DNA from: an uncultured Anaerolineae bacterium | GTDB taxonomy: Bacteria; Chloroflexota; Anaerolineae; J036; Brachytrichaceae | NCBI GenBank assembly: GCA_937959265.1 | Contig: CALGMA010000026.1 | Location: forward strand, 53,369 to 117,368 | Length of the DNA stretch: 64,000 nt | Reading direction: 5' to 3' | Part shown: piece by piece, positions 1 through 64,000 of the stretch | Layout: every line of letters begins with the position of its first letter | Position numbering within the stretch: the stretch's first letter is position 1 | Program-made: the position numbers and the translations under genes | Notes under the pieces: generated by a model | What the model saw: only the letters and a program-made list of their open reading frames with translations | The model's database searches: none | Told to the model about the DNA's origin: nothing

Positions 1-1407
1 CAGGATGCCCTGCGATTCGATCGCTGTCCGTAAGTCGTGCTGGGCGCGTTCGGCGTAGGCTGCGCCGCGCAGCCGCTTATCGCGCGGTGGCTGCGCCAGC
101 GGCGGCAAGATGCCGAAGTTCGCTTTCATCGGCTGGAAGTGCTTTGGCTCCGCATGCGCGATGTAATGGCATAACGCGCCGAGCATTGTCGTGGGCGGCA
201 GCGTGACCAATGGCTCACCGCGCAGCGCGCGTACGGCGTTGACGCCGGCCAGCAGTCCAGTGGCCGCATTGCCGACGTAGCCCTCTACGCCGACGATTTG
301 GCCCGCGAAGAAAATCGCGCATCGAGCATCGGGGATTGAGCATTGATGGCGTGCGAGACGATCCCCCCGCAATTGCAGCGTGGCGCTCAGCAGCGTGGGG
401 GAGTTGATGAATGTGTTGCGGTGCATTTGGCCATAGCGCACGAACTCGGCGCGTTGCAGGCCGGGGATCATGCGCAGCACGCGGTCCTGCTCGGAGAACC
501 TGAGGTTGGTCTGGAAGCCGACGATATTGTAGAGCGTGCCGGCGACGTTGTCCTGGCGCAGTTGCACCACGGCGAACGGCCGCTTGCCGGTGCGTGGGTC
601 GCGGATGCCCACCGGCCGCATCGGCCCAAAGGCCAACGCATCTTTGCCGCGCCGCGCCATGACCTCGATGGGCAGACAGCCCTCGAAGAAACGCTCGTCG
701 CGCAGCTCGAAGTCGCGCAGAGTCGCTGTCTCAGCCGTCGTCAGCGCCTCGATGAAGGCGTAGTACTCTTCCCGCGTCATCGGGCAATTGATGTAGTCGC
801 CTTCTGCCGGTTGAGGCTCGGGACGCGCGCTGCCGTTCCTACCGCCCTGTGTCTTGCCATAGCGCGAAGCGCGAAAGGCGATGTTGAGGTCAATCGAATC
901 GAGCGTCACGATCGGGGCGATAGCGTCCCAGAAGTAGAGATACTCGCCGCCGCTCAGTCGGGCGATCTCGGCCGCTAACGCATCCGAAGTGAGCGGCCCG
1001 CTGGCGATCACGCTGATGCCCCCTGGAATGCGCGTTGCTTCCTCGCGGATCACTTCGATGAGCGGGTGCGACTCAATGTGGCGGGTCACCTCCAGCGCGA
1101 ATAGTTCGCGGTCTACGGCCAGCGCGCCGCCAGCAGGCACCGCCGCGCGCTCGGCGCATGCCATGATCAACGAGCTGAGCATGCGCATCTCGCGTTTGAG
1201 CAGCCCGGGCGCCTTATCGTCCTGATCGGCGCCCAGTGAATTGCTGCATACGAGCTCGGCCAGATGGCCGGTGGTGTGCGCCGGCGTCATCCTGTGCGGG
1301 CGCATCTCGTACAGCTTGACGCGCACGCCGCGCTGGGCGATCTGCCATGCAGCCTCCGTGCCGGCCAGGCCGCCGCCAATCACAGTGATCCAGTCGGTCT
1401 CGTGCAT
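1..1407 (-). CDS. trmFO: Methylenetetrahydrofolate--tRNA-(uracil-5-)-methyltransferase TrmFO (3' end beyond left edge)
   Basis: Minus-strand reading frame open from ATG at 1407 to window edge: [37 protein letters not shown]...[11 protein letters not shown]...HRNTFINSP...[27 protein letters not shown]. Absent from the supplied ORF track because no stop lies in the window. Confidence 0.93.
311..345. repeat. Degenerate heptad array inside trmFO
   Basis: AAAATCG CGCATCG AGCATCG GGGATTG AGCATTG. Confidence 0.8.
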
Positions 1408-1445
1408 GGTGCGACGTGATTCTAGCAGCGTAGAATCCCGGCGTC

Positions 1446-2306
1446 ATGCGTGCTTTGGGCGCGATTGGCGCTACAGTGGTCATCGGTCTATCGGTCGCTT
1501 GTAGCGATGCGCCGGCTGCGCCGACGGCGTCGCCGACGATCTTTCCTTCGCCGGTCATCCACCCGACGCAGCCGGCCGTCGTCACCAACACACCGGCGCC
1601 CACGGTAACACCACCTGTTTATGATGGACAGTGGCGCGCCCTCACGTCGGCGATCGAACTTTTGCTGCTGCAAGGCCATAGCAACGGCTTCGACAAGCTG
1701 CTCATCGCAGCGCGCGTGGATTGGCGCCGTGCTGCCCTGCGCGTGTTCTACGATCCACAGATGCCTCGAACGACGCGCGATTGGCAGCGCGCCACCGGTG
1801 CCGATCTCATCATCAACGGTGGATTCTTCGATGAGGCCAATCGCGTCACCGGCCTGCTCATCACCGACGGTCGGGCATTCGGGCGGAGCTATCGCGGCTT
1901 CGGCGGGATGCTTGCGCTGCGCGGTGGCGAACCATCTTTGCAATGGCTGCGCACCCATCCCTACCGTTTCGACCCGGCCATCGAGCAGGCGGTGCAGAGC
2001 TTCCCGATGCTGGTGGTGGATGGGCAACGGGTGGCAGGCATCGGCGATAACGGCCAGCGCAACCGCCGCAGCTTCGTTGCGCTTGACCGCGAAGGCTATG
2101 TGCTACTGGGCGTGACGCAAATGACGCAGTGGACGCTGACGGACTTGGCCGATTTCCTGGCGGCGTCGTCCGAGCTACGCGTCGTGCACGCGCTCAACTT
2201 AGACGGCGGCGGGTCATCCGGCCTGTGGCTGGATGAAGCCCTCGGCGGCCTCTCGATGAACTCGTTCGAGCCGGTGCCAGCAGTGATCGCCATCTTCAGC
2301 CGGTGA
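1446..2306 (+). CDS. Phosphodiester glycosidase (NAGPA-like) domain lipoprotein/secreted protein
   Basis: DLIINGGFFDEANRVTGLLITDGR...FPMLVVDGQ...RRSFVALDREGYVLLGV...ALNLDGGGSSGLWL is typical of the NAGPA/DUF2233-type domain; N-terminal hydrophobic stretch with Cys and Pro/Thr-rich linker. Confidence 0.8.
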   Translation: MRALGAIGATVVIGLSVACSDAPAAPTASPTIFPSPVIHPTQPAVVTNTPAPTVTPPVYDGQWRALTSAIELLLLQGHSNGFDKLLIAARVDWRRAALRVFYDPQMPRTTRDWQRATGADLIINGGFFDEANRVTGLLITDGRAFGRSYRGFGGMLALRGGEPSLQWLRTHPYRFDPAIEQAVQSFPMLVVDGQRVAGIGDNGQRNRRSFVALDREGYVLLGVTQMTQWTLTDLADFLAASSELRVVHALNLDGGGSSGLWLDEALGGLSMNSFEPVPAVIAIFSR

Positions 2307-2329
2307 TGGTCGAGCGATGTGGAAGGGCT

Positions 2330-2363
2330 GGATAATAGGCGAAGGCAATGCTTTCGTCTATCC
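2330..2363. repeat. Degenerate member of GGCATTGCC-core palindrome family between convergent genes
   Basis: GGATAATAGGCGAAGGCA-A-TGCTTTCGTCTATCC, stem with bulge/mismatches. Confidence 0.65.
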
Positions 2364-2382
2364 AAAGGAGCTTTGTCCGCTT

Positions 2383-2931
2383 CTAGATGCGATCGTAGAA
2401 CAACAGCATCGTTTTGCCGTAACGCCGTTGGTCGCTCAGTTCGAGGTGATCGAGCGTGATCGGGAAGTATTCCTTCGGGTCAAGCTGGACGATGACCGTG
2501 CCGGATTCGCTCAACCAGCCGATGTTCTCGTCAATCGCGATCAGCGCCCGCGACCACAGCCCCTGATACTGCGGTGGGGCAACGAAGATGTAGTCGTAGC
2601 GCGCGTTGGGCCGCGCTTGCAGGTAGTCGAAGGCATCCTGCCGGATCACGCGCGCTTTGGATTCGAGATTTGTGATGCGAAGGTTCTCGCGGATGACTTT
2701 GATGGCCTGCGGCCCGATGTCAATCAGCGTGGCATGTTCTGCCCCGCGGCTAAGCGCCTCGATCGCCACAGCGCCGGTGCCGGCGAACAGGTCCAGCCAG
2801 CGCGAGCCGCACACGTTATCCATCAGGATGTTAAAGATCGCTTGCTTGGCGCGGTCGGTGATGGGGCGGGTCGCGTCGCCCGAAACGGATTTCAGCTTGC
2901 GCCCTTTGGCGCTGCCGGTGTTGACTTGCAT
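2383..2931 (-). CDS. rsmD: 16S rRNA (guanine(966)-N(2))-methyltransferase RsmD
   Basis: MQVNTGSAKGRKLKSV...RPITDRAKQAIFNIL...WLDLFAGTGAVAIEALSRGA...YDYIFVAPPQY; start chosen at the internal Met. Confidence 0.88.
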   Translation of the reverse strand: MQVNTGSAKGRKLKSVSGDATRPITDRAKQAIFNILMDNVCGSRWLDLFAGTGAVAIEALSRGAEHATLIDIGPQAIKVIRENLRITNLESKARVIRQDAFDYLQARPNARYDYIFVAPPQYQGLWSRALIAIDENIGWLSESGTVIVQLDPKEYFPITLDHLELSDQRRYGKTMLLFYDRI

Positions 2932-2994
2932 GTGCGCGAAATCACCTCCCAAAACGAACAAGCGATAGGCACGCCGGCCGGTGTGAGATTGGGC

Positions 2995-3522
2995 TCAGCC
3001 GGTCCGCGCCATAGCCGGCGTGAATACCAATTCCAAACGCCAACCGTCATCTGTGCGCTCCGCGCGCCACACGCCGGCCGTCGGCGCAGGATTGCCGTTG
3101 TCGAAGACGAACTGCGATAGATCGAGCGCGCCGTTCGACAGTGTTTGCAGCAGGGCCTTGGTCGGCGAGCCGTGAGTGACGAATCCAACGCGCGTGAACG
3201 AATCGCCCTCGACGCGCGCCAGTAGATCCTGCACACGGGCCTTGACGCTTTCGAAGCTCTCATCGCTGCGGTGCTCGGCCAGCGTCTCTTCGATCTGGAT
3301 GGGGGCCTGCGTGTGCTCCGCAATCAAGCGCGCGGTCTCCTGGGTGCGGTCCAGTGGCGAGACAAACAGCCGCTCCAGATTGCACTGCGACAGGTACAAG
3401 CCGGTCGCGCGAGCTTCCTCGCGTCCGGCCTCGGACAGCGGCGGGCCAGGCGCGCGATCATAGGCTAGGCCGGTATTTGGCTGTGGGTGGGCGTGGCGGA
3501 TGAGATAGAGTGCTTTTAGCAT
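2995..3522 (-). CDS. Histidine phosphatase family protein
   Basis: LYLIRHAHPQPN...LSEAGREEARATGLYL...FVSPLDRTQETARLI...VGFVTHGSPTKALL. Confidence 0.88.
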   Translation of the reverse strand: MLKALYLIRHAHPQPNTGLAYDRAPGPPLSEAGREEARATGLYLSQCNLERLFVSPLDRTQETARLIAEHTQAPIQIEETLAEHRSDESFESVKARVQDLLARVEGDSFTRVGFVTHGSPTKALLQTLSNGALDLSQFVFDNGNPAPTAGVWRAERTDDGWRLELVFTPAMARTG

Positions 3523-3547
3523 GGTGTTGTGTTGCGTTGCGCGTCGT

Positions 3548-3922
3548 TCATTCGCGGCAGGCCACCAAGGATTCTTTGAGTCGGTTGCCGGCTGCCGGCT
3601 CGTAACAGCGGCAATACTTGGCGCTGGTGTCGAGCAGCGGGCCGCCGCTCCAGCTCAACACGGTCAGTTGCGAGCGGGCGCATTGCACGCCCGGCTGCGG
3701 GCTGTCGGTCGGAGCAGTGTAGAGCCAGCCGATGCCCGCCGGGCCGCGCCGCTCATGGATCATCCAGATGCGCGATTCGCGCAGCGGGTCACCGGCGTTA
3801 ATGTCAATGCCGTCCGTCACGCCGAGGTAATACACAAATCCAAACACGAAGGGTGCCGACAACGACAAGAAAGCGATGATGCCCACTCCGATGCGTTCCA
3901 GCCACAATCTCGTCTTGCTCAT
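3548..3922 (-). CDS. Hypothetical single-TM protein
   Basis: ORF with one clear N-terminal transmembrane helix (VGIIAFLSLSAPFVFGFVYYLGV); fits between neighbours without overlap. Confidence 0.55.
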   Translation of the reverse strand: MSKTRLWLERIGVGIIAFLSLSAPFVFGFVYYLGVTDGIDINAGDPLRESRIWMIHERRGPAGIGWLYTAPTDSPQPGVQCARSQLTVLSWSGGPLLDTSAKYCRCYEPAAGNRLKESLVACRE

Positions 3923-4135
3923 ACTCGCCGATAAGTCAACCAGGACGGGTCGGGCCGCACCAGGCGGTCTGATCCGTTGTGCGAAGATAGGCTAGTATAA
4001 TCTTGATGCCTTTGGGCACAGTGACGTGGGCGCGTTCGCCAAGGCATAGATCAGGCACGCTGGCTGTCCGGTCGAAGAGTGTGCCAGGAGCGCCGAGCCG
4101 CTCACCGCAGACGCGAATGCACCCCATTCACGCGC

Positions 4136-4217
4136 GGGGACGTGGCGGAACTGGCAGACGCGCATGACTTAGGATCATGTGCCGCAAGGCGTGTGGGTTC
4201 GAGTCCCACCGTCCCCA
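4136..4217 (+). tRNA. tRNA-Leu (anticodon TAG)
   Basis: GGGGACG acceptor pairs with CGTCCCC; anticodon stem-loop CATGA-CTTAGGA-TCATG; variable arm and GTGGGTTCGAGTCCCAC T-arm. Confidence 0.92.
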
Positions 4218-4231
4218 TCGAAATCAAAACC

Positions 4232-5578
4232 ATGAACTTCCAAGTTGAAACCCTCGATACGCACGAAGTGCGCCTGACCATCACCGTAGATGACGATGTC
4301 GTGAACAAGGCGCGTCACGATGTGGCGCGCGAGCTATCCAAGCAAGTCCGCATCCCCGGCTTCCGCCCTGGTCATGCGCCGATGGCAGCCGTCATCCGCG
4401 CCGTCGGCGGTCAGTCTGTCTTCGATGCTGAAGTCGTGGATCGCGTCGCCCGCGAGGTGTATCCGAAAGCGTTGGATGAGGCCGGCATAGACCCATATGG
4501 CCCTGGCCAGATCGAGGAGGTGAAGCAATCGCCTTACCAATTGGTCGCACGTGTGCCACTCGAACCGAAGGTGGACCTGAAGGACTACAGATCCATTCGC
4601 CTGCCGGCGCCGTCGGTCGTCGTCACCGATGAGGAAATCGAGCAGCAGCTCCAGTTCATCCGCGAGGAGAACGCCATCGTGCAACTGGCCGAACGGCCGG
4701 CAGAGATGGGTGACCTGGTCGAGGTGAGCGTGGTGGGCAAACTGCATGGCAGCAATGAAGAGATGCTCCACTTACAGCCGAGGCGCGGCATGGTGCTCGA
4801 CGCGGATCGCGAAGCGTTGCCCGGGCTGTCGGCCCTCATCGTTGGGATGAGCGCTGGCGAACACAAGGACGCGACGCTGACCTTGCCGGATGACTTCGAT
4901 GAAGAATCGCTGCGCGGCAAGCAGCTCGATGTTGCGATTGATGTGCAGCGGGTGAGCAGCCGGACGCTCCCCGACATCAACGACGAACTCGCCCAGGCAG
5001 CCAGCACCTTTTCGACCCTGGCCGAGCTGCGCGAGGACTTGCGTCACCGGCTGATCGAATACAAGCAGCGCCAGGCCGATCAGGAATTCGCGATGCAGGC
5101 GCTCAATGCGTTCGCCGCGCTGGCCGAGGTGCACTATCCGCCCGCGTTCGTCGAGGACCGGCTGAACGATTTGCTGCAGGACTTCAAAGACGACGTCCGC
5201 CAGACTGAAGGGCTGCCGTTCGAAGAGTGGCTGAAGGTGCAAGGCAAGACCGAGCAGCAAGTCCGCGAGGAGCTGCGACCCATTGCCGAGCAGCGCGGCC
5301 GGCGCGGCCTGGTGATGCGCGAGCTGGCGCGCGCCGAGGGCCTGAACGTGAGCGAGGAGGAGATCGCTGCCGAAGTCGAGCTGACTGCCCGGCGCTACGG
5401 CAGCCGCCAGGTCGAGGTGCGCAAGGTGCTGGCCCAAGAAGACACGCGCAGCGCCATCAAGAACAACATTCTCTCGAGCAAGGTGCTCGACTGGATGATG
5501 CGGATCGCCAAGGGCGAGCTGGCGGCTGAACCGGTCGGCCAGCCGGCCGAGCCGGCGACTGAACCGTCAGCTGCCTGA
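4232..5578 (+). CDS. tig: Trigger factor (peptidyl-prolyl isomerase chaperone)
   Basis: MNFQVETLDTHEVRLTITVDDDVVNKARHDVARELSKQVRIPGFRPGHAP; full-length trigger factor architecture. The ORF-track start at 4079 lies upstream of the tRNA and is too early. Confidence 0.92.
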   Translation: MNFQVETLDTHEVRLTITVDDDVVNKARHDVARELSKQVRIPGFRPGHAPMAAVIRAVGGQSVFDAEVVDRVAREVYPKALDEAGIDPYGPGQIEEVKQSPYQLVARVPLEPKVDLKDYRSIRLPAPSVVVTDEEIEQQLQFIREENAIVQLAERPAEMGDLVEVSVVGKLHGSNEEMLHLQPRRGMVLDADREALPGLSALIVGMSAGEHKDATLTLPDDFDEESLRGKQLDVAIDVQRVSSRTLPDINDELAQAASTFSTLAELREDLRHRLIEYKQRQADQEFAMQALNAFAALAEVHYPPAFVEDRLNDLLQDFKDDVRQTEGLPFEEWLKVQGKTEQQVREELRPIAEQRGRRGLVMRELARAEGLNVSEEEIAAEVELTARRYGSRQVEVRKVLAQEDTRSAIKNNILSSKVLDWMMRIAKGELAAEPVGQPAEPATEPSAA

Positions 5579-5695
5579 TCACCAATGTTCAGCTAACAAT
5601 GGCGCGATAGTAATGGTGGATCAGTTAAACGCGAAGAGTTTCATTTGAGCCATCCAGCAGCGCTTTCGCGCGGATGGCTACAGAGGGGCAAGTCC

Positions 5696-6388
5696 ATGGT
5701 TCCAATCTATTCCCAGGCACAGTTCGACGCGATCAAGAGCGTCATCCCGATGGTGATCGAGACCAACGGGCGCGGCGAGCGCGCGTACGACATCTACTCG
5801 CTGTTGTTGAAGGAGCGTATCGTCTTCCTCGGCACGCCGATCAACGACCAGGTGGCCAACCTGATCGTGGCGCAGTTGCTCTTCCTGGAGCGGGAGGACA
5901 ACGAGAAGGACATCCAGTTCTTCATCAACTCACCGGGAGGCTCGGTCTATGCCGGCATGGCCATCTACGACACGATGCAGATGATCTCGGCGCCGGTAGC
6001 CACATTCGCCGTCGGCCTGACGGCCAGCTTTGGTACACTGTTGCTCTTGGCCGGCACCAAGGGTAAGCGCTACGCTTTGCCCAACGCCACCATTCACATG
6101 CATCAGCCGCTTGGCGGCGCCCAAGGTCAGGCGTCCGATATCGAGATTCAAGCGCGCGAGATCCTGCGCATCAAGGACACGATCAACAAGATCATCATGC
6201 GCCACACAAACATGACCGAGGAGCAAGTGATCCGCTATACCGACCGCGATGTGTATTTCACGCCGGAGCAGGCCAAAGAGCTAGGCGTGATTGACGCCAT
6301 CGCCGAACTTAACCCCAGCAAAGTGGCGTTGCTCGGCCAGCCGAAAGTAGAGGCGTTGCCGGCAGCCGATCAGATTCACAAGGTCTGA
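5696..6388 (+). CDS. clpP: ATP-dependent Clp protease proteolytic subunit
   Basis: [49 protein letters not shown]...[19 protein letters not shown]...[42 protein letters not shown]. Start chosen after a GAGGGG ribosome-binding site. Confidence 0.95.
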
Positions 6389-6401
6389 CCTGCGCGGATG
6401 A

Positions 6402-6435
6402 AGAGCCGGTTCTCGAAGCAGACCGGCTCTTTTTT
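6402..6435 (+). terminator. Rho-independent terminator of clpP
   Basis: AGAGCCGGT-tctcgaagcag-ACCGGCTCT followed by TTTTTT. Confidence 0.9.
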
Positions 6436-6526
6436 GTGTGGCGAGTGGGGGGAAGGGTGTGATATGGCACATGACACACAACGCGCCTCTTGCCTCACGC
6501 CCGCCGAACTAGACGCCGCATCGCCT

Positions 6527-8344
6527 ATGGCCTCAATCGAATCCAGGCCGATTCGCCTACTCGAATTAGTTGCCTGTGTTTTCGTGCTCGTTCTGACTGC
6601 CTGCTCGCCCGAACCGGCCCCGCCGGAGATTCCCGACGCCACGCCGCAGATTCGGTTGACGATCTTCGCGCCGACGGAAACACCGCTTCCCACGGCGACG
6701 CCGCAGCCTACCGACACACCGATGCCGCCTCAGCCAGTCCGCCTTCTCTTTGCCGGCGCGATTGACACGCTGCACCCCTTCTATGCCACATCGGCCGGTG
6801 CGCGCGACGTGCTGGGCGCGCTGTTCATTGGCTGCGTCGGTCAAGATGAGCAGAGCGCGCCGGTTGCGTTGGGATGTGAGCAAACGCCCACCGCAGAAAA
6901 CGGCGGCGCGATTTTCATCGGCGAAGGGTTGGATCGCCATTTGCAGGTGACCTTTCGGATCCGACCGGACTGGCGCTGGACTGACGGCGTCCCTGTCAGC
7001 GCGCTGGACGCGGTTTACGCCTGGCAGTTGGTCATGTCGCCGGAGGCCGGCCTGCGCGATCCGCTTGCCCAAAGTGTGTTCTCGATGATTGCGCTTGACG
7101 ACCGAACAGTCGTCGTGAATTTCATGAGCGCAGCACAGGCGCGCGCTGCAGCAGCAGGCGCGCTGCGGGGTGAGGTGCCGTTCGAATATTTCTCGCGGCT
7201 GGGCGACTACGCAGCCTATGCACAACGCGAACGGCCGCTGGCGCCGGCGAACTATTGGGCGGTGCTGCGCTGGTTGCCCGCGCACCTGTTGCGCGATGTG
7301 TCCTCGATGGAACAACGCAGCAGTGCGTTCGCTGCACGGCCGGTCGGCGACGGCGCCTATGAGATTGCTGACGTTGGTGAGAGCCGCATCGTGCTGCGGC
7401 CGTCGGCGCGGCCGTTCCCGATCGGTGCACCCGGCGTAGCCGGCATCGAGTTCGTCGCAGGTGGTCCGGCGACGCTGGTTCAAGGCAGTGCGCCGTTCGT
7501 CTCGCTCGAGCCGCTGCCCGACCGCGCGGCCGCGGGCGATGTGACCGCGATCAGTTATCCCGCCGGCCTCGAGCAACTGGTGTTCAACGTGGACCGCTTC
7601 CCGTTCGATGATGTGCGCGTGCGTCAGGCGGTGGCGCATGCGATTGACCGCGCGGCGCTGGTTGGCGACACACGTTCGGCTGTGCCTGCTCGCTCGGCGC
7701 TGTCGTACGATCCGGCTCGCTCACGCGCGCTGTTGGCCGAGGCCGGCTGGGTATGCAATACCTGGCCCTGCCGCAAGACATTCACGGACGCGAACGGGGC
7801 GGTTGTCACCCGCACGCTCGAATTCAAGCTGACCACGACCGAGCGCGAGCCGCGCAATACCATCGCGCAAATCATTCAAAAGCAATTAGCGGCAGTCGGC
7901 TTCGGGGTAGATATCGAGATCGTGTTCGGGCTTGGCCGTGAAAGCAAGATGTTTGCGCCTTATGAAGCAGGGGGGATCTTGCTCACGCGCAATTTCGATG
8001 CCGCGCTGTATCAGACGATCGCGCCAACTGCACTGGGCGGGCAATTCGGCTGTGCCAGTATCCCGACCCGCGATGCGCATGACTTCTCCAAAGGCAACGC
8101 CGGCGGTTTCTGCGACGAGGCTGTGGAGCGGTTGATCGCCGAAGCAGAAGACGGCGAATCCGTGATTTCGCCGCGCGCGCGGGAAAGAGCCTTTGCGCAG
8201 GCAGAGGCGGCAATCCAGCAGGCTGCGCCGTTCGTCCCGCTCTACGCGCCGAAGCGCGAGGCGTGGTCGCGTGGCGTGGCCGGCGTGCGGCCGTCGCCGT
8301 ATGTGCCGATTACGTGGAACGCCTGGGAGTGGCGTGCGCGCTGA
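6527..8344 (+). CDS. ABC transporter substrate-binding lipoprotein (peptide/Opp type)
   Basis: Lipobox-like VLVLTACSPEP; FRIRPDWRWTDGVPVSALDAVYAWQLVMSPEAG...RQAVAHAIDRAALV...NTIAQIIQKQLAAVGFGVDIEI, family 5 solute-binding protein. The 6398 start overlaps the clpP terminator and is unlikely. Confidence 0.8.
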   Translation: MASIESRPIRLLELVACVFVLVLTACSPEPAPPEIPDATPQIRLTIFAPTETPLPTATPQPTDTPMPPQPVRLLFAGAIDTLHPFYATSAGARDVLGALFIGCVGQDEQSAPVALGCEQTPTAENGGAIFIGEGLDRHLQVTFRIRPDWRWTDGVPVSALDAVYAWQLVMSPEAGLRDPLAQSVFSMIALDDRTVVVNFMSAAQARAAAAGALRGEVPFEYFSRLGDYAAYAQRERPLAPANYWAVLRWLPAHLLRDVSSMEQRSSAFAARPVGDGAYEIADVGESRIVLRPSARPFPIGAPGVAGIEFVAGGPATLVQGSAPFVSLEPLPDRAAAGDVTAISYPAGLEQLVFNVDRFPFDDVRVRQAVAHAIDRAALVGDTRSAVPARSALSYDPARSRALLAEAGWVCNTWPCRKTFTDANGAVVTRTLEFKLTTTEREPRNTIAQIIQKQLAAVGFGVDIEIVFGLGRESKMFAPYEAGGILLTRNFDAALYQTIAPTALGGQFGCASIPTRDAHDFSKGNAGGFCDEAVERLIAEAEDGESVISPRARERAFAQAEAAIQQAAPFVPLYAPKREAWSRGVAGVRPSPYVPITWNAWEWRAR

Positions 8345-8429
8345 GCAGGCTGACCCGTGCCGGCAACAGCAGTAGGGGAGAGATTGTCCCTTGAGAGGCC
8401 CCCGGCGCGTCTTTGTGCCTTCGGGTGAC

Positions 8430-9227
8430 TCACGGGGTCGATCGGTTCGTCTGACGCCGATCGAGCTTGACCTCCTCTAAAGCTTCGAGCTGGTCTTTGA
8501 GCATGCGCGATTGTTCGTCCACTTCGGTAGATAGGTGGCTGTAGTTGGCTGCCTGGTCGGTGGACTGCATCGCGAGCGCCTGTGAGTAGATCGCGCCGAG
8601 CGCAGCAACGGTGTTCTCCAACTGCACCTCGGCCTGGCGGGTGAGGCTCTGCAGTTTCTGCAGCGATTGCATCTGGTCGGCGCGCGCGGCCAGCGTGTGC
8701 TCGATGCTGGCGCGCACGTGCGGATCGGTCTCGGTCGCCAGTTGTGCAGTCAGTTTCTTGATAGCCTGCGGTACGTTCACGAGGTCGTTCTGGATGACCT
8801 CGTTGCGCTTGAATTCTTCGATGCGGCGCGACATTGCTTCGACCTCCTTCACCCAAATGGCGACCTGATCGGCCAGCTCGCGGAGCTTGTCTTTGCGCAT
8901 CGGGTCGCTGGTTGCGTTCATCAGCGCGTCTATCTGTCGCTTGTAGACCTGCGCCTGCGCTAGACGCGCTGCAGCCTCCGAGCCATGTGCGCTCTGTGCC
9001 GTCCCTCGGCTTTGTACCGTGCGCCTGGCAGCGTCATCCCCGCTTTCGTCGGCGAGGAAGATTCTGGATGCAGTGGCCAGCACCGAGATCAGCATCGCGC
9101 CAATTGGGAAGATTGCCCAGGGGAAATCCGGGCTGGTGACGACGTTGATCATGGCCAAGAAGAGCGTGACTGCAAACAACGGCGTCGTCTCTCGCAGAAA
9201 TCGCCTGAGTTTGGGGGATGTGTTCAT
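8430..9227 (-). CDS. Hypothetical protein with N-terminal 2 TM helices and long coiled coil
   Basis: MNTSPKLRRFLRETTPLFAVTLFLAMINVVTSPDFPWAIFPIGAMLISVLATASRIFL then heptad-rich helical region; start chosen at internal ATG. Confidence 0.7.
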   Translation of the reverse strand: MNTSPKLRRFLRETTPLFAVTLFLAMINVVTSPDFPWAIFPIGAMLISVLATASRIFLADESGDDAARRTVQSRGTAQSAHGSEAAARLAQAQVYKRQIDALMNATSDPMRKDKLRELADQVAIWVKEVEAMSRRIEEFKRNEVIQNDLVNVPQAIKKLTAQLATETDPHVRASIEHTLAARADQMQSLQKLQSLTRQAEVQLENTVAALGAIYSQALAMQSTDQAANYSHLSTEVDEQSRMLKDQLEALEEVKLDRRQTNRSTP

Positions 9228-9256
9228 GTCGCTCGGATTGTAGTAGGAGGGGAAGG

Positions 9257-9354
9257 GGGTGTATTTCTCTGCAGGGGCGAGACATGGGGTAGGCGCAGGC
9301 ATTGCCTGCGCCTACCCTCGTATGTTGCGCCTGCCCCTCGCCAGAAATGCACCC
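9257..9354. repeat. MITE-like nested imperfect inverted repeat (~98 bp) with a perfect 31-nt core palindrome at 9287-9317
   Basis: Left GGGTGTATTTCTCTGCAGGGGCGAGACAT, right reverse complement GGGTGCATTTCTGGCGAGGGGCAGGCGCAACAT; core GGGTAGGCGCAGGCATTGCCTGCGCCTACCC. Confidence 0.75.
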
Positions 9355-9396
9355 GGGGAGGGTGGCCGGCAGTTGGCGGCCTATAATTCAAACGTT

Positions 9397-12117
9397 ATGA
9401 GCGAGGGGCGTGCTATCGTGTGTGCGATTCTGCGCATCGCATGGTGCGCTTGCTTCGTTGTCGTCGTATCAGGCGTTGCAGTGCCGACCGCCCTCTTCGC
9501 TGCGTCTTATCAACCGGCTTCAGCACGCCAAGAGCGACGCATCGTCCTGAGCAGCGTGCCTGACGGCATCGTTCCGCGATCCGACAACATCTGGCAATGT
9601 GCATGTGATAACGACGGTTGCTGGCCGGGCTGCTTCACCATCGCCTCGGCGACCCTCCTGAAGTACTGGTCCGAGCGCGGCTATCCGGCGCTGTGGGACG
9701 GCAATGAGAGCGCTACTTTGCAGCGCTTGCGTGACTTGTTCCCCAACCTGTTCTGCTACAACAACGTGGATGATGATGGGAGGATCAGCGATAGCGGTTA
9801 CGACGCGGCCGACGTCGCCAAAGGGTTCGACTGGTTCGTGCGCGAGCGTGGCTATCAGTTCAGTGTCAGGGCAATCTACGCGCCGAAGTTCGAGCAAATC
9901 GTCGAGCAGATTGATGCCGGCCGGCCGGTCATCGGCGCATTCGGCACCTCGCCTTGGGGCAGCCATGCCGGCACCATCATCGGCTACGACGCGACCAACG
10001 GCCGGCGAGCGATGATCGTGCGCCCCAATTTACTCAACAAGCCCGATACCGAATTGGAGTGGGGCGTCGGCTATGGCGAATTCGCTATCGTCGTCGTCAT
10101 CCCGCAAGGCGCAAGTGAAGCGCTGGAGGTCGGCGGCGGCCCATCGCTCAGCGTCGAGGTCATCGTGAATGACGCCGATCCCGGCTTCACGGCCTACGGC
10201 GATTGGATCCCTTATCCGGTTGGATTTGCGAGCGAATCGCGCTTTGCGATCACGACCGATCCGTCTAACCTCGGCCCTGGCGACGATACCGCCGTTGCCC
10301 GCTGGACGCCTGATCTGCCCTTCGACGGCGTCTGGGAGGTGTTGGCCTGGGTGCCACGCGAAGATACCGACGACAGCGCGGTGCCGGTGGCTACCTATCG
10401 CATCGTGCACGCCGAAGGCATGAGCCTCGTGCGGCGCTCGCAGAACAAAGCCCGACCAGGCTGGATGGCGTTGGGTGCGTATCCCTTTGTGCGCGGCGAC
10501 GCCGGCTATGTCCTGTTGGGCAATCACACCGGCGACAATCCGCTGCGCAAGGTGTGGGCTGATGCGCTGAAGTTCGTATGGCGTGCGCCGCTCATCGTCC
10601 GCTCCGAAGTGGGTGGGCCGGAAGCGCTCGTCATCAACGGCCAGCGACGCACCATTCCCGATGTGCAAACGTTCGAAGCCCTGCGGCTGAATCCTGCGCA
10701 TGTACATGCAACTTCTCCCATTGCGCTGGCACAGTATGGCCCGGACGAGATCCTGCCTTCGGTGATGAGCGTATGGATCGGCCAGTATTTCAACAACACG
10801 TTGCTCTCTCCACCAGCCTCGCTGGTCAAGGCCGATTCGACGCTGAACTTTCGCTGGAATGGCGCCGCGCCGGCGGCCAACATGGGCGCGCGCGATTTCT
10901 CGGTGCGCTGGACGCGTTACCTGGCGCTGAGCGAGGGTGTCTATCCCTTCCGTATCGAGGCAGTGGGTGGCGTGCGGCTGTGGGTGGATAGCAAGTTGGA
11001 GATGGACGCCTGGGATGCGGATTCCAACGTGTATATCGCCCATGACAAGGATGTACGCGTGACCGCCGGCTTGCATCGCGTGGATATCGAGTACGTCAAC
11101 CGCGGCGGCAACGCGCAGATCCGCCTGGGCAACCTGCCACCCAACATGCCTATCGTGCCGGAGGAACCCGCGCGATGGCGTGCGTCGCCTACGGCGACGT
11201 TGCGCTGGTCCGATGCCGGCGACGCCGACGACGTCACCGGCGAAAGGCTGCGCCGTTTCTTCGTGACGGTATGGCGCGAAAGCGATGGCTGGCGCACGAC
11301 CAGCGGCTGGATCACAGAGACGCAATGGACGGTGAACCTGCCGGCGGATGGGCGTTACCTGTGGAGCGTGCTGGCAAGTGACGGCACGGCCAACAGCGAC
11401 GCTACGCTGCCACGCGAAATCCTGGTGGATCGCACACCGCCATGGGCGCAGATGCTTGATGCAACAACGGCAATCAGCCTGAGCGCGATGCTCAGCGCCA
11501 CGGCCAGCACGCCGGTAGATGCCTACCGGCTGATCACCGACGCGAACGGCAATCTGATCGTCGAGAGTGCTGCGCTCGATGAGGTCAGCGTGCCGCAGGT
11601 GCGGCCGGTGATTCCACCGATGGCAGGCATCGCGCCAGAGGCGCTGGGTAACCTACCGGCAGTGTACCTGCGCTGGTCTGGCAAAGATATGCCAGGCGAT
11701 TCAGATACGGGGTTGACTTATGATGTGCAGGTCCGCGAGATCGTGCGTGCGCGCACCAGCTATACGGTCACGACTGAAGAGGTGGCCGTGCCGCGTATTG
11801 CCTACGAGCTGATCTTGTCGGGCACGGAAGAGATCACGATGCCGGTAGTGTTGACGGAGGTCGTCGTCATGACGACCGTCGTGCCGCTGGTCGAGTTCCA
11901 GCCGATCGCCGACAGCTCATGGATCACGATCGCGACCGGCCTGCGAGAGACACACATGATCTTCATCGGCGATCCCGGCAGCACCTACGAGTTCCGCGTG
12001 CGCGCCGTGGATGCCGCTGGCAACGAGCAGAAATGGTATGACGGCTACTCCGTGCAGGCCATGATTGACCCGCGCAGCGTGGTGTATCGGGAGTATGTGC
12101 CGATCGTGCTGCGTTGA
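9397..12117 (+). CDS. Secreted multidomain protein: C39-like peptidase, golvesin/CBD-like module, PA14-like and fibronectin-like domains
   Basis: SVPDGIVPRSDNIWQCACDNDGCWPGCFTIASATLLKYW (Cys) and GSPWGSHAGTIIGYD-type (His) regions; WIGQYFNNTLLSPPASLVKADSTLNFRW PA14-like; signal peptide; C-term REYVPIVLR. Start MSEGRAIV chosen because 9259 lies in the repeat. Confidence 0.72.
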   Translation: MSEGRAIVCAILRIAWCACFVVVVSGVAVPTALFAASYQPASARQERRIVLSSVPDGIVPRSDNIWQCACDNDGCWPGCFTIASATLLKYWSERGYPALWDGNESATLQRLRDLFPNLFCYNNVDDDGRISDSGYDAADVAKGFDWFVRERGYQFSVRAIYAPKFEQIVEQIDAGRPVIGAFGTSPWGSHAGTIIGYDATNGRRAMIVRPNLLNKPDTELEWGVGYGEFAIVVVIPQGASEALEVGGGPSLSVEVIVNDADPGFTAYGDWIPYPVGFASESRFAITTDPSNLGPGDDTAVARWTPDLPFDGVWEVLAWVPREDTDDSAVPVATYRIVHAEGMSLVRRSQNKARPGWMALGAYPFVRGDAGYVLLGNHTGDNPLRKVWADALKFVWRAPLIVRSEVGGPEALVINGQRRTIPDVQTFEALRLNPAHVHATSPIALAQYGPDEILPSVMSVWIGQYFNNTLLSPPASLVKADSTLNFRWNGAAPAANMGARDFSVRWTRYLALSEGVYPFRIEAVGGVRLWVDSKLEMDAWDADSNVYIAHDKDVRVTAGLHRVDIEYVNRGGNAQIRLGNLPPNMPIVPEEPARWRASPTATLRWSDAGDADDVTGERLRRFFVTVWRESDGWRTTSGWITETQWTVNLPADGRYLWSVLASDGTANSDATLPREILVDRTPPWAQMLDATTAISLSAMLSATASTPVDAYRLITDANGNLIVESAALDEVSVPQVRPVIPPMAGIAPEALGNLPAVYLRWSGKDMPGDSDTGLTYDVQVREIVRARTSYTVTTEEVAVPRIAYELILSGTEEITMPVVLTEVVVMTTVVPLVEFQPIADSSWITIATGLRETHMIFIGDPGSTYEFRVRAVDAAGNEQKWYDGYSVQAMIDPRSVVYREYVPIVLR

Positions 12118-12188
12118 TCACCAACGCGACGGTTGCACGCGACTTTACCAGGCTTCGCTCGTATGATGGGTGAACAGATTATCTGAAC

Positions 12189-12566
12189 ATGAGTGAGCCT
12201 GTCTTCGACCCCTACAGCACGGGTCAGCCGCAACGGGCAGCACTGCCATCGCCACAAGATCCGCCGGCGCCTCGGCTACCGCCAGCCGGCGCACCCTATC
12301 CCGATGCGTTGATGCCGCAGACGAACCCATGGGCGATCGTCAGCCTGGCCTCGAGTATCCTGGCCTGGTGCGGGCTGTTTGGCATCGGCGGCCTAATCGG
12401 CATCATTACCGGCGTCGTGGCGCGCAACGAAATCCTAACCAGCCACGGCACACAGTCCGGCGAGGGCTTAGCCGTTGTCGGCATCATCCTTGGTGCGCTG
12501 AATGTGGCCTTCGCCTGCCTGTTCATCTTGTGTGTCTCTTCCCTCTTCGGCTTTCTATTCGTCTGA
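12189..12566 (+). CDS. DUF4190-like small membrane protein
   Basis: Pro-rich N-term then NPWAIVSLASSILAWCGLFGIGGLIGIITGVVARNEI...GEGLAVVGIILGALNVAF. Confidence 0.75.
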   Translation: MSEPVFDPYSTGQPQRAALPSPQDPPAPRLPPAGAPYPDALMPQTNPWAIVSLASSILAWCGLFGIGGLIGIITGVVARNEILTSHGTQSGEGLAVVGIILGALNVAFACLFILCVSSLFGFLFV

Positions 12567-12628
12567 ACGCAGCGTGCCGCAGGTACAAAGCCTGCAACCC
12601 ACGTCGTTACAGTCGTTACAATGGGATT

Positions 12629-13471
12629 GTGTGCAGATGGATAGCGAAGGCGCGGTCAGTGCTACGACGGGCAGGGCTCTATGTCGTGCTCGTCGTCGCC
12701 GCGGTCGCGCTGTTCTATTTGGCCGTCAACCTGTCGAGCATCGGGCCATTGACGCTCCTCGCTGCTGCTGTCATCTTCGTGTGCCTGGTCATTTTGTTCA
12801 TCGCAGCGCAGGTGCAACCTCAGCCTCAGCCGACACAACCCAACGTGGCGACCACGCTACTCGTTCCCTCCGTCGTCGTGAGCGAAGTGCGCGCAGCGGC
12901 GCTGGTCACTTACAGCCAGATCGGCGCGGTCACCGTCAAAAAGGAGCGCGGTCGAACGTCGCCTGACTCGTTCATCAAGCCACTGCGCGATAAGCTGCTG
13001 GGCGAGGAGTTGGTGATGGACGTCGGAGTGCGCGTAGTCGCCGGCGTCAACCTCAAGCATCTGCGCGAGGAGGATGTGCGCGTGTCCGGCAGCACCGTCG
13101 AGATCACGTTACCGCCTACCAAGGTGCTGATGGTCTATGTGGACGAGTCGCTCACCCGCACGGTGTCGCATAAGGCCGGCTGGTTCACTGGACGCGACAT
13201 CACGCTGATGGACGCAGCCCGGCGCGACGCGATGGAGGCGTTGGTCAATGCATCTGTCGAAAAGGGCCTGCTCGAAAAGGCCGGCCAGCAAGCCGCCGCA
13301 GCAGTGGCTGCACTGGCGCGTGGCCTCGGCTTCGAACAAGTGAGTGTCTGCCCCACGCTGCCGCCGCCCGGTGCGCATTTCGAAGAGTTGCAAGATCCGG
13401 CCATGATCGCGCGCATTAAGGCCGAGCCGGCGCCCCTGTTGCCGCGAGACGACCAGGCCGGTGACGCATGA
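12629..13471 (+). CDS. DUF4230-like membrane-anchored protein
   Basis: TM segment VVLVVAAVALFYLAVNL; SVVVSEVRAAALVTYSQIGAVTVKKE...VSGSTVEITLPPTKVLMVYVDESLT. GTG start inferred after TACAAT. Confidence 0.65.
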   Translation: MCRWIAKARSVLRRAGLYVVLVVAAVALFYLAVNLSSIGPLTLLAAAVIFVCLVILFIAAQVQPQPQPTQPNVATTLLVPSVVVSEVRAAALVTYSQIGAVTVKKERGRTSPDSFIKPLRDKLLGEELVMDVGVRVVAGVNLKHLREEDVRVSGSTVEITLPPTKVLMVYVDESLTRTVSHKAGWFTGRDITLMDAARRDAMEALVNASVEKGLLEKAGQQAAAAVAALARGLGFEQVSVCPTLPPPGAHFEELQDPAMIARIKAEPAPLLPRDDQAGDA

Positions 13472-13477
13472 TCGCCG

Positions 13478-14230
13478 TCAATCCAGCACGCCGAAGCGCC
13501 GGCGCGCCAGCAGCCGGAAGGTCTGAACGATCGTCCGCTTGACCGGCATCTTGGTTGCGCCCGGTTTGCGGTCGTAGCGCAGGATCATCGGCGCTTCGTT
13601 CACCGTTGCGCCGGCCAAGTGCATCTTGATCAGGATGTCCACCATGCAGGCGAACCCGCGCTCGACGAACAGCAGGTCGCCGAAACGGTCGAACGCCCTG
13701 CGCAGCGCGCCGGCGCGGTAGGCGCGATAGCCGCACGAGTAGTCGCGCGCGCCGGGAATCGGATACACGATGCGGAACAGCCAGCTCAAGCCGGTGCTGA
13801 GCAGTTGGCGGTAACGCGGGATGCCGAGCATGCGCGACCCGTGCTGGTAGCGCGAGGCGATCACCAGGTCATTCCCCTCTTCGATCATCATGACCATGCG
13901 CGGGATTAAACCGGGCAGATGCGTGTCATCGGCGTCCATAGTAATGATCACGTCATCGTCGCTCGTGGCGCGCGACAGCGCACCTTTCAAGCCAGTTTTG
14001 ATCGCCTCGCCCAACCCGCGGTTGACCTCGTGCGTCAGGATGTCGAGGCAGAGCCGGTGCGCATCTGCCGCCGCGCGGGCCAGTTCCGGTGTGCCGTCTG
14101 TGCTGCCGTCGTTGGCCAGGATGACGCACAATCCGCCGCTGAAGTGAGCGTCGGATACGGCCGAGATGCGGGCGAGCAACCGAGGGAGCGCTGCAGCCTC
14201 GTTGTAGGCGGGAAGGACGACGAAGATCAC
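13478..14230 (-). CDS. Glycosyltransferase family 2 (dolichyl-phosphate mannose synthase-like)
   Basis: MIFVVLPAYNEAAALPRLLARI...ILANDGSTDGT...NRGLGEAIKTGL...ITMDADDTHLPGLIP. Confidence 0.88.
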   Translation of the reverse strand: MIFVVLPAYNEAAALPRLLARISAVSDAHFSGGLCVILANDGSTDGTPELARAAADAHRLCLDILTHEVNRGLGEAIKTGLKGALSRATSDDDVIITMDADDTHLPGLIPRMVMMIEEGNDLVIASRYQHGSRMLGIPRYRQLLSTGLSWLFRIVYPIPGARDYSCGYRAYRAGALRRAFDRFGDLLFVERGFACMVDILIKMHLAGATVNEAPMILRYDRKPGATKMPVKRTIVQTFRLLARRRFGVLD

Positions 14231-14286
14231 AAAGGTTCGCTACGTGGCGAAGCCACAGATGGCTTGCCGGTGCGAATTCTAACATC

Positions 14287-16254
14287 GTGAATGCTATCAT
14301 CACCTGCGTGATGACACATCGGCAGGCGCGCGTTGCAGCATGCGCATGTTGCGCGCTGGTATTTCTGCTGGCAACGTGGACGTTGGACGCGCGTGGCTTA
14401 TGGGGGGACGAGGCGTTCTCGGTATGGGCAAGCAAACAGCCGGCCATGTCGCTCATCGCCGGCCTCGACGCTCAACCCCCGCTGTATCACCTGTTACTCG
14501 GCGCGAGCCGCATGCTATGGGGCGAGTCGGTCTTTGCGCTGCGCTACCTGTCGGTGTGTTGCAGCGTATTGCTGGTGGCCGTAGGCGCGCGGCTGGGTCG
14601 GCTGATCGGTGGATCGAGCGCCTTGGCGTTTACGGCGCTGTTGCTTGCCGTCTCGCCGATCTCGCTGTACTTTGCCCAGGAAGCGCGCATGTATGCGCCG
14701 GCTGTGCTGTTCGCCGGTGGCGCAATGTTGCTGGCCGTCGCGTCCCTCAAACGCCAAGCGAAAACCGCAGGATGCGGTACACAGGACTGGAGACGCGATG
14801 CGTCCTACGTCCTGCTCTCGCTCGGCGCGCTGTTCACGCATTACTACGCCGTCGGCGTATTGCTCGTGAATGCGCTGGCCCTCGGGCTGGTGGCGTTGCG
14901 TTCGCGCGATGCCCGGCGCATCGTTGCCTGGCTGGTCGCCCATCTCCTCATCGCGCTCGTCTTCGGCGCGTGGTTCCTGGGGCTGCAATCGCGCTATGCG
15001 TCGCGCGCCATCGCCGGGCGCGCGCGCATCATGCCGGCCCTCGAAGACATCGTGAGCAACTTCGGCGTGGGCGTCAACGGCCTGCTGTTCGGGATGCGCG
15101 CTGACGGCAGCCTGACCGCTGCGGCGCTCGCTTTGTTCGCGTTGGCCATGATCGGCGTGATTGGCTACTGGCGACGCGGGCAACGCGGCGACGCCTGGCT
15201 TATCTTGGGCTGGATTGTCGCCTCGCTCGGCGTAGTGGCCGCGACGGCGGGGCGCTCCGGCATCGTGGGCGACTTCAACCCACGCTACTATCTCTTCGCG
15301 CTGTTACCCCTGACGCTGGCCGCTGCCGGCTGGGTCGTGCTCATCGAGGATGTCCTCCGGCGCGCCGTGCGCTCTCCTGTCCCGCGTCGTCTGGTGCTCC
15401 CTTTTGCATTCGTCATCCTCATCGCGCTCGCGCCAGCCGCCATCGGCAACCTGCAGTTGTTCGATCTGAGCTGGCAAAAAAGCCGCTACGATGCGATGGT
15501 CGGCGCCATCCGCGCGCGCGCGCAGCCGGGCGATGGCGCGGTGCTGGTCAACAGCGATCAGTTCCCGCTCCTGGCGTATTACGGGCCGCTCGACATGCCG
15601 GTGTGGATCGTTGGCAACGATGCGCTCAACCGCGACCCAGCTTCGGTCGAGGCAGAGCTGTCGCGCTTCGCCGAGGGCAAGTCGCGCCTGTGGCTGGTGA
15701 ACTATGGTTGGGCTATGGCGCTGCAACCGCCCTCTGTCGTTGAGCAGGCGCTCAATCAACGCGGCGCGCGCACCTATGCCCAGGGTTTTCAAGATGTGTC
15801 GTTGGCGCTCTATGACATGCGCTTCGCCGCCGGGGATGCGCCGGTGCGGCCGCAGCGCGTCCGCTTCGGCGAGCAGATCACGCTGGTGGGCGCGCGCGGG
15901 CGTGCGCAGCCATATCACCCCGGCGAGGCGGTCACGCTCGATCTAATCTGGCAGGCCGACCAGGTGCCGCGCGCCGATTACACCGTGTTCATGCATCTGC
16001 GCCGCGCTGATGACCGCAGCCAGATCGCCGCGTTCGACAGCCCGCCGGTGAACGGCGCTGCGCCGACCTCGCGCTGGACACCCGGCGAGGTCATCACCGA
16101 CACGCGCGCCGTGCCGATCCCCGCCGACGCGCCGCCGGGCGAATACGACGTCGTGATCGGCTTATACCTGTATCCGACCTTCGAGCGACTGACGATTGAC
16201 GGCGGGGAAGCGACCGAGCACATCGTCGAGCGCGTGACGGTTCTCTCGCGCTGA
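14287..16254 (+). CDS. GT39/ArnT-like polytopic glycosyltransferase
   Basis: LWGDEAFSVWASKQPAMSLIAGLDAQPPLYHLLLGASRMLWGESVFALRYLSV; ~10 hydrophobic segments. Confidence 0.82.
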   Translation: MNAIITCVMTHRQARVAACACCALVFLLATWTLDARGLWGDEAFSVWASKQPAMSLIAGLDAQPPLYHLLLGASRMLWGESVFALRYLSVCCSVLLVAVGARLGRLIGGSSALAFTALLLAVSPISLYFAQEARMYAPAVLFAGGAMLLAVASLKRQAKTAGCGTQDWRRDASYVLLSLGALFTHYYAVGVLLVNALALGLVALRSRDARRIVAWLVAHLLIALVFGAWFLGLQSRYASRAIAGRARIMPALEDIVSNFGVGVNGLLFGMRADGSLTAAALALFALAMIGVIGYWRRGQRGDAWLILGWIVASLGVVAATAGRSGIVGDFNPRYYLFALLPLTLAAAGWVVLIEDVLRRAVRSPVPRRLVLPFAFVILIALAPAAIGNLQLFDLSWQKSRYDAMVGAIRARAQPGDGAVLVNSDQFPLLAYYGPLDMPVWIVGNDALNRDPASVEAELSRFAEGKSRLWLVNYGWAMALQPPSVVEQALNQRGARTYAQGFQDVSLALYDMRFAAGDAPVRPQRVRFGEQITLVGARGRAQPYHPGEAVTLDLIWQADQVPRADYTVFMHLRRADDRSQIAAFDSPPVNGAAPTSRWTPGEVITDTRAVPIPADAPPGEYDVVIGLYLYPTFERLTIDGGEATEHIVERVTVLSR

Positions 16255-16293
16255 GTGCCGGCTACCTGTTATATTGCACCCTCGTTCGTAGCC

Positions 16294-18270
16294 ATGTCGC
16301 GCATCAACCTTGCCTTGCTCGTCGCACTCGTCTGCGCCTTGTCCGTATGGGCCGTTGTTCCTCCGCCATCGTCACAAACTGCGCCGCCGCCTGAATGGCG
16401 CTATCGCCGCCCGATCACCCTCACCAATGCCGGGCCGACCGACCTGCGTGACTTTCAGGCGCGGCTGGCGCTCGACGCGCAAAATTTCGACTTCGACCTG
16501 GCGCGGCCCGACGGCGGCGACCTGCGCTTCGCCGACGAGGACGGCCGGCGTTACCTGCCGCACTGGATAGAGCGCTATGATGTCGGCGCGCGGCAGGCAG
16601 TCGTCTGGGTCAAAACGCCCCACATCCCGGCGGCGGGCCGACGAACCATCTACCTCTACTACGGCAGCGCGGCGGCAAATGACCTCTCCGGCGGCGGGCG
16701 CGCCTTCGAGATGTTCGACGACTTCGGCCGGCCTGGACTCGGCTATTACACCTTCGGCCCGCCGGTCACCGTCATGACGCGCACCGAAGCCTGGGAGACT
16801 GAGGCGCCCCACACTTTGAGCGTGGTTGAACTGAACCGCGACGGCTACCGCTACTGGGGCTACTATGGCCTGGCCGATTGCGGCGGCATCGGGCTGGCGC
16901 GCAGCAACGATTTGATGAACTGGGTGAAGTGGCCTGAGCCGCTCTTGAATCGCGACGGCGAGCGCTGGCCGTCGGCGCAAAAGGTGGGCGATCAGGTGTA
17001 CATGATTTACGACCGCGATCACTGCGGAGTGAGCCACTTGGTGATGCGCACCAGCGCCGACGGCGTTCACTTCGACTCGGCGTATCGCGTCGTCGTGCCT
17101 CAGGAGGCGGGCATACGCAACCAGAATCCGGCCCTGTTCCGCGACCCGCAGACCGGCATGTTCTACCTGTATTGGTTTCGCGGCAGCAGCGAGGCCGGCT
17201 TCTGGCAGATCAAGATGCGCCGGGCTTGGAGCGTGGAGGGCCTGGTCAACCCGGCGTCCGAGCGCGTCTTGCTCGATGTGCCGTACGAGCTGGCCGCGCC
17301 TAACATGATGTTCCACGACGGCGCCTACTTCCTCTCCACCGAGGTGAACGAAAACGCTTGGAAGACGAAGATCTACGTCGGCCCATCGCCCGCCGGCCCG
17401 TTCACCCCGTTGCCCGACGCGCCGCAGCTCAGCGACAACCAGGCCTGTTTGTTCCAGCACATCTTCGCGACGACGCTACACGCCTACATCTGCAAGGACA
17501 CCGGCGCCGGCTGGGTGCTGAACCATCGCAGCGCCGATTTGTCCGCCGGGCGCAGTGCCCGCCGTCAGCTCGATCCCGGCGTGTGGACTGCGCTGGGCGG
17601 GGCGTGGGCACCGATTGAGATAGACGAGGCCATCGGCGCGCGCGTCGCGCTCGGCGCGAGCGGCGAAGGCCTGCTGATGACCGCGCTGCCGGGCAGCGAC
17701 TACGTCTTTGAGGCGCGCGGCCGCCTGCAAGACCGCGCCGGCAAATGGGGCCTGGCGGTGCGCGTGCAAGATGCGGATAACCACTACCGGGTCGAAGTTG
17801 AGCGCGCCGCAGACGGCGATGCGCTTGCGCGCGTCTATCGCGTTGCGAACGGCGCGCGCGAGGTCGAGCTGGCCGGCGCATCGAACGTCGGCCTCGATCC
17901 GCTGGACTGGCTCAAGCTCAGCGTGGCCATTCGGGGGAACGAAATGCGGGTCAGGCTGAACGACGGGTACGAGTTCGCGGCAGCGGATCCTCAGGCGCGC
18001 TTCGCTTCGGGCCGCAGCGGGCTGTGGGTCGCCGGCAGCGCCCAGTTCGATGACGTCGTTTGGCGCAAGGTTGCCGCACTCGAACCCAAAGCGGTGATCG
18101 GTGCACGCGAGCAACGCGACGCGACCCATGCGAACTGGTCAGGGCGCGATGATGCTGCACTGCGCGCTGCAGCCGATGCGAGCCATCAGCGCCTCACCTG
18201 GCTCGCCGCACTGCTTACGCTGATCGCGCTGGGCATCGTTGCGCTGGGCTTCCTCCACAACCGGCGATAA
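16294..18270 (+). CDS. Secreted/membrane-anchored DUF2341 plus GH43/62-like beta-propeller plus LamG/DUF1080-like protein
   Basis: EWRYRRPITLTNAGPTDLRDFQARLAL...GRRTIYLYYGSA (DUF2341-like); GIGLARSNDLMNWVKWPEPLL...HLVMRTSADGVHFD (propeller-like); C-terminal TM helix LAALLTLIALGIVALGFLHNRR. Confidence 0.65.
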   Translation: MSRINLALLVALVCALSVWAVVPPPSSQTAPPPEWRYRRPITLTNAGPTDLRDFQARLALDAQNFDFDLARPDGGDLRFADEDGRRYLPHWIERYDVGARQAVVWVKTPHIPAAGRRTIYLYYGSAAANDLSGGGRAFEMFDDFGRPGLGYYTFGPPVTVMTRTEAWETEAPHTLSVVELNRDGYRYWGYYGLADCGGIGLARSNDLMNWVKWPEPLLNRDGERWPSAQKVGDQVYMIYDRDHCGVSHLVMRTSADGVHFDSAYRVVVPQEAGIRNQNPALFRDPQTGMFYLYWFRGSSEAGFWQIKMRRAWSVEGLVNPASERVLLDVPYELAAPNMMFHDGAYFLSTEVNENAWKTKIYVGPSPAGPFTPLPDAPQLSDNQACLFQHIFATTLHAYICKDTGAGWVLNHRSADLSAGRSARRQLDPGVWTALGGAWAPIEIDEAIGARVALGASGEGLLMTALPGSDYVFEARGRLQDRAGKWGLAVRVQDADNHYRVEVERAADGDALARVYRVANGAREVELAGASNVGLDPLDWLKLSVAIRGNEMRVRLNDGYEFAAADPQARFASGRSGLWVAGSAQFDDVVWRKVAALEPKAVIGAREQRDATHANWSGRDDAALRAAADASHQRLTWLAALLTLIALGIVALGFLHNRR

Positions 18271-18287
18271 TTCTGAAGCGTCGCATC

Positions 18288-20165
18288 ATGGAAGAGCATT
18301 ATGGGATGCCGTCGTTGCCGCGGCCCGACGCCTGCACACCAGAGGGGTTGTGGCCGGAGCTGATCATCAACGGCGTCGAACGTATCCATAACCACGCGGT
18401 ATCGCCCGATGGCCGACGCGTCGCGTTCTACCGCGATCGCAACGGGCAGAGCGATTTGTTCACCATTGAGCTGGACTCGAATGGCGCGCCCAACTGGCCG
18501 AGTCGGCTGACGTTCGAACGCACCTACGTCAACTGGTGGGAGGATGAACCGCCGGCCTGGACGCCCGACAGCCGTTTCGTCATCTATGGCGCGTACGATG
18601 ATGACGTGAGCAATCTCTACGTCGTGCCTGCCGACGGCGGCCAGCCGCGCCAGTTGACCGAGCTGTACTACGACGCATCCGAGCCGGCGGTGTCGCCTGA
18701 CGGCCGACTGGTCGCCTTCAGCACCTACAAAGATGGCGCATCGCAGATTGCCGCTGTGCCGTTCGAAGGGGGGTGGGTGACCGGGTTGACGCATGGCACT
18801 GACGAGTGCGGATCGCCGGTCTGGATGCCGGATGGCTCGTGCATCATCTACCAGGCTTCGCCGCAGCATCGGATCAAGCAGACCGATATCTACGCAATCT
18901 CACCGCAGGGCGGCGCGCCGGTTCGGCTGACGCCGGGCGACGGTGCACAGTACTGGGCGCCCAGCGTTTCGCCGGATGGGTCGTGTATCGCCATGCTGTG
19001 CAACCGCAGCGGCAACGATGAAGTGTGGCTGATGGCTGCCGATGGCTCTCGCTTGGCCCAACTCACCCACATCGGCCAGGACGTCGAGGACTTTGCGTGG
19101 GCAACGGACGGCAAGCGTATAGTGCTCATCGGCAGTGAGCAAGGCAGCGATCCACTTTACGTCGTTACTATTGATGACTGCAAAACGACTCGATTGAGGC
19201 GGCCGGCGGGGAATCACAGCACGCCGCGATGGGTGCCCGGCAGAGACGCGTTCGTCATCGGATTCGACAGCCCCAGCCAGCCGCCCGATTTGTATCTGTG
19301 CACTGGAACACCAGGGTCAGGCGAGGATCGCGCGCTGACCAACAGCGCGCCACCGGCGCTGAGGAACTATCCGTTCATCACGCCGTTGCACATCGAATTC
19401 ACCAGTCACGATGGCTGGCTGATTCCGGGATTCCTCTATCGGCCCGGCGCGCTGACCGAAAACCGAAACCGCAGACGCGGCCTGCCGGGGATCGTCTATC
19501 CACACGGCGGCCCAAACGCGCAGTATGATCTGGCTTGGGATCCCGTGCGCCAATACTTTGTTGCCAAAGGCTATGTTATTCTGTGTCCCAACTATCGGGG
19601 TTCGACGGGTTATGGTAGACATTTCAAGGAAGGCAACCTGTTCAATTGGGGAGTAGGTGATCTGCAGGACTGTCTGGCAGCGGCTGATGTATTGATGCGC
19701 ACGCCGAGGGTTGACCCTAAACGGTTGGCGATCTGGGGACAGAGCTACGGCGGCTACCTCTCGTTGTTGGCGTTGGTGAAAGATCCGCAATATCGTTTCA
19801 AATGCGGTGTATCCTTGTATGGCGATAGCCACTTGAAGACGTCATGGGCGCTGGGCGATCATTCAGGGCGGCAAGACTTGGAGTGGCAGATGGGACTGCC
19901 GAGCGATCATGCGCATGAGTATGAGATCGGTTCTCCACTAAACTACGTAAAACAAATTCGCGCTCCTGTGCTCATCATTCACGGCGAGCGTGATGCGCGT
20001 GTGCATCTCAACGAGTCTGCACAATTCGTCGCTGCACTCAAGCACGAAGGTAAAACATTCGAATACAAAACATATCCCGATGAGGGTCACGGTTTCGCCA
20101 ATTCGGCCAATGCGCTCGACGCCCTGCGGCGCATTGAGCGCTTCCTGGATTGGCATCTGATGTGA
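18288..20165 (+). CDS. S9 family (prolyl oligopeptidase/acylaminoacyl) peptidase with TolB-like propeller
   Basis: GIVYPHGGPNAQYDLAWDPVRQYFVAKGYVILCPNYRGSTGYG...LAIWGQSYGGYLSLLAL...DEGHGF. Confidence 0.92.
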   Translation: MEEHYGMPSLPRPDACTPEGLWPELIINGVERIHNHAVSPDGRRVAFYRDRNGQSDLFTIELDSNGAPNWPSRLTFERTYVNWWEDEPPAWTPDSRFVIYGAYDDDVSNLYVVPADGGQPRQLTELYYDASEPAVSPDGRLVAFSTYKDGASQIAAVPFEGGWVTGLTHGTDECGSPVWMPDGSCIIYQASPQHRIKQTDIYAISPQGGAPVRLTPGDGAQYWAPSVSPDGSCIAMLCNRSGNDEVWLMAADGSRLAQLTHIGQDVEDFAWATDGKRIVLIGSEQGSDPLYVVTIDDCKTTRLRRPAGNHSTPRWVPGRDAFVIGFDSPSQPPDLYLCTGTPGSGEDRALTNSAPPALRNYPFITPLHIEFTSHDGWLIPGFLYRPGALTENRNRRRGLPGIVYPHGGPNAQYDLAWDPVRQYFVAKGYVILCPNYRGSTGYGRHFKEGNLFNWGVGDLQDCLAAADVLMRTPRVDPKRLAIWGQSYGGYLSLLALVKDPQYRFKCGVSLYGDSHLKTSWALGDHSGRQDLEWQMGLPSDHAHEYEIGSPLNYVKQIRAPVLIIHGERDARVHLNESAQFVAALKHEGKTFEYKTYPDEGHGFANSANALDALRRIERFLDWHLM

Positions 20166-20176
20166 GGAAGAGAAGG

Positions 20177-21865
<1,689 letters not shown>

Positions 21866-21975
21866 TCACGAATCGTGGCCCCGCCTTGGTATCTGAAGAA
21901 GCAAGCTTAATGCCGAGGTCAGCGCCGGAACGGTGAGTTGGTGCTGACCTCGCCACTCGGTTGAACAGGAGTTGA

Positions 21976-23832
21976 ATGAAACGAACGCAATTGCTTCAAA
22001 CGTTTTGTGCGATCGCTGCTGCCGTTGCGACGATCTTGGCATCTGCCCTCGGTGGTGCGCCGGCAGCCTTCGCGCAGGATGAGCCGCCGGCTGCGGAGAT
22101 CACTACACCGGACGTCTCGGTCGAACCAAATCAGGCCAATGCTGGTGAGATATGGACGCCAGGTGCCGGTGCCAGCTTCAACCTTCTGGGGAATCCCAAT
22201 GTCACCGTCCGGGTGGACGCACCATACACGTTTGCCGCATCTGGGTTTTATCAACTCTTCGACCCGGATACGGGCTTCGGGGCGCAGATACCCGTGCCTG
22301 CGACGCTCTCGAATGGCAACCGTCGCGCTGAAATGACGGTGACGCTGAGCGCCAGCAACATCAAGAATGGCGCAGCGATCTACTTCGAGATCTCCTCCTC
22401 CGATGCCACGGTTGTGGCCAAGAGTCCGCCTTACAACCTCGTAGCAAGGTTGTATACACCTGCGATATTGGTGAACGCAGGCCAATCGCCGTTTCCCGTC
22501 CCGCTTACGAGCACCGCTCTGAATGCCTGCGATGCCTTCATCAATTCACGAGGTGGACCGCTTTCGCCATGGGTCAGCTACAACGTCATCGAATCGCCTA
22601 TGCGCACAGAGAGTTGGTTCTTCGCGAACAACACCGTGCCCAACGCGACGATCGTCGTGTCGCTGACGAACTACACCAGTGTGCAGGGCCAGTTGCAGGT
22701 GTTCGCGGAGCAAAACGGATGTGGCATCCTGACGCCGCTGCTCGGCTTCGGCACAAACCCTAACCCGATCGTCACGGTATTCAACATCCCGGTTGGGAGG
22801 ATCTACTTCCGGGTGATCAGTGGCTCTGGCCAGCCGGCGCCGCTGCCCTATATCATCCGCTGGGGATTCGCGGGTACGACGGGCTCGTTCGAGCCGAACA
22901 ACGATCCATGTCAGGCGACGCCGCTGCAACCGGGTCTCCAATACACCACGCTCAGCGACGACCCATACGATTTCTTCGCCGTGAACATTACCGGCACTGC
23001 ACAGATTCAGGTGCTGGTTCAGGGACACACGATTGGCCAGACACAGATACAGGTGCGCACGCCGCTCAAGCCCGGGTTCACCTGTCCCGGCAACGGCGCC
23101 GATCCGGTCAACAGCACCGACCGCATTGACCCGTTCGGCGTCGTGCCGCAAGGTGGCGGCGATGTGGTGCTGACCGTCAACATCCCCGGCCCCGGCCTGT
23201 ATTACATCCGCGTCAGCATCCCGAGTGGCGTTTCCGGCAATGGCCAACCCTATCGCATCTCGTGGAACTACCGCAGCGCGGGAGGGGGCACTGCTCCGAA
23301 CACCCGGGATCCGCTGTTCACCTCCAACCCGAATCAGCCGTACAACCCGCCTTACAATGGCGACATCCTGTTCAATATTGCTGCCGGCCAGACAGCTACC
23401 TATTACTGGTCGGGCATGGATGCGCTTGTCTCGTACGACTCGATCCAGGTGAAGGTGATCGGCGTGACCAACCTGCAGGGCTGCGGCCTGGGCGATCCAT
23501 CTCGCACCAACCCGAATACCTTCGCCAACAACTGGGCTTCGGTAGGCACGAACGCGCCACGCGGCTCGATCAGCATCCAGTTCAATGCCGCAGGTGGCTA
23601 CAACATCGAACTCCGTGTGCTGCAAAGCGGCACGCAGCGCTTCTATGATGCCAAGCCGCTGAAGGTGAGCTGCGGCACATTGATGACCGCGCGCGAATAT
23701 CTGAGTGTGATGGAGAATCCCCGACTCAGCGTGCCCGAAGACAAATGGGACGAGCCGCTGCAACCGCCCGATCTGGTTCTGCCGCAGGTGTCGCCTACGT
23801 CGGAACAGCCTGACGTCGAACCGCATCCGTAA
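21976..23832 (+). CDS. Secreted protein with PPC-like (pre-peptidase C-terminal) domains
   Basis: Signal peptide ending AFAQD; EPNNDPCQATPLQPGLQYTTLSDDPYDFFAVNITGTAQIQVLV resembles the PPC fold. Confidence 0.6.
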   Translation: MKRTQLLQTFCAIAAAVATILASALGGAPAAFAQDEPPAAEITTPDVSVEPNQANAGEIWTPGAGASFNLLGNPNVTVRVDAPYTFAASGFYQLFDPDTGFGAQIPVPATLSNGNRRAEMTVTLSASNIKNGAAIYFEISSSDATVVAKSPPYNLVARLYTPAILVNAGQSPFPVPLTSTALNACDAFINSRGGPLSPWVSYNVIESPMRTESWFFANNTVPNATIVVSLTNYTSVQGQLQVFAEQNGCGILTPLLGFGTNPNPIVTVFNIPVGRIYFRVISGSGQPAPLPYIIRWGFAGTTGSFEPNNDPCQATPLQPGLQYTTLSDDPYDFFAVNITGTAQIQVLVQGHTIGQTQIQVRTPLKPGFTCPGNGADPVNSTDRIDPFGVVPQGGGDVVLTVNIPGPGLYYIRVSIPSGVSGNGQPYRISWNYRSAGGGTAPNTRDPLFTSNPNQPYNPPYNGDILFNIAAGQTATYYWSGMDALVSYDSIQVKVIGVTNLQGCGLGDPSRTNPNTFANNWASVGTNAPRGSISIQFNAAGGYNIELRVLQSGTQRFYDAKPLKVSCGTLMTAREYLSVMENPRLSVPEDKWDEPLQPPDLVLPQVSPTSEQPDVEPHP

Positions 23833-23860
23833 ACCAGGTTCGGGGATCAGACACAAACGA

Positions 23861-23894
23861 GGCGGGCTGCGCTCAGGCGCAGCCCGCCTTTTTT
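23861..23894 (+). terminator. Rho-independent terminator
   Basis: GGCGGGCTGCGC-tcag-GCGCAGCCCGCC followed by TTTTTT. Confidence 0.93.
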
Positions 23895-23914
23895 ACGCGG
23901 TTACAATCCGAAGC

Positions 23915-25873
23915 ATGTCCGTGGTCGAAGAGGTCAAGCGCCGCGTAGATATCGTCGAGGTGATCGGCAGCTACGTGAAGCTCTCGCGCAGCGGCCGGAA
24001 CTACAAAGGCTTATCGCCGTTCCAGAACGAGCGCACGCCGTCCTTCTTCGTCTTTCCCGACACACAAACGTTCAAGGACTTCTCCAGCGGCGAGCAGGGC
24101 GACGTGTTCTCCTTCCTGATGAAGAAGGAGGGATGGACGTTCGGCGAGGCGTTGCGCGAGCTGGCCCGGCGCGCCGGCGTGCAACTGGATGAGCGCACGC
24201 CGGAGCAGCAGCAATCCGCCGACTACGCGGCGCGTTTGCGCGATGCGCTGGCGCAGGCGGCGGCCTATTTCCATCACTTGCTGCTTACAGCGCCCCAGGC
24301 AGCGGCCTGCCGGGCATACTTGCGCGAGAAGCGTCGTCTCATCGATGAGACGATCACGGCCTGGCAAATCGGCTACAGCCTGGCCGACTATCACGCCCTG
24401 ACGCACCACCTGACGGCCCGTGGCTTTAGCGTGCCGGAGCTGATTGATGCCGGCCTGGTGATCGAAAACGAGGAGGGCCGGCGCTATGATCGCTTCCGCG
24501 GTCGGCTGATGATTCCGATCCATGACGCCAGAGGGCAGGTGGTCGGTTTCGGCTCGCGCGCGCTCGACGGCAGCGAACCGAAGTACATGAACTCGCCGCA
24601 GACCGCCGTCTTCGATAAAGGCCGCTTACTCTTTGGCCTGCACCGCGCCCACTCGGCGATTCGCAGCGAGCAAGTGGCGGTGTTGGTCGAAGGCTACATG
24701 GACGTGATCGGCTGCCACCAGGCGGGATTCGCTAACGTCGTCGCCGGGATGGGCACGTCGCTCACCGAAGATCAGTTCCGTGCGCTGAAGCGGCTGGCCA
24801 CGCGCATCGTACTGGCGCTGGATGCCGACGCCGCCGGCGACCGTGCCGTCCTGCGCGGCGTAGAGGTCGCGCGCGATGCCATGGATCGTGAAGTGCAGCC
24901 GATCTTCGATCCGCGCGGTGCGATTCGCTGCGAGTCGAAGCTGAAAGCGGACATCCGGGTGGCCGTGCTGCCGCAAGGCAAGGACCCTGATGAGTTGGTG
25001 CTGGAATCGCCGGAACGCTGGCGTGAGGTCGTGGTGAACGCCCGGCCGGTGGTTGAGCACGTGATGGACGTCATCCTACGCAGCCAGGATATATCCGATC
25101 CACATGCCAAGTCGCAGGTGGTGCGGGCCGTCGCCCCCGTCCTGCTGGATGCATCCGACCCGGTGCAGCGCGATTTCTACGTTCAACATCTGGCGCGCCG
25201 CCTACAAGTCAGCCCGCGCGCCGTGCTGGCGGTGGTCAGCGAAGTGGCGCGCGAGGTGCGATCCAAGGTGCAGGGATCAGGAATGCGTGGTCAGGGAACA
25301 CAGATTGCGGATCAGGCGCAAGGGGGTGCCGGTCAGCACACGGACATCCAGGATCACGAGTCGAGCCTTGAGCGTCGTGGAGCTGACAAGACCGACCTGG
25401 AAGTGCATCTGATCGCCGCGTTGTGGCGGCGCCCGCAGTTGCTGCTAGATGCCAACGTCGCCTTGACCCGCGCGAACCTGGACGTGTTGGACGAGCGCGA
25501 CTTCGCGAACCCGGCGCTGCGTGCAGGGTTTCGTCGGCTCAGCCGCGTAGCGATGGGCGCCTCGTCATTGTCGGCGGAGGGCGAAGCGTCGGAGGAGGAC
25601 TGGCTGACGATCATTGCCGATTACGACGCGCTCGAACTGTTGGCAGCGGATGAAGCACTGCTGCGTGAAGAGGTTGTGCGCACGGCGCTGCGCTTGCGCG
25701 AACGCAACCTGATACGCGACCGGATCGGCATCAACTTGATGATCGAAGAAGCGAAGCGCGCCGACGAGGCCGATGTCGCTGCACGGTATAATCTCGAGTT
25801 GCATCGCGTGCTAACGCAACATCTGCGGGCACAAAAAGCGCTGCAGTTACGCAGCGCGCTCAACGTGACCTGA
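23915..25873 (+). CDS. dnaG: DNA primase DnaG (zinc-ligand-less N-terminal domain)
   Basis: VVEEVKRRVDIVEVIGSYVKLSRSGRNYKGLSPFQNERTPSFFVFPDTQTFKDFSSGEQGDVFSFL; TOPRIM VAVLVEGYMDVIGCHQAGFANVVAGMGTSLT...ALDADAAGDRA. Confidence 0.95.
   Translation: MSVVEEVKRRVDIVEVIGSYVKLSRSGRNYKGLSPFQNERTPSFFVFPDTQTFKDFSSGEQGDVFSFLMKKEGWTFGEALRELARRAGVQLDERTPEQQQSADYAARLRDALAQAAAYFHHLLLTAPQAAACRAYLREKRRLIDETITAWQIGYSLADYHALTHHLTARGFSVPELIDAGLVIENEEGRRYDRFRGRLMIPIHDARGQVVGFGSRALDGSEPKYMNSPQTAVFDKGRLLFGLHRAHSAIRSEQVAVLVEGYMDVIGCHQAGFANVVAGMGTSLTEDQFRALKRLATRIVLALDADAAGDRAVLRGVEVARDAMDREVQPIFDPRGAIRCESKLKADIRVAVLPQGKDPDELVLESPERWREVVVNARPVVEHVMDVILRSQDISDPHAKSQVVRAVAPVLLDASDPVQRDFYVQHLARRLQVSPRAVLAVVSEVAREVRSKVQGSGMRGQGTQIADQAQGGAGQHTDIQDHESSLERRGADKTDLEVHLIAALWRRPQLLLDANVALTRANLDVLDERDFANPALRAGFRRLSRVAMGASSLSAEGEASEEDWLTIIADYDALELLAADEALLREEVVRTALRLRERNLIRDRIGINLMIEEAKRADEADVAARYNLELHRVLTQHLRAQKALQLRSALNVT
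25273..25363. repeat. Degenerate heptad array inside dnaG linker
   Basis: GGGATCA GGAATGC GTGGTCA GGGAACA CAGATTG CGGATCA GGCGCAA GGGGGTG CCGGTCA GCACACG GACATCC AGGATCA CGAGTCG. Confidence 0.75.
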
Positions 25874-25898
25874 TCGGTGTTGATCGTGCTCAAGAGGA

Positions 25899-27635
25899 AT
25901 GACGCCAGTGACTAGACCAACGCGCTCTAGCGCCTCCGCCAGATCCTCGCGAAGGGTCAAGCCGGCCAACCAATCGGCCCCGCAGAAAGGCGACCGTTCG
26001 ACGAAGAACGGCGTGCCGAGGCGCGACGATGTAGATGAACTCGAAGCCGCCGCATTTGTCGGCAGCGAGGGCGTAGATTCGTCTGCCTCTCCCATTTCCG
26101 AAGAATCCGGCGACCTCGTCCTGGACGCGTCGGTCGCTGACCCGGATCTACTCGATTCGGCCGAGAATGTGGATGCCGAGGCAGAGGCCGCGGCCTACGC
26201 CCTGGCCGAGATGGACGACGAAGACGGGTTGGAGGATCTCTCTGGTCTCGACTCACGCCGACTCGCTGAAATTGATGATCTGGATGGCGCAGATCCCGTG
26301 CGAATGTATCTGCGCGAAATTGGCTCGACGCCGCTGCTGACCGCAGATCAGGAACTGAGGACATGCGCGACCTTTGGCGCCGAACAACTTGCTCACCGGA
26401 TCCGCGCCGAAGCGCACGATCGCGGCCTGGCGTTCTGGCTGCTCGTGTATGAGCATCTCGCCCGCTCCTGGCAAACTGTGCTCGACGAATGCGCAGCGCG
26501 CAAAGTCGCACCGCCGGCCTTGTCGGTGATTTTGCGGGATGCGCGTAATATGCCGTGGCATTACACCGACCCGCTTCCCTCGGATGTGCAACTGTATCTG
26601 CGTTCGCTCGGTTGGGGACAGGATCAAACCGTCGAGAAGATCAGTAGACCGTTGTTCGAAGTCGTCCTGGCGGCGATCATCTTCCCGACCGCCTTCGTCG
26701 AGCAGCTCGAGCAGCATGTCGAGTTCTCGCCAGCGCTGCCCGAATGGGACGAGGCGAGAGCCTGGATGCCGCCTCAGGCCGACTGTGAAGATCACCTGCG
26801 CGAAGTTGAATTGCGCGCGGAAGAAGCCAAGAGCTCGCTCACCCGTGCTAACCTGCGCCTGGTCGTCAGCATCGCCAAGCGCTATATCGGGCGAGGCATT
26901 TCGTTCATGGACCTGATCCAGGAAGGCAATATGGGCTTGCTGCGCGCTATCGAGAAATTCAACGCCTGGCGCGGCTTCAAGTTTAGCACCTACGCCACCT
27001 GGTGGATTCGGCAGGCGATCAGTCGTTCGATCGCCGACCAGGCGCGCACCATTCGCATCCCGGTGCATTTGGTGGAGACTATCAACAAGCTCACCCGGCT
27101 GCAGCGTCGCATGACGCAGGAATTGGGCCAGGAGCCGACCACGGAGGACCTGGCGATGGAGATGGATTTACTCGACGAGCGTGAACTCGCGGCGATTATG
27201 GAAGCCCACGCCAGCGGTAAGCCAATCGACCCAGCGCTGGAGCGCAAGCTCGATCAGGCGGTAAAACGCATTCAACAGATCATGCGCGTGTCGCTCGAGC
27301 CGATCTCGCTCGAATCGCCAGTCGGCTCGGAGCAGAACAGCTTGCTGGGTGAGTTCATCCCGGACGATAGCGAGCTTTCGCCTTCCGATTCGGCCTCGCT
27401 GCAGATGCTCAAGCAGCAAGTCCGCAGCGTGCTGGAAAGCCTGAGCGACCGCGAGCGTGAAGTATTGGAGATGCGCTTCGGCTTCCGCGACGGTAAGACG
27501 CACACGCTGGAAGAGGTGGGCCGGACGTTCAACGTGACGCGCGAGCGCGTGCGGCAAATCGAAGCGAAGGCCCTGCGCAAGTTGCGCCATCCTCATCACA
27601 GTCGCCGGCTGCGCGATTATCTGAGCGATGTCTGA
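25899..27635 (+). CDS. rpoD: Principal RNA polymerase sigma factor
   Basis: [61 protein letters not shown]...[22 protein letters not shown]. Confidence 0.95.
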
Positions 27636-27800
27636 CCCGCTCCCCTGATATGGCGGGTCGTGCCGCGCAATGTGCAAATACCATCCTGAGTGGTCTCGGC
27701 GCGAACTGAACTTGCGTGTCTCACCTGCGTCACGCCCCTGTGCAGGATCACAGTCGAAGCTCGTTGAGCCGATGGAATTGATCAGGTTCTACTGTCGCCC

Positions 27801-28130
27801 TCACGTGCGCTTCAACTTCTGATAGACGATCGCTTCAGCGTCGAACAGGTGCATGTCCACGCGCATCTGGTCGTTGACCACGACGCCTTCAGCCTCTAAG
27901 CGGCGTCGCTGCTTGTCCGGGGCGTACTGGTTGGAGATTCGCCCCCGTGCATTAATTACGCGCCACCACGGCACGCGCGTGTTGGCCGGCAGGGCGTGCA
28001 ACGCAAAGCCGACGTAGCGCGCCGAGCGCGGACTGCCGCACTGGCGGGCTACGCCGCTGTAACTCATCACCATGCCCTTCGGGATGAGCTTTACTACGCG
28101 ATACACGTCCTGGAACTTCACCGACGTCAA
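27801..28130 (-). CDS. Alkyltransferase-like (ATL) protein of the MGMT family
   Basis: IPKGMVMSYSGVARQCGSPRSARYVGFALHALPANTRVPWWRVINARGRIS; PCHR replaced by PWWR. Confidence 0.88.
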   Translation of the reverse strand: MTSVKFQDVYRVVKLIPKGMVMSYSGVARQCGSPRSARYVGFALHALPANTRVPWWRVINARGRISNQYAPDKQRRRLEAEGVVVNDQMRVDMHLFDAEAIVYQKLKRT

Positions 28131-28171
28131 GGGGTACCGGGCTAGGCGAAGGTATTACAGATTACAGGTGG

Positions 28172-28198
28172 GTGGGCGAAGGCATTGCCTTCGCCCAC
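28172..28198. repeat. 27-nt palindrome, GGCATTGCC-core family
   Basis: GTGGGCGAAGGCA-T-TGCCTTCGCCCAC. Confidence 0.9.
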
Positions 28199-28211
28199 TT
28201 TGGATGGCTCC

Positions 28212-29819
28212 CTAGAGCAGGCCAAAGTCCTGGGCGATGATGCGCGCGGTCATCTTGGCGCTCATCATTACGCTGGGCGTGCCGCCGCCCGGCTGTGTGC
28301 TCGCCCCCACCAGATAGAGGTTCTCGATGTCCTCGCTCTTGTTGTGCGGCCGGAAGTAGGCGGTTTGCAACAGCGTCGGCTCCGGCCCGAAGGCGTTTCC
28401 CAGGTAGCTGTTCAGGCCATGCTCGAAGTAGTCCGGCGTGATGCAACTCTTGTAGACCAGGCGTTCACACAGACCAGGAATGTAGCCGGCTTCGTCGAGA
28501 AAGCGCAGCGCTTTGTCCACGAACGCATCGCCGATCTTCGACCAGTTCAAACCGCTCAGGTTGTTGGGCACGGGCACGAGCGTATAGGCGGCGTGATGGC
28601 CGGGTGGCGCCAGGCTGGGGTCAGTCACCGTCGGGACGTGCAGATAGTGCGACATGTCCGGCGCGAGTACGCGACGGTCAAAGATGTCGCGCAGCAGTTC
28701 CTCGTAGCGTGGGCTGAGGATGATGTTGTGATGGCGCAGACTCAGGTCGAGGCCATCCGCGCGAAAGCCGAAGTAAATCACCACCAGCGACATGGACTGG
28801 CGCATGCGCTTAGCGCGTGCGTCCGTGTTGAACAGGCGATAGCGCGGCTCGATCAGGTTCATGTAGGTGTGCGCGTAGTCACCGTTCGAGATGACGATGT
28901 CGGCGTGCAGTTGCGAGCCATCGGCCAACTCTACACCCCGCGCGATGCGGCGGTTGAAGCGCCCGCGCGGCGGCGCACCATCCGGGCCAGAGACGAGGAT
29001 GCGCTTGACTTCGCTGTTGTAACGGATCGTCCCGCCAAGCTCCTCGAACTTCTGGACGAAACCGCGCACCAGCGCGCCCGTGCCGCCCATGGCGAAGTGG
29101 ATCCCCCACGTCTTCTCCACGAAGTGGATCATCGCGTAGATCGCCGGCACGGCCAACGGGTTGCCGCCGATCAACAGCGGCTCGAAGCTGAAGACCTGAC
29201 GCAGCTTGTCGTTCTTGAAGTACTTGCTGGTGAATGAGAACAGCGTGCGCACAGCGTCGAGCTTGAGCAACTCCGGCATGACGGCCAGCATCGAGCCGAG
29301 GCTATCGAAGTAGGTATAACCAAGCTGCAAGAAGCCACGCTCGAAGATCGCCTTCGCCGCAGTATGGAAACGCTCGTATCCTTCCAAGTCATCTGGCGCG
29401 ATGGCTGTAATCTGTTCCCGCGTGTGATCGCGGTCTCCGTCGTAGTCAAAATACGAACCGTCGTCGAAGTAGATTCGATAGAAGGGCTTGATCGGCACGA
29501 TCTGGACGTAGCGCGACGTGTGTGTGAGCGCCGGCTCGCCGCCGTTGTGCGGCGCGAGGACGTGCGAGGGGAAATCGGGTTCATCCAGATTGTGGATGCC
29601 GCGCTCCAGCGCAAACAGCTCTTCGATGAAGTGAGGCACGGTGATGACCGTCGGCCCCATGTCGAATGTGAACCCTTGCGCGCGGCGCACATAGGCCCGG
29701 CCGCCTGGACCATCCAGCTTCTCGACGATCGTCGTGTCGAACCCCAGGCTCTGCAGGCGGATGCCGAGCGCAAGGCCGCCGATGCCCGAACCGATGATGA
29801 TTGCCTTTCGTTGAGTCAT
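28212..29819 (-). CDS. Phytoene desaturase (CrtI)-family FAD oxidoreductase
   Basis: [60 protein letters not shown]...[28 protein letters not shown]. Confidence 0.9.
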
Positions 29820-29946
29820 TGTGCTACCAACCCTCTTGCTTTCAATTTCCGCCGGTGATTCTCGCCCGCATTTTGAAGAGCAAGCTGAGCGAAACGCGCG
29901 CCGACTGCCGCCTGCCGGGGCGTGCCGCCGCGCGTGTCGCGTCCGC

Positions 29947-31536
29947 TCACAGCGTGATCTGCTTCACCCAGACCACCTCTGGGAGGTCGTGCAACGCCTT
30001 CAGGGCGTAGTCCGGCACGGGGTTGTCCAGGTTGATGAAGGACAAAGCGCGGTCGCCGGGTTTGGTGCGGCCCAGCCGGTATTCGGCGATGTTGACGTAG
30101 TTCGCGCCGAGGATGGTGCCGACGCGCCCGATCACGCCGGGCACGTCGCGCGAAGAGATCACTAGCACCAGCCCCTCCGGCACCGCGTCAATGCGGAAGT
30201 GGTCTATCTGCACGATGTGCGGTTCGGCGCCGTCAAACAGCGTGCCGGCGATGGTACGCTCTTCTTGGTCGGTGGTGACGCGGCAGGAGACCAGGTTTGT
30301 GTAGTCGCTGCTGGTCAGATTCAACGCCTGGGTTACGATGATGCCGCGCTCGTTGGCGATGACCGGCGCGTTGACGTAGTTCACCTTTTCGCCGCCTAGG
30401 ATCGGCTCCAGCAGGCCACGCAGCAGCGCGACGGTCAACGGTTTGACATGCGGCGCGACGTCGGCACCGCGATATTCGACCTCGATGCGCGCGAGCCGCC
30501 CCTCCATCAGCCCGGCCTGCAGTCGGCCCAGTTTCTCCGCCAGCTTCAGGTACGGGCGAATGATCGGCCAGGCAGCCGGATCAATCGGCGGGAAGTTCAC
30601 TGCATTGCGCACGTCGCGCTCATGTAAGGCGTCCAGCACCTGTTCCGCAATCTGGATCGAGACGTCACGCTGTGCCTCGGCGGTGCTCGCGCCCAGATGC
30701 GGCGTCAGGACGATGTTCGGCAGCTTGAGCAACGGCGAGTCGGGAGGCAGGGGTTCTTCCTCGAAGACGTCCAGCGCTGCGCCGGCCAGCTTGCCGCTCG
30801 CCAGCGCCTCGTAGAGTGCCTGCGAGTCCACCAGCGCGCCGCGGGCAACGTTGATCACCCGCGCGCCGGGCTTCATCTTGGCGATGGCGGCGGCGTCCAG
30901 CAGGCCGCGGCTGCCCTGGGTGAGCGAGGAGTGCAACGTGACGAAATCGCTTTGCGCCAGCAGCTCGTCGAGCGAGACCAGGAGCACCTTGTTCGCGCGC
31001 GCGGCCTCTTCGCTGACGTAGGGGTCGTAGGCGATGACCTCCATGCCGAAACACTGGGCGCGCTTGGCGACCTGCGTCCCGATGCGGCCCAGGCCGATTA
31101 CGCCCAGCGTCTTGCCTTGCAACTGCACGCCCATGAACTTGCTGCGTGTCCACTCGCCGCGGCGTAGTGAGGCGTCGGCCTGGGGGATGTTGCGGGCAAG
31201 CGCCAGCATCATGGCAAGGGTGTGCTCACAGGTGGCCGTGGTGTTTGCTTGTGGCGTGTTCATGACGATGATGCCGCGATGGGTAGCCGCTTCCACGTCA
31301 ATGGTATCCACGCCGATGCCGGCCCGGCCGATCACGCGCAGCTTGCTGCCGTGCGCGATCACCTCGGCATCTACTCTGGTCTCGCTGCGGACGATCAGCG
31401 CGTGGTATTCAGGGATGCGCTCGAGCAACTCGGCGCGGGGCATCTTCTTCGCCACGTCCACGCGTACGGCAGGGTCGTTGTGCAACAGTTCCAGACCGGC
31501 CGTAGAGAGGTCGTCTGGGATCAGGATGTTGAACAT
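29947..31536 (-). CDS. serA: D-3-phosphoglycerate dehydrogenase
   Basis: [18 protein letters not shown]...[29 protein letters not shown]...[18 protein letters not shown] plus C-terminal ACT-like domain. Confidence 0.93.
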
Positions 31537-31570
31537 GGCGAGCGCGATTATAGGAGTACACTCTGTTTGC

Positions 31571-32347
31571 ATGCACAGAGCACGCGCCTATGCGACCGAA
31601 GCGATCGTGATACGCCGAGACGACTACGGCGAAGCCGACCGGCTCATCACCTTGCTGACGCCGGATTACGGCAAGTTGCGCGTCTTGGCCAAAGGGGCGC
31701 GCAAGCCGACGTCGCGCAAGGCCGGCCACATCGAGCTGTTCACCCGCACGCGGCTGCTGTTGGCGAAGGGGCGGGCCTTCGACCTGATCACCCAGGCCGA
31801 ATTAGTGGAGGCGCATCGCCCCCTGCGCGAAGAGATCCAGCGCGGCGCGCCGGCGCATTACCTGTGCGAGTTGACCGAGCGATTCGCGCCCGAAGGCAGC
31901 GACGCCGCGCCGCTGTATGACCTGCTGGCCGAGGGGCTGAGTTGGCTGTGCGAAGCGCGCGATCCTCGCTTGGCGACGCGCTACTTCGAGTTGCGTTTGC
32001 TTACCCTGGAGGGGTATCGGCCGGAGCTGTTCCGCTGCGCGCGCACGCAATTGCCGTTGGCGGACGACGCGCGCGGCGCGCCGGTCGCCTTCTCGCCGTC
32101 GGAAGGCGGCGTGCTCTCCGATGAGGCAGCGCGGCTGGCGCGCGATGTCTTTCCGTTGAGTCGCAGCGGCCTGGCGCTGTTGCGCGTGATGCAGACGCAG
32201 CCGTTTGAGGCCGTGCAGACGCTCGATGTTTCGCGCGAATTACATGCGCATGTCGAGCGGGCGCTGCAACTCTACATCGGCGCCATCCTGGAGCGCCGGC
32301 CTCGCACGATGACGTTCCTCGATTGGCTGGCGCGCGAGATGCGCTAG
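31571..32347 (+). CDS. recO: DNA repair protein RecO
   Basis: MHRARAYATEAIVIRRDDYGEADRLITLLTPDYGKLRVLAKGARKPTSRKAGHIELFTRTRLLLAKGRAFDLITQAELVE; ORF-track start is far too early. Confidence 0.9.
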   Translation: MHRARAYATEAIVIRRDDYGEADRLITLLTPDYGKLRVLAKGARKPTSRKAGHIELFTRTRLLLAKGRAFDLITQAELVEAHRPLREEIQRGAPAHYLCELTERFAPEGSDAAPLYDLLAEGLSWLCEARDPRLATRYFELRLLTLEGYRPELFRCARTQLPLADDARGAPVAFSPSEGGVLSDEAARLARDVFPLSRSGLALLRVMQTQPFEAVQTLDVSRELHAHVERALQLYIGAILERRPRTMTFLDWLAREMR

Positions 32348-32380
32348 AATGCATGGCGAGCGCAGCGCAACCGCTTATTA

Positions 32381-32454
32381 GCCCGCGTAGTTCAATCGGA
32401 TAGAACAGCGCCGTCCTAAGGCGCGTGTTGTGGGTTCGAGTCCTGCCGCGGGCG
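32381..32454 (+). tRNA. tRNA-Arg (anticodon CCT)
   Basis: GCCCGCG acceptor pairs with CGCGGGC; anticodon stem-loop GCGCC-GTCCTAA-GGCGC; T-arm GTGGGTTCGAGTCCTGC. Confidence 0.9.
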
Positions 32455-32480
32455 TCCATCTGGACCGGTGCAACGCCGGT

Positions 32481-33392
32481 TCAGAAATTCTGCACCGCCG
32501 ACGCCTCGCCCAGCCGTTTTGATTCTTCCTCCAGCATCTGCTGCTGAATGCGCACGCGCTCCGGCACGATCTTTTCGCGCGGGGCGGTCGGCTGGAAGTC
32601 GTAGCCTTGCTCTGGGCTGATGCCCAACCCCCGTAGCACTGCCAGCTCGACGGGCGAATAGTCGGCCGGGTTGTCGCGCTTAAAGCGCATCGGCTCCTTC
32701 AGCGCGATGGGTGGGTTGGTGATGATGCGCACGCGGTCAGAATGGTTGAACGATGCGGCGTGGATCATGTATGGGTGCATGAGATAGACGTCGCCCACCT
32801 GACCGGTTGCTTCGACGAAGTCGCTGCATTGGGCGACGAACGACGCGTTAGGAAACTTGAATGGATGCACGCCCTCCGGATGATCGGCCAGATAGCGTGC
32901 GACATGTGGCACCGAGTCGCAGGCCAGGAAGGTGCCGCCGCCTTTTGGCTCAATGTCGCTCCACAACACAATGGTCAGCAGCGCCTGTTCGGGGCTATCG
33001 AGGAAGTGCAGGAAGAAGTCACCGTCCTTGTGCCAGCCTGAAGCTGCCGGCGACGGCGGGATCCACGGCTGATCGGCGCCCTCGTTGAAGTTGACGATGA
33101 AGGCATCCGACCAGCGGGCCGGCTGAGCAATGCGCTCCTCGCCGCCGCACAGAAAGCACATTGCCTCCCAGGCTTTGGGCGCGAAGGTTTTGATCTCGAA
33201 GCGCTGGCGCGCCGGCATGTGCACGCGGGACTGCTGCCATGTGCTGCGATCGTCGCGGTCGTAGCCCAGTCGCGCCCAAATTTGGTCGGTGAGCTGCGCG
33301 GCGGCCTCGCGGCTGAAGCAGTCATGCAGCACGACGAAACCGCGCGTGAGGAAATGTTCGACTTGTTCAGGGGTGAGTGGGTTGGTCGCCAT
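32481..33392 (-). CDS. Phytanoyl-CoA dioxygenase (PhyH) family protein
   Basis: LTPEQVEHFLTRGFVVLHDCFSREAAAQL...WHKDGDFFLHFLD...DVYLMHPYMIHAASFNHSDRVRIITNPPI. Confidence 0.85.
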   Translation of the reverse strand: MATNPLTPEQVEHFLTRGFVVLHDCFSREAAAQLTDQIWARLGYDRDDRSTWQQSRVHMPARQRFEIKTFAPKAWEAMCFLCGGEERIAQPARWSDAFIVNFNEGADQPWIPPSPAASGWHKDGDFFLHFLDSPEQALLTIVLWSDIEPKGGGTFLACDSVPHVARYLADHPEGVHPFKFPNASFVAQCSDFVEATGQVGDVYLMHPYMIHAASFNHSDRVRIITNPPIALKEPMRFKRDNPADYSPVELAVLRGLGISPEQGYDFQPTAPREKIVPERVRIQQQMLEEESKRLGEASAVQNF

Positions 33393-34560
33393 GCGCCGAT
33401 TGTACGCAGCGGACGATGGTTTGCGCCAGCGCTGCTCGGAAGGGCGTGAGCGTATCTTCGCATGCCCGCCCGTAGTAGACGTGATTGGTCAGGCAGGCGA
33501 AGACCAAAGCGCGCGCGGGGTCTATCCACAGCGCGGTGCCGGTGAAGCCGAGATGCCCAAACGCGCTTTCGCTCAGCGCATAGCTCATCGCGTTGGGGTT
33601 GGGTGAGCGCAAAGCAAAGCCCAGCCCGCGCCGCGTGTCTCCCTGCTGCGCTTGCAGGCGCGTCATCTCGGCCAGCGTCTCTCGGCGCAGCGGCGTCTCG
33701 CGTGCGCCGGCCCATGCGCCGCGCAACGCTTCGCCAAAGGCAGCTATGTCCTGGGCTATCCCAAACAAGCCGGCATGTCCGGCGACGCCGCCGAAGGCAA
33801 AGGCGTTCTCATCATGCACTTCGCCGCACATGCGCCGGCCGTGGTGGGCGTAGAACTCGGTCGGCGCGGCCATTGCGCAGGGAATTGGCCCGTAGGTGAC
33901 CGTAGCTAAACCCAGCGGGGCTGTAACGCGCTCACGCACGGCTTCGCGCAGCGTCGCGCCGGTCAGTCGCTCCACGGCGAAGCCGACCAGCAGCAGGCCG
34001 ATGTCGCTGTACACCACGGTTGCGCCGGGCGGGTAGGCGAACGGCGCGGCGAAGATCGTCTCGCGCAGCCGACGCTGCACGTCGTCCGGTGTGAACTGGG
34101 CTTCCCATTCGGCGGCCATCTTCCACAGCGGCAACCAGGCCGGCAGGCCGGCGCTGTGCGACAGGAGCTGCCGAAAGGTAATCGTGCCGGCGTCAACCTC
34201 GCCTGCGCTATGCGGCGCAACTTCGATGAAATGGCCAGGGCGCAGCGGGTCGGGGTAGGGCGCTATCGGCCGCCGTCCGCCAAACTCCGGCAGCACTTCG
34301 GCGACCGGCTGATCCAGCCCAACGCGGCCTTCCTCGACCAGCGTCATGAATGCGACGACGGTGAAGAGTTTGGAGACCGAGGCGAGGTCGAAGCGCGTCG
34401 TCGGCTCGGTCGGGCGCGTCCGCGCTTCGGGGTCGAGGAAACCGAAGCTGGCGTCGTAGGCGACAGCACCGCCGATGCGCACCTGCACTTGTGCCGCTGG
34501 GAAGACGCGGTCGAGCGCCGAGGCCATCAGCGCGTCGAGCGCGGAGAAATCGTAGGCCAT
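33367..34560 (-). CDS. Beta-lactamase-fold serine hydrolase
   Basis: FDLASVSKLFTVVAFMTLVEEGRV (SxxK), VVYSDIGLLLVGFAVERLTG (YxD), HLGFTGTALWIDP. Confidence 0.9.
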   Translation of the reverse strand: MAYDFSALDALMASALDRVFPAAQVQVRIGGAVAYDASFGFLDPEARTRPTEPTTRFDLASVSKLFTVVAFMTLVEEGRVGLDQPVAEVLPEFGGRRPIAPYPDPLRPGHFIEVAPHSAGEVDAGTITFRQLLSHSAGLPAWLPLWKMAAEWEAQFTPDDVQRRLRETIFAAPFAYPPGATVVYSDIGLLLVGFAVERLTGATLREAVRERVTAPLGLATVTYGPIPCAMAAPTEFYAHHGRRMCGEVHDENAFAFGGVAGHAGLFGIAQDIAAFGEALRGAWAGARETPLRRETLAEMTRLQAQQGDTRRGLGFALRSPNPNAMSYALSESAFGHLGFTGTALWIDPARALVFACLTNHVYYGRACEDTLTPFRAALAQTIVRCVQSAHGDQPTHP

Positions 34561-34568
34561 CGGAGAGA

Positions 34569-34609
34569 AAAGAGAAACCAGGTTTCTCCAAGAAACCTGG
34601 TTTCTCTTT
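34569..34609. repeat. Perfect 19-bp stem inverted repeat built from two AGAAACCWGGTTTCT palindromes
   Basis: AAAGAGAAACCAGGTTTCT-cca-AGAAACCTGGTTTCTCTTT. Confidence 0.95.
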
Positions 34610-34626
34610 GCATCGCGCAGTGCTGC

Positions 34627-36492
34627 CTAGCCCGACTTGGGGCGCAGCGTGCCGTTCAGGATCATCATGACCACGAAGTTGTCGCCGTAGACCGCGTTCT
34701 TGTAGATCGGGTCGCCGTCGGGTGGGAAGCCCTCGACGCGCACGTTGAGGGCCGGGTTGTTGCCGTAGCGCTCCCAGAGCGGGACGATGGGCAGCAACTC
34801 GTTGAACACTTTGGCTACTGCGGTGACGGCTGCCTTCTGGGCCGATTCGTCCAGGCCGAGCGCAGAGTCGGTGATCAACTGCTGCAGATCCACTTCCTGG
34901 TCGCCCACCTTCTGCTTCATGGGGAAGTTCATACCCTTGCCGGTGGTGGATGCGACGTAATTGGCGTTGAATAGCGGGGTGATCCAGGAGAAGCTGGGGT
35001 GGGGATTGCCGGCGCCCCATCCGCGGATGGCCATGACGAAATTGCCGGCCGGGATGTCCTTGGCGTGTTGTTGGAACTGCACACCGCGCACGGTAATCTT
35101 GAAGCCAGCTTGGTTCAACTGGTTGGCCAGGTTCTCGGCGGCAGCCGACCAGTCGGCGAACTCGGCGGGCACGGTCAACTCGAATTCGAGCTTCTTGCCC
35201 TTGTCGTCCACCCACACGCCGTCGTCGCCCTTCTTGAAGCCGATGCCGGTCAGCAGTTCCTCGGCTTTCTGCGGGTTGTAGTCGTAGGTGTTCATCTGGG
35301 CCAGCGCGTCTGCCTCGATCCAGTTGGGGATCAGGTTGTCGCTGATGCCGACCATGTACTTGTGCGGCACGCCGGAATCGCCCAGCGACACCTTGCCGTT
35401 CTCATCGCGTTTGACCGAGTAGGCCATGGCCTGGCGCACTTCCTTCAAGCCGAGCGGATAGACGTCGTGGTTGAAGTAGATGGCCGGGCCGCTGTAGGTT
35501 GGCGCGCGGATGATGCGGATGCCCTGGCTGACGAACTCCTTCTCCGTGGCCGGCGGGAAGCCGTGCGTGGCATAGTCTATGTCGCCGGAGAGCACCAGCG
35601 GCGTCACCACGGGCGTCTCGCCGTTGTAGAGCACGACCTTGGCAAAGTTCACCTTCTCTGCTGCCCACGAGGTCGGGTTCAGGTTCATGGTGAGCGAAGC
35701 GTCGGTGATGCTGGCCGGGTCAATGTTATACGGGCCGGAGACGATCAGCTTCTCTGGGCGGAACTCGGTGGCCTCCTTGAGCAGCGCCTTCCACTCGTCG
35801 CTGTCCTTGCCCTTGCCCTCCTTTACCAGCGCGGCCACCTTGTCGGCGATGGCGCCGTAGGTCGCTGCGGAACGAATCGGCGTCACCAACGTCAGCCGGC
35901 GCACCAGTGTGCTGGGCTTGTTCATGTGGAACTCGACCGTCAGATCATCCTTGGCGCGCACCTCGTCTACGTAGTTGAAGACCGTGAAGTTGAACAGGCG
36001 ACCCATATTGAAGGTAGCCACCACGTCCTTTGCCGTGAACGGATTGCCATCGCTCCACTGGGCGCCTTCGCGCAGCATGACCACGAAGTTATCGCCGTCG
36101 AACTTCCACTCCTTGGCCATGAGCGGCACGTACTCACCCTCGGCCCACTTGTAGCGCGCCAGCGGCATTTCGAGCAGGTCCCAGTAGATCGCAATGCCGT
36201 TGGGGATGCCGTCCGGCACGAACGAGTTCCAGTGGCCGGTGGGCGGCACTTGGTATGGGAATGCGCCGTGGAACTCGCCGGTCTTCTCCATCTTCGGCGC
36301 GGCGGCCTCAGGTGCCTTGGTTGCCTCAGCGGCCGGCGCCTGTTCGGCGGGAGCGGCAGGCTGGGCGGGCGCTGCGGGGGCGACCGGCGCGGCAGGCGGC
36401 GCACATGCGGCCAGCAATGCGCCGGCGCCGGTCAGCGCAGCGGCTTTCAAGAACTGCCTGCGGTTGACGATTTTCTTGTCAGACATGGTCAC
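34627..36492 (-). CDS. ABC transporter substrate-binding lipoprotein (oligopeptide type)
   Basis: RRQFLKAAALTGAGALLAACAPPA lipobox; EWKFDGDNFVVMLREGAQWSDGNPFTAKDVVATFNM. Confidence 0.9.
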   Translation of the reverse strand: MTMSDKKIVNRRQFLKAAALTGAGALLAACAPPAAPVAPAAPAQPAAPAEQAPAAEATKAPEAAAPKMEKTGEFHGAFPYQVPPTGHWNSFVPDGIPNGIAIYWDLLEMPLARYKWAEGEYVPLMAKEWKFDGDNFVVMLREGAQWSDGNPFTAKDVVATFNMGRLFNFTVFNYVDEVRAKDDLTVEFHMNKPSTLVRRLTLVTPIRSAATYGAIADKVAALVKEGKGKDSDEWKALLKEATEFRPEKLIVSGPYNIDPASITDASLTMNLNPTSWAAEKVNFAKVVLYNGETPVVTPLVLSGDIDYATHGFPPATEKEFVSQGIRIIRAPTYSGPAIYFNHDVYPLGLKEVRQAMAYSVKRDENGKVSLGDSGVPHKYMVGISDNLIPNWIEADALAQMNTYDYNPQKAEELLTGIGFKKGDDGVWVDDKGKKLEFELTVPAEFADWSAAAENLANQLNQAGFKITVRGVQFQQHAKDIPAGNFVMAIRGWGAGNPHPSFSWITPLFNANYVASTTGKGMNFPMKQKVGDQEVDLQQLITDSALGLDESAQKAAVTAVAKVFNELLPIVPLWERYGNNPALNVRVEGFPPDGDPIYKNAVYGDNFVVMMILNGTLRPKSG

Positions 36493-36590
36493 TTTCCTCC
36501 TACTTCAAAGAATTGAGATTCGTTAGCCGAACTACAGTGCGTAGGGAATTGGATGAGCACACTCGATGCCGATGCATCACCTCCTTGTTG

Positions 36591-36761
36591 TCACTTCATG
36601 CCTCGCCGGGCGATCAGCACCACGAGGGCCGTGAAGATCAGCCCAACGGCAAGGCTCATGACCGATACGATGAACTCTGCTGTGCCGGGCGCTTGCCCGA
36701 TCAGCACGGCCGCCGACGCAATCACGATGAACAGCGCAAGCGAGAGCGCCGTGCGCGTCAT
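36591..36761 (-). CDS. Small two-TM protein within opp operon
   Basis: MTRTALSLALFIVIASAAVLIGQAPGTAEFIVSVMSLAVGLIFTALVVLIARRGMK, between oppF-like and oppA-like genes, same strand. Confidence 0.55.
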   Translation of the reverse strand: MTRTALSLALFIVIASAAVLIGQAPGTAEFIVSVMSLAVGLIFTALVVLIARRGMK

Positions 36762-36769
36762 CCCCTCGC

Positions 36770-37777
36770 TCACATCGCCTCCTTCGCCCGCTCGCGCGCG
36801 ACGACGTGACAGGCCACGCGCATGCCCTCGCCGACTGCCGCCAGCGGCGGGACGCTGACCTCGCACATCCCTTCCTCGAACAGCGGACAGCGCGGATGGA
36901 ACGAACACCCGCTCGGGATGTTCAGCAGGCTGGGGATGTCCAGGCTGCGCAGTTGGATGCGCTCCTTCGTCCGAGTGATGCGCGGGTCAGCCTCCGGGAT
37001 CGCCGAGAGCAGGGCGCGGGTGTAGGGATGTTGCGGGTGATTGATGATCTGCGGCGTGTAGCCGATCTCGATCACGCGGCCCAGGTACATTACGGCGATC
37101 CGGCCTTCCCAGGCGAAGTGCTTGGCCACGGCCAGGTCGTGCGTGATAAAGATGAACGTCACGCCCAGGTCGCGCTTCAGCCGGCTGAGCATGTTGAGCA
37201 GGCTGACGCGGATCGAGACGTCTACCATTGAGACTGCCTCATCGGCAACGATCACTTTGGGCGATACGGTGAGCGCGCGGGCCACGGACACGCGCTGGCG
37301 CTGGCCACCGCTGAGCTGGTGGGGATACTTGTCTAGGAAGTCGTCGGGGGGCGTCATGTCCACCGTGCGCAACAAATCGCGCACGCGCGCACGCGCTTGT
37401 TTATGATCGGCGGCGATGCCGTGTTGCAACAGCGGCGCGCTCATGATGCCGTACACCGTGTGCACCGGGTTGAGCGACGCGTAGGGGTCCTGATGGATGA
37501 TCTGCACGGCCAGGCGATAACGCCGGAATGCCTCCTTGTCCATCGCCCAGATATTCTGGCCGGCGTAGCGCACTGCGCCGCCGGAAGGATGGATGAGCCC
37601 GGCGATCATTTTGCCTGTGGTGGTCTTGCCACAGCCGCTCTCGCCCACCAGGCACACGACCTCGCCTTCTTGGACGGCCAGCGACACGTCGTCCACGGCT
37701 TTCACTTGCTTGCGGCGCTGCTCGAAGACGCGCGAAACGTGATCGAGTTCGATGATGGGCACAGCGTTTGCCGTCAT
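36770..37777 (-). CDS. Oligopeptide ABC transporter ATP-binding protein (OppF-like)
   Basis: GEVVCLVGESGCGKTTTGKMIAGL...LSGGQRQRVSVARALTVSPKVIVADEAVSMVDVSI. Confidence 0.93.
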   Translation of the reverse strand: MTANAVPIIELDHVSRVFEQRRKQVKAVDDVSLAVQEGEVVCLVGESGCGKTTTGKMIAGLIHPSGGAVRYAGQNIWAMDKEAFRRYRLAVQIIHQDPYASLNPVHTVYGIMSAPLLQHGIAADHKQARARVRDLLRTVDMTPPDDFLDKYPHQLSGGQRQRVSVARALTVSPKVIVADEAVSMVDVSIRVSLLNMLSRLKRDLGVTFIFITHDLAVAKHFAWEGRIAVMYLGRVIEIGYTPQIINHPQHPYTRALLSAIPEADPRITRTKERIQLRSLDIPSLLNIPSGCSFHPRCPLFEEGMCEVSVPPLAAVGEGMRVACHVVARERAKEAM

Positions 37778-38784
37778 GGTTTCACCTCTTGCCAATGCCA
37801 GCAAGCCGCAAGTTGATCGTCGCCGACCCGCTCAAGCCGGGGCTCTTGGCTGCGGCACTGGTCGGTGGCGTATGGACAGCGCGGATGGAAGGCGCAGCCG
37901 AGTGGGGGGTTGATGAGGTCTGGCGGCGAGCCGGGAATGGAGGCCAGCGGATGTATCTCTCCGGTGACGGTGGGCACGGCACGGGTGAGGGCCAGCGTAT
38001 AGGGATGGCGGGGTCGCTCGAAGATGTCGTATACGTTGCCAATCTCGACGATGGCCCCAGCATACACCGTTGCTACGCGGTCGGCCAGCTCGGCTGCCAG
38101 CGACAGGTCGTGTGAGATAAAGATGAGCGAGAAGTCCAGTTGCGTCCGTAGCCGGCGCAATACCTCGATCACCGAACGCTGGGTGAGGATGTCCAGCGCC
38201 GTGGTCGGTTCGTCGAGGATGATGACCTGTGGCTGCAGCAGCAATCCCAGCGCAATGAGCACACGCTGGCGCATGCCGCCGCTGAGTTCGTGGGGGAAGG
38301 AGTGCATCACCCGTTGCGGGTCGAGTTGCACCATTTTGAGCAGCTCGACGGCGCGCTCGCGCACGGCCCTGGCGTTGGACATGCCGTGGGCGTGAGCCGT
38401 GTCGAGGAACTGCGCCTCGATGCGCAGCACCGGATTGAGCGCGTTCTGCGCGCCTTGGAAGACCATCGCGCACTCTTGCCAGCGGAAGCGGCGCAGTTCT
38501 TCGGGGGTCAGGGCGAGCACGTCCTGCGATGTCCCGTTGCGATAGTACATGATGCGGCCCTGTTTGATGCGCGCGGCCTTGGGCAACAGCCGCACCAGCG
38601 CCAGCCCCAGCGTGGTCTTGCCGGAGCCGCTCTCGCCGATCAGCGCCAGGGTCTCGCCGCGCCGCAGTTCGAAGCTCACGCCGCGCACGGCCTTGACCAC
38701 GCCGCGCCGCGCCGGATACTCCACCCACAGGTCTTCCACCATGAGCGCCGGTTCGCCCGTTCCCTTCGCGTTCCCGACCGTCAT
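37774..38784 (-). CDS. Oligopeptide ABC transporter ATP-binding protein (OppD-like)
   Basis: RRGETLALIGESGSGKTTLGLALVRLL...LSGGMRQRVLIALGLLLQPQVIILDEPTTALDIL; start at MTVGNAKG. Confidence 0.93.
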   Translation of the reverse strand: MTVGNAKGTGEPALMVEDLWVEYPARRGVVKAVRGVSFELRRGETLALIGESGSGKTTLGLALVRLLPKAARIKQGRIMYYRNGTSQDVLALTPEELRRFRWQECAMVFQGAQNALNPVLRIEAQFLDTAHAHGMSNARAVRERAVELLKMVQLDPQRVMHSFPHELSGGMRQRVLIALGLLLQPQVIILDEPTTALDILTQRSVIEVLRRLRTQLDFSLIFISHDLSLAAELADRVATVYAGAIVEIGNVYDIFERPRHPYTLALTRAVPTVTGEIHPLASIPGSPPDLINPPLGCAFHPRCPYATDQCRSQEPRLERVGDDQLAACWHWQEVKP

Positions 38785-38790
38785 CGTCTC

Positions 38791-38846
38791 GCCATTCCTC
38801 ACTTCCGACTTCTCCCTTCTCCTGCCCTCTGACTTCTGTTCCCTGC
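38791..38846. repeat. Degenerate 7-nt-period array between oppC-like and oppD-like genes
   Basis: CCATTCC TCACTTC CGACTTC TCCCTTC TCCTGCC CTCTGAC TTCTGTT CCCTGCC. Confidence 0.7.
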
Positions 38847-38852
38847 CCCTGG

Positions 38853-39731
38853 TTACACGCCCGCTCGCAATCGCGGGTTGAAGATTTCTTCTAACGAGCG
38901 GGTGAACAGCACCAGCGAAAGCTGGAACAGCGCAATCGCCGCCACCGGCGCCATGATGTTCAGGAAGCTGTCTCTGAAGAAGATCGCGCCGCGCGTCCAG
39001 GCCAGTTGGATCGTCACTGCCCAACTGTTGTTGTCAGAGAACGATAGCAGGCCGAGGAACACCAGACCGCCCTGGGCATAGACCGCAGCAGTCATAGCGA
39101 ACACCAGGCTGATGGCGATATAGCTCATCATGTTGGGCAGGATTTCTTTGAAGATGATGTGCCGGTTGCTCAGGCCGAGCGAGCGCGCCGCTTCGACGTA
39201 GTCGCGTTGGCGCAGCGAGAGCACCTGAGAGCGAATGGCGCGCGTCAATGTCGCCCATGACAATAGCGCCAGGATGAATGACAGCAGCCAGACGTCGTTC
39301 AATTTGATCTGCGTGGCCAGCACGGCGAGCAGCGGAAAGGTGGGGATGGCGAGCCAGAAGTCGGTCACCGCCATGATGGCCGAATCCACGGCGCCGCCCA
39401 GCAGCGCGCTGGTCGAGCCGAGCACGACGGCGATCAGCGTGCTGATCGCGCCGGTGAGGAAGGCGATGACGATCACGTCGCGCCCGCCGTGCACCACCAA
39501 CGAGAAGATGTCACGGCCCTGGAAGTCGGTGCCGAGGATGTGTTCGGCAGAGGGCGGGTTGTAGATTTTGTCCACGCGCGAGGTCTTGTCCAGCGGCACG
39601 AACCGCGGCATGACGAAGGCCAGGAATATGAAGAACACCAGCCCGATGAAGCCGAGAAACCCGGCCTTGTTGCGGGCGATCAGCCTGAGCGTTTGACCCA
39701 TCCAGTTGGCGATGTTTCTCAAGAACGTCAT
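38853..39731 (-). CDS. ABC transporter permease (OppC-like)
   Basis: GTDFQGRDIFSLVVHGGRDVIVIAFLTGAISTLIAVVLG; EAARSLGLSNRHIIFKEILPNMM. Confidence 0.92.
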   Translation of the reverse strand: MTFLRNIANWMGQTLRLIARNKAGFLGFIGLVFFIFLAFVMPRFVPLDKTSRVDKIYNPPSAEHILGTDFQGRDIFSLVVHGGRDVIVIAFLTGAISTLIAVVLGSTSALLGGAVDSAIMAVTDFWLAIPTFPLLAVLATQIKLNDVWLLSFILALLSWATLTRAIRSQVLSLRQRDYVEAARSLGLSNRHIIFKEILPNMMSYIAISLVFAMTAAVYAQGGLVFLGLLSFSDNNSWAVTIQLAWTRGAIFFRDSFLNIMAPVAAIALFQLSLVLFTRSLEEIFNPRLRAGV

Positions 39732-40819
39732 TTCGTTTCTCCCTGGCCCAGGCGGATGCGCGGGTCGAGCCGGCTGTACAACAGGTCGGCGATCAAGTTG
39801 GCCATGATCACCGAGATGGTGATGATTAGAAAGATGCCCTGCATCACCGGGTAGTCGCGCTGGTTGATGGCTTTGATCAGTTGCTGGCCGATGCCCTGAT
39901 ACACGAAGATGGCCTCGATCAACACCGAGCCACCGAAGACGAAGCCGATGCTAATGGCGAGCTGGGTGAACAGCGGCAGTGAAGCGTTGCGCCCAACGTA
40001 TGAGGTCATGATGCGCCCATCCTTCAGGCCGCGCGCCCGTGCCACGGTCACGTAGTCCTCTTCCAGTGTGGCGATCGTGCTGCTCTTCATGGCCAGCATC
40101 CAGCCGCCAATCGTGGTGAGCACATAGACGGAGATGGGCAGCGCAGCGTGATACAGCACGTCCAGGAAGAAGTGCAGCGTGAAGCCAGGTTGCACGCCGG
40201 GTGAGATCGAGCCGCGCATGCTGGCGATGTTGATGATCTTCAACTGCGGCCCCAGCACCACCAGCAAGATGATCGCGATCAGGTAATTCGGCACCGAGCT
40301 GACCAGCGACGCGAAGGTCGAGAACGCATAGTCAATCGGCGTCTCGCGTCGGTAGGCCATCAACATGCCCAGCGCCACACCAAAGATGAAGCTGATCAGC
40401 AGCGACGTGCCGACGCTGAACAACGTCCACGGCAGGAATTGGCGGATGATGTCGGCCACGTAGGTGCCCTTCGAACGATATGATTGTCCCAGGTCGCCGC
40501 GCAGCAAGTTGCCCAGATACTCCAGGTATTGCCGGCCTAGCGGTGCGTCGAGGTCAATCGCAAACAGCGCCGAGGCCTGATCGCGCGCCTCCTGGTACGA
40601 CATGCCATACATCGCAATCTGTTCCTGGATGAAGATCTCGACGGGATTGCTGGGCATCAATCGGATCAGGAAGAACGTCGCCGTTATCACGGCGAAGATC
40701 GTGATCAGCGCCTTCACCAAGCGACGGAAGACGTAGTTGCGAAAGATGCGCTGGAGTACGCCGGGGCGCGCCTGTTCCCCCGGCAAGCTGACGGGAATCG
40801 GAGCAGTTTGAACGGCCAT
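39728..40819 (-). CDS. ABC transporter permease (OppB-like)
   Basis: YVTVARARGLKDGRIMTSYVGRNASLPLFTQLAISIGFVFGGSVLIEAIFVYQGIGQQLIKAINQRDYPVMQG. Confidence 0.92.
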   Translation of the reverse strand: MAVQTAPIPVSLPGEQARPGVLQRIFRNYVFRRLVKALITIFAVITATFFLIRLMPSNPVEIFIQEQIAMYGMSYQEARDQASALFAIDLDAPLGRQYLEYLGNLLRGDLGQSYRSKGTYVADIIRQFLPWTLFSVGTSLLISFIFGVALGMLMAYRRETPIDYAFSTFASLVSSVPNYLIAIILLVVLGPQLKIINIASMRGSISPGVQPGFTLHFFLDVLYHAALPISVYVLTTIGGWMLAMKSSTIATLEEDYVTVARARGLKDGRIMTSYVGRNASLPLFTQLAISIGFVFGGSVLIEAIFVYQGIGQQLIKAINQRDYPVMQGIFLIITISVIMANLIADLLYSRLDPRIRLGQGETK

Positions 40820-40950
40820 GCGTTACGCACTCATGCAGTGATCGGCGCAAGCGCAGCAGCATGCGTTTCGCCCGCGCCATGTGCCAAACGGGTGAATCGA
40901 ATTGCGATGCTCGCGTGATATTAGCACGCGGGCTTTCCTCCGACAAACGC

Positions 40951-41736
40951 TCATGCGATGATCGTGTGAATGCCGAGCGCGCGTACGCCCTCGACGAAGG
41001 GCGCTGGTGCGCCGGCGTCGGTGATCAGGGTGTGGATCGCCGAGAGCGGCGCGACGAACGCCGCGGCAGCGCGTCCGCACTTGGTGTGATCGGCCAGCAG
41101 GATCACTTCGCGCCCGATCTTCAGGATGGCGCGGTCGGTCAGCGTCTCCTGCAAGTCAGTGTTCGTCAGGCCGTGTTGCAAGTCTACGCCGTAGATGCCG
41201 ATGAAAACTTTATCTGCGCGTACTTCGGCCAGCGCCTGTTGGGCGATATGGCCGATGAGCGACATCTCGCTGCGGTTGAGCACGCCGCCCAGCGCAACCA
41301 GGTTGATTCCCGGCGCGCCGGCCAGCACGTTGAGCACTGGCAGGGAGTTGGTGATGACGTTCAGTCGCCTGGCCGAGCGCAGATGCAACGCGACTTCGAG
41401 TACCGTGCTGCCGCTGCTCAGGAAGATCGTCTCGCCCTCGTTGACCAGTGCCGCCGCTGCCGCGCCAATGCGCGCTTTCTCGCTGGCTTGCTCGGCGGAG
41501 CGGGGCAGGGTGCGGGGCCGACGAAGCTCGTCGCTCTGCTGCCCGTCTGGCGAAAGCGCCACCGCGCCGCCATGTACGCGCTTGATCTTGCCCTGCTTCG
41601 CCAGCGCGTCCAAGTCGCGCCGCGCGGTGGCGAGGCTGACCGTGAAGGCATCGCATAGCTCATGCATGCTCACCCGTTGCTGTTGCTGGATGAACTGCAC
41701 CATGCGGCGATGTCGCTCTAAGGTCGAAGAAGCCAT
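40951..41736 (-). CDS. DeoR/GlpR-family transcriptional regulator
   Basis: RHRRMVQFIQQQQRVSMHELCDAFTVSLATARRDLDALAKQGKIKRVHGGAVAL. Confidence 0.92.
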   Translation of the reverse strand: MASSTLERHRRMVQFIQQQQRVSMHELCDAFTVSLATARRDLDALAKQGKIKRVHGGAVALSPDGQQSDELRRPRTLPRSAEQASEKARIGAAAAALVNEGETIFLSSGSTVLEVALHLRSARRLNVITNSLPVLNVLAGAPGINLVALGGVLNRSEMSLIGHIAQQALAEVRADKVFIGIYGVDLQHGLTNTDLQETLTDRAILKIGREVILLADHTKCGRAAAAFVAPLSAIHTLITDAGAPAPFVEGVRALGIHTIIA

Positions 41737-41782
41737 AGCGCGCTCCGGCAGATTGACCTGATATAGATCGCTGCCTTGAGCC

Positions 41783-41811
41783 AGAGTACGCTAAATTTGA
41801 GCGGTTGTCAA
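41783..41811 (-). promoter_or_regulatory. Sigma70-type promoter for the DeoR-family gene
   Basis: Minus strand TTGACA-N17-TACTCT, -10 end ~47 bp from the start codon. Confidence 0.6.
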
Positions 41812-41872
41812 TCATTAGATGGATAATTGATCGAAAATTGAGCGATTTGTGTTCTTGAGCAACGCGGCACAG

Positions 41873-42997
41873 TTAAATTTCGCGATCGAGCAGGTGCATG
41901 ACCCGCTCGGTGACGATGCGAACTTCCTCGTCCGTCAGCGTCATCGGGTTGAGCAGGATGCTACTAGCCTCATCCGATGCGCCGACGCTGATGCGGGGGC
42001 TGCCGTCCCATAGCCGGGCGATCAGCTCGTCGCGCGTGATGCCAACGCGGCGTGAGTCAATCCGCACTTCGCAGCGCGGCAAGGGCTGGCCGGCTTCATT
42101 GGGGAATGAGCGCACAGCGCGCACGCCGGGCAGCGCGTTGAACGTCGCGCACCAATCGGCCACCACGCGCTCGTCGCGTTCACGGCGCTCTTCGTGATCG
42201 AGTGCGCTATAGCGTTTCACTGCGGCCAGCAGCCCGACCATTTCCTCTTTGCCCACCTTCATCGGCCGGCCGATGCCGTGGTTCGGGCTGCTGAGCCTGC
42301 GCATGGCTTGGATCAACTCGCGCCGGCCGACGACCAGGCCGGTGGTCTGCGGGCCGCGCAGATCCTTGCCGCCGCTGAAGATGGCGCACGCTGCACCCAT
42401 CTGCGTAAAGCGCCACAGGTTCTCCACCGGCGGCAGTTGAGCCGCAGCATCCACGACTACCGGCACGCCGCGCGCCCGGCACGCTGCGATGACGCACTCG
42501 ATCGGCAAATCGCCTCGGCCGGTGAAGTAGCCCTGAAACCAGACGAACGCCGCCGTGCGCGGGCTGAACGCTGCTTCCAGCTCATCCGGGTCGGTATGTG
42601 TCTCGCCGCCGATCTCGATCACTTTCACACCGGTCTGGCGCACGGCAAAGTCGTAGCCGTTGCGGTGTGAGGTGAACATGATCACCTCGTTCTTGTCGAG
42701 CGCATCGGTGTGGGGCAGGCGCCGCGCCAGTTCCCGGTCGCCGCCTGAGACGCACGCGGCGACGGCGAGCATGATGCCCGCAGCCGCGCCGGTGGTGACC
42801 ATCGCTGCCTCGTTGCCGGTCAGCGCGGCAAGCCTTTCGCCCACGCGGTCATGCAATTCTTCGAGATCCACATGGAAGCGCGCTGCGTCCTCCATCGCGG
42901 CGATCACTTCCGGCGGCATCACGCTGCCGCCCAGCTTCGTCAGTGTGGCGTTGGCGTTAATCACCGGCTGAACGCCCAGGTCGTCATAGATGCTCAT
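41873..42997 (-). CDS. SelA/DgaE-like PLP-dependent enzyme
   Basis: MSIYDDLGVQPVINANATLTKLGGSVMPPEVIAAMEDAARFHVDLEELHDRVGERLAALTGNEAAMVTTGAAAGIMLA...FSGGKDLRGPQTTGLVVGR (PLP Lys candidate). Confidence 0.82.
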   Translation of the reverse strand: MSIYDDLGVQPVINANATLTKLGGSVMPPEVIAAMEDAARFHVDLEELHDRVGERLAALTGNEAAMVTTGAAAGIMLAVAACVSGGDRELARRLPHTDALDKNEVIMFTSHRNGYDFAVRQTGVKVIEIGGETHTDPDELEAAFSPRTAAFVWFQGYFTGRGDLPIECVIAACRARGVPVVVDAAAQLPPVENLWRFTQMGAACAIFSGGKDLRGPQTTGLVVGRRELIQAMRRLSSPNHGIGRPMKVGKEEMVGLLAAVKRYSALDHEERRERDERVVADWCATFNALPGVRAVRSFPNEAGQPLPRCEVRIDSRRVGITRDELIARLWDGSPRISVGASDEASSILLNPMTLTDEEVRIVTERVMHLLDREI

Positions 42998-43075
42998 GGT
43001 GAGGTTGGGGGTTAAGGGTTAGGCAGGATCATGGGTTCGTCTCGTTGATCCCCTCGCCCGGTCGGGTCGTTGCTG

Positions 43076-44311
43076 TCAGGAGGGAATCACCCAATACTCC
43101 GGCGGCGCGGCGGTCCATTCGGGCGCGCTCAGCCCGCCGATGTCGAAGACGATCTCGCCGGCGCGAATCGTCAGGAGGCATTCCAGCTTTCGGTCGCCGG
43201 TGAGCCTGGCGCGTCCGCAGTCAACGAAGCCAAACCGACCGGTGTGCAGCTCGAAGACGGCGACATCGGCGCACGCGCCGACGCCCAGATGACCTAGCTC
43301 GGGATGGCCGATTTGGTGAGCCGGGTTCGCCGTGCTCATCTTGATCACGTCGTAGAGCGGCACGCCGGCGTTCAGGATCTTGCTCATCGTAGTCTGCATG
43401 TCTACCACGACGCCGTGCACATTGCGGATATGAAGGTCGGTGCTGATCGAGTCCGGCGGGAAGCCGCCCTGGATGGCGGGCACGGCGCTGCGGAACCAGA
43501 AGCTGGCCGCGCCGTGGCCGACGTCGAAGATCACCCCGCGCGCCCGCGCCTCGAACATGAAAGCGTTGACCCTGCCGGCCTTGTTGATGATGGGGAATTG
43601 CTGGGCATAGACGTGCGTGTGGATGTCGCCGGGCCGCGCCTTCTTCAAGATCAGCTCTTCATAGCTGCGCTCCGGTGGTCGTGGCCAGAAGTCATACATC
43701 ACATGCCGGCCGCACAGCTCGGCGGCCTTGATCGCTTGATCTGCGGCTGCCCAGGGCGTGTGCAACGTGTCCCATGGCTGGTGCGTCCAGTAGTGTGCGG
43801 TCTTGATGCCGATGCAAATGTCAGGGTAGGTGATCACGGCTTCGGCGGCGCGCTCGGCGTCGAATGTGCGCGGGTCTTGCTCCCAGTCGCCCAACATGCC
43901 GTTATCGCTAATGTTGACGTAGGCGAAGATGCGCGTCTTGGCGCGATCAATAACCGTTTCTTTGAAGTGCCGGATGTGATTCGCGCCGGCAGTTCCGGTA
44001 TCCACCACTGTAGTCACACCGCTGCGGAAGGTGTGCGCGTCGGCCAGCACGCTCAGGCCTTCCGGCGCACCCTCCGGTGCGCGCGTGTGGTAGGCGTGCA
44101 TGTGGATGTCGAGGATGCCGGGTGTGACGTAGCGGCCAGAGACGTCAATCACCTGAGCGGCCAACGCCGGAGCGATGTCCGGCTCGACGGCGGCGATTCG
44201 GCCGTTCGCGATGGCCACGTCGCGTTTGCCATCCAGCCCGTTCTTCGGGTCAATCACATGCCCACCCTTGAGTAGGAGAGCATAGGGCGGCTGCGATATA
44301 TCAAGCGTCAT
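43076..44311 (-). CDS. Amidohydrolase/deacetylase family metallohydrolase
   Basis: LLKGGHVIDPKNGLDGKRDVAIANGRIAAVEP...RYVTPGILDIHMHAYHT...GIKTAHYW...STDLHIRNVHG. Confidence 0.88.
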   Translation of the reverse strand: MTLDISQPPYALLLKGGHVIDPKNGLDGKRDVAIANGRIAAVEPDIAPALAAQVIDVSGRYVTPGILDIHMHAYHTRAPEGAPEGLSVLADAHTFRSGVTTVVDTGTAGANHIRHFKETVIDRAKTRIFAYVNISDNGMLGDWEQDPRTFDAERAAEAVITYPDICIGIKTAHYWTHQPWDTLHTPWAAADQAIKAAELCGRHVMYDFWPRPPERSYEELILKKARPGDIHTHVYAQQFPIINKAGRVNAFMFEARARGVIFDVGHGAASFWFRSAVPAIQGGFPPDSISTDLHIRNVHGVVVDMQTTMSKILNAGVPLYDVIKMSTANPAHQIGHPELGHLGVGACADVAVFELHTGRFGFVDCGRARLTGDRKLECLLTIRAGEIVFDIGGLSAPEWTAAPPEYWVIPS

Positions 44312-44502
44312 GATGGGGAGTTTAGAACATGATCGAAAGCCGCATATTGCTCCCCTGCAGCGACAACGATCAGCGCTTCACCTCTCACGAAACGAGTTTT
44401 GGACGTGCGCTTGCGGCTCACGGTTGAGCCTGATCAGTTTTGGCTTGACCGGCATTGCGCGGCGAAATTAAAATCTCGGCAATTCTCAAGCTGGAGGCCA
44501 CG

Positions 44503-46422
44503 ATGTCCGATCAATCCCAACTGCAGGCGCAAGCAGCGGAAATCTCAATTGACCACAAAACCTTCTATCCCCCGTCGCCGGAGGTTGTCGCGCGCGCGCG
44601 CATCAAAGATTGGGACGCCATGAGCAAATTCGCCTCGGAGCACCTGGAGCAATTCTGGGCCGAGCACGCCGCCGAACTCGAGTGGTATGGCCAATGGGAG
44701 CGTGTGCTCGACGACTCCAACAAGCCTTTCTTCAAGTGGTTCGTCGGTGGCAAGTTCAACATCGTCCACAACGCGCTCGACCGTCACATGAAAACCTGGC
44801 GCAGGAACAAGGTTGCTTACATCTGGCAGGGCGAGGATTTCTCTGAGCGGCAGATTTCCTACGCCGATCTTAACCGCGAAGTGTGCAAGTTCGCCAACGT
44901 GCTGAAGTCGCTCGGCGTGAAGAAGGGCGACCGCGTGACGATTTACATGGGCCGCGTGATCGAACTGCCGATTGCGATGCTGGCCTGCGCGAAGATCGGC
45001 GCGGTGCACTCGGTGGTCTACGGCGGGTTCTCGGTGCAGGCGCTGGCCGGCCGCATCCTCGACTCGCAGAGCAAAGTCCTGGTCACCTGTGACGGCGCCT
45101 ATGTCAACGGCAAAGTCGTCGAACTCAAACAGATCGCCGACGACGCAATCAAAGAAGCGCCTGTCGTCGAGAAAGTCGTGGTCTTCAAACGCACCGGCCG
45201 CGAGATCGGCTGGGTAGAGGGCCGCGATCACTGGTGGTACGACTTGATGAAGGATGCTAGCCCGGTCTGCGAGACCGAGGTGATGGATGCCGAAGATCCG
45301 CTCTTCATCCTTTACACCTCCGGCTCGACCGGCAAGCCCAAGGCGCTATTGCACACGCATGGGGGCTACGCCGTGTACACCTACACCACTATGCGCTACG
45401 TCTTCGACATCCAGGACGAAGACCGCTGGTGGTGCGCCGCCGACCCGGGCTGGATCACCGGCCACTCGTACATCGTGTATTCGCCGCTGATGAACGGCGC
45501 CACCAGCATCATCTATGAGGGCGGCCCGGCCTATCCTGCGCCGGATCGTTGGTGGCAGATCGTCGAGCAGTATGGCGTAACGATCCTGTATTGTGCGCCC
45601 ACCGGCATCCGCGGCCTGATGCGCTTCGGCGAGGAATGGCCCAAGAAGCACGATTTGTCCTCGCTCCGTTTGCTTGGCACGGTCGGCGAGCCGATTAACC
45701 CCGAAGCGTGGCGCTGGTACTACGTCCACGTGGGCGGCTCGCGTTGCCCGATCATGGACACGTGGTGGCAGACGGAGACCGGCGGCTTCATGATCACCCC
45801 GCTGCCCGTCACGCCGCTCAAGCCCGGCAGCGCCACCCAACCATTCTTTGGGATCCAGGCCGAAGTAGTGGATGACATCGGTAACCCGGCCAAACCCGAT
45901 GAGGAAGGCTATCTCACCATCCTCACGCCGTGGCCTGGCATGGCCCGTACGATCTACGGCGATCCAGATCGCTACGTACAAACTTACTGGTCGCGCTACC
46001 CCGGCCGCTACTTCACCGGCGATTCGGCGCGCGTGGATCAAGACGGCTACTTTTGGATCATCGGACGCGTGGACGATGTGCTCAAAGTGAGCGGCTATCG
46101 TCTGGGCACGGCAGAAGTGGAAAGCGCATTGGTCTCGCATCCGGCCGTGGCCGAAGCTGCGGCCATCGGCCTGCCGCACGAAGTGCGCGGCAACGCCATC
46201 TACACCTATGTCATTCTGCGCGCCGGCTACGAAGGCACGCCGGAGCTGGCCGAGGAGCTGCGCCAGCACGTCGGCAAAGTGATGGGGCCGATCGCCAGGC
46301 CGGAGAAGGTCGAGTTCGTTGCCAAGTTGCCCAAGACCCGTTCCGGCAAGATTATGCGCCGTGTGTTGAAAGCGCGCGCCCAGGGCCTGCCCGAAGGCGA
46401 CCTGACGACGCTGGAAGAGTGA
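44503..46422 (+). CDS. Acetyl-CoA synthetase-like AMP-binding acyl-CoA ligase
   Basis: YIWQGEDFSERQISYADLNREVCKFANVLKSLGVKKGDRVTIYMGRVIELPIAMLACAKIGAVHSVVYGGFS...ILYTSGSTGKPKALLHTHGGY...KTRSGKIMRRVLKA. Confidence 0.92.
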   Translation: MSDQSQLQAQAAEISIDHKTFYPPSPEVVARARIKDWDAMSKFASEHLEQFWAEHAAELEWYGQWERVLDDSNKPFFKWFVGGKFNIVHNALDRHMKTWRRNKVAYIWQGEDFSERQISYADLNREVCKFANVLKSLGVKKGDRVTIYMGRVIELPIAMLACAKIGAVHSVVYGGFSVQALAGRILDSQSKVLVTCDGAYVNGKVVELKQIADDAIKEAPVVEKVVVFKRTGREIGWVEGRDHWWYDLMKDASPVCETEVMDAEDPLFILYTSGSTGKPKALLHTHGGYAVYTYTTMRYVFDIQDEDRWWCAADPGWITGHSYIVYSPLMNGATSIIYEGGPAYPAPDRWWQIVEQYGVTILYCAPTGIRGLMRFGEEWPKKHDLSSLRLLGTVGEPINPEAWRWYYVHVGGSRCPIMDTWWQTETGGFMITPLPVTPLKPGSATQPFFGIQAEVVDDIGNPAKPDEEGYLTILTPWPGMARTIYGDPDRYVQTYWSRYPGRYFTGDSARVDQDGYFWIIGRVDDVLKVSGYRLGTAEVESALVSHPAVAEAAAIGLPHEVRGNAIYTYVILRAGYEGTPELAEELRQHVGKVMGPIARPEKVEFVAKLPKTRSGKIMRRVLKARAQGLPEGDLTTLEE

Positions 46423-46429
46423 TTTATTG

Positions 46430-46460
46430 GGGTGGACGACGGCATTGCCGTCGTCCACCC
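46430..46460. repeat. 31-nt palindrome, GGCATTGCC-core family, between convergent genes
   Basis: GGGTGGACGACGGCA-T-TGCCGTCGTCCACCC. Confidence 0.92.
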
Positions 46461-46472
46461 TGCGCTGCCCGG

Positions 46473-48470
46473 CTAGGCGAAGATCATCTCCAGCTTGAAC
46501 TCGCGGATCTTGCCGACGTCGTAACGCGCCTTATCCGCGACCAGCAGCGTCCACTCGCCGCTAGGGGACTTGCCGGCGACTGCGGCCAGCGCCGGCGTAT
46601 TCGCGGTGTCATAAGTTTGCTTAATGTGATCGGCGGCGCCGCCTTGCCGGTTGTGCAGCACGATGTCGCCGATGCCGGAAGCCGGCGGAGGCTTGAGCGT
46701 GACGACCAGGTCGCCGCGATAGGTGTGCTCGATGTCCACCCAGACCTTCAGCGCCTTGAGCGGGCGCGTCTCGGCGACAGTCGCGCTGAGTTTGGCCGAC
46801 TTCAGGTCGGGGATCGGCACATCCTGCTTGACCGAGACGATCACCACCGGCTGGGGCTGAGGGGGCGCTGCCAGCTCGACTGCCCTGTGAGCGTTTACTC
46901 GTCCGAAGCCATACCAGGGGCTGCGGCCGTTCGCGTCGTAGTTACCGTTGGCCGAATCTATCTTGTCGCAGGCGTTTTTGATGATCTCGCGCACCTCGTC
47001 CCAGCGCAAGTCGGGGTTGCGCGCCAGGATAAGCGCTGCGACGCCGGCTACGCCGGGGCATGCGCTTGATGTGCCGCCAAAGCTGTTCGTGTAGTTGCCC
47101 TGCGCGTCGCCGCGGCTGGTCTGGCCGGGGTTATAGCCGAGCGCGCCTGTGCGATCCGTCGTCCAGATGCCGGGCGTCAGCGATGGGCGACCGTTGCTGC
47201 TGGGGAAGGCGCACCAGATGGCTTTGCCGTAGTCGCTATAGGCGGCGCGCGTGCCCATGTCGTTGCAGGCTGCTACGGCGATCACCTTCTCGTAGCTGGC
47301 ATAGCCGTCGTTGTCTACGCTCTCGTTGCCGTTGCCGGCAGCGAACAGAATCACGCAGCCTTTGCCGTTGCGCCCGTTGCGTGTGGCATAGTCCATCGCC
47401 AGGCGTGTAGAGTCCGGCAAAGGCACGACCTGCTTGTGCAGTGGATCGTTGGGGTTCCACCATTCGCCGTCGGCCGGTCCCCAACTACACGAGATCACGT
47501 CGGCGCCGTTCTGCGCTGCCCATACGAAGGCGTCGGCCTCGCTCTGCGAGCCGAGGCCGGAGGCCAGCCGGATCGGCATCAGCCGCGCCTTGGGCGCCAC
47601 GCCAGCTGCGCCGAAGGCGCCGTTGGCGCACGCGACGCCGGCGCAGGCCGTGCCGTGATTGTCGAAGTTGCCCGGACGGGGGTCATTCGTCCGGCGCGTC
47701 ACGTCGCGCGGGGCGACGATCTTGCCCGCCGAGCGGAACTCTTCGTGGTCAATGTCCACCCCATCGTCAATGATGGCGATCGTCACTCCTTCGCCTTGCG
47801 AGAGTGCCCAGGCAGCCTCGACGTTGGCGCTCTGGTCTATTGCCCGGCCGCCGATGGTGGTCTTGCGCAGGTGCCATTGGGTGAGGAAAGCTGCCCGGTC
47901 ACGCCGGCGGCGGATCAGCTCGGGATGGCAGAGCTCGACGGCTTCGTCCTCGAGCAACCGCCGGGCGAGGTCGAACACTTCAAGCCCGATGCCCTCCGGC
48001 GCGCCGAGGAAGTAGCCGTTGCGCGTGTAGTCTACATGCGCCTTGATGGCGAGCCCATACTTCTTGATGAGCTGGCGGCAGGTCGCAGTCTTCGTCTCGT
48101 CGTCGAATTTGACGAAGAGGTTCTCGGTGTAAAGCACCGGCGCCTTCGATTGCGGATCCACCAGCACACGGCCGGCGAAACGCACGTCTGGTTCACCCTT
48201 CAGCACCGCGCGTGCCTGATCGCGGATGGACTTGGCCTGGCGCGTCGAGCGCGTCCGTAGCACGGCCACACCGGCGTTGAAATACTGCTCTTCGAGTTCG
48301 AAATGGCCAAGGATTACCAGAGCATCGTCGGAGAGTGCTGCGCCTTCGCCGGGTGCGGTCGCAAAGACCGGATTGTGGCTGCGGGTGCGCACGGCGATGA
48401 GATCGTTGCTCTCTTCTAGCTTGTAAGTCTGTCCCCTTTTGCCTCCATATTGGACGGTGTATGCGCTCAT
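46473..48470 (-). CDS. Subtilisin/kexin-like S8 protease with N-terminal prodomain and C-terminal P/proprotein domain
   Basis: VTIAIIDDGVDIDHEEF (Asp), NFDNHGTACAGVACAN (His), FGGTSSACPGVAGVAALIL (Ser); C-term VSVKQDVPIPDLKSAKLSATVAETRPLKALKVWVDIEHTYRGDLVVTLKPP P-domain-like. Confidence 0.92.
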   Translation of the reverse strand: MSAYTVQYGGKRGQTYKLEESNDLIAVRTRSHNPVFATAPGEGAALSDDALVILGHFELEEQYFNAGVAVLRTRSTRQAKSIRDQARAVLKGEPDVRFAGRVLVDPQSKAPVLYTENLFVKFDDETKTATCRQLIKKYGLAIKAHVDYTRNGYFLGAPEGIGLEVFDLARRLLEDEAVELCHPELIRRRRDRAAFLTQWHLRKTTIGGRAIDQSANVEAAWALSQGEGVTIAIIDDGVDIDHEEFRSAGKIVAPRDVTRRTNDPRPGNFDNHGTACAGVACANGAFGAAGVAPKARLMPIRLASGLGSQSEADAFVWAAQNGADVISCSWGPADGEWWNPNDPLHKQVVPLPDSTRLAMDYATRNGRNGKGCVILFAAGNGNESVDNDGYASYEKVIAVAACNDMGTRAAYSDYGKAIWCAFPSSNGRPSLTPGIWTTDRTGALGYNPGQTSRGDAQGNYTNSFGGTSSACPGVAGVAALILARNPDLRWDEVREIIKNACDKIDSANGNYDANGRSPWYGFGRVNAHRAVELAAPPQPQPVVIVSVKQDVPIPDLKSAKLSATVAETRPLKALKVWVDIEHTYRGDLVVTLKPPPASGIGDIVLHNRQGGAADHIKQTYDTANTPALAAVAGKSPSGEWTLLVADKARYDVGKIREFKLEMIFA

Positions 48471-48650
48471 GAATCCTCCTCTTCCCGTTGCGGAGACGGC
48501 GCACGACTGCGACCCTCGGAATAGGCGCACTCGGGAGGGTGAACGCTCGGCGCCGTCGCTTGGGGATATGCGGTGATGATAGCGGCCGATATAATCCTGT
48601 CAAACAGTCGTCGAATCACCATCATCCTGCATACGTATGTGGCATCAGTC

Positions 48651-49130
48651 ATGAGCAATCTGTCGGACTACCCGACGCGCCTGCGCGCCAGCACGGAGCA
48701 TCCCGAGGTGATCTATACGCGCGCTAAGGGTTATCACGCCGTCAAGAACGCGCCGCGCGCTCAAGCGAAGGATGCTGTGCTGGCGCTGGAAGACGATGAC
48801 AGTACCTACTTGATCCTGGAGGGGGAGCCGAAGACACTCAGCGAGGAAGTCAGCGCCGTCTATCGGGGCAGTGGCGGCACGCTGGTCGTGCCGACTGGCC
48901 GGGTCTTCATCCGTTTGGACGAAGGCACGCGCGTCGAGGCGCATGCTCACGCGTTTCGCAAGCTCGGCTTCGTCATTGCCCAGTCGCCGCCCTACGCGCC
49001 CCACGTTGCCTGGCTAGAGCGCGAAGATGGCGATGCCGCTGCTGCGCTGCACAGCGTCGGCGCACTGGAGAAACTGCCGCAGGTGTGCAACGTTGAACCC
49101 CAGCTGCTTGCAGCGCGTGCATTGCGTTGA
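48651..49130 (+). CDS. Small protein resembling the prodomain of the adjacent subtilase
   Basis: TLVVPTGRVFIRLDEGTRVEAHAHAFRKLGFVIAQSPPYAPHVAWLEREDG-DAAAALHSVGALEKLPQVCNVEPQLL aligns by eye with subtilase N-term APVLYTENLFVKFDDETKTATCRQLIKKYGLAIKAHVDYTRNGYFLGAPEGIGLEVFDLARRLLEDEAVELCHPELI. Confidence 0.7.
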   Translation: MSNLSDYPTRLRASTEHPEVIYTRAKGYHAVKNAPRAQAKDAVLALEDDDSTYLILEGEPKTLSEEVSAVYRGSGGTLVVPTGRVFIRLDEGTRVEAHAHAFRKLGFVIAQSPPYAPHVAWLEREDGDAAAALHSVGALEKLPQVCNVEPQLLAARALR

Positions 49131-49187
49131 TCCCGGCATCGCCCAAATGGGGGAATGCGCAGCCGTCCCAGCCCTGAAATTTGAACG

Positions 49188-51098
49188 ATGTCTCACTCAA
49201 ACTTCCTCGAACGCCTGGCCGAACGCCCTTTGCTCGCCGATGGCGCCATGGGCACGATGTTGTATGCGCGCGGCTTCGACTTCGACGAGTGTTACGACGC
49301 ACTCAACCTGAAGCATCCCGAGGTCGTTTTAGATATTCATCGCCAATACGCTGCCGCCGGCGCAGACATCTTGGAGACGAACACGTTCGGCGCCAACGCG
49401 TTCCGGCTGGCCGAGTGGAATCTGGAAGGTTCGGCGGCGGAGATCAACGCGCGCGGCGTGGAACTGGCGCGTCAGGCTGCGCGCGACGTGCGGGCAGATA
49501 TCCTCATCGCCGGTGCGGTGGGGCCACTGGGCGCAAACCTCGCTCCGCTGGGCAGCATCAGCCGGGAAGAAGCCTACCACGCGTTCTACGAGCAGATCGG
49601 CGCGCTGGCCGAAGCGGGCGCCGATCTGCTGGTCCTCGAAACCTTCTCTGACCTGACCGAACTCGAAGAAGCCTTGCGCGCAGCCAAAGTGGTGTGCGGC
49701 CTGCCGGTGGTCGCTCAGATGACCTTCAACCGCGAACAGCGTACCGTAATGGGCGTGACGCCCCTGCAGGCTGTTCAGGTGCTGGCAACCTGGCAGCCGG
49801 CGCTCATCGGCGCGAATTGCTCCACCGGGCCACGCGGCGTGCTCGAAGTGATGCGCCAGATGGCAGCGGCAGCGAAGACCATGCATGGCCGCGCGCCGGG
49901 GCTTTCTGCCATGCCCAATGCCGGCTTTCCCGAGGCGCGCGGTTCGCGGGTGTTCTATCCGGCTACACCTGAATACTTCGCCGACTATGCGCAGCGTTTC
50001 ATCGAGACCGGCGTGCGTTTGGTGGGTGGGTGCTGCGGCACCACGCCGGCACATGTGCGTGCCATGCGCGCCGCGTTCGATGCGCTGACGCAAAGTGCAC
50101 CTGCGTCTTCGGCGATTGCCAGGGTCGAAATTCCTCATCCTGCCGAGGTTCGTGCGCATCCGTTCGGCGACGCCGGCACCCCCACCACGCTGGCTCAAGC
50201 GCTGGCTGAGGGACGCTTTGTGACCACGGTCGAGGTTGAGCCACCCAAAAGCGCCGACACCTCGGCTATCGAAGAGACGGCTTGCATGCTGAAGGAAGCC
50301 GGCGCGACGGTGCTCGACATCTCTGACATCCCGATGGCGCGCATGCGCATGACCGGCCTGGCCGCCGCGCATCGCGTGCAAGCCGGCGCAGAGATCGAGA
50401 CCGTGCTGCATTTCCCCGTGCGCGGGCGCAACCTGCTTCGCATACAGGGCGACTTGCTGGCTGCCCACGCGCTGGGCATCCGCAACATCTTTGTTACGAT
50501 GGGCGACCCGACGCGCATCGGCGATTATCCGCAGGCTAACGACAATCACGACATCGTGCCTACCGGCCTGGTGCAGATGATCAAAGAGCGGTTCAACACG
50601 GGTCTGGATGGGCTGGGCGCGTCTATCGGCAAGCCATGTTCGTTCTTCGTCGGCGTGGCCGCGAATCTCACCCCGACCGACTTCGAGAAGGAAGCCAGGC
50701 TGCTGCACAAGAAGATCGAGTGTGGCGCGGACTTCGCACTGACTCAGCCGGTGTTCGACGCGGAGATGGCGCGCCGGTTCATCGCCTACTACGAGCAGAT
50801 GTTCGGCAAACTCACGCTGCCGATCCTGGTTGGCATCCTGCCGCTGGCGAGCGTGCGCCATGCCCAGTTCCTGCGCAACGAGGTGCCGGGCGTGGTGCTG
50901 CCGGAGGCGATCGTGCAGCGCTTGGAGGCGGCCGGTAACAAGACCCGCACCGAAGGCGCGATCATCGCCATGGAGGTTCTGCATAGCATCCGCGACCGGG
51001 TGCAGGGCGCGTACTTCATCCCTGCCTTCGGGCGCTACGACATCGTAGCGAGGCTGATCCAGCAGACGACTGGCCAGCTCCAGCCCTTGTCTTCCTAG
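49188..51098 (+). CDS. Bifunctional homocysteine S-methyltransferase / 5,10-methylenetetrahydrofolate reductase
   Basis: LLADGAMGTMLYARGFDFDECYDALNLKHPEVVLDIHRQYAAAGADILETNTFGAN...VGGCCGTTPAHVRAM; then MTHFR-like TTVEVEPPKSADTSAIEE. Confidence 0.92.
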   Translation: MSHSNFLERLAERPLLADGAMGTMLYARGFDFDECYDALNLKHPEVVLDIHRQYAAAGADILETNTFGANAFRLAEWNLEGSAAEINARGVELARQAARDVRADILIAGAVGPLGANLAPLGSISREEAYHAFYEQIGALAEAGADLLVLETFSDLTELEEALRAAKVVCGLPVVAQMTFNREQRTVMGVTPLQAVQVLATWQPALIGANCSTGPRGVLEVMRQMAAAAKTMHGRAPGLSAMPNAGFPEARGSRVFYPATPEYFADYAQRFIETGVRLVGGCCGTTPAHVRAMRAAFDALTQSAPASSAIARVEIPHPAEVRAHPFGDAGTPTTLAQALAEGRFVTTVEVEPPKSADTSAIEETACMLKEAGATVLDISDIPMARMRMTGLAAAHRVQAGAEIETVLHFPVRGRNLLRIQGDLLAAHALGIRNIFVTMGDPTRIGDYPQANDNHDIVPTGLVQMIKERFNTGLDGLGASIGKPCSFFVGVAANLTPTDFEKEARLLHKKIECGADFALTQPVFDAEMARRFIAYYEQMFGKLTLPILVGILPLASVRHAQFLRNEVPGVVLPEAIVQRLEAAGNKTRTEGAIIAMEVLHSIRDRVQGAYFIPAFGRYDIVARLIQQTTGQLQPLSS

Positions 51099-51119
51099 AC
51101 ACAGGCATCGCTTTCGACC

Positions 51120-52589
51120 TTGCGCGAACTCTTCCAACGCTTGGCGAAGATGGTGGCCGGCTACGGTGTCGTGCAGTGGGCCGGCCCATTGCTGTCGCTG
51201 ATCTTCACGCCGATCATCACCCGTATCCTGACAGTGGACGACTACGGCGCGTCGGGGTATCTGCAAACGGTCGTCGCGGCAGTGAGCACGGTGGCAATGT
51301 TTGCCCTGCCGCAGGCGCTGGCGACGCATTTCAACGACCATCCGGGCGAAGCATGCTGGCAGGGCCAGATCACCGGCAGCGCGCTGGTCATCGTCGTCGT
51401 CAGCGGGTTAGCGCTCGGCCTTGCCCTGGTCATTGCCGCGCCGGCGTTGGGCACGGTCGCGCCAATCGTCGGAGCGCACGTGTCACTTGTCCAGTTCCTC
51501 GGCCTGACGTTGTGCATTGGCTTAGCGGCGACGGTGTTGGTCAACGCAGCACAAGACGCGCTGCGCGTGCGCTGGGGCATGTTCCTGAGCGTGACTTCTC
51601 TAGCCGGCACGGTGATCTTCAACCTGTTGTTCATCGTCATCTTGCGGATGGGCGTAACGGGTATGCTGCTCGCACCGCTGGCGGTGAATGCGTGCGTGCT
51701 GGCTGTCGCGCTGGTGCTCATGCGCGACTTTATTGGCCGGCCGTCGCGCGAAGCGGTTGGTTTGCTGTTGCGTTCCGGGGCAGTGCTGTTGCCGACCACG
51801 CTGTCGGTGTGGTCGCTGACGCTGGCCGACCGGCTCTTCCTCGGCCAGTGGGTGAGCGAGGCCGAGTTGGGCTATTACGACATCGCTAACAAAATCGCCG
51901 GCCTGACCTACGTGGCCATGGCGCCGATCTACACGGCGTGGACGCCGCTGGCGCTGGCCATGCAACATCACCCCCTGGCCCACGTGCGCTATGTGCGCAT
52001 GGCGCGCTACCTGGTCGCGACCGTGCTCTTCATCGGCCTGTTCCTCGGATTGTTCGCTATCGAAATCCTGATCGTGCTGACGCGGCCGGCTTACTTCCCG
52101 GCGGCGCCCTACGTCGGCTTCCTGGCCTATATGCACGTCTTCAGCGCGTTTGGCACGGTGTTCACGGTTGGCGCGATGATGGGCAAACAGCTGCGCTCGG
52201 TAAGCGCCGGCGTGCTGCTTGGCGCGCTGGTCAACATCGCGTTGAACGTTGCGCTCATCCCGCGTTTCGGGTTGTGGGGTGCGACGGTGGCGACGATGGC
52301 CGGCTTCGGCGTCACCCCGCTTGTCCTGTTCGTGTTGGTACAGCGGCGCTATCCGCTGCCATATCCGGTTGGGCGCATGCTGGCTGCACTGACTGTGCAA
52401 TTCGCACTGCTGATCGCCGGGTTGTTCGTGCCGGCGATCGCCTTCCCCGTGCGCGTCGCGATCAAGCTCGGCATTCTTGTGCTGTTGCCGGTTGGCTTTG
52501 TCGTGGTTGGCATGATCACGCTGGATGAGCTGCGGCAGGCCGGCGCGTTCGCGCGCGAACGCGCCGGGCGGTTGCTGCGCTCAGCCTAA
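51120..52589 (+). CDS. Polysaccharide flippase (Wzx/MATE-like)
   Basis: LAKMVAGYGVVQWAGPLLSLIFTPIITRILTVDDYGASGYLQTVVAAVSTV; ~12 TM helices; TTG start. Confidence 0.85.
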   Translation: MRELFQRLAKMVAGYGVVQWAGPLLSLIFTPIITRILTVDDYGASGYLQTVVAAVSTVAMFALPQALATHFNDHPGEACWQGQITGSALVIVVVSGLALGLALVIAAPALGTVAPIVGAHVSLVQFLGLTLCIGLAATVLVNAAQDALRVRWGMFLSVTSLAGTVIFNLLFIVILRMGVTGMLLAPLAVNACVLAVALVLMRDFIGRPSREAVGLLLRSGAVLLPTTLSVWSLTLADRLFLGQWVSEAELGYYDIANKIAGLTYVAMAPIYTAWTPLALAMQHHPLAHVRYVRMARYLVATVLFIGLFLGLFAIEILIVLTRPAYFPAAPYVGFLAYMHVFSAFGTVFTVGAMMGKQLRSVSAGVLLGALVNIALNVALIPRFGLWGATVATMAGFGVTPLVLFVLVQRRYPLPYPVGRMLAALTVQFALLIAGLFVPAIAFPVRVAIKLGILVLLPVGFVVVGMITLDELRQAGAFARERAGRLLRSA

Positions 52590-52741
52590 AACAGGCGCAG
52601 GCCGAGCCTGCCGAAGCTCGCACCACCGGGTTTGTGCGGCGGATTGAAGCGGGTTAGAACCTTGACGAACATACCCCTTTCGTCGCCGGACGTCGGCATG
52701 CATATTACAATCGCGCTGCGATAGGAGGTCGCCCTTCGGCT

Positions 52742-53692
52742 TTGGAGCGCGTCTACACACGAATTCCCGCCACTGCGTTGCGACCGTCGCGTGCCGTGCG
52801 GTTGGCTTACCGGCTGTTCGGCAGTGCCTTGGTTCCGCTCACCTGGCTGGTCGCTCATGGCCTGGGCACGCCGGGACTGTGGTTCCATCCGATTTGCACC
52901 TGGGTGGGGCTGAAGACGTTGTTCGGTGCGAATGGGCCGCGGTTAGAGACGCGCTGGTTGCTGCACATGCTGTTCTCGCCGATGGTGCTCACTCGCTATT
53001 TCGAGTTCGAGTTTGCCTGGCGCCATTTGTCGGATACGCAGGCCGCACGTTACCTTGACGTGTCGTCGCCTTTCACCTTTCCTATCGTGTTGATGAGCGA
53101 AGGGCGTGCTGCGCGCGCCGACTTGATCAACCCAGACAAGCACGACCTTGCATTGATTGAGCAGCACATTGCTGCATACAAGTTGGGTACGCAGTGCGCG
53201 GTGCACAGTTGCTTGATTGAGGAAGTACCCTTCGCGGACGAGACTTTCGACTTGATCACCAGCATCTCGGTGGTCGAGCACATCCCGCGCGACCGTGAAG
53301 CGATCGGCAAGATGTGGGCGCTGCTCAAGCCGGGGGGGCGCCTGATCGTGACCGTGCCGTGTGCTGCACGAGGTTACGCGCTATACACGAACGTGGATCA
53401 CTACGGCCTGCTGGGGAGTGATGAGCGGGGCTACACCTTCCTCGAATATCTCTATGATGAGGCGATGTTGAACGAGCGCATCTACAGCATCACCGGCCGG
53501 CCGGTGCATTGCGCGCTCTACGGCGAAAGGCGCGGCGGCGTCCTACGCGCAGAGTTGTTGCGGCGCTGGTCGGGCGAGTACTGGCGCTTCTGGCGCGAAC
53601 CGATCTGGATGGGGCGCCACTTCCAGCACTTCGAAGCGATCGCGCAGTTACCAGGCGAGGGTGTGATCGGCATGGTCTTCGTGAAGTCATGA
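52742..53692 (+). CDS. Class I SAM-dependent methyltransferase
   Basis: FADETFDLITSISVVEHIPRDREAIGKMWALLKPGGRLIVTVPC. Confidence 0.8.
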   Translation: MERVYTRIPATALRPSRAVRLAYRLFGSALVPLTWLVAHGLGTPGLWFHPICTWVGLKTLFGANGPRLETRWLLHMLFSPMVLTRYFEFEFAWRHLSDTQAARYLDVSSPFTFPIVLMSEGRAARADLINPDKHDLALIEQHIAAYKLGTQCAVHSCLIEEVPFADETFDLITSISVVEHIPRDREAIGKMWALLKPGGRLIVTVPCAARGYALYTNVDHYGLLGSDERGYTFLEYLYDEAMLNERIYSITGRPVHCALYGERRGGVLRAELLRRWSGEYWRFWREPIWMGRHFQHFEAIAQLPGEGVIGMVFVKS

Positions 53693-54741
53693 GCGAGCCC
53701 ATCCTCTCCATCTGCATCGCCACGCGCAACCGGGCCGCGTTCATCGGCCAGACCCTCGACAGCCTCATCGGCCAGATGACGGACGCGGTCGAGATCGTCG
53801 TCGTGGATGGCGCATCCACTGACGACACCGAGCAGGTGATGCGCGCCTATGAACGCTATACACCGCGCCTGCGTTACCTGCGACTGGCGCAGAACGGGGG
53901 CTTCGACCGGGACTATGACCGCGCTGTACAGGAGGCCCAGGGAGAGTTTTGCTGGCTGTTCTCCGACGACGACTTGCTCAAGCCCGGTGCGATCCGGGCT
54001 GTGCTGGACGCGATCGCTCAGGGGTATTGCTTGCTCATCGTGAACGCCGAGGCGCGCTCGGCCGACCTGACCGAGTTGCAGCAGGAGCGGGTGTTGCCGA
54101 TCGGCGAGGACCGCGCTTATGGGGCGCAAGAGCAAGAGCGGCTATTCGTGGACGTCGCCAAGTACATGTCGTTCATCGGATGTGTGGTGATCCGGCGCGA
54201 CATCTGGCTAGCGCGCGAACGCGAGCGCTACTACGGCACTGCGTTCATCCACGTGGGTGTGATCTTCCAGGCACCCTTGCCCGGCGAGGCGCGCCTCATT
54301 GGCGCGCCGTGGATCGTCATCCGCTACGGCAACGCCTCGTGGACGGCACGTGCCTTCGAGATCTGGATGGTGCAATGGCCGAAGCTGATCTGGTCCTTCC
54401 CACACCTCTCCGACGTAGCCAAACGCAGCATCACGCGCAAAGAACCTTGGCGCAGCCCGGTGGTTATGCTGCTCTCACGCGCCGTAGATGGCTACTCGCC
54501 GCAGATCTACCGCGAGCGCTACGCGCCGCTGCTCTCGGATTGGCGAGATCGCTGGATGGCCTGGGCGATTGCGCACACACCGGGCGTGCTCGTCAACGCT
54601 GCTGCGCTGCTTGCCTTCAAGTTCATGCGGCCATACGATAAGCTCATGCAGGTGAACTTCCGCGCCAGTCGGTTTTACTATCGTAACTACCTGCGGTTGC
54701 TGTTGGGCGATCAGAGCGCAAGTCGCAACCCTCGATCATGA
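53689..54741 (+). CDS. Glycosyltransferase family 2
   Basis: MSEPILSICIATRNRAAFIGQTLDSLIGQMTDAVEIVVVDGASTDDTEQVM...LFSDDDLLKPGAI; ATGA overlap with the preceding gene. Confidence 0.9.
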   Translation: MSEPILSICIATRNRAAFIGQTLDSLIGQMTDAVEIVVVDGASTDDTEQVMRAYERYTPRLRYLRLAQNGGFDRDYDRAVQEAQGEFCWLFSDDDLLKPGAIRAVLDAIAQGYCLLIVNAEARSADLTELQQERVLPIGEDRAYGAQEQERLFVDVAKYMSFIGCVVIRRDIWLARERERYYGTAFIHVGVIFQAPLPGEARLIGAPWIVIRYGNASWTARAFEIWMVQWPKLIWSFPHLSDVAKRSITRKEPWRSPVVMLLSRAVDGYSPQIYRERYAPLLSDWRDRWMAWAIAHTPGVLVNAAALLAFKFMRPYDKLMQVNFRASRFYYRNYLRLLLGDQSASRNPRS

Positions 54742-54772
54742 ACAGGAATCATGATTGAGGATTGGATGCCCC

Positions 54773-55684
54773 ATGACTGCCTCACGTCCCGACCTGAGCA
54801 TCTGCATCGTCAACCACAACACGCCGGAGCTGACGCGCGCATGCTTGCGCTCCATCTTCGCGACGGCTGGCGGGTTGGGGCTGGAAGTATTCGTCGTCAA
54901 TAACACACCCGATACAGATGGCGCGTTCAGCGCGCTGGTGCGCGACTTCCCGGCCGTTCGTGCGATCCAGAATGCAGCGCCGCTTGGCTTCGCAGCCAAC
55001 CAGAATCGGATGCTGTGCCAGGCTTCCGGTCGCTATCTCGTGCCGCTCAACTCAGATACAGTCGTCCACCCTGGCGCGCTGCGAACGCTCATCGCGTTTA
55101 TGGATGCGCATCCGCAGGTTGGCCTGGCCGGCCCGAAGCTGGTATATGCCGACGGCCGGCTGCAGCCTTCATGTCGCAACTTCCCCGCGCTCCTGCCGAC
55201 GTTCATGGAGGCGACCGGGCTGTGGCGGCTCTTCAAAGGCAATCGCTGGATGGCACGATACGTGGCATTGTGCGACCCGCACACGGATGTGACCGAGCCG
55301 GACTGGCTGAGCGGCGCATGCTACATCGTGCGCCGCGACGTCTATGAGCACGTGGGTGGCTACGATGCCGAGCTGTTCCCCGTCATGTACGGTGAGGATA
55401 TCGAGTGGTGCTGGCGAATCCGACGCGCCGGCTGGCGGATCGCCTTCGTGCCGGAAGCCGTCATCACCCATCTGGAGAGCCAAAGCGCTGCATCGGATCG
55501 GCTCTACCTGATGTACGAGGGCAGCGTCAAGTTCATGGATCGGTGGTGCTCGCCGGCGCAGTCGTTCGGCGTACGCACGGTGGCTTCGGTCGGTGTGCTC
55601 CTGCGCTGGCTGCGCGCGCGCGATGCGCATGAACGCGCGGCGTATCGCCGCATCCTGCGCCTGCTGCTGACCGGCAGCAGGTAA
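54773..55684 (+). CDS. Glycosyltransferase family 2 (rhamnosyltransferase-like)
   Basis: DLSICIVNHNTPELTRACLRSIFATAGGLGLEVFVVNNTPDTDG...LVPLNSDTVVHPGALRTLIAFMDAHPQVG. Confidence 0.9.
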   Translation: MTASRPDLSICIVNHNTPELTRACLRSIFATAGGLGLEVFVVNNTPDTDGAFSALVRDFPAVRAIQNAAPLGFAANQNRMLCQASGRYLVPLNSDTVVHPGALRTLIAFMDAHPQVGLAGPKLVYADGRLQPSCRNFPALLPTFMEATGLWRLFKGNRWMARYVALCDPHTDVTEPDWLSGACYIVRRDVYEHVGGYDAELFPVMYGEDIEWCWRIRRAGWRIAFVPEAVITHLESQSAASDRLYLMYEGSVKFMDRWCSPAQSFGVRTVASVGVLLRWLRARDAHERAAYRRILRLLLTGSR

Positions 55685-55694
55685 TCTCGACGCG

Positions 55695-56597
55695 ATGGAC
55701 GTGTCTGTCATCATCCTCACCCACAATACGTGCGAGCTGACTTGCTCGTGCGTTCGTGCCGCGCTGAACGACGTTGTGACGAGCGGGCTGAGCGCGGAGG
55801 TGATCGTGGTGGACAACGCTTCGACCGACGGCACAGCGCAGGCCATCCGCGACACGTTTGCAGGCGTGCGCGTGATCGAGGCCGGTGAGAACCTCGGCTT
55901 CGCCCGCGGCAACAACCTCGGCCTGGCCGCTGCGCGCGGGCGTTATCGCTTCTTGCTCAACTCCGACGCATTCGTGCAACCCGGTGCGCTACAGGCGCTG
56001 GCGAAGTTCATGGATGCTCATCCGGATGCCGGCGCCTGCGGGCCGATGTTACTGAACGAAGATGGGTCGCTACAACCTTCCGGGCGTCCGTTGCCGACCC
56101 TGCTGAGCGTCTTCCTGGATATGACGAAGCTCTACCGGCTGGCGCGCCGCAACGTGTTCGAGGAGCGGGGTCGCGACTACGGTCGGCTCGCGCGCGTCGG
56201 CGAGATCTCTGGCGCGGCTCTGATGCTCCGTCGCGAGGCCTACGAGGCGACCGGTGGCTTCGACCCGGCGTTCTTCGCCTACTACGAGGACGTAGACCTG
56301 TGCAAACGCATCGGTGAGGCCGGCTTTACCATCTACTATGTGCCAGATGCGAAGGTGATGCACTTGTGGCGGCGCACCAGCCGCAGACTGCCGGAGGCGA
56401 GCTATCACGCCGGAGTAGACAGTCTGCGCTACTACTTTCGAAAGCATCATGGGCGCTTTGCCGAGGGCGTTATACAGCTTATGCTGGCTGCTCGGGAATT
56501 AAGCCTGATGTTGGCTTCGACAATGCGTGGTCAAAGCGAATGCGTTGCATTGCATTCGCGCATGCTGGTCCGCGCATTGGCACGCCGGTCGTTATAA
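55695..56597 (+). CDS. Glycosyltransferase family 2 (rhamnosyltransferase-like)
   Basis: MDVSVIILTHNTCELTCSCVRAAL...VIVVDNASTDGTAQAIRDTF...FLLNSDAFVQPGALQALAKFMDAHPDAG. Confidence 0.9.
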   Translation: MDVSVIILTHNTCELTCSCVRAALNDVVTSGLSAEVIVVDNASTDGTAQAIRDTFAGVRVIEAGENLGFARGNNLGLAAARGRYRFLLNSDAFVQPGALQALAKFMDAHPDAGACGPMLLNEDGSLQPSGRPLPTLLSVFLDMTKLYRLARRNVFEERGRDYGRLARVGEISGAALMLRREAYEATGGFDPAFFAYYEDVDLCKRIGEAGFTIYYVPDAKVMHLWRRTSRRLPEASYHAGVDSLRYYFRKHHGRFAEGVIQLMLAARELSLMLASTMRGQSECVALHSRMLVRALARRSL

Positions 56598-56630
56598 TGG
56601 AGTACGCCAGCCCTCGAAGCCAACTCCATT

Positions 56631-57782
56631 GTGAACATCACCATGTTCACCTCGTGGCAGGTGCGCTGCGGCATAGCCGACTACGCCGCGCATCTGACCG
56701 ACGCACTCAACCGACTGGATGACGTGTGCGTGTCGGTCGTGCCGTTCGACCGGCGACCCCATCCGCGCGGCGATTACGTGCGCTGGGGCGAACAGATGAA
56801 CACCGGCGATGTGGCGCATGTGCAGCACGAATATAGCCTTTTCGGCTACTTGTTGCCCTGGCGCAATCATTTCGACGCCTTCGCCAGCCGCATCCACAAG
56901 CCGCTGGTCATCACCCGGCACGTCTCGTTCGACGGCCCACTTGCCGTGCCCGGACGCGGCCTGCGCCACGCGGCGGCGCAGGCCAAGTGGTCGCTCTACA
57001 ACCGCTGGCTAGGGCCATACGCTCGCTATCTGAACAAAGATGTCTTCGACCGCGCGCAGCAGGTGATCGTGTTGAGCGCACGGCTGAAGGCGCATCTGGT
57101 TGCGCGAGGCGTGGCACCGGACAAGATCCACATCATCCCCGCCGGCGCGCCCGACGTGCAACCTGCCTCGCTCGAAGCGGCACGGGCGTTGCGCGCAGCA
57201 TGGGGCTGGGAGGACGCGCACGTCGTTTGCCTGTTCGGCTATATCGCGCCGCCTAAGGGGCACATGTTGGCGCTGGAGGCGCTGGTGGACTTGCCGGATG
57301 ACTACGTGCTGCTGATCGCTGGCGGAGTGCGGCTGGAATCGCAGCGCTGGTATCTGGACGCGCTGCGCCGCCGGATCGAACAGTTGGGGCTGGGTGCGCG
57401 CGTGCGGATCACCGGCTATCTGAGGGAGGGGGACGTCGCGCGTCATATCGCGGCGAGCGACCTGCTGATCTACCCAAACACGCACGCCGACTTCTCCTAC
57501 TCTGTCGTGACCGGCCTGGCACACCGGACGACGCCGGCGCTGGCATCGGACGTGGACGCGCACCGCGAGATTGCGGGCTATTGCGACGGGTTGGCGCTGT
57601 TCCGGAGCGGCGACGCTGGCCATCTGGCTGGCGAGATCCGACGCATTATCAACGATCCGGCCCAACGCCGGCGTATGCTGGAAGCCGCCGAGCGATTCGT
57701 CCGCAACTACGCCTGGCCGGAGATCGCCAAACGCACGCGTGAAGTCTATCGCTTGTGCCGGCCGGTCACGCCTCCCCGTTGA
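56631..57782 (+). CDS. Glycosyltransferase family 4
   Basis: MNITMFTSWQVRCGIADYAAHLTDAL...VCLFGYIAPPKGHMLALEALVDLPDDYVLLIAGG...SDLLIYPNTHADFSYSVVTGLAHRTTPALASDVDAHREI; GTG start. Confidence 0.88.
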   Translation: MNITMFTSWQVRCGIADYAAHLTDALNRLDDVCVSVVPFDRRPHPRGDYVRWGEQMNTGDVAHVQHEYSLFGYLLPWRNHFDAFASRIHKPLVITRHVSFDGPLAVPGRGLRHAAAQAKWSLYNRWLGPYARYLNKDVFDRAQQVIVLSARLKAHLVARGVAPDKIHIIPAGAPDVQPASLEAARALRAAWGWEDAHVVCLFGYIAPPKGHMLALEALVDLPDDYVLLIAGGVRLESQRWYLDALRRRIEQLGLGARVRITGYLREGDVARHIAASDLLIYPNTHADFSYSVVTGLAHRTTPALASDVDAHREIAGYCDGLALFRSGDAGHLAGEIRRIINDPAQRRRMLEAAERFVRNYAWPEIAKRTREVYRLCRPVTPPR

Positions 57783-59127
57783 CTAAAATTCGCGCCAGGG
57801 CGTTGTGCTGCTCCAGCAAGCGCGGCAGGTCGAGCGTGGTGATCTGGCCCTCGCGGACGATCACGCGGCCGTTGACCACGCTATAGGCGACGTTCGCAGA
57901 TGCGCAGAACACCAGGGCGGCGACCGGGTCGTGCAGCCCGCCGGCGAAGCCGATCTGTCGCAGGTCGAAGGCGATGAAATCGGCGGCCATGCCGGGGGCC
58001 AGCGCGCCGATGTCGTCACGGTTGAGCACGCGCGCGCCGCCCAGCGTGGCCATCTCCAGCGCCTCGCGCGCCGTCATGGCGTCTGGGCCGAAGCCGACGC
58101 GCTGCAGCAGCATGGCCGCGCGCGCTTCGTTCAACATGTGCGCGGCGTCGTTGGAGGCCGAGCCATCCACGCCCAGGCCGACCGGCACGCCCTGGGCACG
58201 CATTTTGCGCACCGGCGCGATGCCCGACGCCAGGCGCATATTGGAGCAGGGGCAATGGGCTACGCCGGTGCGCGTGCGAGCGAACAGGGCGATGCCTGGG
58301 TCGTCGAGCCGGACGCAGTGCGCATGCCAGACATCGCTGCCGGTCCAAGCCAGGTCGTCGGCGTATTCCGCCGGCGTCATGCCGAAGCGCTCGCGGCTGT
58401 AATTCACGTCGTTGTCGTTCTCGGCCAGGTGCGTGTGCAACGACACGCCATAGGCCCGCGCCAGCTTGGCCGACTCGCGCATCAAATCGCGGCTGACAGA
58501 GAAGGGCGAGCATGGCGCGACCACGATGCGCAGCATCGCGTAGCGCGACGGGTCGTGATACGCCTCGATCAGGCGCTGCGTGTCTTTCAGGATGGCGTCT
58601 TCGTCCTCAGTCACGCTGTCGGGCGGCAGGCCGCCTTTGCTCTCGCCCACGCTCATCGCGCCGCGGCTGGCGTGAAAGCGCATGCCCACCTCGCGCGCGG
58701 CTTCGATGCTGTCGTCCAGCCGGCAGCCGTTGGGGAAGATGTAGAGATGGTCGCTGGTGGTGGTGCAGCCGGAGAGCAGTAGCTCGCTCATCGCCGTCTG
58801 CGTCGAGACGCGGAGCATCTCCGGCGTCAGGCGCGCCCAGATCGGGTAGAGCGCACGCAGCCAGCCAAATAGCTCGGCGTTTTGGGCTGCCGGCACGGCG
58901 CGGGTCAGGCTCTGGTACATGTGGTGGTGGGTGTTGATTAAGCCAGGCAGGACGAGGTGCCCGCGCAATTCGAGCACCTCGTCGGCGGTCTCCGGCAGCG
59001 CAGCCGTCGGGCCGACCGCGACGATGCGGTTGCCCTCGACGTAGAGCCCGCCGTCGGGGATTTCGCGCCGGCCGGCGTCCATCGTCACCAGCCAGTCCGC
59101 ATGCTTGACTAGGAGCGTGTGCGTCAT
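57766..59127 (-). CDS. Amidohydrolase (8-oxoguanine deaminase / chlorohydrolase-like)
   Basis: GHLVLPGLINTHHHMYQSLTRAVPAAQNAELFGWLRALYPIWARLTPE...VSLHTHLAENDNDV...DVWHAHCVRLD...VGLGVDGSASNDAAHMLNEAR. Confidence 0.85.
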   Translation of the reverse strand: MTHTLLVKHADWLVTMDAGRREIPDGGLYVEGNRIVAVGPTAALPETADEVLELRGHLVLPGLINTHHHMYQSLTRAVPAAQNAELFGWLRALYPIWARLTPEMLRVSTQTAMSELLLSGCTTTSDHLYIFPNGCRLDDSIEAAREVGMRFHASRGAMSVGESKGGLPPDSVTEDEDAILKDTQRLIEAYHDPSRYAMLRIVVAPCSPFSVSRDLMRESAKLARAYGVSLHTHLAENDNDVNYSRERFGMTPAEYADDLAWTGSDVWHAHCVRLDDPGIALFARTRTGVAHCPCSNMRLASGIAPVRKMRAQGVPVGLGVDGSASNDAAHMLNEARAAMLLQRVGFGPDAMTAREALEMATLGGARVLNRDDIGALAPGMAADFIAFDLRQIGFAGGLHDPVAALVFCASANVAYSVVNGRVIVREGQITTLDLPRLLEQHNALARILVNGEA

Positions 59128-59231
59128 GAGCGGAATGTTACTGCGCAGGGTTCGAAGCGGCAAAACAAGCTTGTCCAAATTTTGTATTTACTTTGCATCA
59201 GCTTTGTGATAGACTGCGGTCTAGGCGGGAG

Positions 59232-59319
59232 CACATCGCAACACATCGCAGCAACTGGGTTGTCGCGGGATAGGAGTTGTGAATGTAAATCAGGTCGGGA
59301 ACATCGCAGCACATCGCCC
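59232..59319. promoter_or_regulatory. Two pairs of tandem 10-mers (CACATCGCAA/CACATCGCAG and AACATCGCAG/CACATCGCCC), 68 bp apart
   Basis: Direct inspection at 59232-59251 and 59300-59319 in a divergent intergenic region. Confidence 0.6.
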
Positions 59320-59328
59320 CCGCTCTTT

Positions 59329-59395
59329 GAGAAAAAGACGCACGCCGTTCCGGATGCCTGTCGTAAAGGTGTTCTAAACGGCGTGCGGCTTTCTC
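59329..59395 (-). terminator. Hairpin with 11-bp core stem followed by U-rich tail on minus strand (terminator or structured RNA)
   Basis: CGCACGCCGTT (59339-59349) pairs with AACGGCGTGCG (59377-59387); minus strand continues TCTTTTTCTC. Confidence 0.55.
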
Positions 59396-59497
59396 CACTG
59401 GGCCCACCTGGTTGACCCCGAGTCCGATTGCTGGACGCCTCCTCTTTGACCTCGTCGCGTGCCGTGCATACAATCACTGTGCCACACAGACGGCTTT

Positions 59498-60457
59498 ATG
59501 GACCTCTACGATCCACAGTGCACGCGCCGCCCGGATGCGTCGTTGCTGTATCGCCGCAATGATGCGAACGATGTGCGGTTAGGTGAGGTCGTTTGCACGG
59601 ATGCCGCAGATTACGCCAGGGCGCAGGTCGTGATACTGGGCTGCCCGCAGGACGAAGGTGTGCAGCGCAACAGCGGCCGACCGGGTGCGGCGCTCGCCCC
59701 GGCCGAGATTCGTCGCTACCTCTACCGCCTGACGATCAACGGCTTGGAAGATCTCTGTCTGTTCGATCTGGGTGATACACTGATCCAGCCCTCGCTCGAG
59801 GAGACGCATGCGCTGCATCAATGCATCGTCCGGCAGATCATCGAGGATGGCAAGCGCCTGGTCGTGCTCGGCGGCGGCAACGACATTGCGTATCCCGATT
59901 GTGTCGGGCTTGCGCAGGCAGCGGGTGAGGTGCTCGCTTTCAACGTGGACGCACACTTCGACGTGCGAGCGGATGTGCCGCGCAACAGCGGCACATCCTA
60001 CCGGCAGTTGTTGGAAGAGGGCTTCATCCGGCCAGCGCGCTTCTATCAGGTCGGCTATCAACCCTTCGCCAACTCGCCCATCTACGAGCGCTACCTGCGC
60101 GGCCTCGGCGTCCATCTCATCGGCCTGACCGATCTGCGCTGTCAGGGAATCGAGCCCATGCTTGCCGCTATTCTCGATTCTGAATTTTCGATTCGCAATT
60201 GCTTTTGGGGCTTCGACCTCGACGCCGTCTGCACCGCCGAAGCGCCGGGTGTGAGTGCACCGAATCCGATCGGCTTGACAGGCGACGAACTATGTCGAAT
60301 CGCGGAGATCGCTGGCAGTGACCCGCGCACGCGCATCGTCGAGTTCACCGAGGTCAACCCGAACTACGACGTGGACGGGCGCACCGCGCGGCTGGCGGCG
60401 GTGGCTGTCTGGCGTGTGCTGGCCGGCCTCGCTCGGTGCCTACACGTGGGATCTTGA
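59498..60457 (+). CDS. Arginase/agmatinase/formimidoylglutamase family ureohydrolase
   Basis: VVILGCPQDEGVQRNSGRPGAALAPAEIRRYLYRL...LVVLGGGNDIAYPD...VLAFNVDAHFDVR...FWGFDLDAVCTAEAPGVSAPNPIGLT...VEFTEVNPNYD. Confidence 0.9.
   Translation: MDLYDPQCTRRPDASLLYRRNDANDVRLGEVVCTDAADYARAQVVILGCPQDEGVQRNSGRPGAALAPAEIRRYLYRLTINGLEDLCLFDLGDTLIQPSLEETHALHQCIVRQIIEDGKRLVVLGGGNDIAYPDCVGLAQAAGEVLAFNVDAHFDVRADVPRNSGTSYRQLLEEGFIRPARFYQVGYQPFANSPIYERYLRGLGVHLIGLTDLRCQGIEPMLAAILDSEFSIRNCFWGFDLDAVCTAEAPGVSAPNPIGLTGDELCRIAEIAGSDPRTRIVEFTEVNPNYDVDGRTARLAAVAVWRVLAGLARCLHVGS
60168..60202. repeat. Degenerate heptad array inside the ureohydrolase gene
   Basis: CTATTCT CGATTCT GAATTTT CGATTCG CAATTGC. Confidence 0.75.
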
Positions 60458-60477
60458 TGCACGCCAGATGCATCAAG
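60453..60477 (+). terminator. Hairpin overlapping ureohydrolase stop codon (possible 3' end structure)
   Basis: CTTGATGCA-cgccaga-TGCATCAAG; no clear T-run. Confidence 0.4.
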
Positions 60478-60585
60478 CCCGTTCTGTTCTCGACCCTAGC
60501 CACGATTTTGCTCCCTCGGCTGGAGCGGCAGGTTAGCTCACACTATCCAATCGAGAGCATGCCTCAAGTGCCGTAGACCGCTATT

Positions 60586-62076
60586 TCAATGAGCTCCAGG
60601 TGCCTTGCTACGTTTCGCCCTGGCCTTCGTCACGGGGTCATAAATGATGAAAAACGCCATCCCCGCCAGGGCGATCCAGCCCATCCAATCGCCCAGAAAG
60701 ACGGCGGGCGCGTCGCCCGTCCCCAACGGCGCGTCGGCGATGACGACCTGACCGTTGCGGTCGCCGCCGGGCGTAATCGCCGAGGCGAGGATGCGGCCGT
60801 AGGGGTCAATGATGATCGAATCGTTGCCGCTGTTATCGGCTTTGGCCAGGCTCACCCGATTCTCAACGGCGCGGAACACGAGGTGAGTGTAGTGCTTGGC
60901 GGCGATCTCGGGCCAGTCGTGCGAAGGTACCAAAATCAATTGCGCGCCGTTGCGCGTGATGCGCCGGGCGGTGTTGGTGAAGTCGAGGTCGTAGCAAATG
61001 ATCGTGCCGAGGCGCCCCAGGGGCGTGTCGTAGACCGGATACGTGCCGCGCGTCGGGCTGGTCTCCCCCGCGAAGACGACCGGATGGTCCTTGCCGAAGA
61101 CGCCCAGGAACTGCCCCTCAGGCGAGAGCACGGTGGCTTCATTCCGCGAGATTTCGTCGGTGACGGGGGCGATGTAGCCCAGGGCCAGATAGGCGTTGCT
61201 CTCGGCGGCTAACTGACGAAACTCGGCGGTGCGGGTGACCTGCGGGTCGCCCTCGATGGCGATTTCGGGCCAGACGATGACGCGGGCGCCGGCTTGCGCC
61301 GCCTGGCGGGTGAGCTCGCTGAACTTGTCCACTGCGCTCCACGGGGGCATGCCCGCGTCGTAGTGCAGCGCGGCGACGCGGACGGTGGGCGTCGTCGACG
61401 CGCGGAAGAGAGCCAGGCTGAGGGCAGTCCATAGGATCAGCGCGACGGCCACGCCGGCAGTCCAGTTGCGCACCGAATGGCCGGCGAGGGCCGGGATGTG
61501 CGGGTCGAGCTGCCAGCGCCGGTCGAAGAGATAGAGCGCCCCCAGGCCGATGGTGTAATTCACCGCCATGATGAGCAGGCCGAGGCCGAAGATGCTGAAG
61601 ATGCTGATCGGTTGGATAAGCCACGGTTGGCCGTGGAGGGTGTTGGCGACAAAGCCCCAGGTGCCCGTGATGGGGATGAAGCCGCGAATCATCTCGAAGC
61701 CGACCCAATTGAGCGCGCCGTGGGGGACGAACCAGCGATAGCTGGTGCGCTCGTGGAAGGCGCGCACACCACTATCTACTAGGTAACTGATGCCGGCGAT
61801 GAGCAGCGGAAGCCAGGTGATGTAGAGGCCGCTGCCGGCGAAGATGGGCGTCAGGTATCCGCCCAGCCAGCCGCCGATGGTGATGGCGGACGCCAGGCTG
61901 GAAATCTTGGGCGGCAGCACGCGAAACTGGGCCACCATCATCGGCACAAACCCTATCCAGATGAGCGGCCAGAGGTTGTAGGGCGGAAAGGATAGGATGA
62001 GCAAAGCGGCACTGACCCCTGCCAGCAACATGCCGATGCTGACGCGCAACCAGACGTTTGTCAGATGTAGGCTCAT
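60586..62076 (-). CDS. lnt: Apolipoprotein N-acyltransferase
   Basis: Polytopic N-term then nitrilase-like VAALHYDAGMPPWSAVDKFSELTRQAAQAGARVIVWPEIAIE...LGTIICYDLDFTNTARRITRNGAQLILVPSHDWPEI. Confidence 0.88.
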   Translation of the reverse strand: MSLHLTNVWLRVSIGMLLAGVSAALLILSFPPYNLWPLIWIGFVPMMVAQFRVLPPKISSLASAITIGGWLGGYLTPIFAGSGLYITWLPLLIAGISYLVDSGVRAFHERTSYRWFVPHGALNWVGFEMIRGFIPITGTWGFVANTLHGQPWLIQPISIFSIFGLGLLIMAVNYTIGLGALYLFDRRWQLDPHIPALAGHSVRNWTAGVAVALILWTALSLALFRASTTPTVRVAALHYDAGMPPWSAVDKFSELTRQAAQAGARVIVWPEIAIEGDPQVTRTAEFRQLAAESNAYLALGYIAPVTDEISRNEATVLSPEGQFLGVFGKDHPVVFAGETSPTRGTYPVYDTPLGRLGTIICYDLDFTNTARRITRNGAQLILVPSHDWPEIAAKHYTHLVFRAVENRVSLAKADNSGNDSIIIDPYGRILASAITPGGDRNGQVVIADAPLGTGDAPAVFLGDWMGWIALAGMAFFIIYDPVTKARAKRSKAPGAH

Positions 62077-62275
62077 GCCATATTCCTCCAAGCGACAACG
62101 CGTGGGGTTCTGATCGAGTGGGCATCGTTACTGGTGACATGCTCACGTATGGCGAAAGCACCCATCTATGGCGGATTGTACGAACGCAAGTTAAGCGCAT
62201 ATTTGCGGCGTCCGCTATCGTCCAGGAAACGCGCAAACCCGGCAGAGGTGCGGCGAGTGCCTCCTCGCCGGCTCG

Positions 62276-62293
62276 GGGGCGCTGCTGCGCCCC
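62276..62293. terminator. GC hairpin between secA end and lnt start (no U-run)
   Basis: GGGGCGC-TGCT-GCGCCCC. Confidence 0.4.
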
Positions 62294-62305
62294 GGTCAAG
62301 TCATC

Positions 62306-64000
62306 TTACAGTTCGCCGCGCCACTTGCGCGCGCCTTCGCATTGGCAGGCTTTAACCTTCTTGCCGCTGTCGCAGAACGGGCAGATGTCGTTGCGGCCCA
62401 GCTTGCGCGAGGTCATCGGCTTGGGTTTGCCGTTGCCGGCGCTGACTGCTGCTGCGCTGCCGCCGCCGGTCTTCAATGCGCCCCGCTCGATGGCGCGTTC
62501 CACTGGTGAACGCGCGCCCACCGGCAGGGCTGCGGCGCGCTGTGCCTGGGGTTGTTGCTGGCGTTGGGGGCGTGGCGCCTGGACGTTGAACTGCACGTTG
62601 AAGATGCGGTGCGCGACCTGCTCGCGGATGCTGACCAGCATCTCTTCATACGTACGGCTGGCTTCGGTGCGGAACTCTACCAGCGGGTTACGTTGGGCGA
62701 AAGCGCGTAGGCCAATGCCCTCGCGCAACTCATCGAGATCGGTCAGGTGCTTCACCCAGTGTTGATCGACCGTCTGAATCAACACGGCACGATCGCGGAA
62801 TAGCCGGACGCCGTCGAAGAAGCCTTGAGCGACAGCAGGTTGATGCTGCGCCGGAATCTCGTTCAGGAGGAGCGGCTCGATGGCAGCGAATGCCTCCGGG
62901 GGGCCGTCGAAGTGCTTCTCGACCCAGCGATGGATGCAGTGCATCATCGGATCGCGGCCCAGGCGCATTTGCTCCAGCGTGACGCCGGCCAACGTCATTT
63001 GCGTCTGCAGCACTTTGGCGAACTCGCCCAGGCCGGCGTCGTAGCGCTGTTCGGCCTGGCCGACGAGGAAGTCCACGATCTCGTCGCGCGTGCCTTTGCC
63101 CCACTGGGCTGGGTCAAAGTCTTTGGGGAGCGGCACGATCGCACGCGCCCGGTTAAGCAGCCCTTGAAGATCCCAGTTCTCGGAGAGATCGCCGATGGTG
63201 TGCTCCTTGACCATCTCCTCCAGCTCCTCCGCGACCAGATCCATGACGTTTTCTTTCAGGTCGTCCTTCTCCAGGATGGTGCGGCGCTGTCGGTAGATCA
63301 CCTCGCGCTGGCGGTTGATGACGTCGTCGTATTGCACGACGTGCTTGCGGATGTCGAAGTTGTAGCCTTCGACCTTCTCTTGCGCCTGTTCGATGCTCTT
63401 GGAGAGGATGCCGTACTCCAACGGCACGTCCTCCTCTATCTTCAAGCGCTCCATCAAGCTCTTGACGCGCTCGCCGCCGAAGCGTCGCATCAGCTCATCG
63501 TCCAGCGAGACGTAGAAGCGGGTGCTGCCGGGGTCGCCCTGACGCGCGCAGCGGCCGCGCAACTGGTTGTCAATACGGCGCGCTTCGTGACGCTCGGTGC
63601 CGATGACGTGCAGGCCGCCGAGGGCGAGGACTTTCTTCTTGTCTTCTTCGGTCTCGCGGGTCGCTTCCGCCAGCGCGGTTTGCCATTCTTCGGGCGTGAT
63701 CTGCGTCAGGTCTTTGCCGGCCTTGCGCAGCTTCTCGCGGGCGATGCCCTCGGGATTACCGCCGAGCAAGATGTCCACACCGCGGCCGGCCATGTTGGTG
63801 GCGATGGTTACAGCACCTGCTTTTCCTGCATCGGCAATAATCTGGCTCTCGGCTTCGTGGTTCTTGGCGTTAAGAACCGAGTACCGGATGCCGGTCGGCC
63901 GGAGCAGCCGGTCAAGCTCCTCTGAGACCTGGACAGACGTGGTTCCGACAAGAATCGGCCGGCCGCGTTCGTGCCATTTACGGATTTCCTCGACCACTGC
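62306..64000 (-). CDS. secA: Preprotein translocase subunit SecA, C-terminal part (5' end beyond right edge)
   Basis: GRPILVGTTSVQVSEELDRLL...VTIATNMAGRGVDILLGGNP...GGLHVIGTERHEARRIDNQLRGRCARQGDPGSTRFYVSLDDELMRRFG; C-term CPFCDSGKKVKACQC. Confidence 0.96.
   Translation of the reverse strand, partial: AVVEEIRKWHERGRPILVGTTSVQVSEELDRLLRPTGIRYSVLNAKNHEAESQIIADAGKAGAVTIATNMAGRGVDILLGGNPEGIAREKLRKAGKDLTQITPEEWQTALAEATRETEEDKKKVLALGGLHVIGTERHEARRIDNQLRGRCARQGDPGSTRFYVSLDDELMRRFGGERVKSLMERLKIEEDVPLEYGILSKSIEQAQEKVEGYNFDIRKHVVQYDDVINRQREVIYRQRRTILEKDDLKENVMDLVAEELEEMVKEHTIGDLSENWDLQGLLNRARAIVPLPKDFDPAQWGKGTRDEIVDFLVGQAEQRYDAGLGEFAKVLQTQMTLAGVTLEQMRLGRDPMMHCIHRWVEKHFDGPPEAFAAIEPLLLNEIPAQHQPAVAQGFFDGVRLFRDRAVLIQTVDQHWVKHLTDLDELREGIGLRAFAQRNPLVEFRTEASRTYEEMLVSIREQVAHRIFNVQFNVQAPRPQRQQQPQAQRAAALPVGARSPVERAIERGALKTGGGSAAAVSAGNGKPKPMTSRKLGRNDICPFCDSGKKVKACQCEGARKWRGEL

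Follow-up and report, generated by a model that had tools for sequence, protein, structure and literature searches.

Among heptanucleotide repeats, the cyanobacterial STRR repeats have mainly served as fingerprinting targets. The heptameric repeats GGGAATC of Xanthomonas and GGGGA(C/T)T of Nostoc are degenerate, dispersed, and mostly intergenic, with in-gene shares of 7-11% and about a third, respectively, and the over-representation of heptamers in bacteria has been noted since 2007, its cause being unsettled (PMC4692102). TAACTGA direct repeats have been reported in marine Beggiatoaceae, cyanobacteria, and Bacteroidetes (PMC4679880). A search of the openly licensed literature returned no report of heptad repeats in Chloroflexota. 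In-gene copies elsewhere have mostly been reported as a minority or as peripheral, whereas the arrays described here enter essential enzymes and add short flexible loops.

The window, the whole stretch of 64,000 nucleotides analyzed in this study, derives from an uncultured Anaerolineae bacterium whose closest named relatives, among the matches listed, were Thermoflexales, Anaerolineae, and Candidatus Roseilinea MAGs. An intact trmFO gene occupies positions 1-1407 on the minus strand; its frame exits the start of the window and comprises 490 codons in the contig. The product matched TIGR00137 over its full length (632 bits, curated cut-off 428.65) with conserved motifs intact, as well as Thermus TrmFO 3g5q at 1e-133. 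Within this gene, five consecutive 7-mers lie at 311-345 on the plus strand (AAAATCG, CGCATCG, AGCATCG, GGGATTG, and AGCATTG) with invariant A4, T5, and G7 and the core AT(C/T)G (ATYG), exactly as the original prediction had described them; the sense strand of trmFO reads CTCAATC CCCGATG CTCGATG CGCGATT TTC over the array. The array codes for roughly TrmFO residues 355-366 (12 residues), and the residues ARH, quoted in that prediction as part of the encoded stretch, are located upstream of it. The first unit overlaps the conserved Ile-Phe codons and, taken alone, is weak evidence.

This was the sole ATYG heptad array with three or more units within the window. Under a first-order Markov model, the expected number by chance was 9e-6 per 64 kb window for a five-unit array (both strands) and 0.06 per genome for a four-unit array. 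The ATYG motif was picked by eye and post hoc, and its recurrence across the genome is the stronger, independent test: the four-unit pattern gave 29 matches in the window's own 4.0 Mb genome (about 15 sites once overlaps were merged by eye) versus two for the reversed-pattern control. Additionally, a GCG-rich trinucleotide tandem array at 21768-21838 (about 24 copies, 79% matches) was the strongest tandem repeat of the window.

The heptads lie in a loop of TrmFO (loop 1, the stretch from the HRNTFIN.P.LL motif to (I/L)FFAGQ), which covers residues 341-364 (24 aa; positions 316-387, minus strand) according to ortholog and structure comparison and an AlphaFold model. In most other Chloroflexota families and in genus g3 the same loop has 11 residues, and it is also clearly shorter in the aligned Thermus TrmFO 3g5q. 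The expectation that few residues normally occur here and that about 12 had been inserted is borne out as to the insertion, and its size is amended to 13 residues, the surplus over the usual linker. Of the nine genus members searched, eight had long loops of 24-34 residues (25 in G006 and 34 in G004) and the ninth, G007, had 14; the eight formed one group (support 87/89) in a TrmFO tree computed with the loops left out. Among lags 3-14 in the loop 1 DNA, lag 7 was the top lag in seven of the eight clade members; in the eighth only its harmonic, lag 14, ranked higher, and in none of five genomes outside the clade was lag 7 the top lag. The clearest heptad copies were those of G001 (ATTCTCAATTCTCAATTCTCGATTTTCAATT) and the window's genome; in the remaining clade members, the loop had decayed, mostly to GC-rich sequence, with its length unchanged. 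G006 retained little heptad signal in loop 1, yet carries the most arrays of the genus in the grammar search. Restriction of the insertion to one lineage, as had been proposed for checking, thus holds at the level of a single clade but not of this genome alone. Conserved orthologous sequence of equal length, which would mark the stretch as ordinary protein sequence, was absent from distant orthologs, and close orthologs share the length with mostly diverged sequence and a preserved lag-7 signal.

The AlphaFold model of TrmFO had a mean pLDDT of 80.7, and only residues 185-201 and 354-359 fell below 50. The latter are inside the array and the former inside a second expanded loop (loop 2, residues 185-204, 20 aa; positions 796-855, minus strand), which was delimited by comparison and low pLDDT and has 6-8 residues in several other genera. 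Heptads in loop 2 were forward and inverted in G006, partial in G001, and not clearly recognizable in the window's genome. In G006, loop 2, which follows RYG, is far longer and carries heptads both ways, so that heptads have entered two loops of the same enzyme.

If TrmFO loops simply varied freely in length, the heptad appearance would be a chance product of a repetitive coding stretch. The loop 1 of other genera of the same family, with 13-22 residues and no heptads, shows that the site tolerates insertions generally, but the chance expectation is far below one and the same type of array recurs genome-wide and in orthologous loops, so that we regard ordinary length variation as very improbable. 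The loop 1 array instead appears to be an old, partly decayed insertion that is not specific to the window's genome, because the long loop is common to eight of nine genus members and lag 7 is the top lag in seven of eight. The simplest history suggested by these comparisons would be a single array insertion before the clade split, followed by decay, although separate gains are possible, given the modest basal support (87/89) and the differing loop lengths (34 residues in G004, 25 in G006).

The TrmFO array is one copy of a dispersed, degenerate seven-base repeat family of this Chloroflexota lineage. In a lag test that disregards which unit is repeated (threshold, 17 of 21 matches), four 200 kb samples of G006 contained 16-27 arrays at lag 7 versus 0-4 at lags 4-6, 8-11, 13, and 15; lag 14 is a harmonic, and lag 12 reached five in one 200 kb sample. 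The same test found no lag-7 arrays in 200 kb each of the array-poor genomes G013 and G053. In the window's own genome, a sample of 400 kb contained five arrays at lag 7 and six and seven at lags 9 and 12, respectively, so that the period-7 excess of this genome shows in the pattern search and not in the sample. Genome-wide counts were obtained from pattern searches and samples of 400-800 kb. Relatives had up to 390 four-unit ATYG matches versus 0-1 for the control, and the heptad grammar was matched in 32 of 60 relatives, with large differences between sister species. Exact seven-base tandem units above chance, genome-wide dispersal, and intergenic enrichment, all of which characterize heptameric simple sequence repeats, were thus found. 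Within the genus, members had between almost none and more than 300 pattern matches, and array number rose with genome size (Spearman 0.86, n = 9, rounded sizes).

The YYYRAYY grammar was rejected as a test of layout and only ranks genomes, since with the doublet AA many arrays are hit by the grammar and its reversed control alike. G020 had 390 four-unit ATYG matches in 3.5 Mb and few by the YYYRAYY grammar, indicating that another unit type dominates there. Also, in genus g2 (G009, G021, and G025) the reversed control pattern outnumbered the query, which suggests that another heptad unit type prevails; the fourth member, G016, had none.

On the pyrimidine-rich strand, the units of G006 included CTCAATT, TCCAATC, CTTGCGT, TCTAATC, and TCTGACC, among others, and in long arrays the units shifted gradually while a single register was kept. 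The cyclic class RRYYYYY accounted for 50 of 123 arrays versus 24 expected from shuffled units, a descriptive figure, as the class was spotted in the same data in which it was counted. Among the 14 pairs of neighboring arrays in 800 kb of G006, ten had the purine-rich arm first, one was reversed, and three had the same orientation. Four chosen pairs folded as strong DNA hairpins (z -6.1, -4.9, -4.0, and -3.2).

These features bear on the main rival explanation, in which the arrays are the remains of a mobile palindromic element, that is, of hairpin units (purine-rich arm, spacer, and pyrimidine-rich arm) moving whole in the manner of MITEs or Rickettsia palindromic elements, with slippage editing the arms only. 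The purine-first order of ten of 14 pairs, the strong folding of several of them (z -6.1 to -3.2), and the arm-spacer-arm layout that relatives show in their PriA, GalT, and TrmFO loop 2 inserts would all suit such an element. Most arrays are single, however, with 14 pairs among about 120 arrays, and the units of the arms vary from element to element and often from one arm to the other. Inspection of the arrays, informal with respect to duplications, revealed no common core or target duplication, so that the conserved core, ends, or target duplications that define Rickettsia palindromic elements and MITEs were not recognized, and the TrmFO array of the window itself formed no hairpin on folding (z +0.8). 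Overall, we consider a mobile hairpin element unlikely.

Of the 89 arrays in 800 kb of G006, 42 were intergenic, 36 lay within predicted genes, and 11 were situated at gene edges, although about 89% of the bases are coding; these in-gene counts depend on a home-made codon-usage gene finder. Genes are thus strongly depleted of arrays but still frequently contain them. The in-gene arrays of G006 were in frame and mostly internal rather than terminal, and their hosts included PriA, GalT, Mfd, and isoleucyl-tRNA synthetase, so that in-frame insertion into unrelated protein genes, a property of Rickettsia palindromic elements and MITEs, is shared. PriA carries an insert directly before Walker A, with 29 residues and facing heptads in the window's genome, 54 residues in G006 and G001, 22-24 in several other genera, and longer stretches in g7 and g8; its alignment to solved homologues sets in with the Walker A segment, directly behind the array. 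In GalT, which has extra residues at its array compared with solved homologues, the loop contains heptads in G006, G001, G004, and partly in the window's genome; in G002, G008, and G005 it consists of decayed sequence of equal length. The homologous loops of PriA and GalT thereby repeat the TrmFO pattern, in which the baseline loop is short, some species have heptads, and others have decayed sequence of the same length. Isoleucyl-tRNA synthetase has about 18 extra residues at its array compared with the best solved homologue, and the Mfd array falls outside the parts aligned to PDB chains, where a claim of insertion is unsupported. One TGA was observed inside the galT match of G017.

The window contains a second in-gene array at 60166-60200 on the plus strand (CTATTCT CGATTCT GAATTTT CGATTCG CAATTGC), which encodes ILDSEFSIRN within a putative arginase/agmatinase-like gene (59459-60457, plus strand) named by motifs only. 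Heptad DNA also occupies the corresponding site of the arginase-like gene in G006. In G006 and G004, a TGA was present within the matched region of this gene, possibly reflecting a frameshift, a pseudogene, or chance. The suggestion that a repeat-generating process can enter an essential-type gene without loss of frame is supported by these data, as the arrays are dispersed and in frame in many genes, including essential ones. Selection is the best explanation for the intact frames, since genes are strongly depleted of arrays.

The heptads might alternatively be functional elements, namely binding sites for proteins or regulators selected at the DNA or RNA level wherever they are located. The shared unit layout (the RRYYYYY excess) and the regulatory roles proposed for TAACTGA repeats (PMC4679880) are compatible with this, but arrays at homologous sites decay while the gene is retained, counts fall from over 300 to almost none in one genus, and the locations include the interior of unrelated enzyme genes, which makes such a function improbable. 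Addition of heptads by a template-copying enzyme, such as a reverse transcriptase acting like telomerase, would account for a constant period with changing units. A RVT_1 domain was not found in G006, G000, G002, G008, G020, G009, and G021, array-rich genomes included, but was present in the array-poor G012 and G019; this largely refutes a reverse transcriptase of the RVT_1 type, the only type covered by these figures, as the writer of the arrays, and template copying in general seems scarcely credible. Two further candidates were rejected: loss of mismatch repair, as mutS was present in all 28 genomes tested, array-rich or array-poor, and an RNA intermediate, to which a richness in transitions among the unit differences had pointed, as the transition/transversion ratio between neighboring units was just 1.34.

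Taken together, we consider it probable that a member of a dispersed heptad family was inserted in frame in an ancestor, with slippage-type growth, decay, and selection on the survivors. An array of about 39 bases would have entered a surface hairpin loop of trmFO, in frame and stop-free, in the ancestor of eight of the nine searched genus members, lengthening loop 1 from about 11 to 24 residues as shown by comparison, and would then have decayed by substitution at rates differing among lineages. Replication slippage or unequal exchange probably lengthens the arrays seven bases at a time, which would keep the register while units drift. They may start anywhere, and selection would purge those that break the frame or hit structure, consistent with the observed depletion, leaving survivors in genes that are in frame and in tolerant loops. 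The added residues look like tolerated ballast, for which function is not required. Pure slippage does not explain the seeding at many sites, the shared purine/pyrimidine layout, or the facing neighbor arrays. The weak heptad signal in loop 1 of G006, despite its many arrays, also speaks against this reading. It is conceivable, though doubtful, that a dedicated process rather than simple slippage, active in one sister species and inactive in another, writes the arrays with their shared layout and head-to-head preference and has extended loops in essential enzymes again and again.

A single genus that spans almost none to over 300 matches and offers clear before and after states in orthologous essential genes allows direct tests of how such repeats are seeded, grow, decay, and are tolerated by proteins. 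It also illustrates, in concrete cases, how enzyme loops become longer through short repeats.

Compared with known systems, the arrays resemble the STRR repeats as seven-base tandem arrays dispersed in the genome, a likeness that concerns array organization. With the repeats of Xanthomonas and Nostoc they share the seven-base period, degenerate units, dispersal, and a mostly intergenic location with a minority in genes, and GGGAATC/GGGGATT read CCCGATT/CCCAATC on the other strand, a layout as in the Chloroflexota units (PMC4692102). One main unit per genome is described for Xanthomonas and Nostoc, whereas the Chloroflexota arrays comprise many unit types; genes hold 36 of the 89 arrays of G006, as against 7-11% of the repeats in Xanthomonas and roughly a third of those in Nostoc; the latter two kinds of repeat were shown to form G-quadruplexes, whereas the Chloroflexota units are mostly without G-runs; and no insertion into conserved enzymes was noted for them (PMC4692102). 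The TAACTGA repeats share the seven-base period, short arrays, a stop-codon-limited orientation in genes, and some locations in or near genes for essential products, but they comprise one unit and few related heptamers, cluster immediately before start codons, and in ORFs occur mainly at protein ends, whereas the Chloroflexota arrays are internal to enzymes (PMC4679880). Rickettsia palindromic elements likewise occur in frame in many unrelated protein genes and are tolerated by the proteins, although they are about 150 bp long, fall into defined families, and encode a conserved peptide, whereas the Chloroflexota arrays are tandem heptads with no fixed core (PMC10969869). The tandem repeats of Borgs also create flexible protein segments, but they are extrachromosomal and archaeal and, in genes, strongly selected for perfect amino-acid repeats, unlike the degenerate, chromosomal arrays of Chloroflexota (PMC9879509). 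Among known systems, the heptamers repeated in Xanthomonas, Nostoc, and Beggiatoaceae come closest, as do the Rickettsia palindromic elements with respect to in-frame invasion.

Follow-up and report, generated by a model that had tools for sequence, protein, structure and literature searches.

We describe a divergent gene pair in which a small stand-alone protein is probably a trans-acting candidate inhibitor, prodomain-like in type and mimicking a cleavage product, of an intracellular kexin-like protease (P0001) encoded next to it. The pair lies in the window, a stretch of 64,000 nucleotides. Homology links the C-terminal half of the small protein with the second half of the prodomain in the neighboring protease. 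Given that both the fold and the cut end of such a prodomain are copied, the small protein is most probably a built-in inhibitor of the protease.

Two divergent genes under purifying selection

Both open reading frames (Table 1) lie at the coordinates given in a first-pass annotation of this DNA, and the divergent gap that it had put at about 180 bp measures 180 bp. The protease ATG is directly preceded by a GAGGAGG ribosome site. In the small protein, Met1 is invariant in an alignment of 12 relatives and the C-terminus is also conserved, which marks it as the product of a separate gene lying outside any protease precursor; because of the invariant Met1 (48651), a longer 185-aa version starting from a GTG at 48573 is unlikely. 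Purifying selection on the 159-aa reading frame, with dN/dS values among seven congeners of 0.08 to 0.36, shows it to be a real gene, and the protease is likewise constrained (0.06 to 0.17). Of the two, the small protein evolves faster, at 51 to 87% identity to the window protein versus 79 to 94% for the protease. Neither N-terminus is hydrophobic on the Kyte-Doolittle scale: within the first 60 aa the best 15-residue mean is 0.26 to 0.77 in the small protein and does not exceed 1.16 in the protease, in line with the earlier remark that neither protein has an obvious signal peptide. This absence fits the further suggestion, made at the same time, that the protease may be intracellular. Searches of Pfam, NCBIfam and PADLOC gave no above-threshold family match for the small protein.

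The protease has a promoter of sigma-70 type in which the TGTCAA columns and most −10 columns are invariant in eight congeners. A plus-strand TATAAT could be the −10 of the small gene, and no good −35 was found for it. Because this hexamer sits inside the protease promoter, the two promoters may compete. Beside the pair, the window encodes a homocysteine S-methyltransferase fused to methylenetetrahydrofolate reductase (49188-51098), and at 39728-44311 a permease, a DeoR-type regulator, a SelA-like PLP enzyme and an amidohydrolase stand in a row that resembles a catabolic operon.

Table 1. Features of the protease and small-protein genes, in positions of the window.
Feature	Position	Strand	Basis or remark
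Protease P0001 gene	46473..48470	−	665 aa, kexin/furin-like S8, no signal peptide
P-domain of proprotein convertases	46488..46754	−	PF01483 P_proprotein, aa 573-661, E 1.5e-12
S8 catalytic domain	46956..47795	−	Pfam, kexin alignment, invariance in seven orthologs
Basic junction R187-R192 (IRRRRDR/AAF), presumed self-cleavage site	47895..47912	−	Arg/Lys at 192 in 12/12 orthologs
Prodomain second part, homologous to small protein	47895..48143	−	hhalign P 4e-7; AF2 secondary structure
Prodomain first subdomain (aa 1-109), ferredoxin-like in model	48144..48470	−	AF2, mostly pLDDT 65-91
Sigma-70-like promoter of protease, TTGACA-16-TATCAT	48576..48603	−	11/12 consensus
TATAAT, possible −10 of small gene	48590..48595	+	In 7/8 congeners; overlaps protease promoter
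Small gene	48651..49130	+	159 aa; candidate inhibitor, stand-alone and prodomain-like
I9-type propeptide domain of small protein (aa 77-156)	48879..49118	+	AF2 and Foldseek
R156-A-L-R159, putative product-mimic tail (P4...P1 Arg)	49116..49127	+	Invariant R156/R159; hhalign

The small protein as a relative of the prodomain

Profiles of 12 small proteins and 10 prodomains, compared by hhalign, gave a 98-column alignment that stays collinear up to the ends, with a score of 48.5, a probability of 92.8 and a P of 4.1e-7; the best of 300 column shuffles scored 25.0 and the reversed profile 11.3. The C-terminal half of the small protein alone reached a probability of 94.6 against the prodomain. The by-eye alignment of these two regions in the first-pass annotation is upheld by the profile score of 48.5 against shuffles that never exceeded 25.0. 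Searched against genus orthologs, the small-protein profile also finds the prodomain of the neighboring protease at 17 to 24 bits, the longest matches running over positions 48-158, and similar bits are reached by chance matches picked from genome scans; scores near 20 bits from single-sequence HMM searches are thus no proof, and the real evidence comes from the shuffled profile comparison together with the fold. Extra BLAST/HMM matches in G240 (a CO-dehydrogenase-like protein), G323 C52 (type I restriction-like), G392 (YebC-like) and G116 were judged by their sequences to be due to chance. Direct sequence searches of the PDB with either the small protein or the prodomain as query returned chance matches only. 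Among Pfam families, PF22148 (Fervidolysin_NPro-like) matched 4 of the 12 small proteins weakly (best E 0.013), with the G208 protein at E 0.026, below the cut-off, in the genome scan, and PF18492 (ORF_2_N) gave sub-threshold matches in two of the 12 (best E 0.013). The prodomain of a different S8 protease with a P-domain (in G245) was found by the small-protein profile at E 6.5e-8; the whole-genome search, with its limit at E 0.05, did not list that of P0001. An origin of the small gene as a recent duplicate of the P0001 prodomain was rejected for this reason, the G245 prodomain fitting the small protein better.

The AF2 model of the small protein (pLDDT 90, pTM 0.83) contains an I9-type domain with the elements E77-89, H95-104, E107-111, E119-124, H129-134, H136-140 and E145-156. 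For this C-terminal half, Foldseek gave a probability of 1.00 to 3vv2_B, 9fid_D, 1scj_B, 2z56_B and 2z58_B; among the matches listed, only propeptides reached this value, at target TM scores of 0.64 to 0.76 (0.76 for the Tk-subtilisin propeptide 3vv2_B and 0.74 for 9fid_D, the PC1/3 prodomain on furin), and those propeptides were solved in complex with their proteases. In the AF2 model of the protease, the prodomain forms two tandem ferredoxin-like units, the first built of E14-29, H48-54, E57-63, E68-73, H79-91 and E96-104. Modeling of both regions, which the first-pass annotation had put forward as a check, therefore yields a propeptide fold in the small protein and a ferredoxin-like tandem in the prodomain. 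Judged by the order of these AF2 elements, the small protein would represent a complete second prodomain unit preceded by a shrunken first unit that lacks the long helices. In the full-length protease model, pLDDT falls below 50 across the catalytic domain, a quality unfit for docking or fold search.

Ferredoxin-like folds are common, and the lowest Foldseek E-values went to the tandem RRMs of NONO/SFPQ, which would suit a protein that has kept the fold and lost this function, for example a ferredoxin-like protein with a structural, regulatory or RNA-binding role that stands nearby by common descent. We consider this very improbable, as the RRM matches have a TM of about 0.3 and an rmsd above 11 Å and stay outside the propeptide-only group at probability 1.00, it is S8 prodomains to which the sequence is homologous, and the very end of the C-terminus does not vary, a feature needed by a mimic and not by a scaffold.

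A C-terminal tail resembling a cleavage product

The small proteins end in ...VEPQLLxARxxR, with R156 and R159 invariant in all 12; 10 of them terminate at R159, and one extra residue is present in G293 and G156. Since hhalign pairs residue 158 with prodomain residue 191, R159 falls on R192, the presumed cut junction of the protease. There the prodomain closes with ...CHPELIRRRRDR and continues beyond the junction as AAF...QWHL. Position 192 lies 43 residues ahead of the catalytic Asp235, and in furin the distance from the self-cleavage point to the catalytic Asp is similar. Position 192 is likely the point at which the protease would cut itself. The prodomain is complete and conserved in the protease orthologs, and the conserved basic residues of the junction follow no strict P1/P4 pattern. 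Two precedents bear on the tail. The isolated PC1/3 prodomain binds furin via its C-terminal P1 Arg110, P2 Lys109 and P4 Arg107 (PMC12405487), and the C-terminal Lys of ORF2 of Aeromonas sits at the catalytic Ser of the protease ASP, with an IC50 of 84 nM (PMC5638518). Taken with these precedents, an R-x-x-R tail placed on the junction makes the small protein resemble a ready-made cleavage product.

ORF2 also acts on its kexin-like protease as an external folding chaperone (PMC5638518), and the small protein could do likewise, any inhibition then being a merely transient by-product. The sub-threshold contact of two of the 12 small proteins with ORF_2_N and the rank of ASP as one of the best solved relatives of the protease are in keeping with such a role. 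These Pfam matches are weak, however, and a more distant genome from another family, G381, has an ortholog of the prodomain without a small gene. ASP has no propeptide, whereas P0001 has a complete and conserved tandem prodomain; because the protease carries a prodomain of its own, we regard a chaperone as unlikely and favor an inhibitor.

A kexin-like protease with a putative arginine pocket

P0001 consists of a prodomain of about 190 aa followed by an S8 catalytic domain (Pfam Peptidase_S8 at aa 226-505, E 5.5e-47) and a P-domain. Its best solved relatives are kexins (E about 4e-32), with mirolase, ASP and furin behind, and its orthologs in 11 relatives are 66 to 94% identical. The triad Asp235, His272 and Ser468 and the oxyanion Asn380 are conserved by Pfam and by the kexin alignment and are invariant in seven orthologs, as are the S1-type acids D334, D386, D388 and D413 and the S4-type E311. 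In the phmmer kexin alignment, D334 is aligned directly with the Asp of the kexin SWGPAD, and D386 and D413 align with kexin acids that we take to be S1/calcium ligands. D388-G-Y matches furin Asp306-Gly-Tyr308 by the DGY motif alone, which needs a short gap absent from the phmmer alignment. E311 aligns with the Glu of kexin 'tedEaa', the equivalent of furin Glu236, and the furin S4 acid Asp264 has no clear counterpart in the protease in the kexin alignment. The pocket acids for a P1 Arg, equivalent to furin Asp258 and Asp306, are thus present (the roles of these S1 acids and of the S4 acids Glu236 and Asp264 are described in PMC8453481). Because the S1-type acids of kexin and furin are kept and are invariant in orthologs, a preference of the protease for P1 Arg is likely; a preference for P4 Arg is less sure.

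The G381 protease has the same prodomain type and is longer, with no P-domain match; its junction is less basic (LIRQRSQTSIY), and no small gene was found in that genome. By eye, SH3-like repeats and Cys-rich ends replace the P-domain in this protein (7365-10109). In G156, the reading frame of the protease ortholog breaks between catalytic domain and P-domain (7974-8039).

Co-occurrence within one family

Among 396 Anaerolineae genomes searched, of which 28 belong to the own family, the small protein occurs in 12 of these 28, plus a remnant in G278, and a protease ortholog (66% identity or more) is present in the same 12. The two genes are divergent neighbors in all eight genomes of the genus that have them, so the conserved neighborhood on which the first-pass reading depended is found in every genome of the genus with both genes. 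The ninth genome, G228, lacks both because everything in the block right of its acetyl-CoA synthetase gene went in a single loss; around 8531 its synteny ends directly after that gene, and the fused homocysteine methyltransferase/MTHFR is missing there along with the protease and the small gene. Two other genera keep both genes, but on different contigs; the genes are clearly apart in G003 and G156. The local neighbors differ there (ffh, for example, adjoins the small gene in G003 and G073). The co-occurrence is suggestive, and it reflects mostly vertical descent within one clade.

Two further members of the small-protein family were seen. G041 encodes a second, diverged stand-alone member of 163 aa (contig 39, 6030-6521, minus strand; E 6.6e-19) with a basic tail (SRHKREE) and no recognized protease-like ORF adjoining. 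The G278 remnant, in a distant family, covers the C-terminal part (about 6740-6949, plus strand; E 5e-16) without a start or first half and is probably a decayed gene.

Since the G245 prodomain scored better than that of P0001, the true target could be another subtilase, and the small protein might be a propeptide-type inhibitor of a different subtilase of the cell or of proteases from outside. Further S8 proteases, several of them, are encoded in the genome with prodomains of the Fervidolysin type, and both the separation from P0001 in two genera and the faster evolution of the small protein would accord with another target. Yet no subtilase other than P0001 was seen in precisely the set of genomes that have the small protein, the divergent linkage of the two is conserved within the genus, the tail fits P0001's P1-Arg pocket, and outside targets are unlikely because the small protein has no signal peptide. 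On this balance we think a different target improbable and retain P0001 as the preferred one.

The first-pass annotation had also seen in the locus a possible stress or conflict system. Its candidate pairing of a divergent subtilase with a stand-alone prodomain-like inhibitor is borne out by fold and neighborhood, but the stress or conflict reading gained no support, given housekeeping neighbors, vertical inheritance, a consensus sigma-70 promoter on the protease and a search of viral contigs and plasmids that found no homologs of the pair. PADLOC gave a weak match for the small protein, a generic subtilase match for the protease and nothing more. A conflict, defense or toxin-antitoxin module was rejected, as there were no convincing defense genes and the pattern is vertical in one family.

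Proposed mode of action

We propose that P0001 may be an intracellular or non-classically exported kexin/furin-like enzyme that would cut after Arg, having folded with its own tandem prodomain and cut itself at the basic junction between R187-R192 and A193. The small protein would stand in permanently, as a molecule of its own, for the half of such a prodomain that inhibits. Its I9-type domain would pack onto the catalytic domain while the R-x-x-R-COOH extends along the active-site cleft in the manner of a self-cleavage product, R159 in S1 and R156 in S4, and the active enzyme would remain blocked in trans until the small protein is removed or outcompeted. SUB1-ProM provides a precedent for inhibition in trans (PMC6993865). 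We give roughly even chances to the wider idea of cytoplasmic furin-like processing, in which an Arg-specific convertase-type protease is restrained by a separate R-x-x-R prodomain mimic, independently of its own prodomain. If true, this would reveal a way to keep a potent Arg-cutting protease in a cytoplasm and show that prodomains can become free, independent regulators in bacteria, and would offer a small bacterial model for convertase inhibition by prodomains.

Relation to known protease-inhibitor systems

To our knowledge, stand-alone prodomain inhibitors are recognized mainly in eukaryotes, and such pairs are little described in bacteria. Stand-alone propeptide-like inhibitors are a known kind, and POIA1, yeast Pbi2, Arabidopsis SPI-1, Toxoplasma MIC5 (TgMIC5) and Plasmodium SUB1-ProM are likewise encoded by small separate genes and share the subtilisin-propeptide fold, the SUB1-ProM locus also adjoining subtilase genes (PMC6993865). 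All of these are eukaryotic, unlike the small protein, and inhibitors of the POIA1 type resemble propeptides mainly by fold, whereas in the small protein sequence homology is still detectable by profile. None of them is known to target an Arg-specific convertase by way of a C-terminal R-x-x-R. The prodomains of PC1/3 and furin come closer in this respect, sharing with the small protein the I9-type fold (9fid_D, Foldseek 1.00) and a tail with P4 and P1 Arg, and in isolation the PC1/3 prodomain can both bind and inhibit in trans (PMC12405487). They are made within the protease and cleaved off, whereas the small protein has its own gene and a different N-terminal half.

Among bacterial systems, PopC of Myxococcus xanthus is by description also a subtilisin-like protease without a signal peptide that is restrained by a partner, PopD (PMC6434023), but it differs from P0001 in having an N-terminal part without recognizable domains and no described P-domain. 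In Bacillus subtilis the intracellular subtilisin Isp1 is inhibited by a separate protein, IPI (PMC3901451), as proposed here; IPI, however, has an Ig-like fold and Isp1 a short propeptide only, both unlike the present pair. The nearest case is ASP/ORF2 of Aeromonas sobria (PDB 3hjr, 3wqb), also a bacterial kexin-like S8 protease with an adjoining small partner gene, and the inhibition of ASP by ORF2, with a C-terminal basic residue at the active site, is a likeness to the small protein (PMC5638518). ASP is secreted and has no propeptide, whereas P0001 has a tandem prodomain and no signal peptide, and orf2 lies downstream of asp, whereas the small gene is divergent from the protease. New here are the bacterial setting, a furin-like enzyme still equipped with a prodomain of its own, and an invariant C-terminal R-x-x-R on a separate putative mimic: where ORF2 replaces a missing propeptide in the known bacterial relative, the present system retains the prodomain and adds a separate candidate mimic with a furin-type tail.
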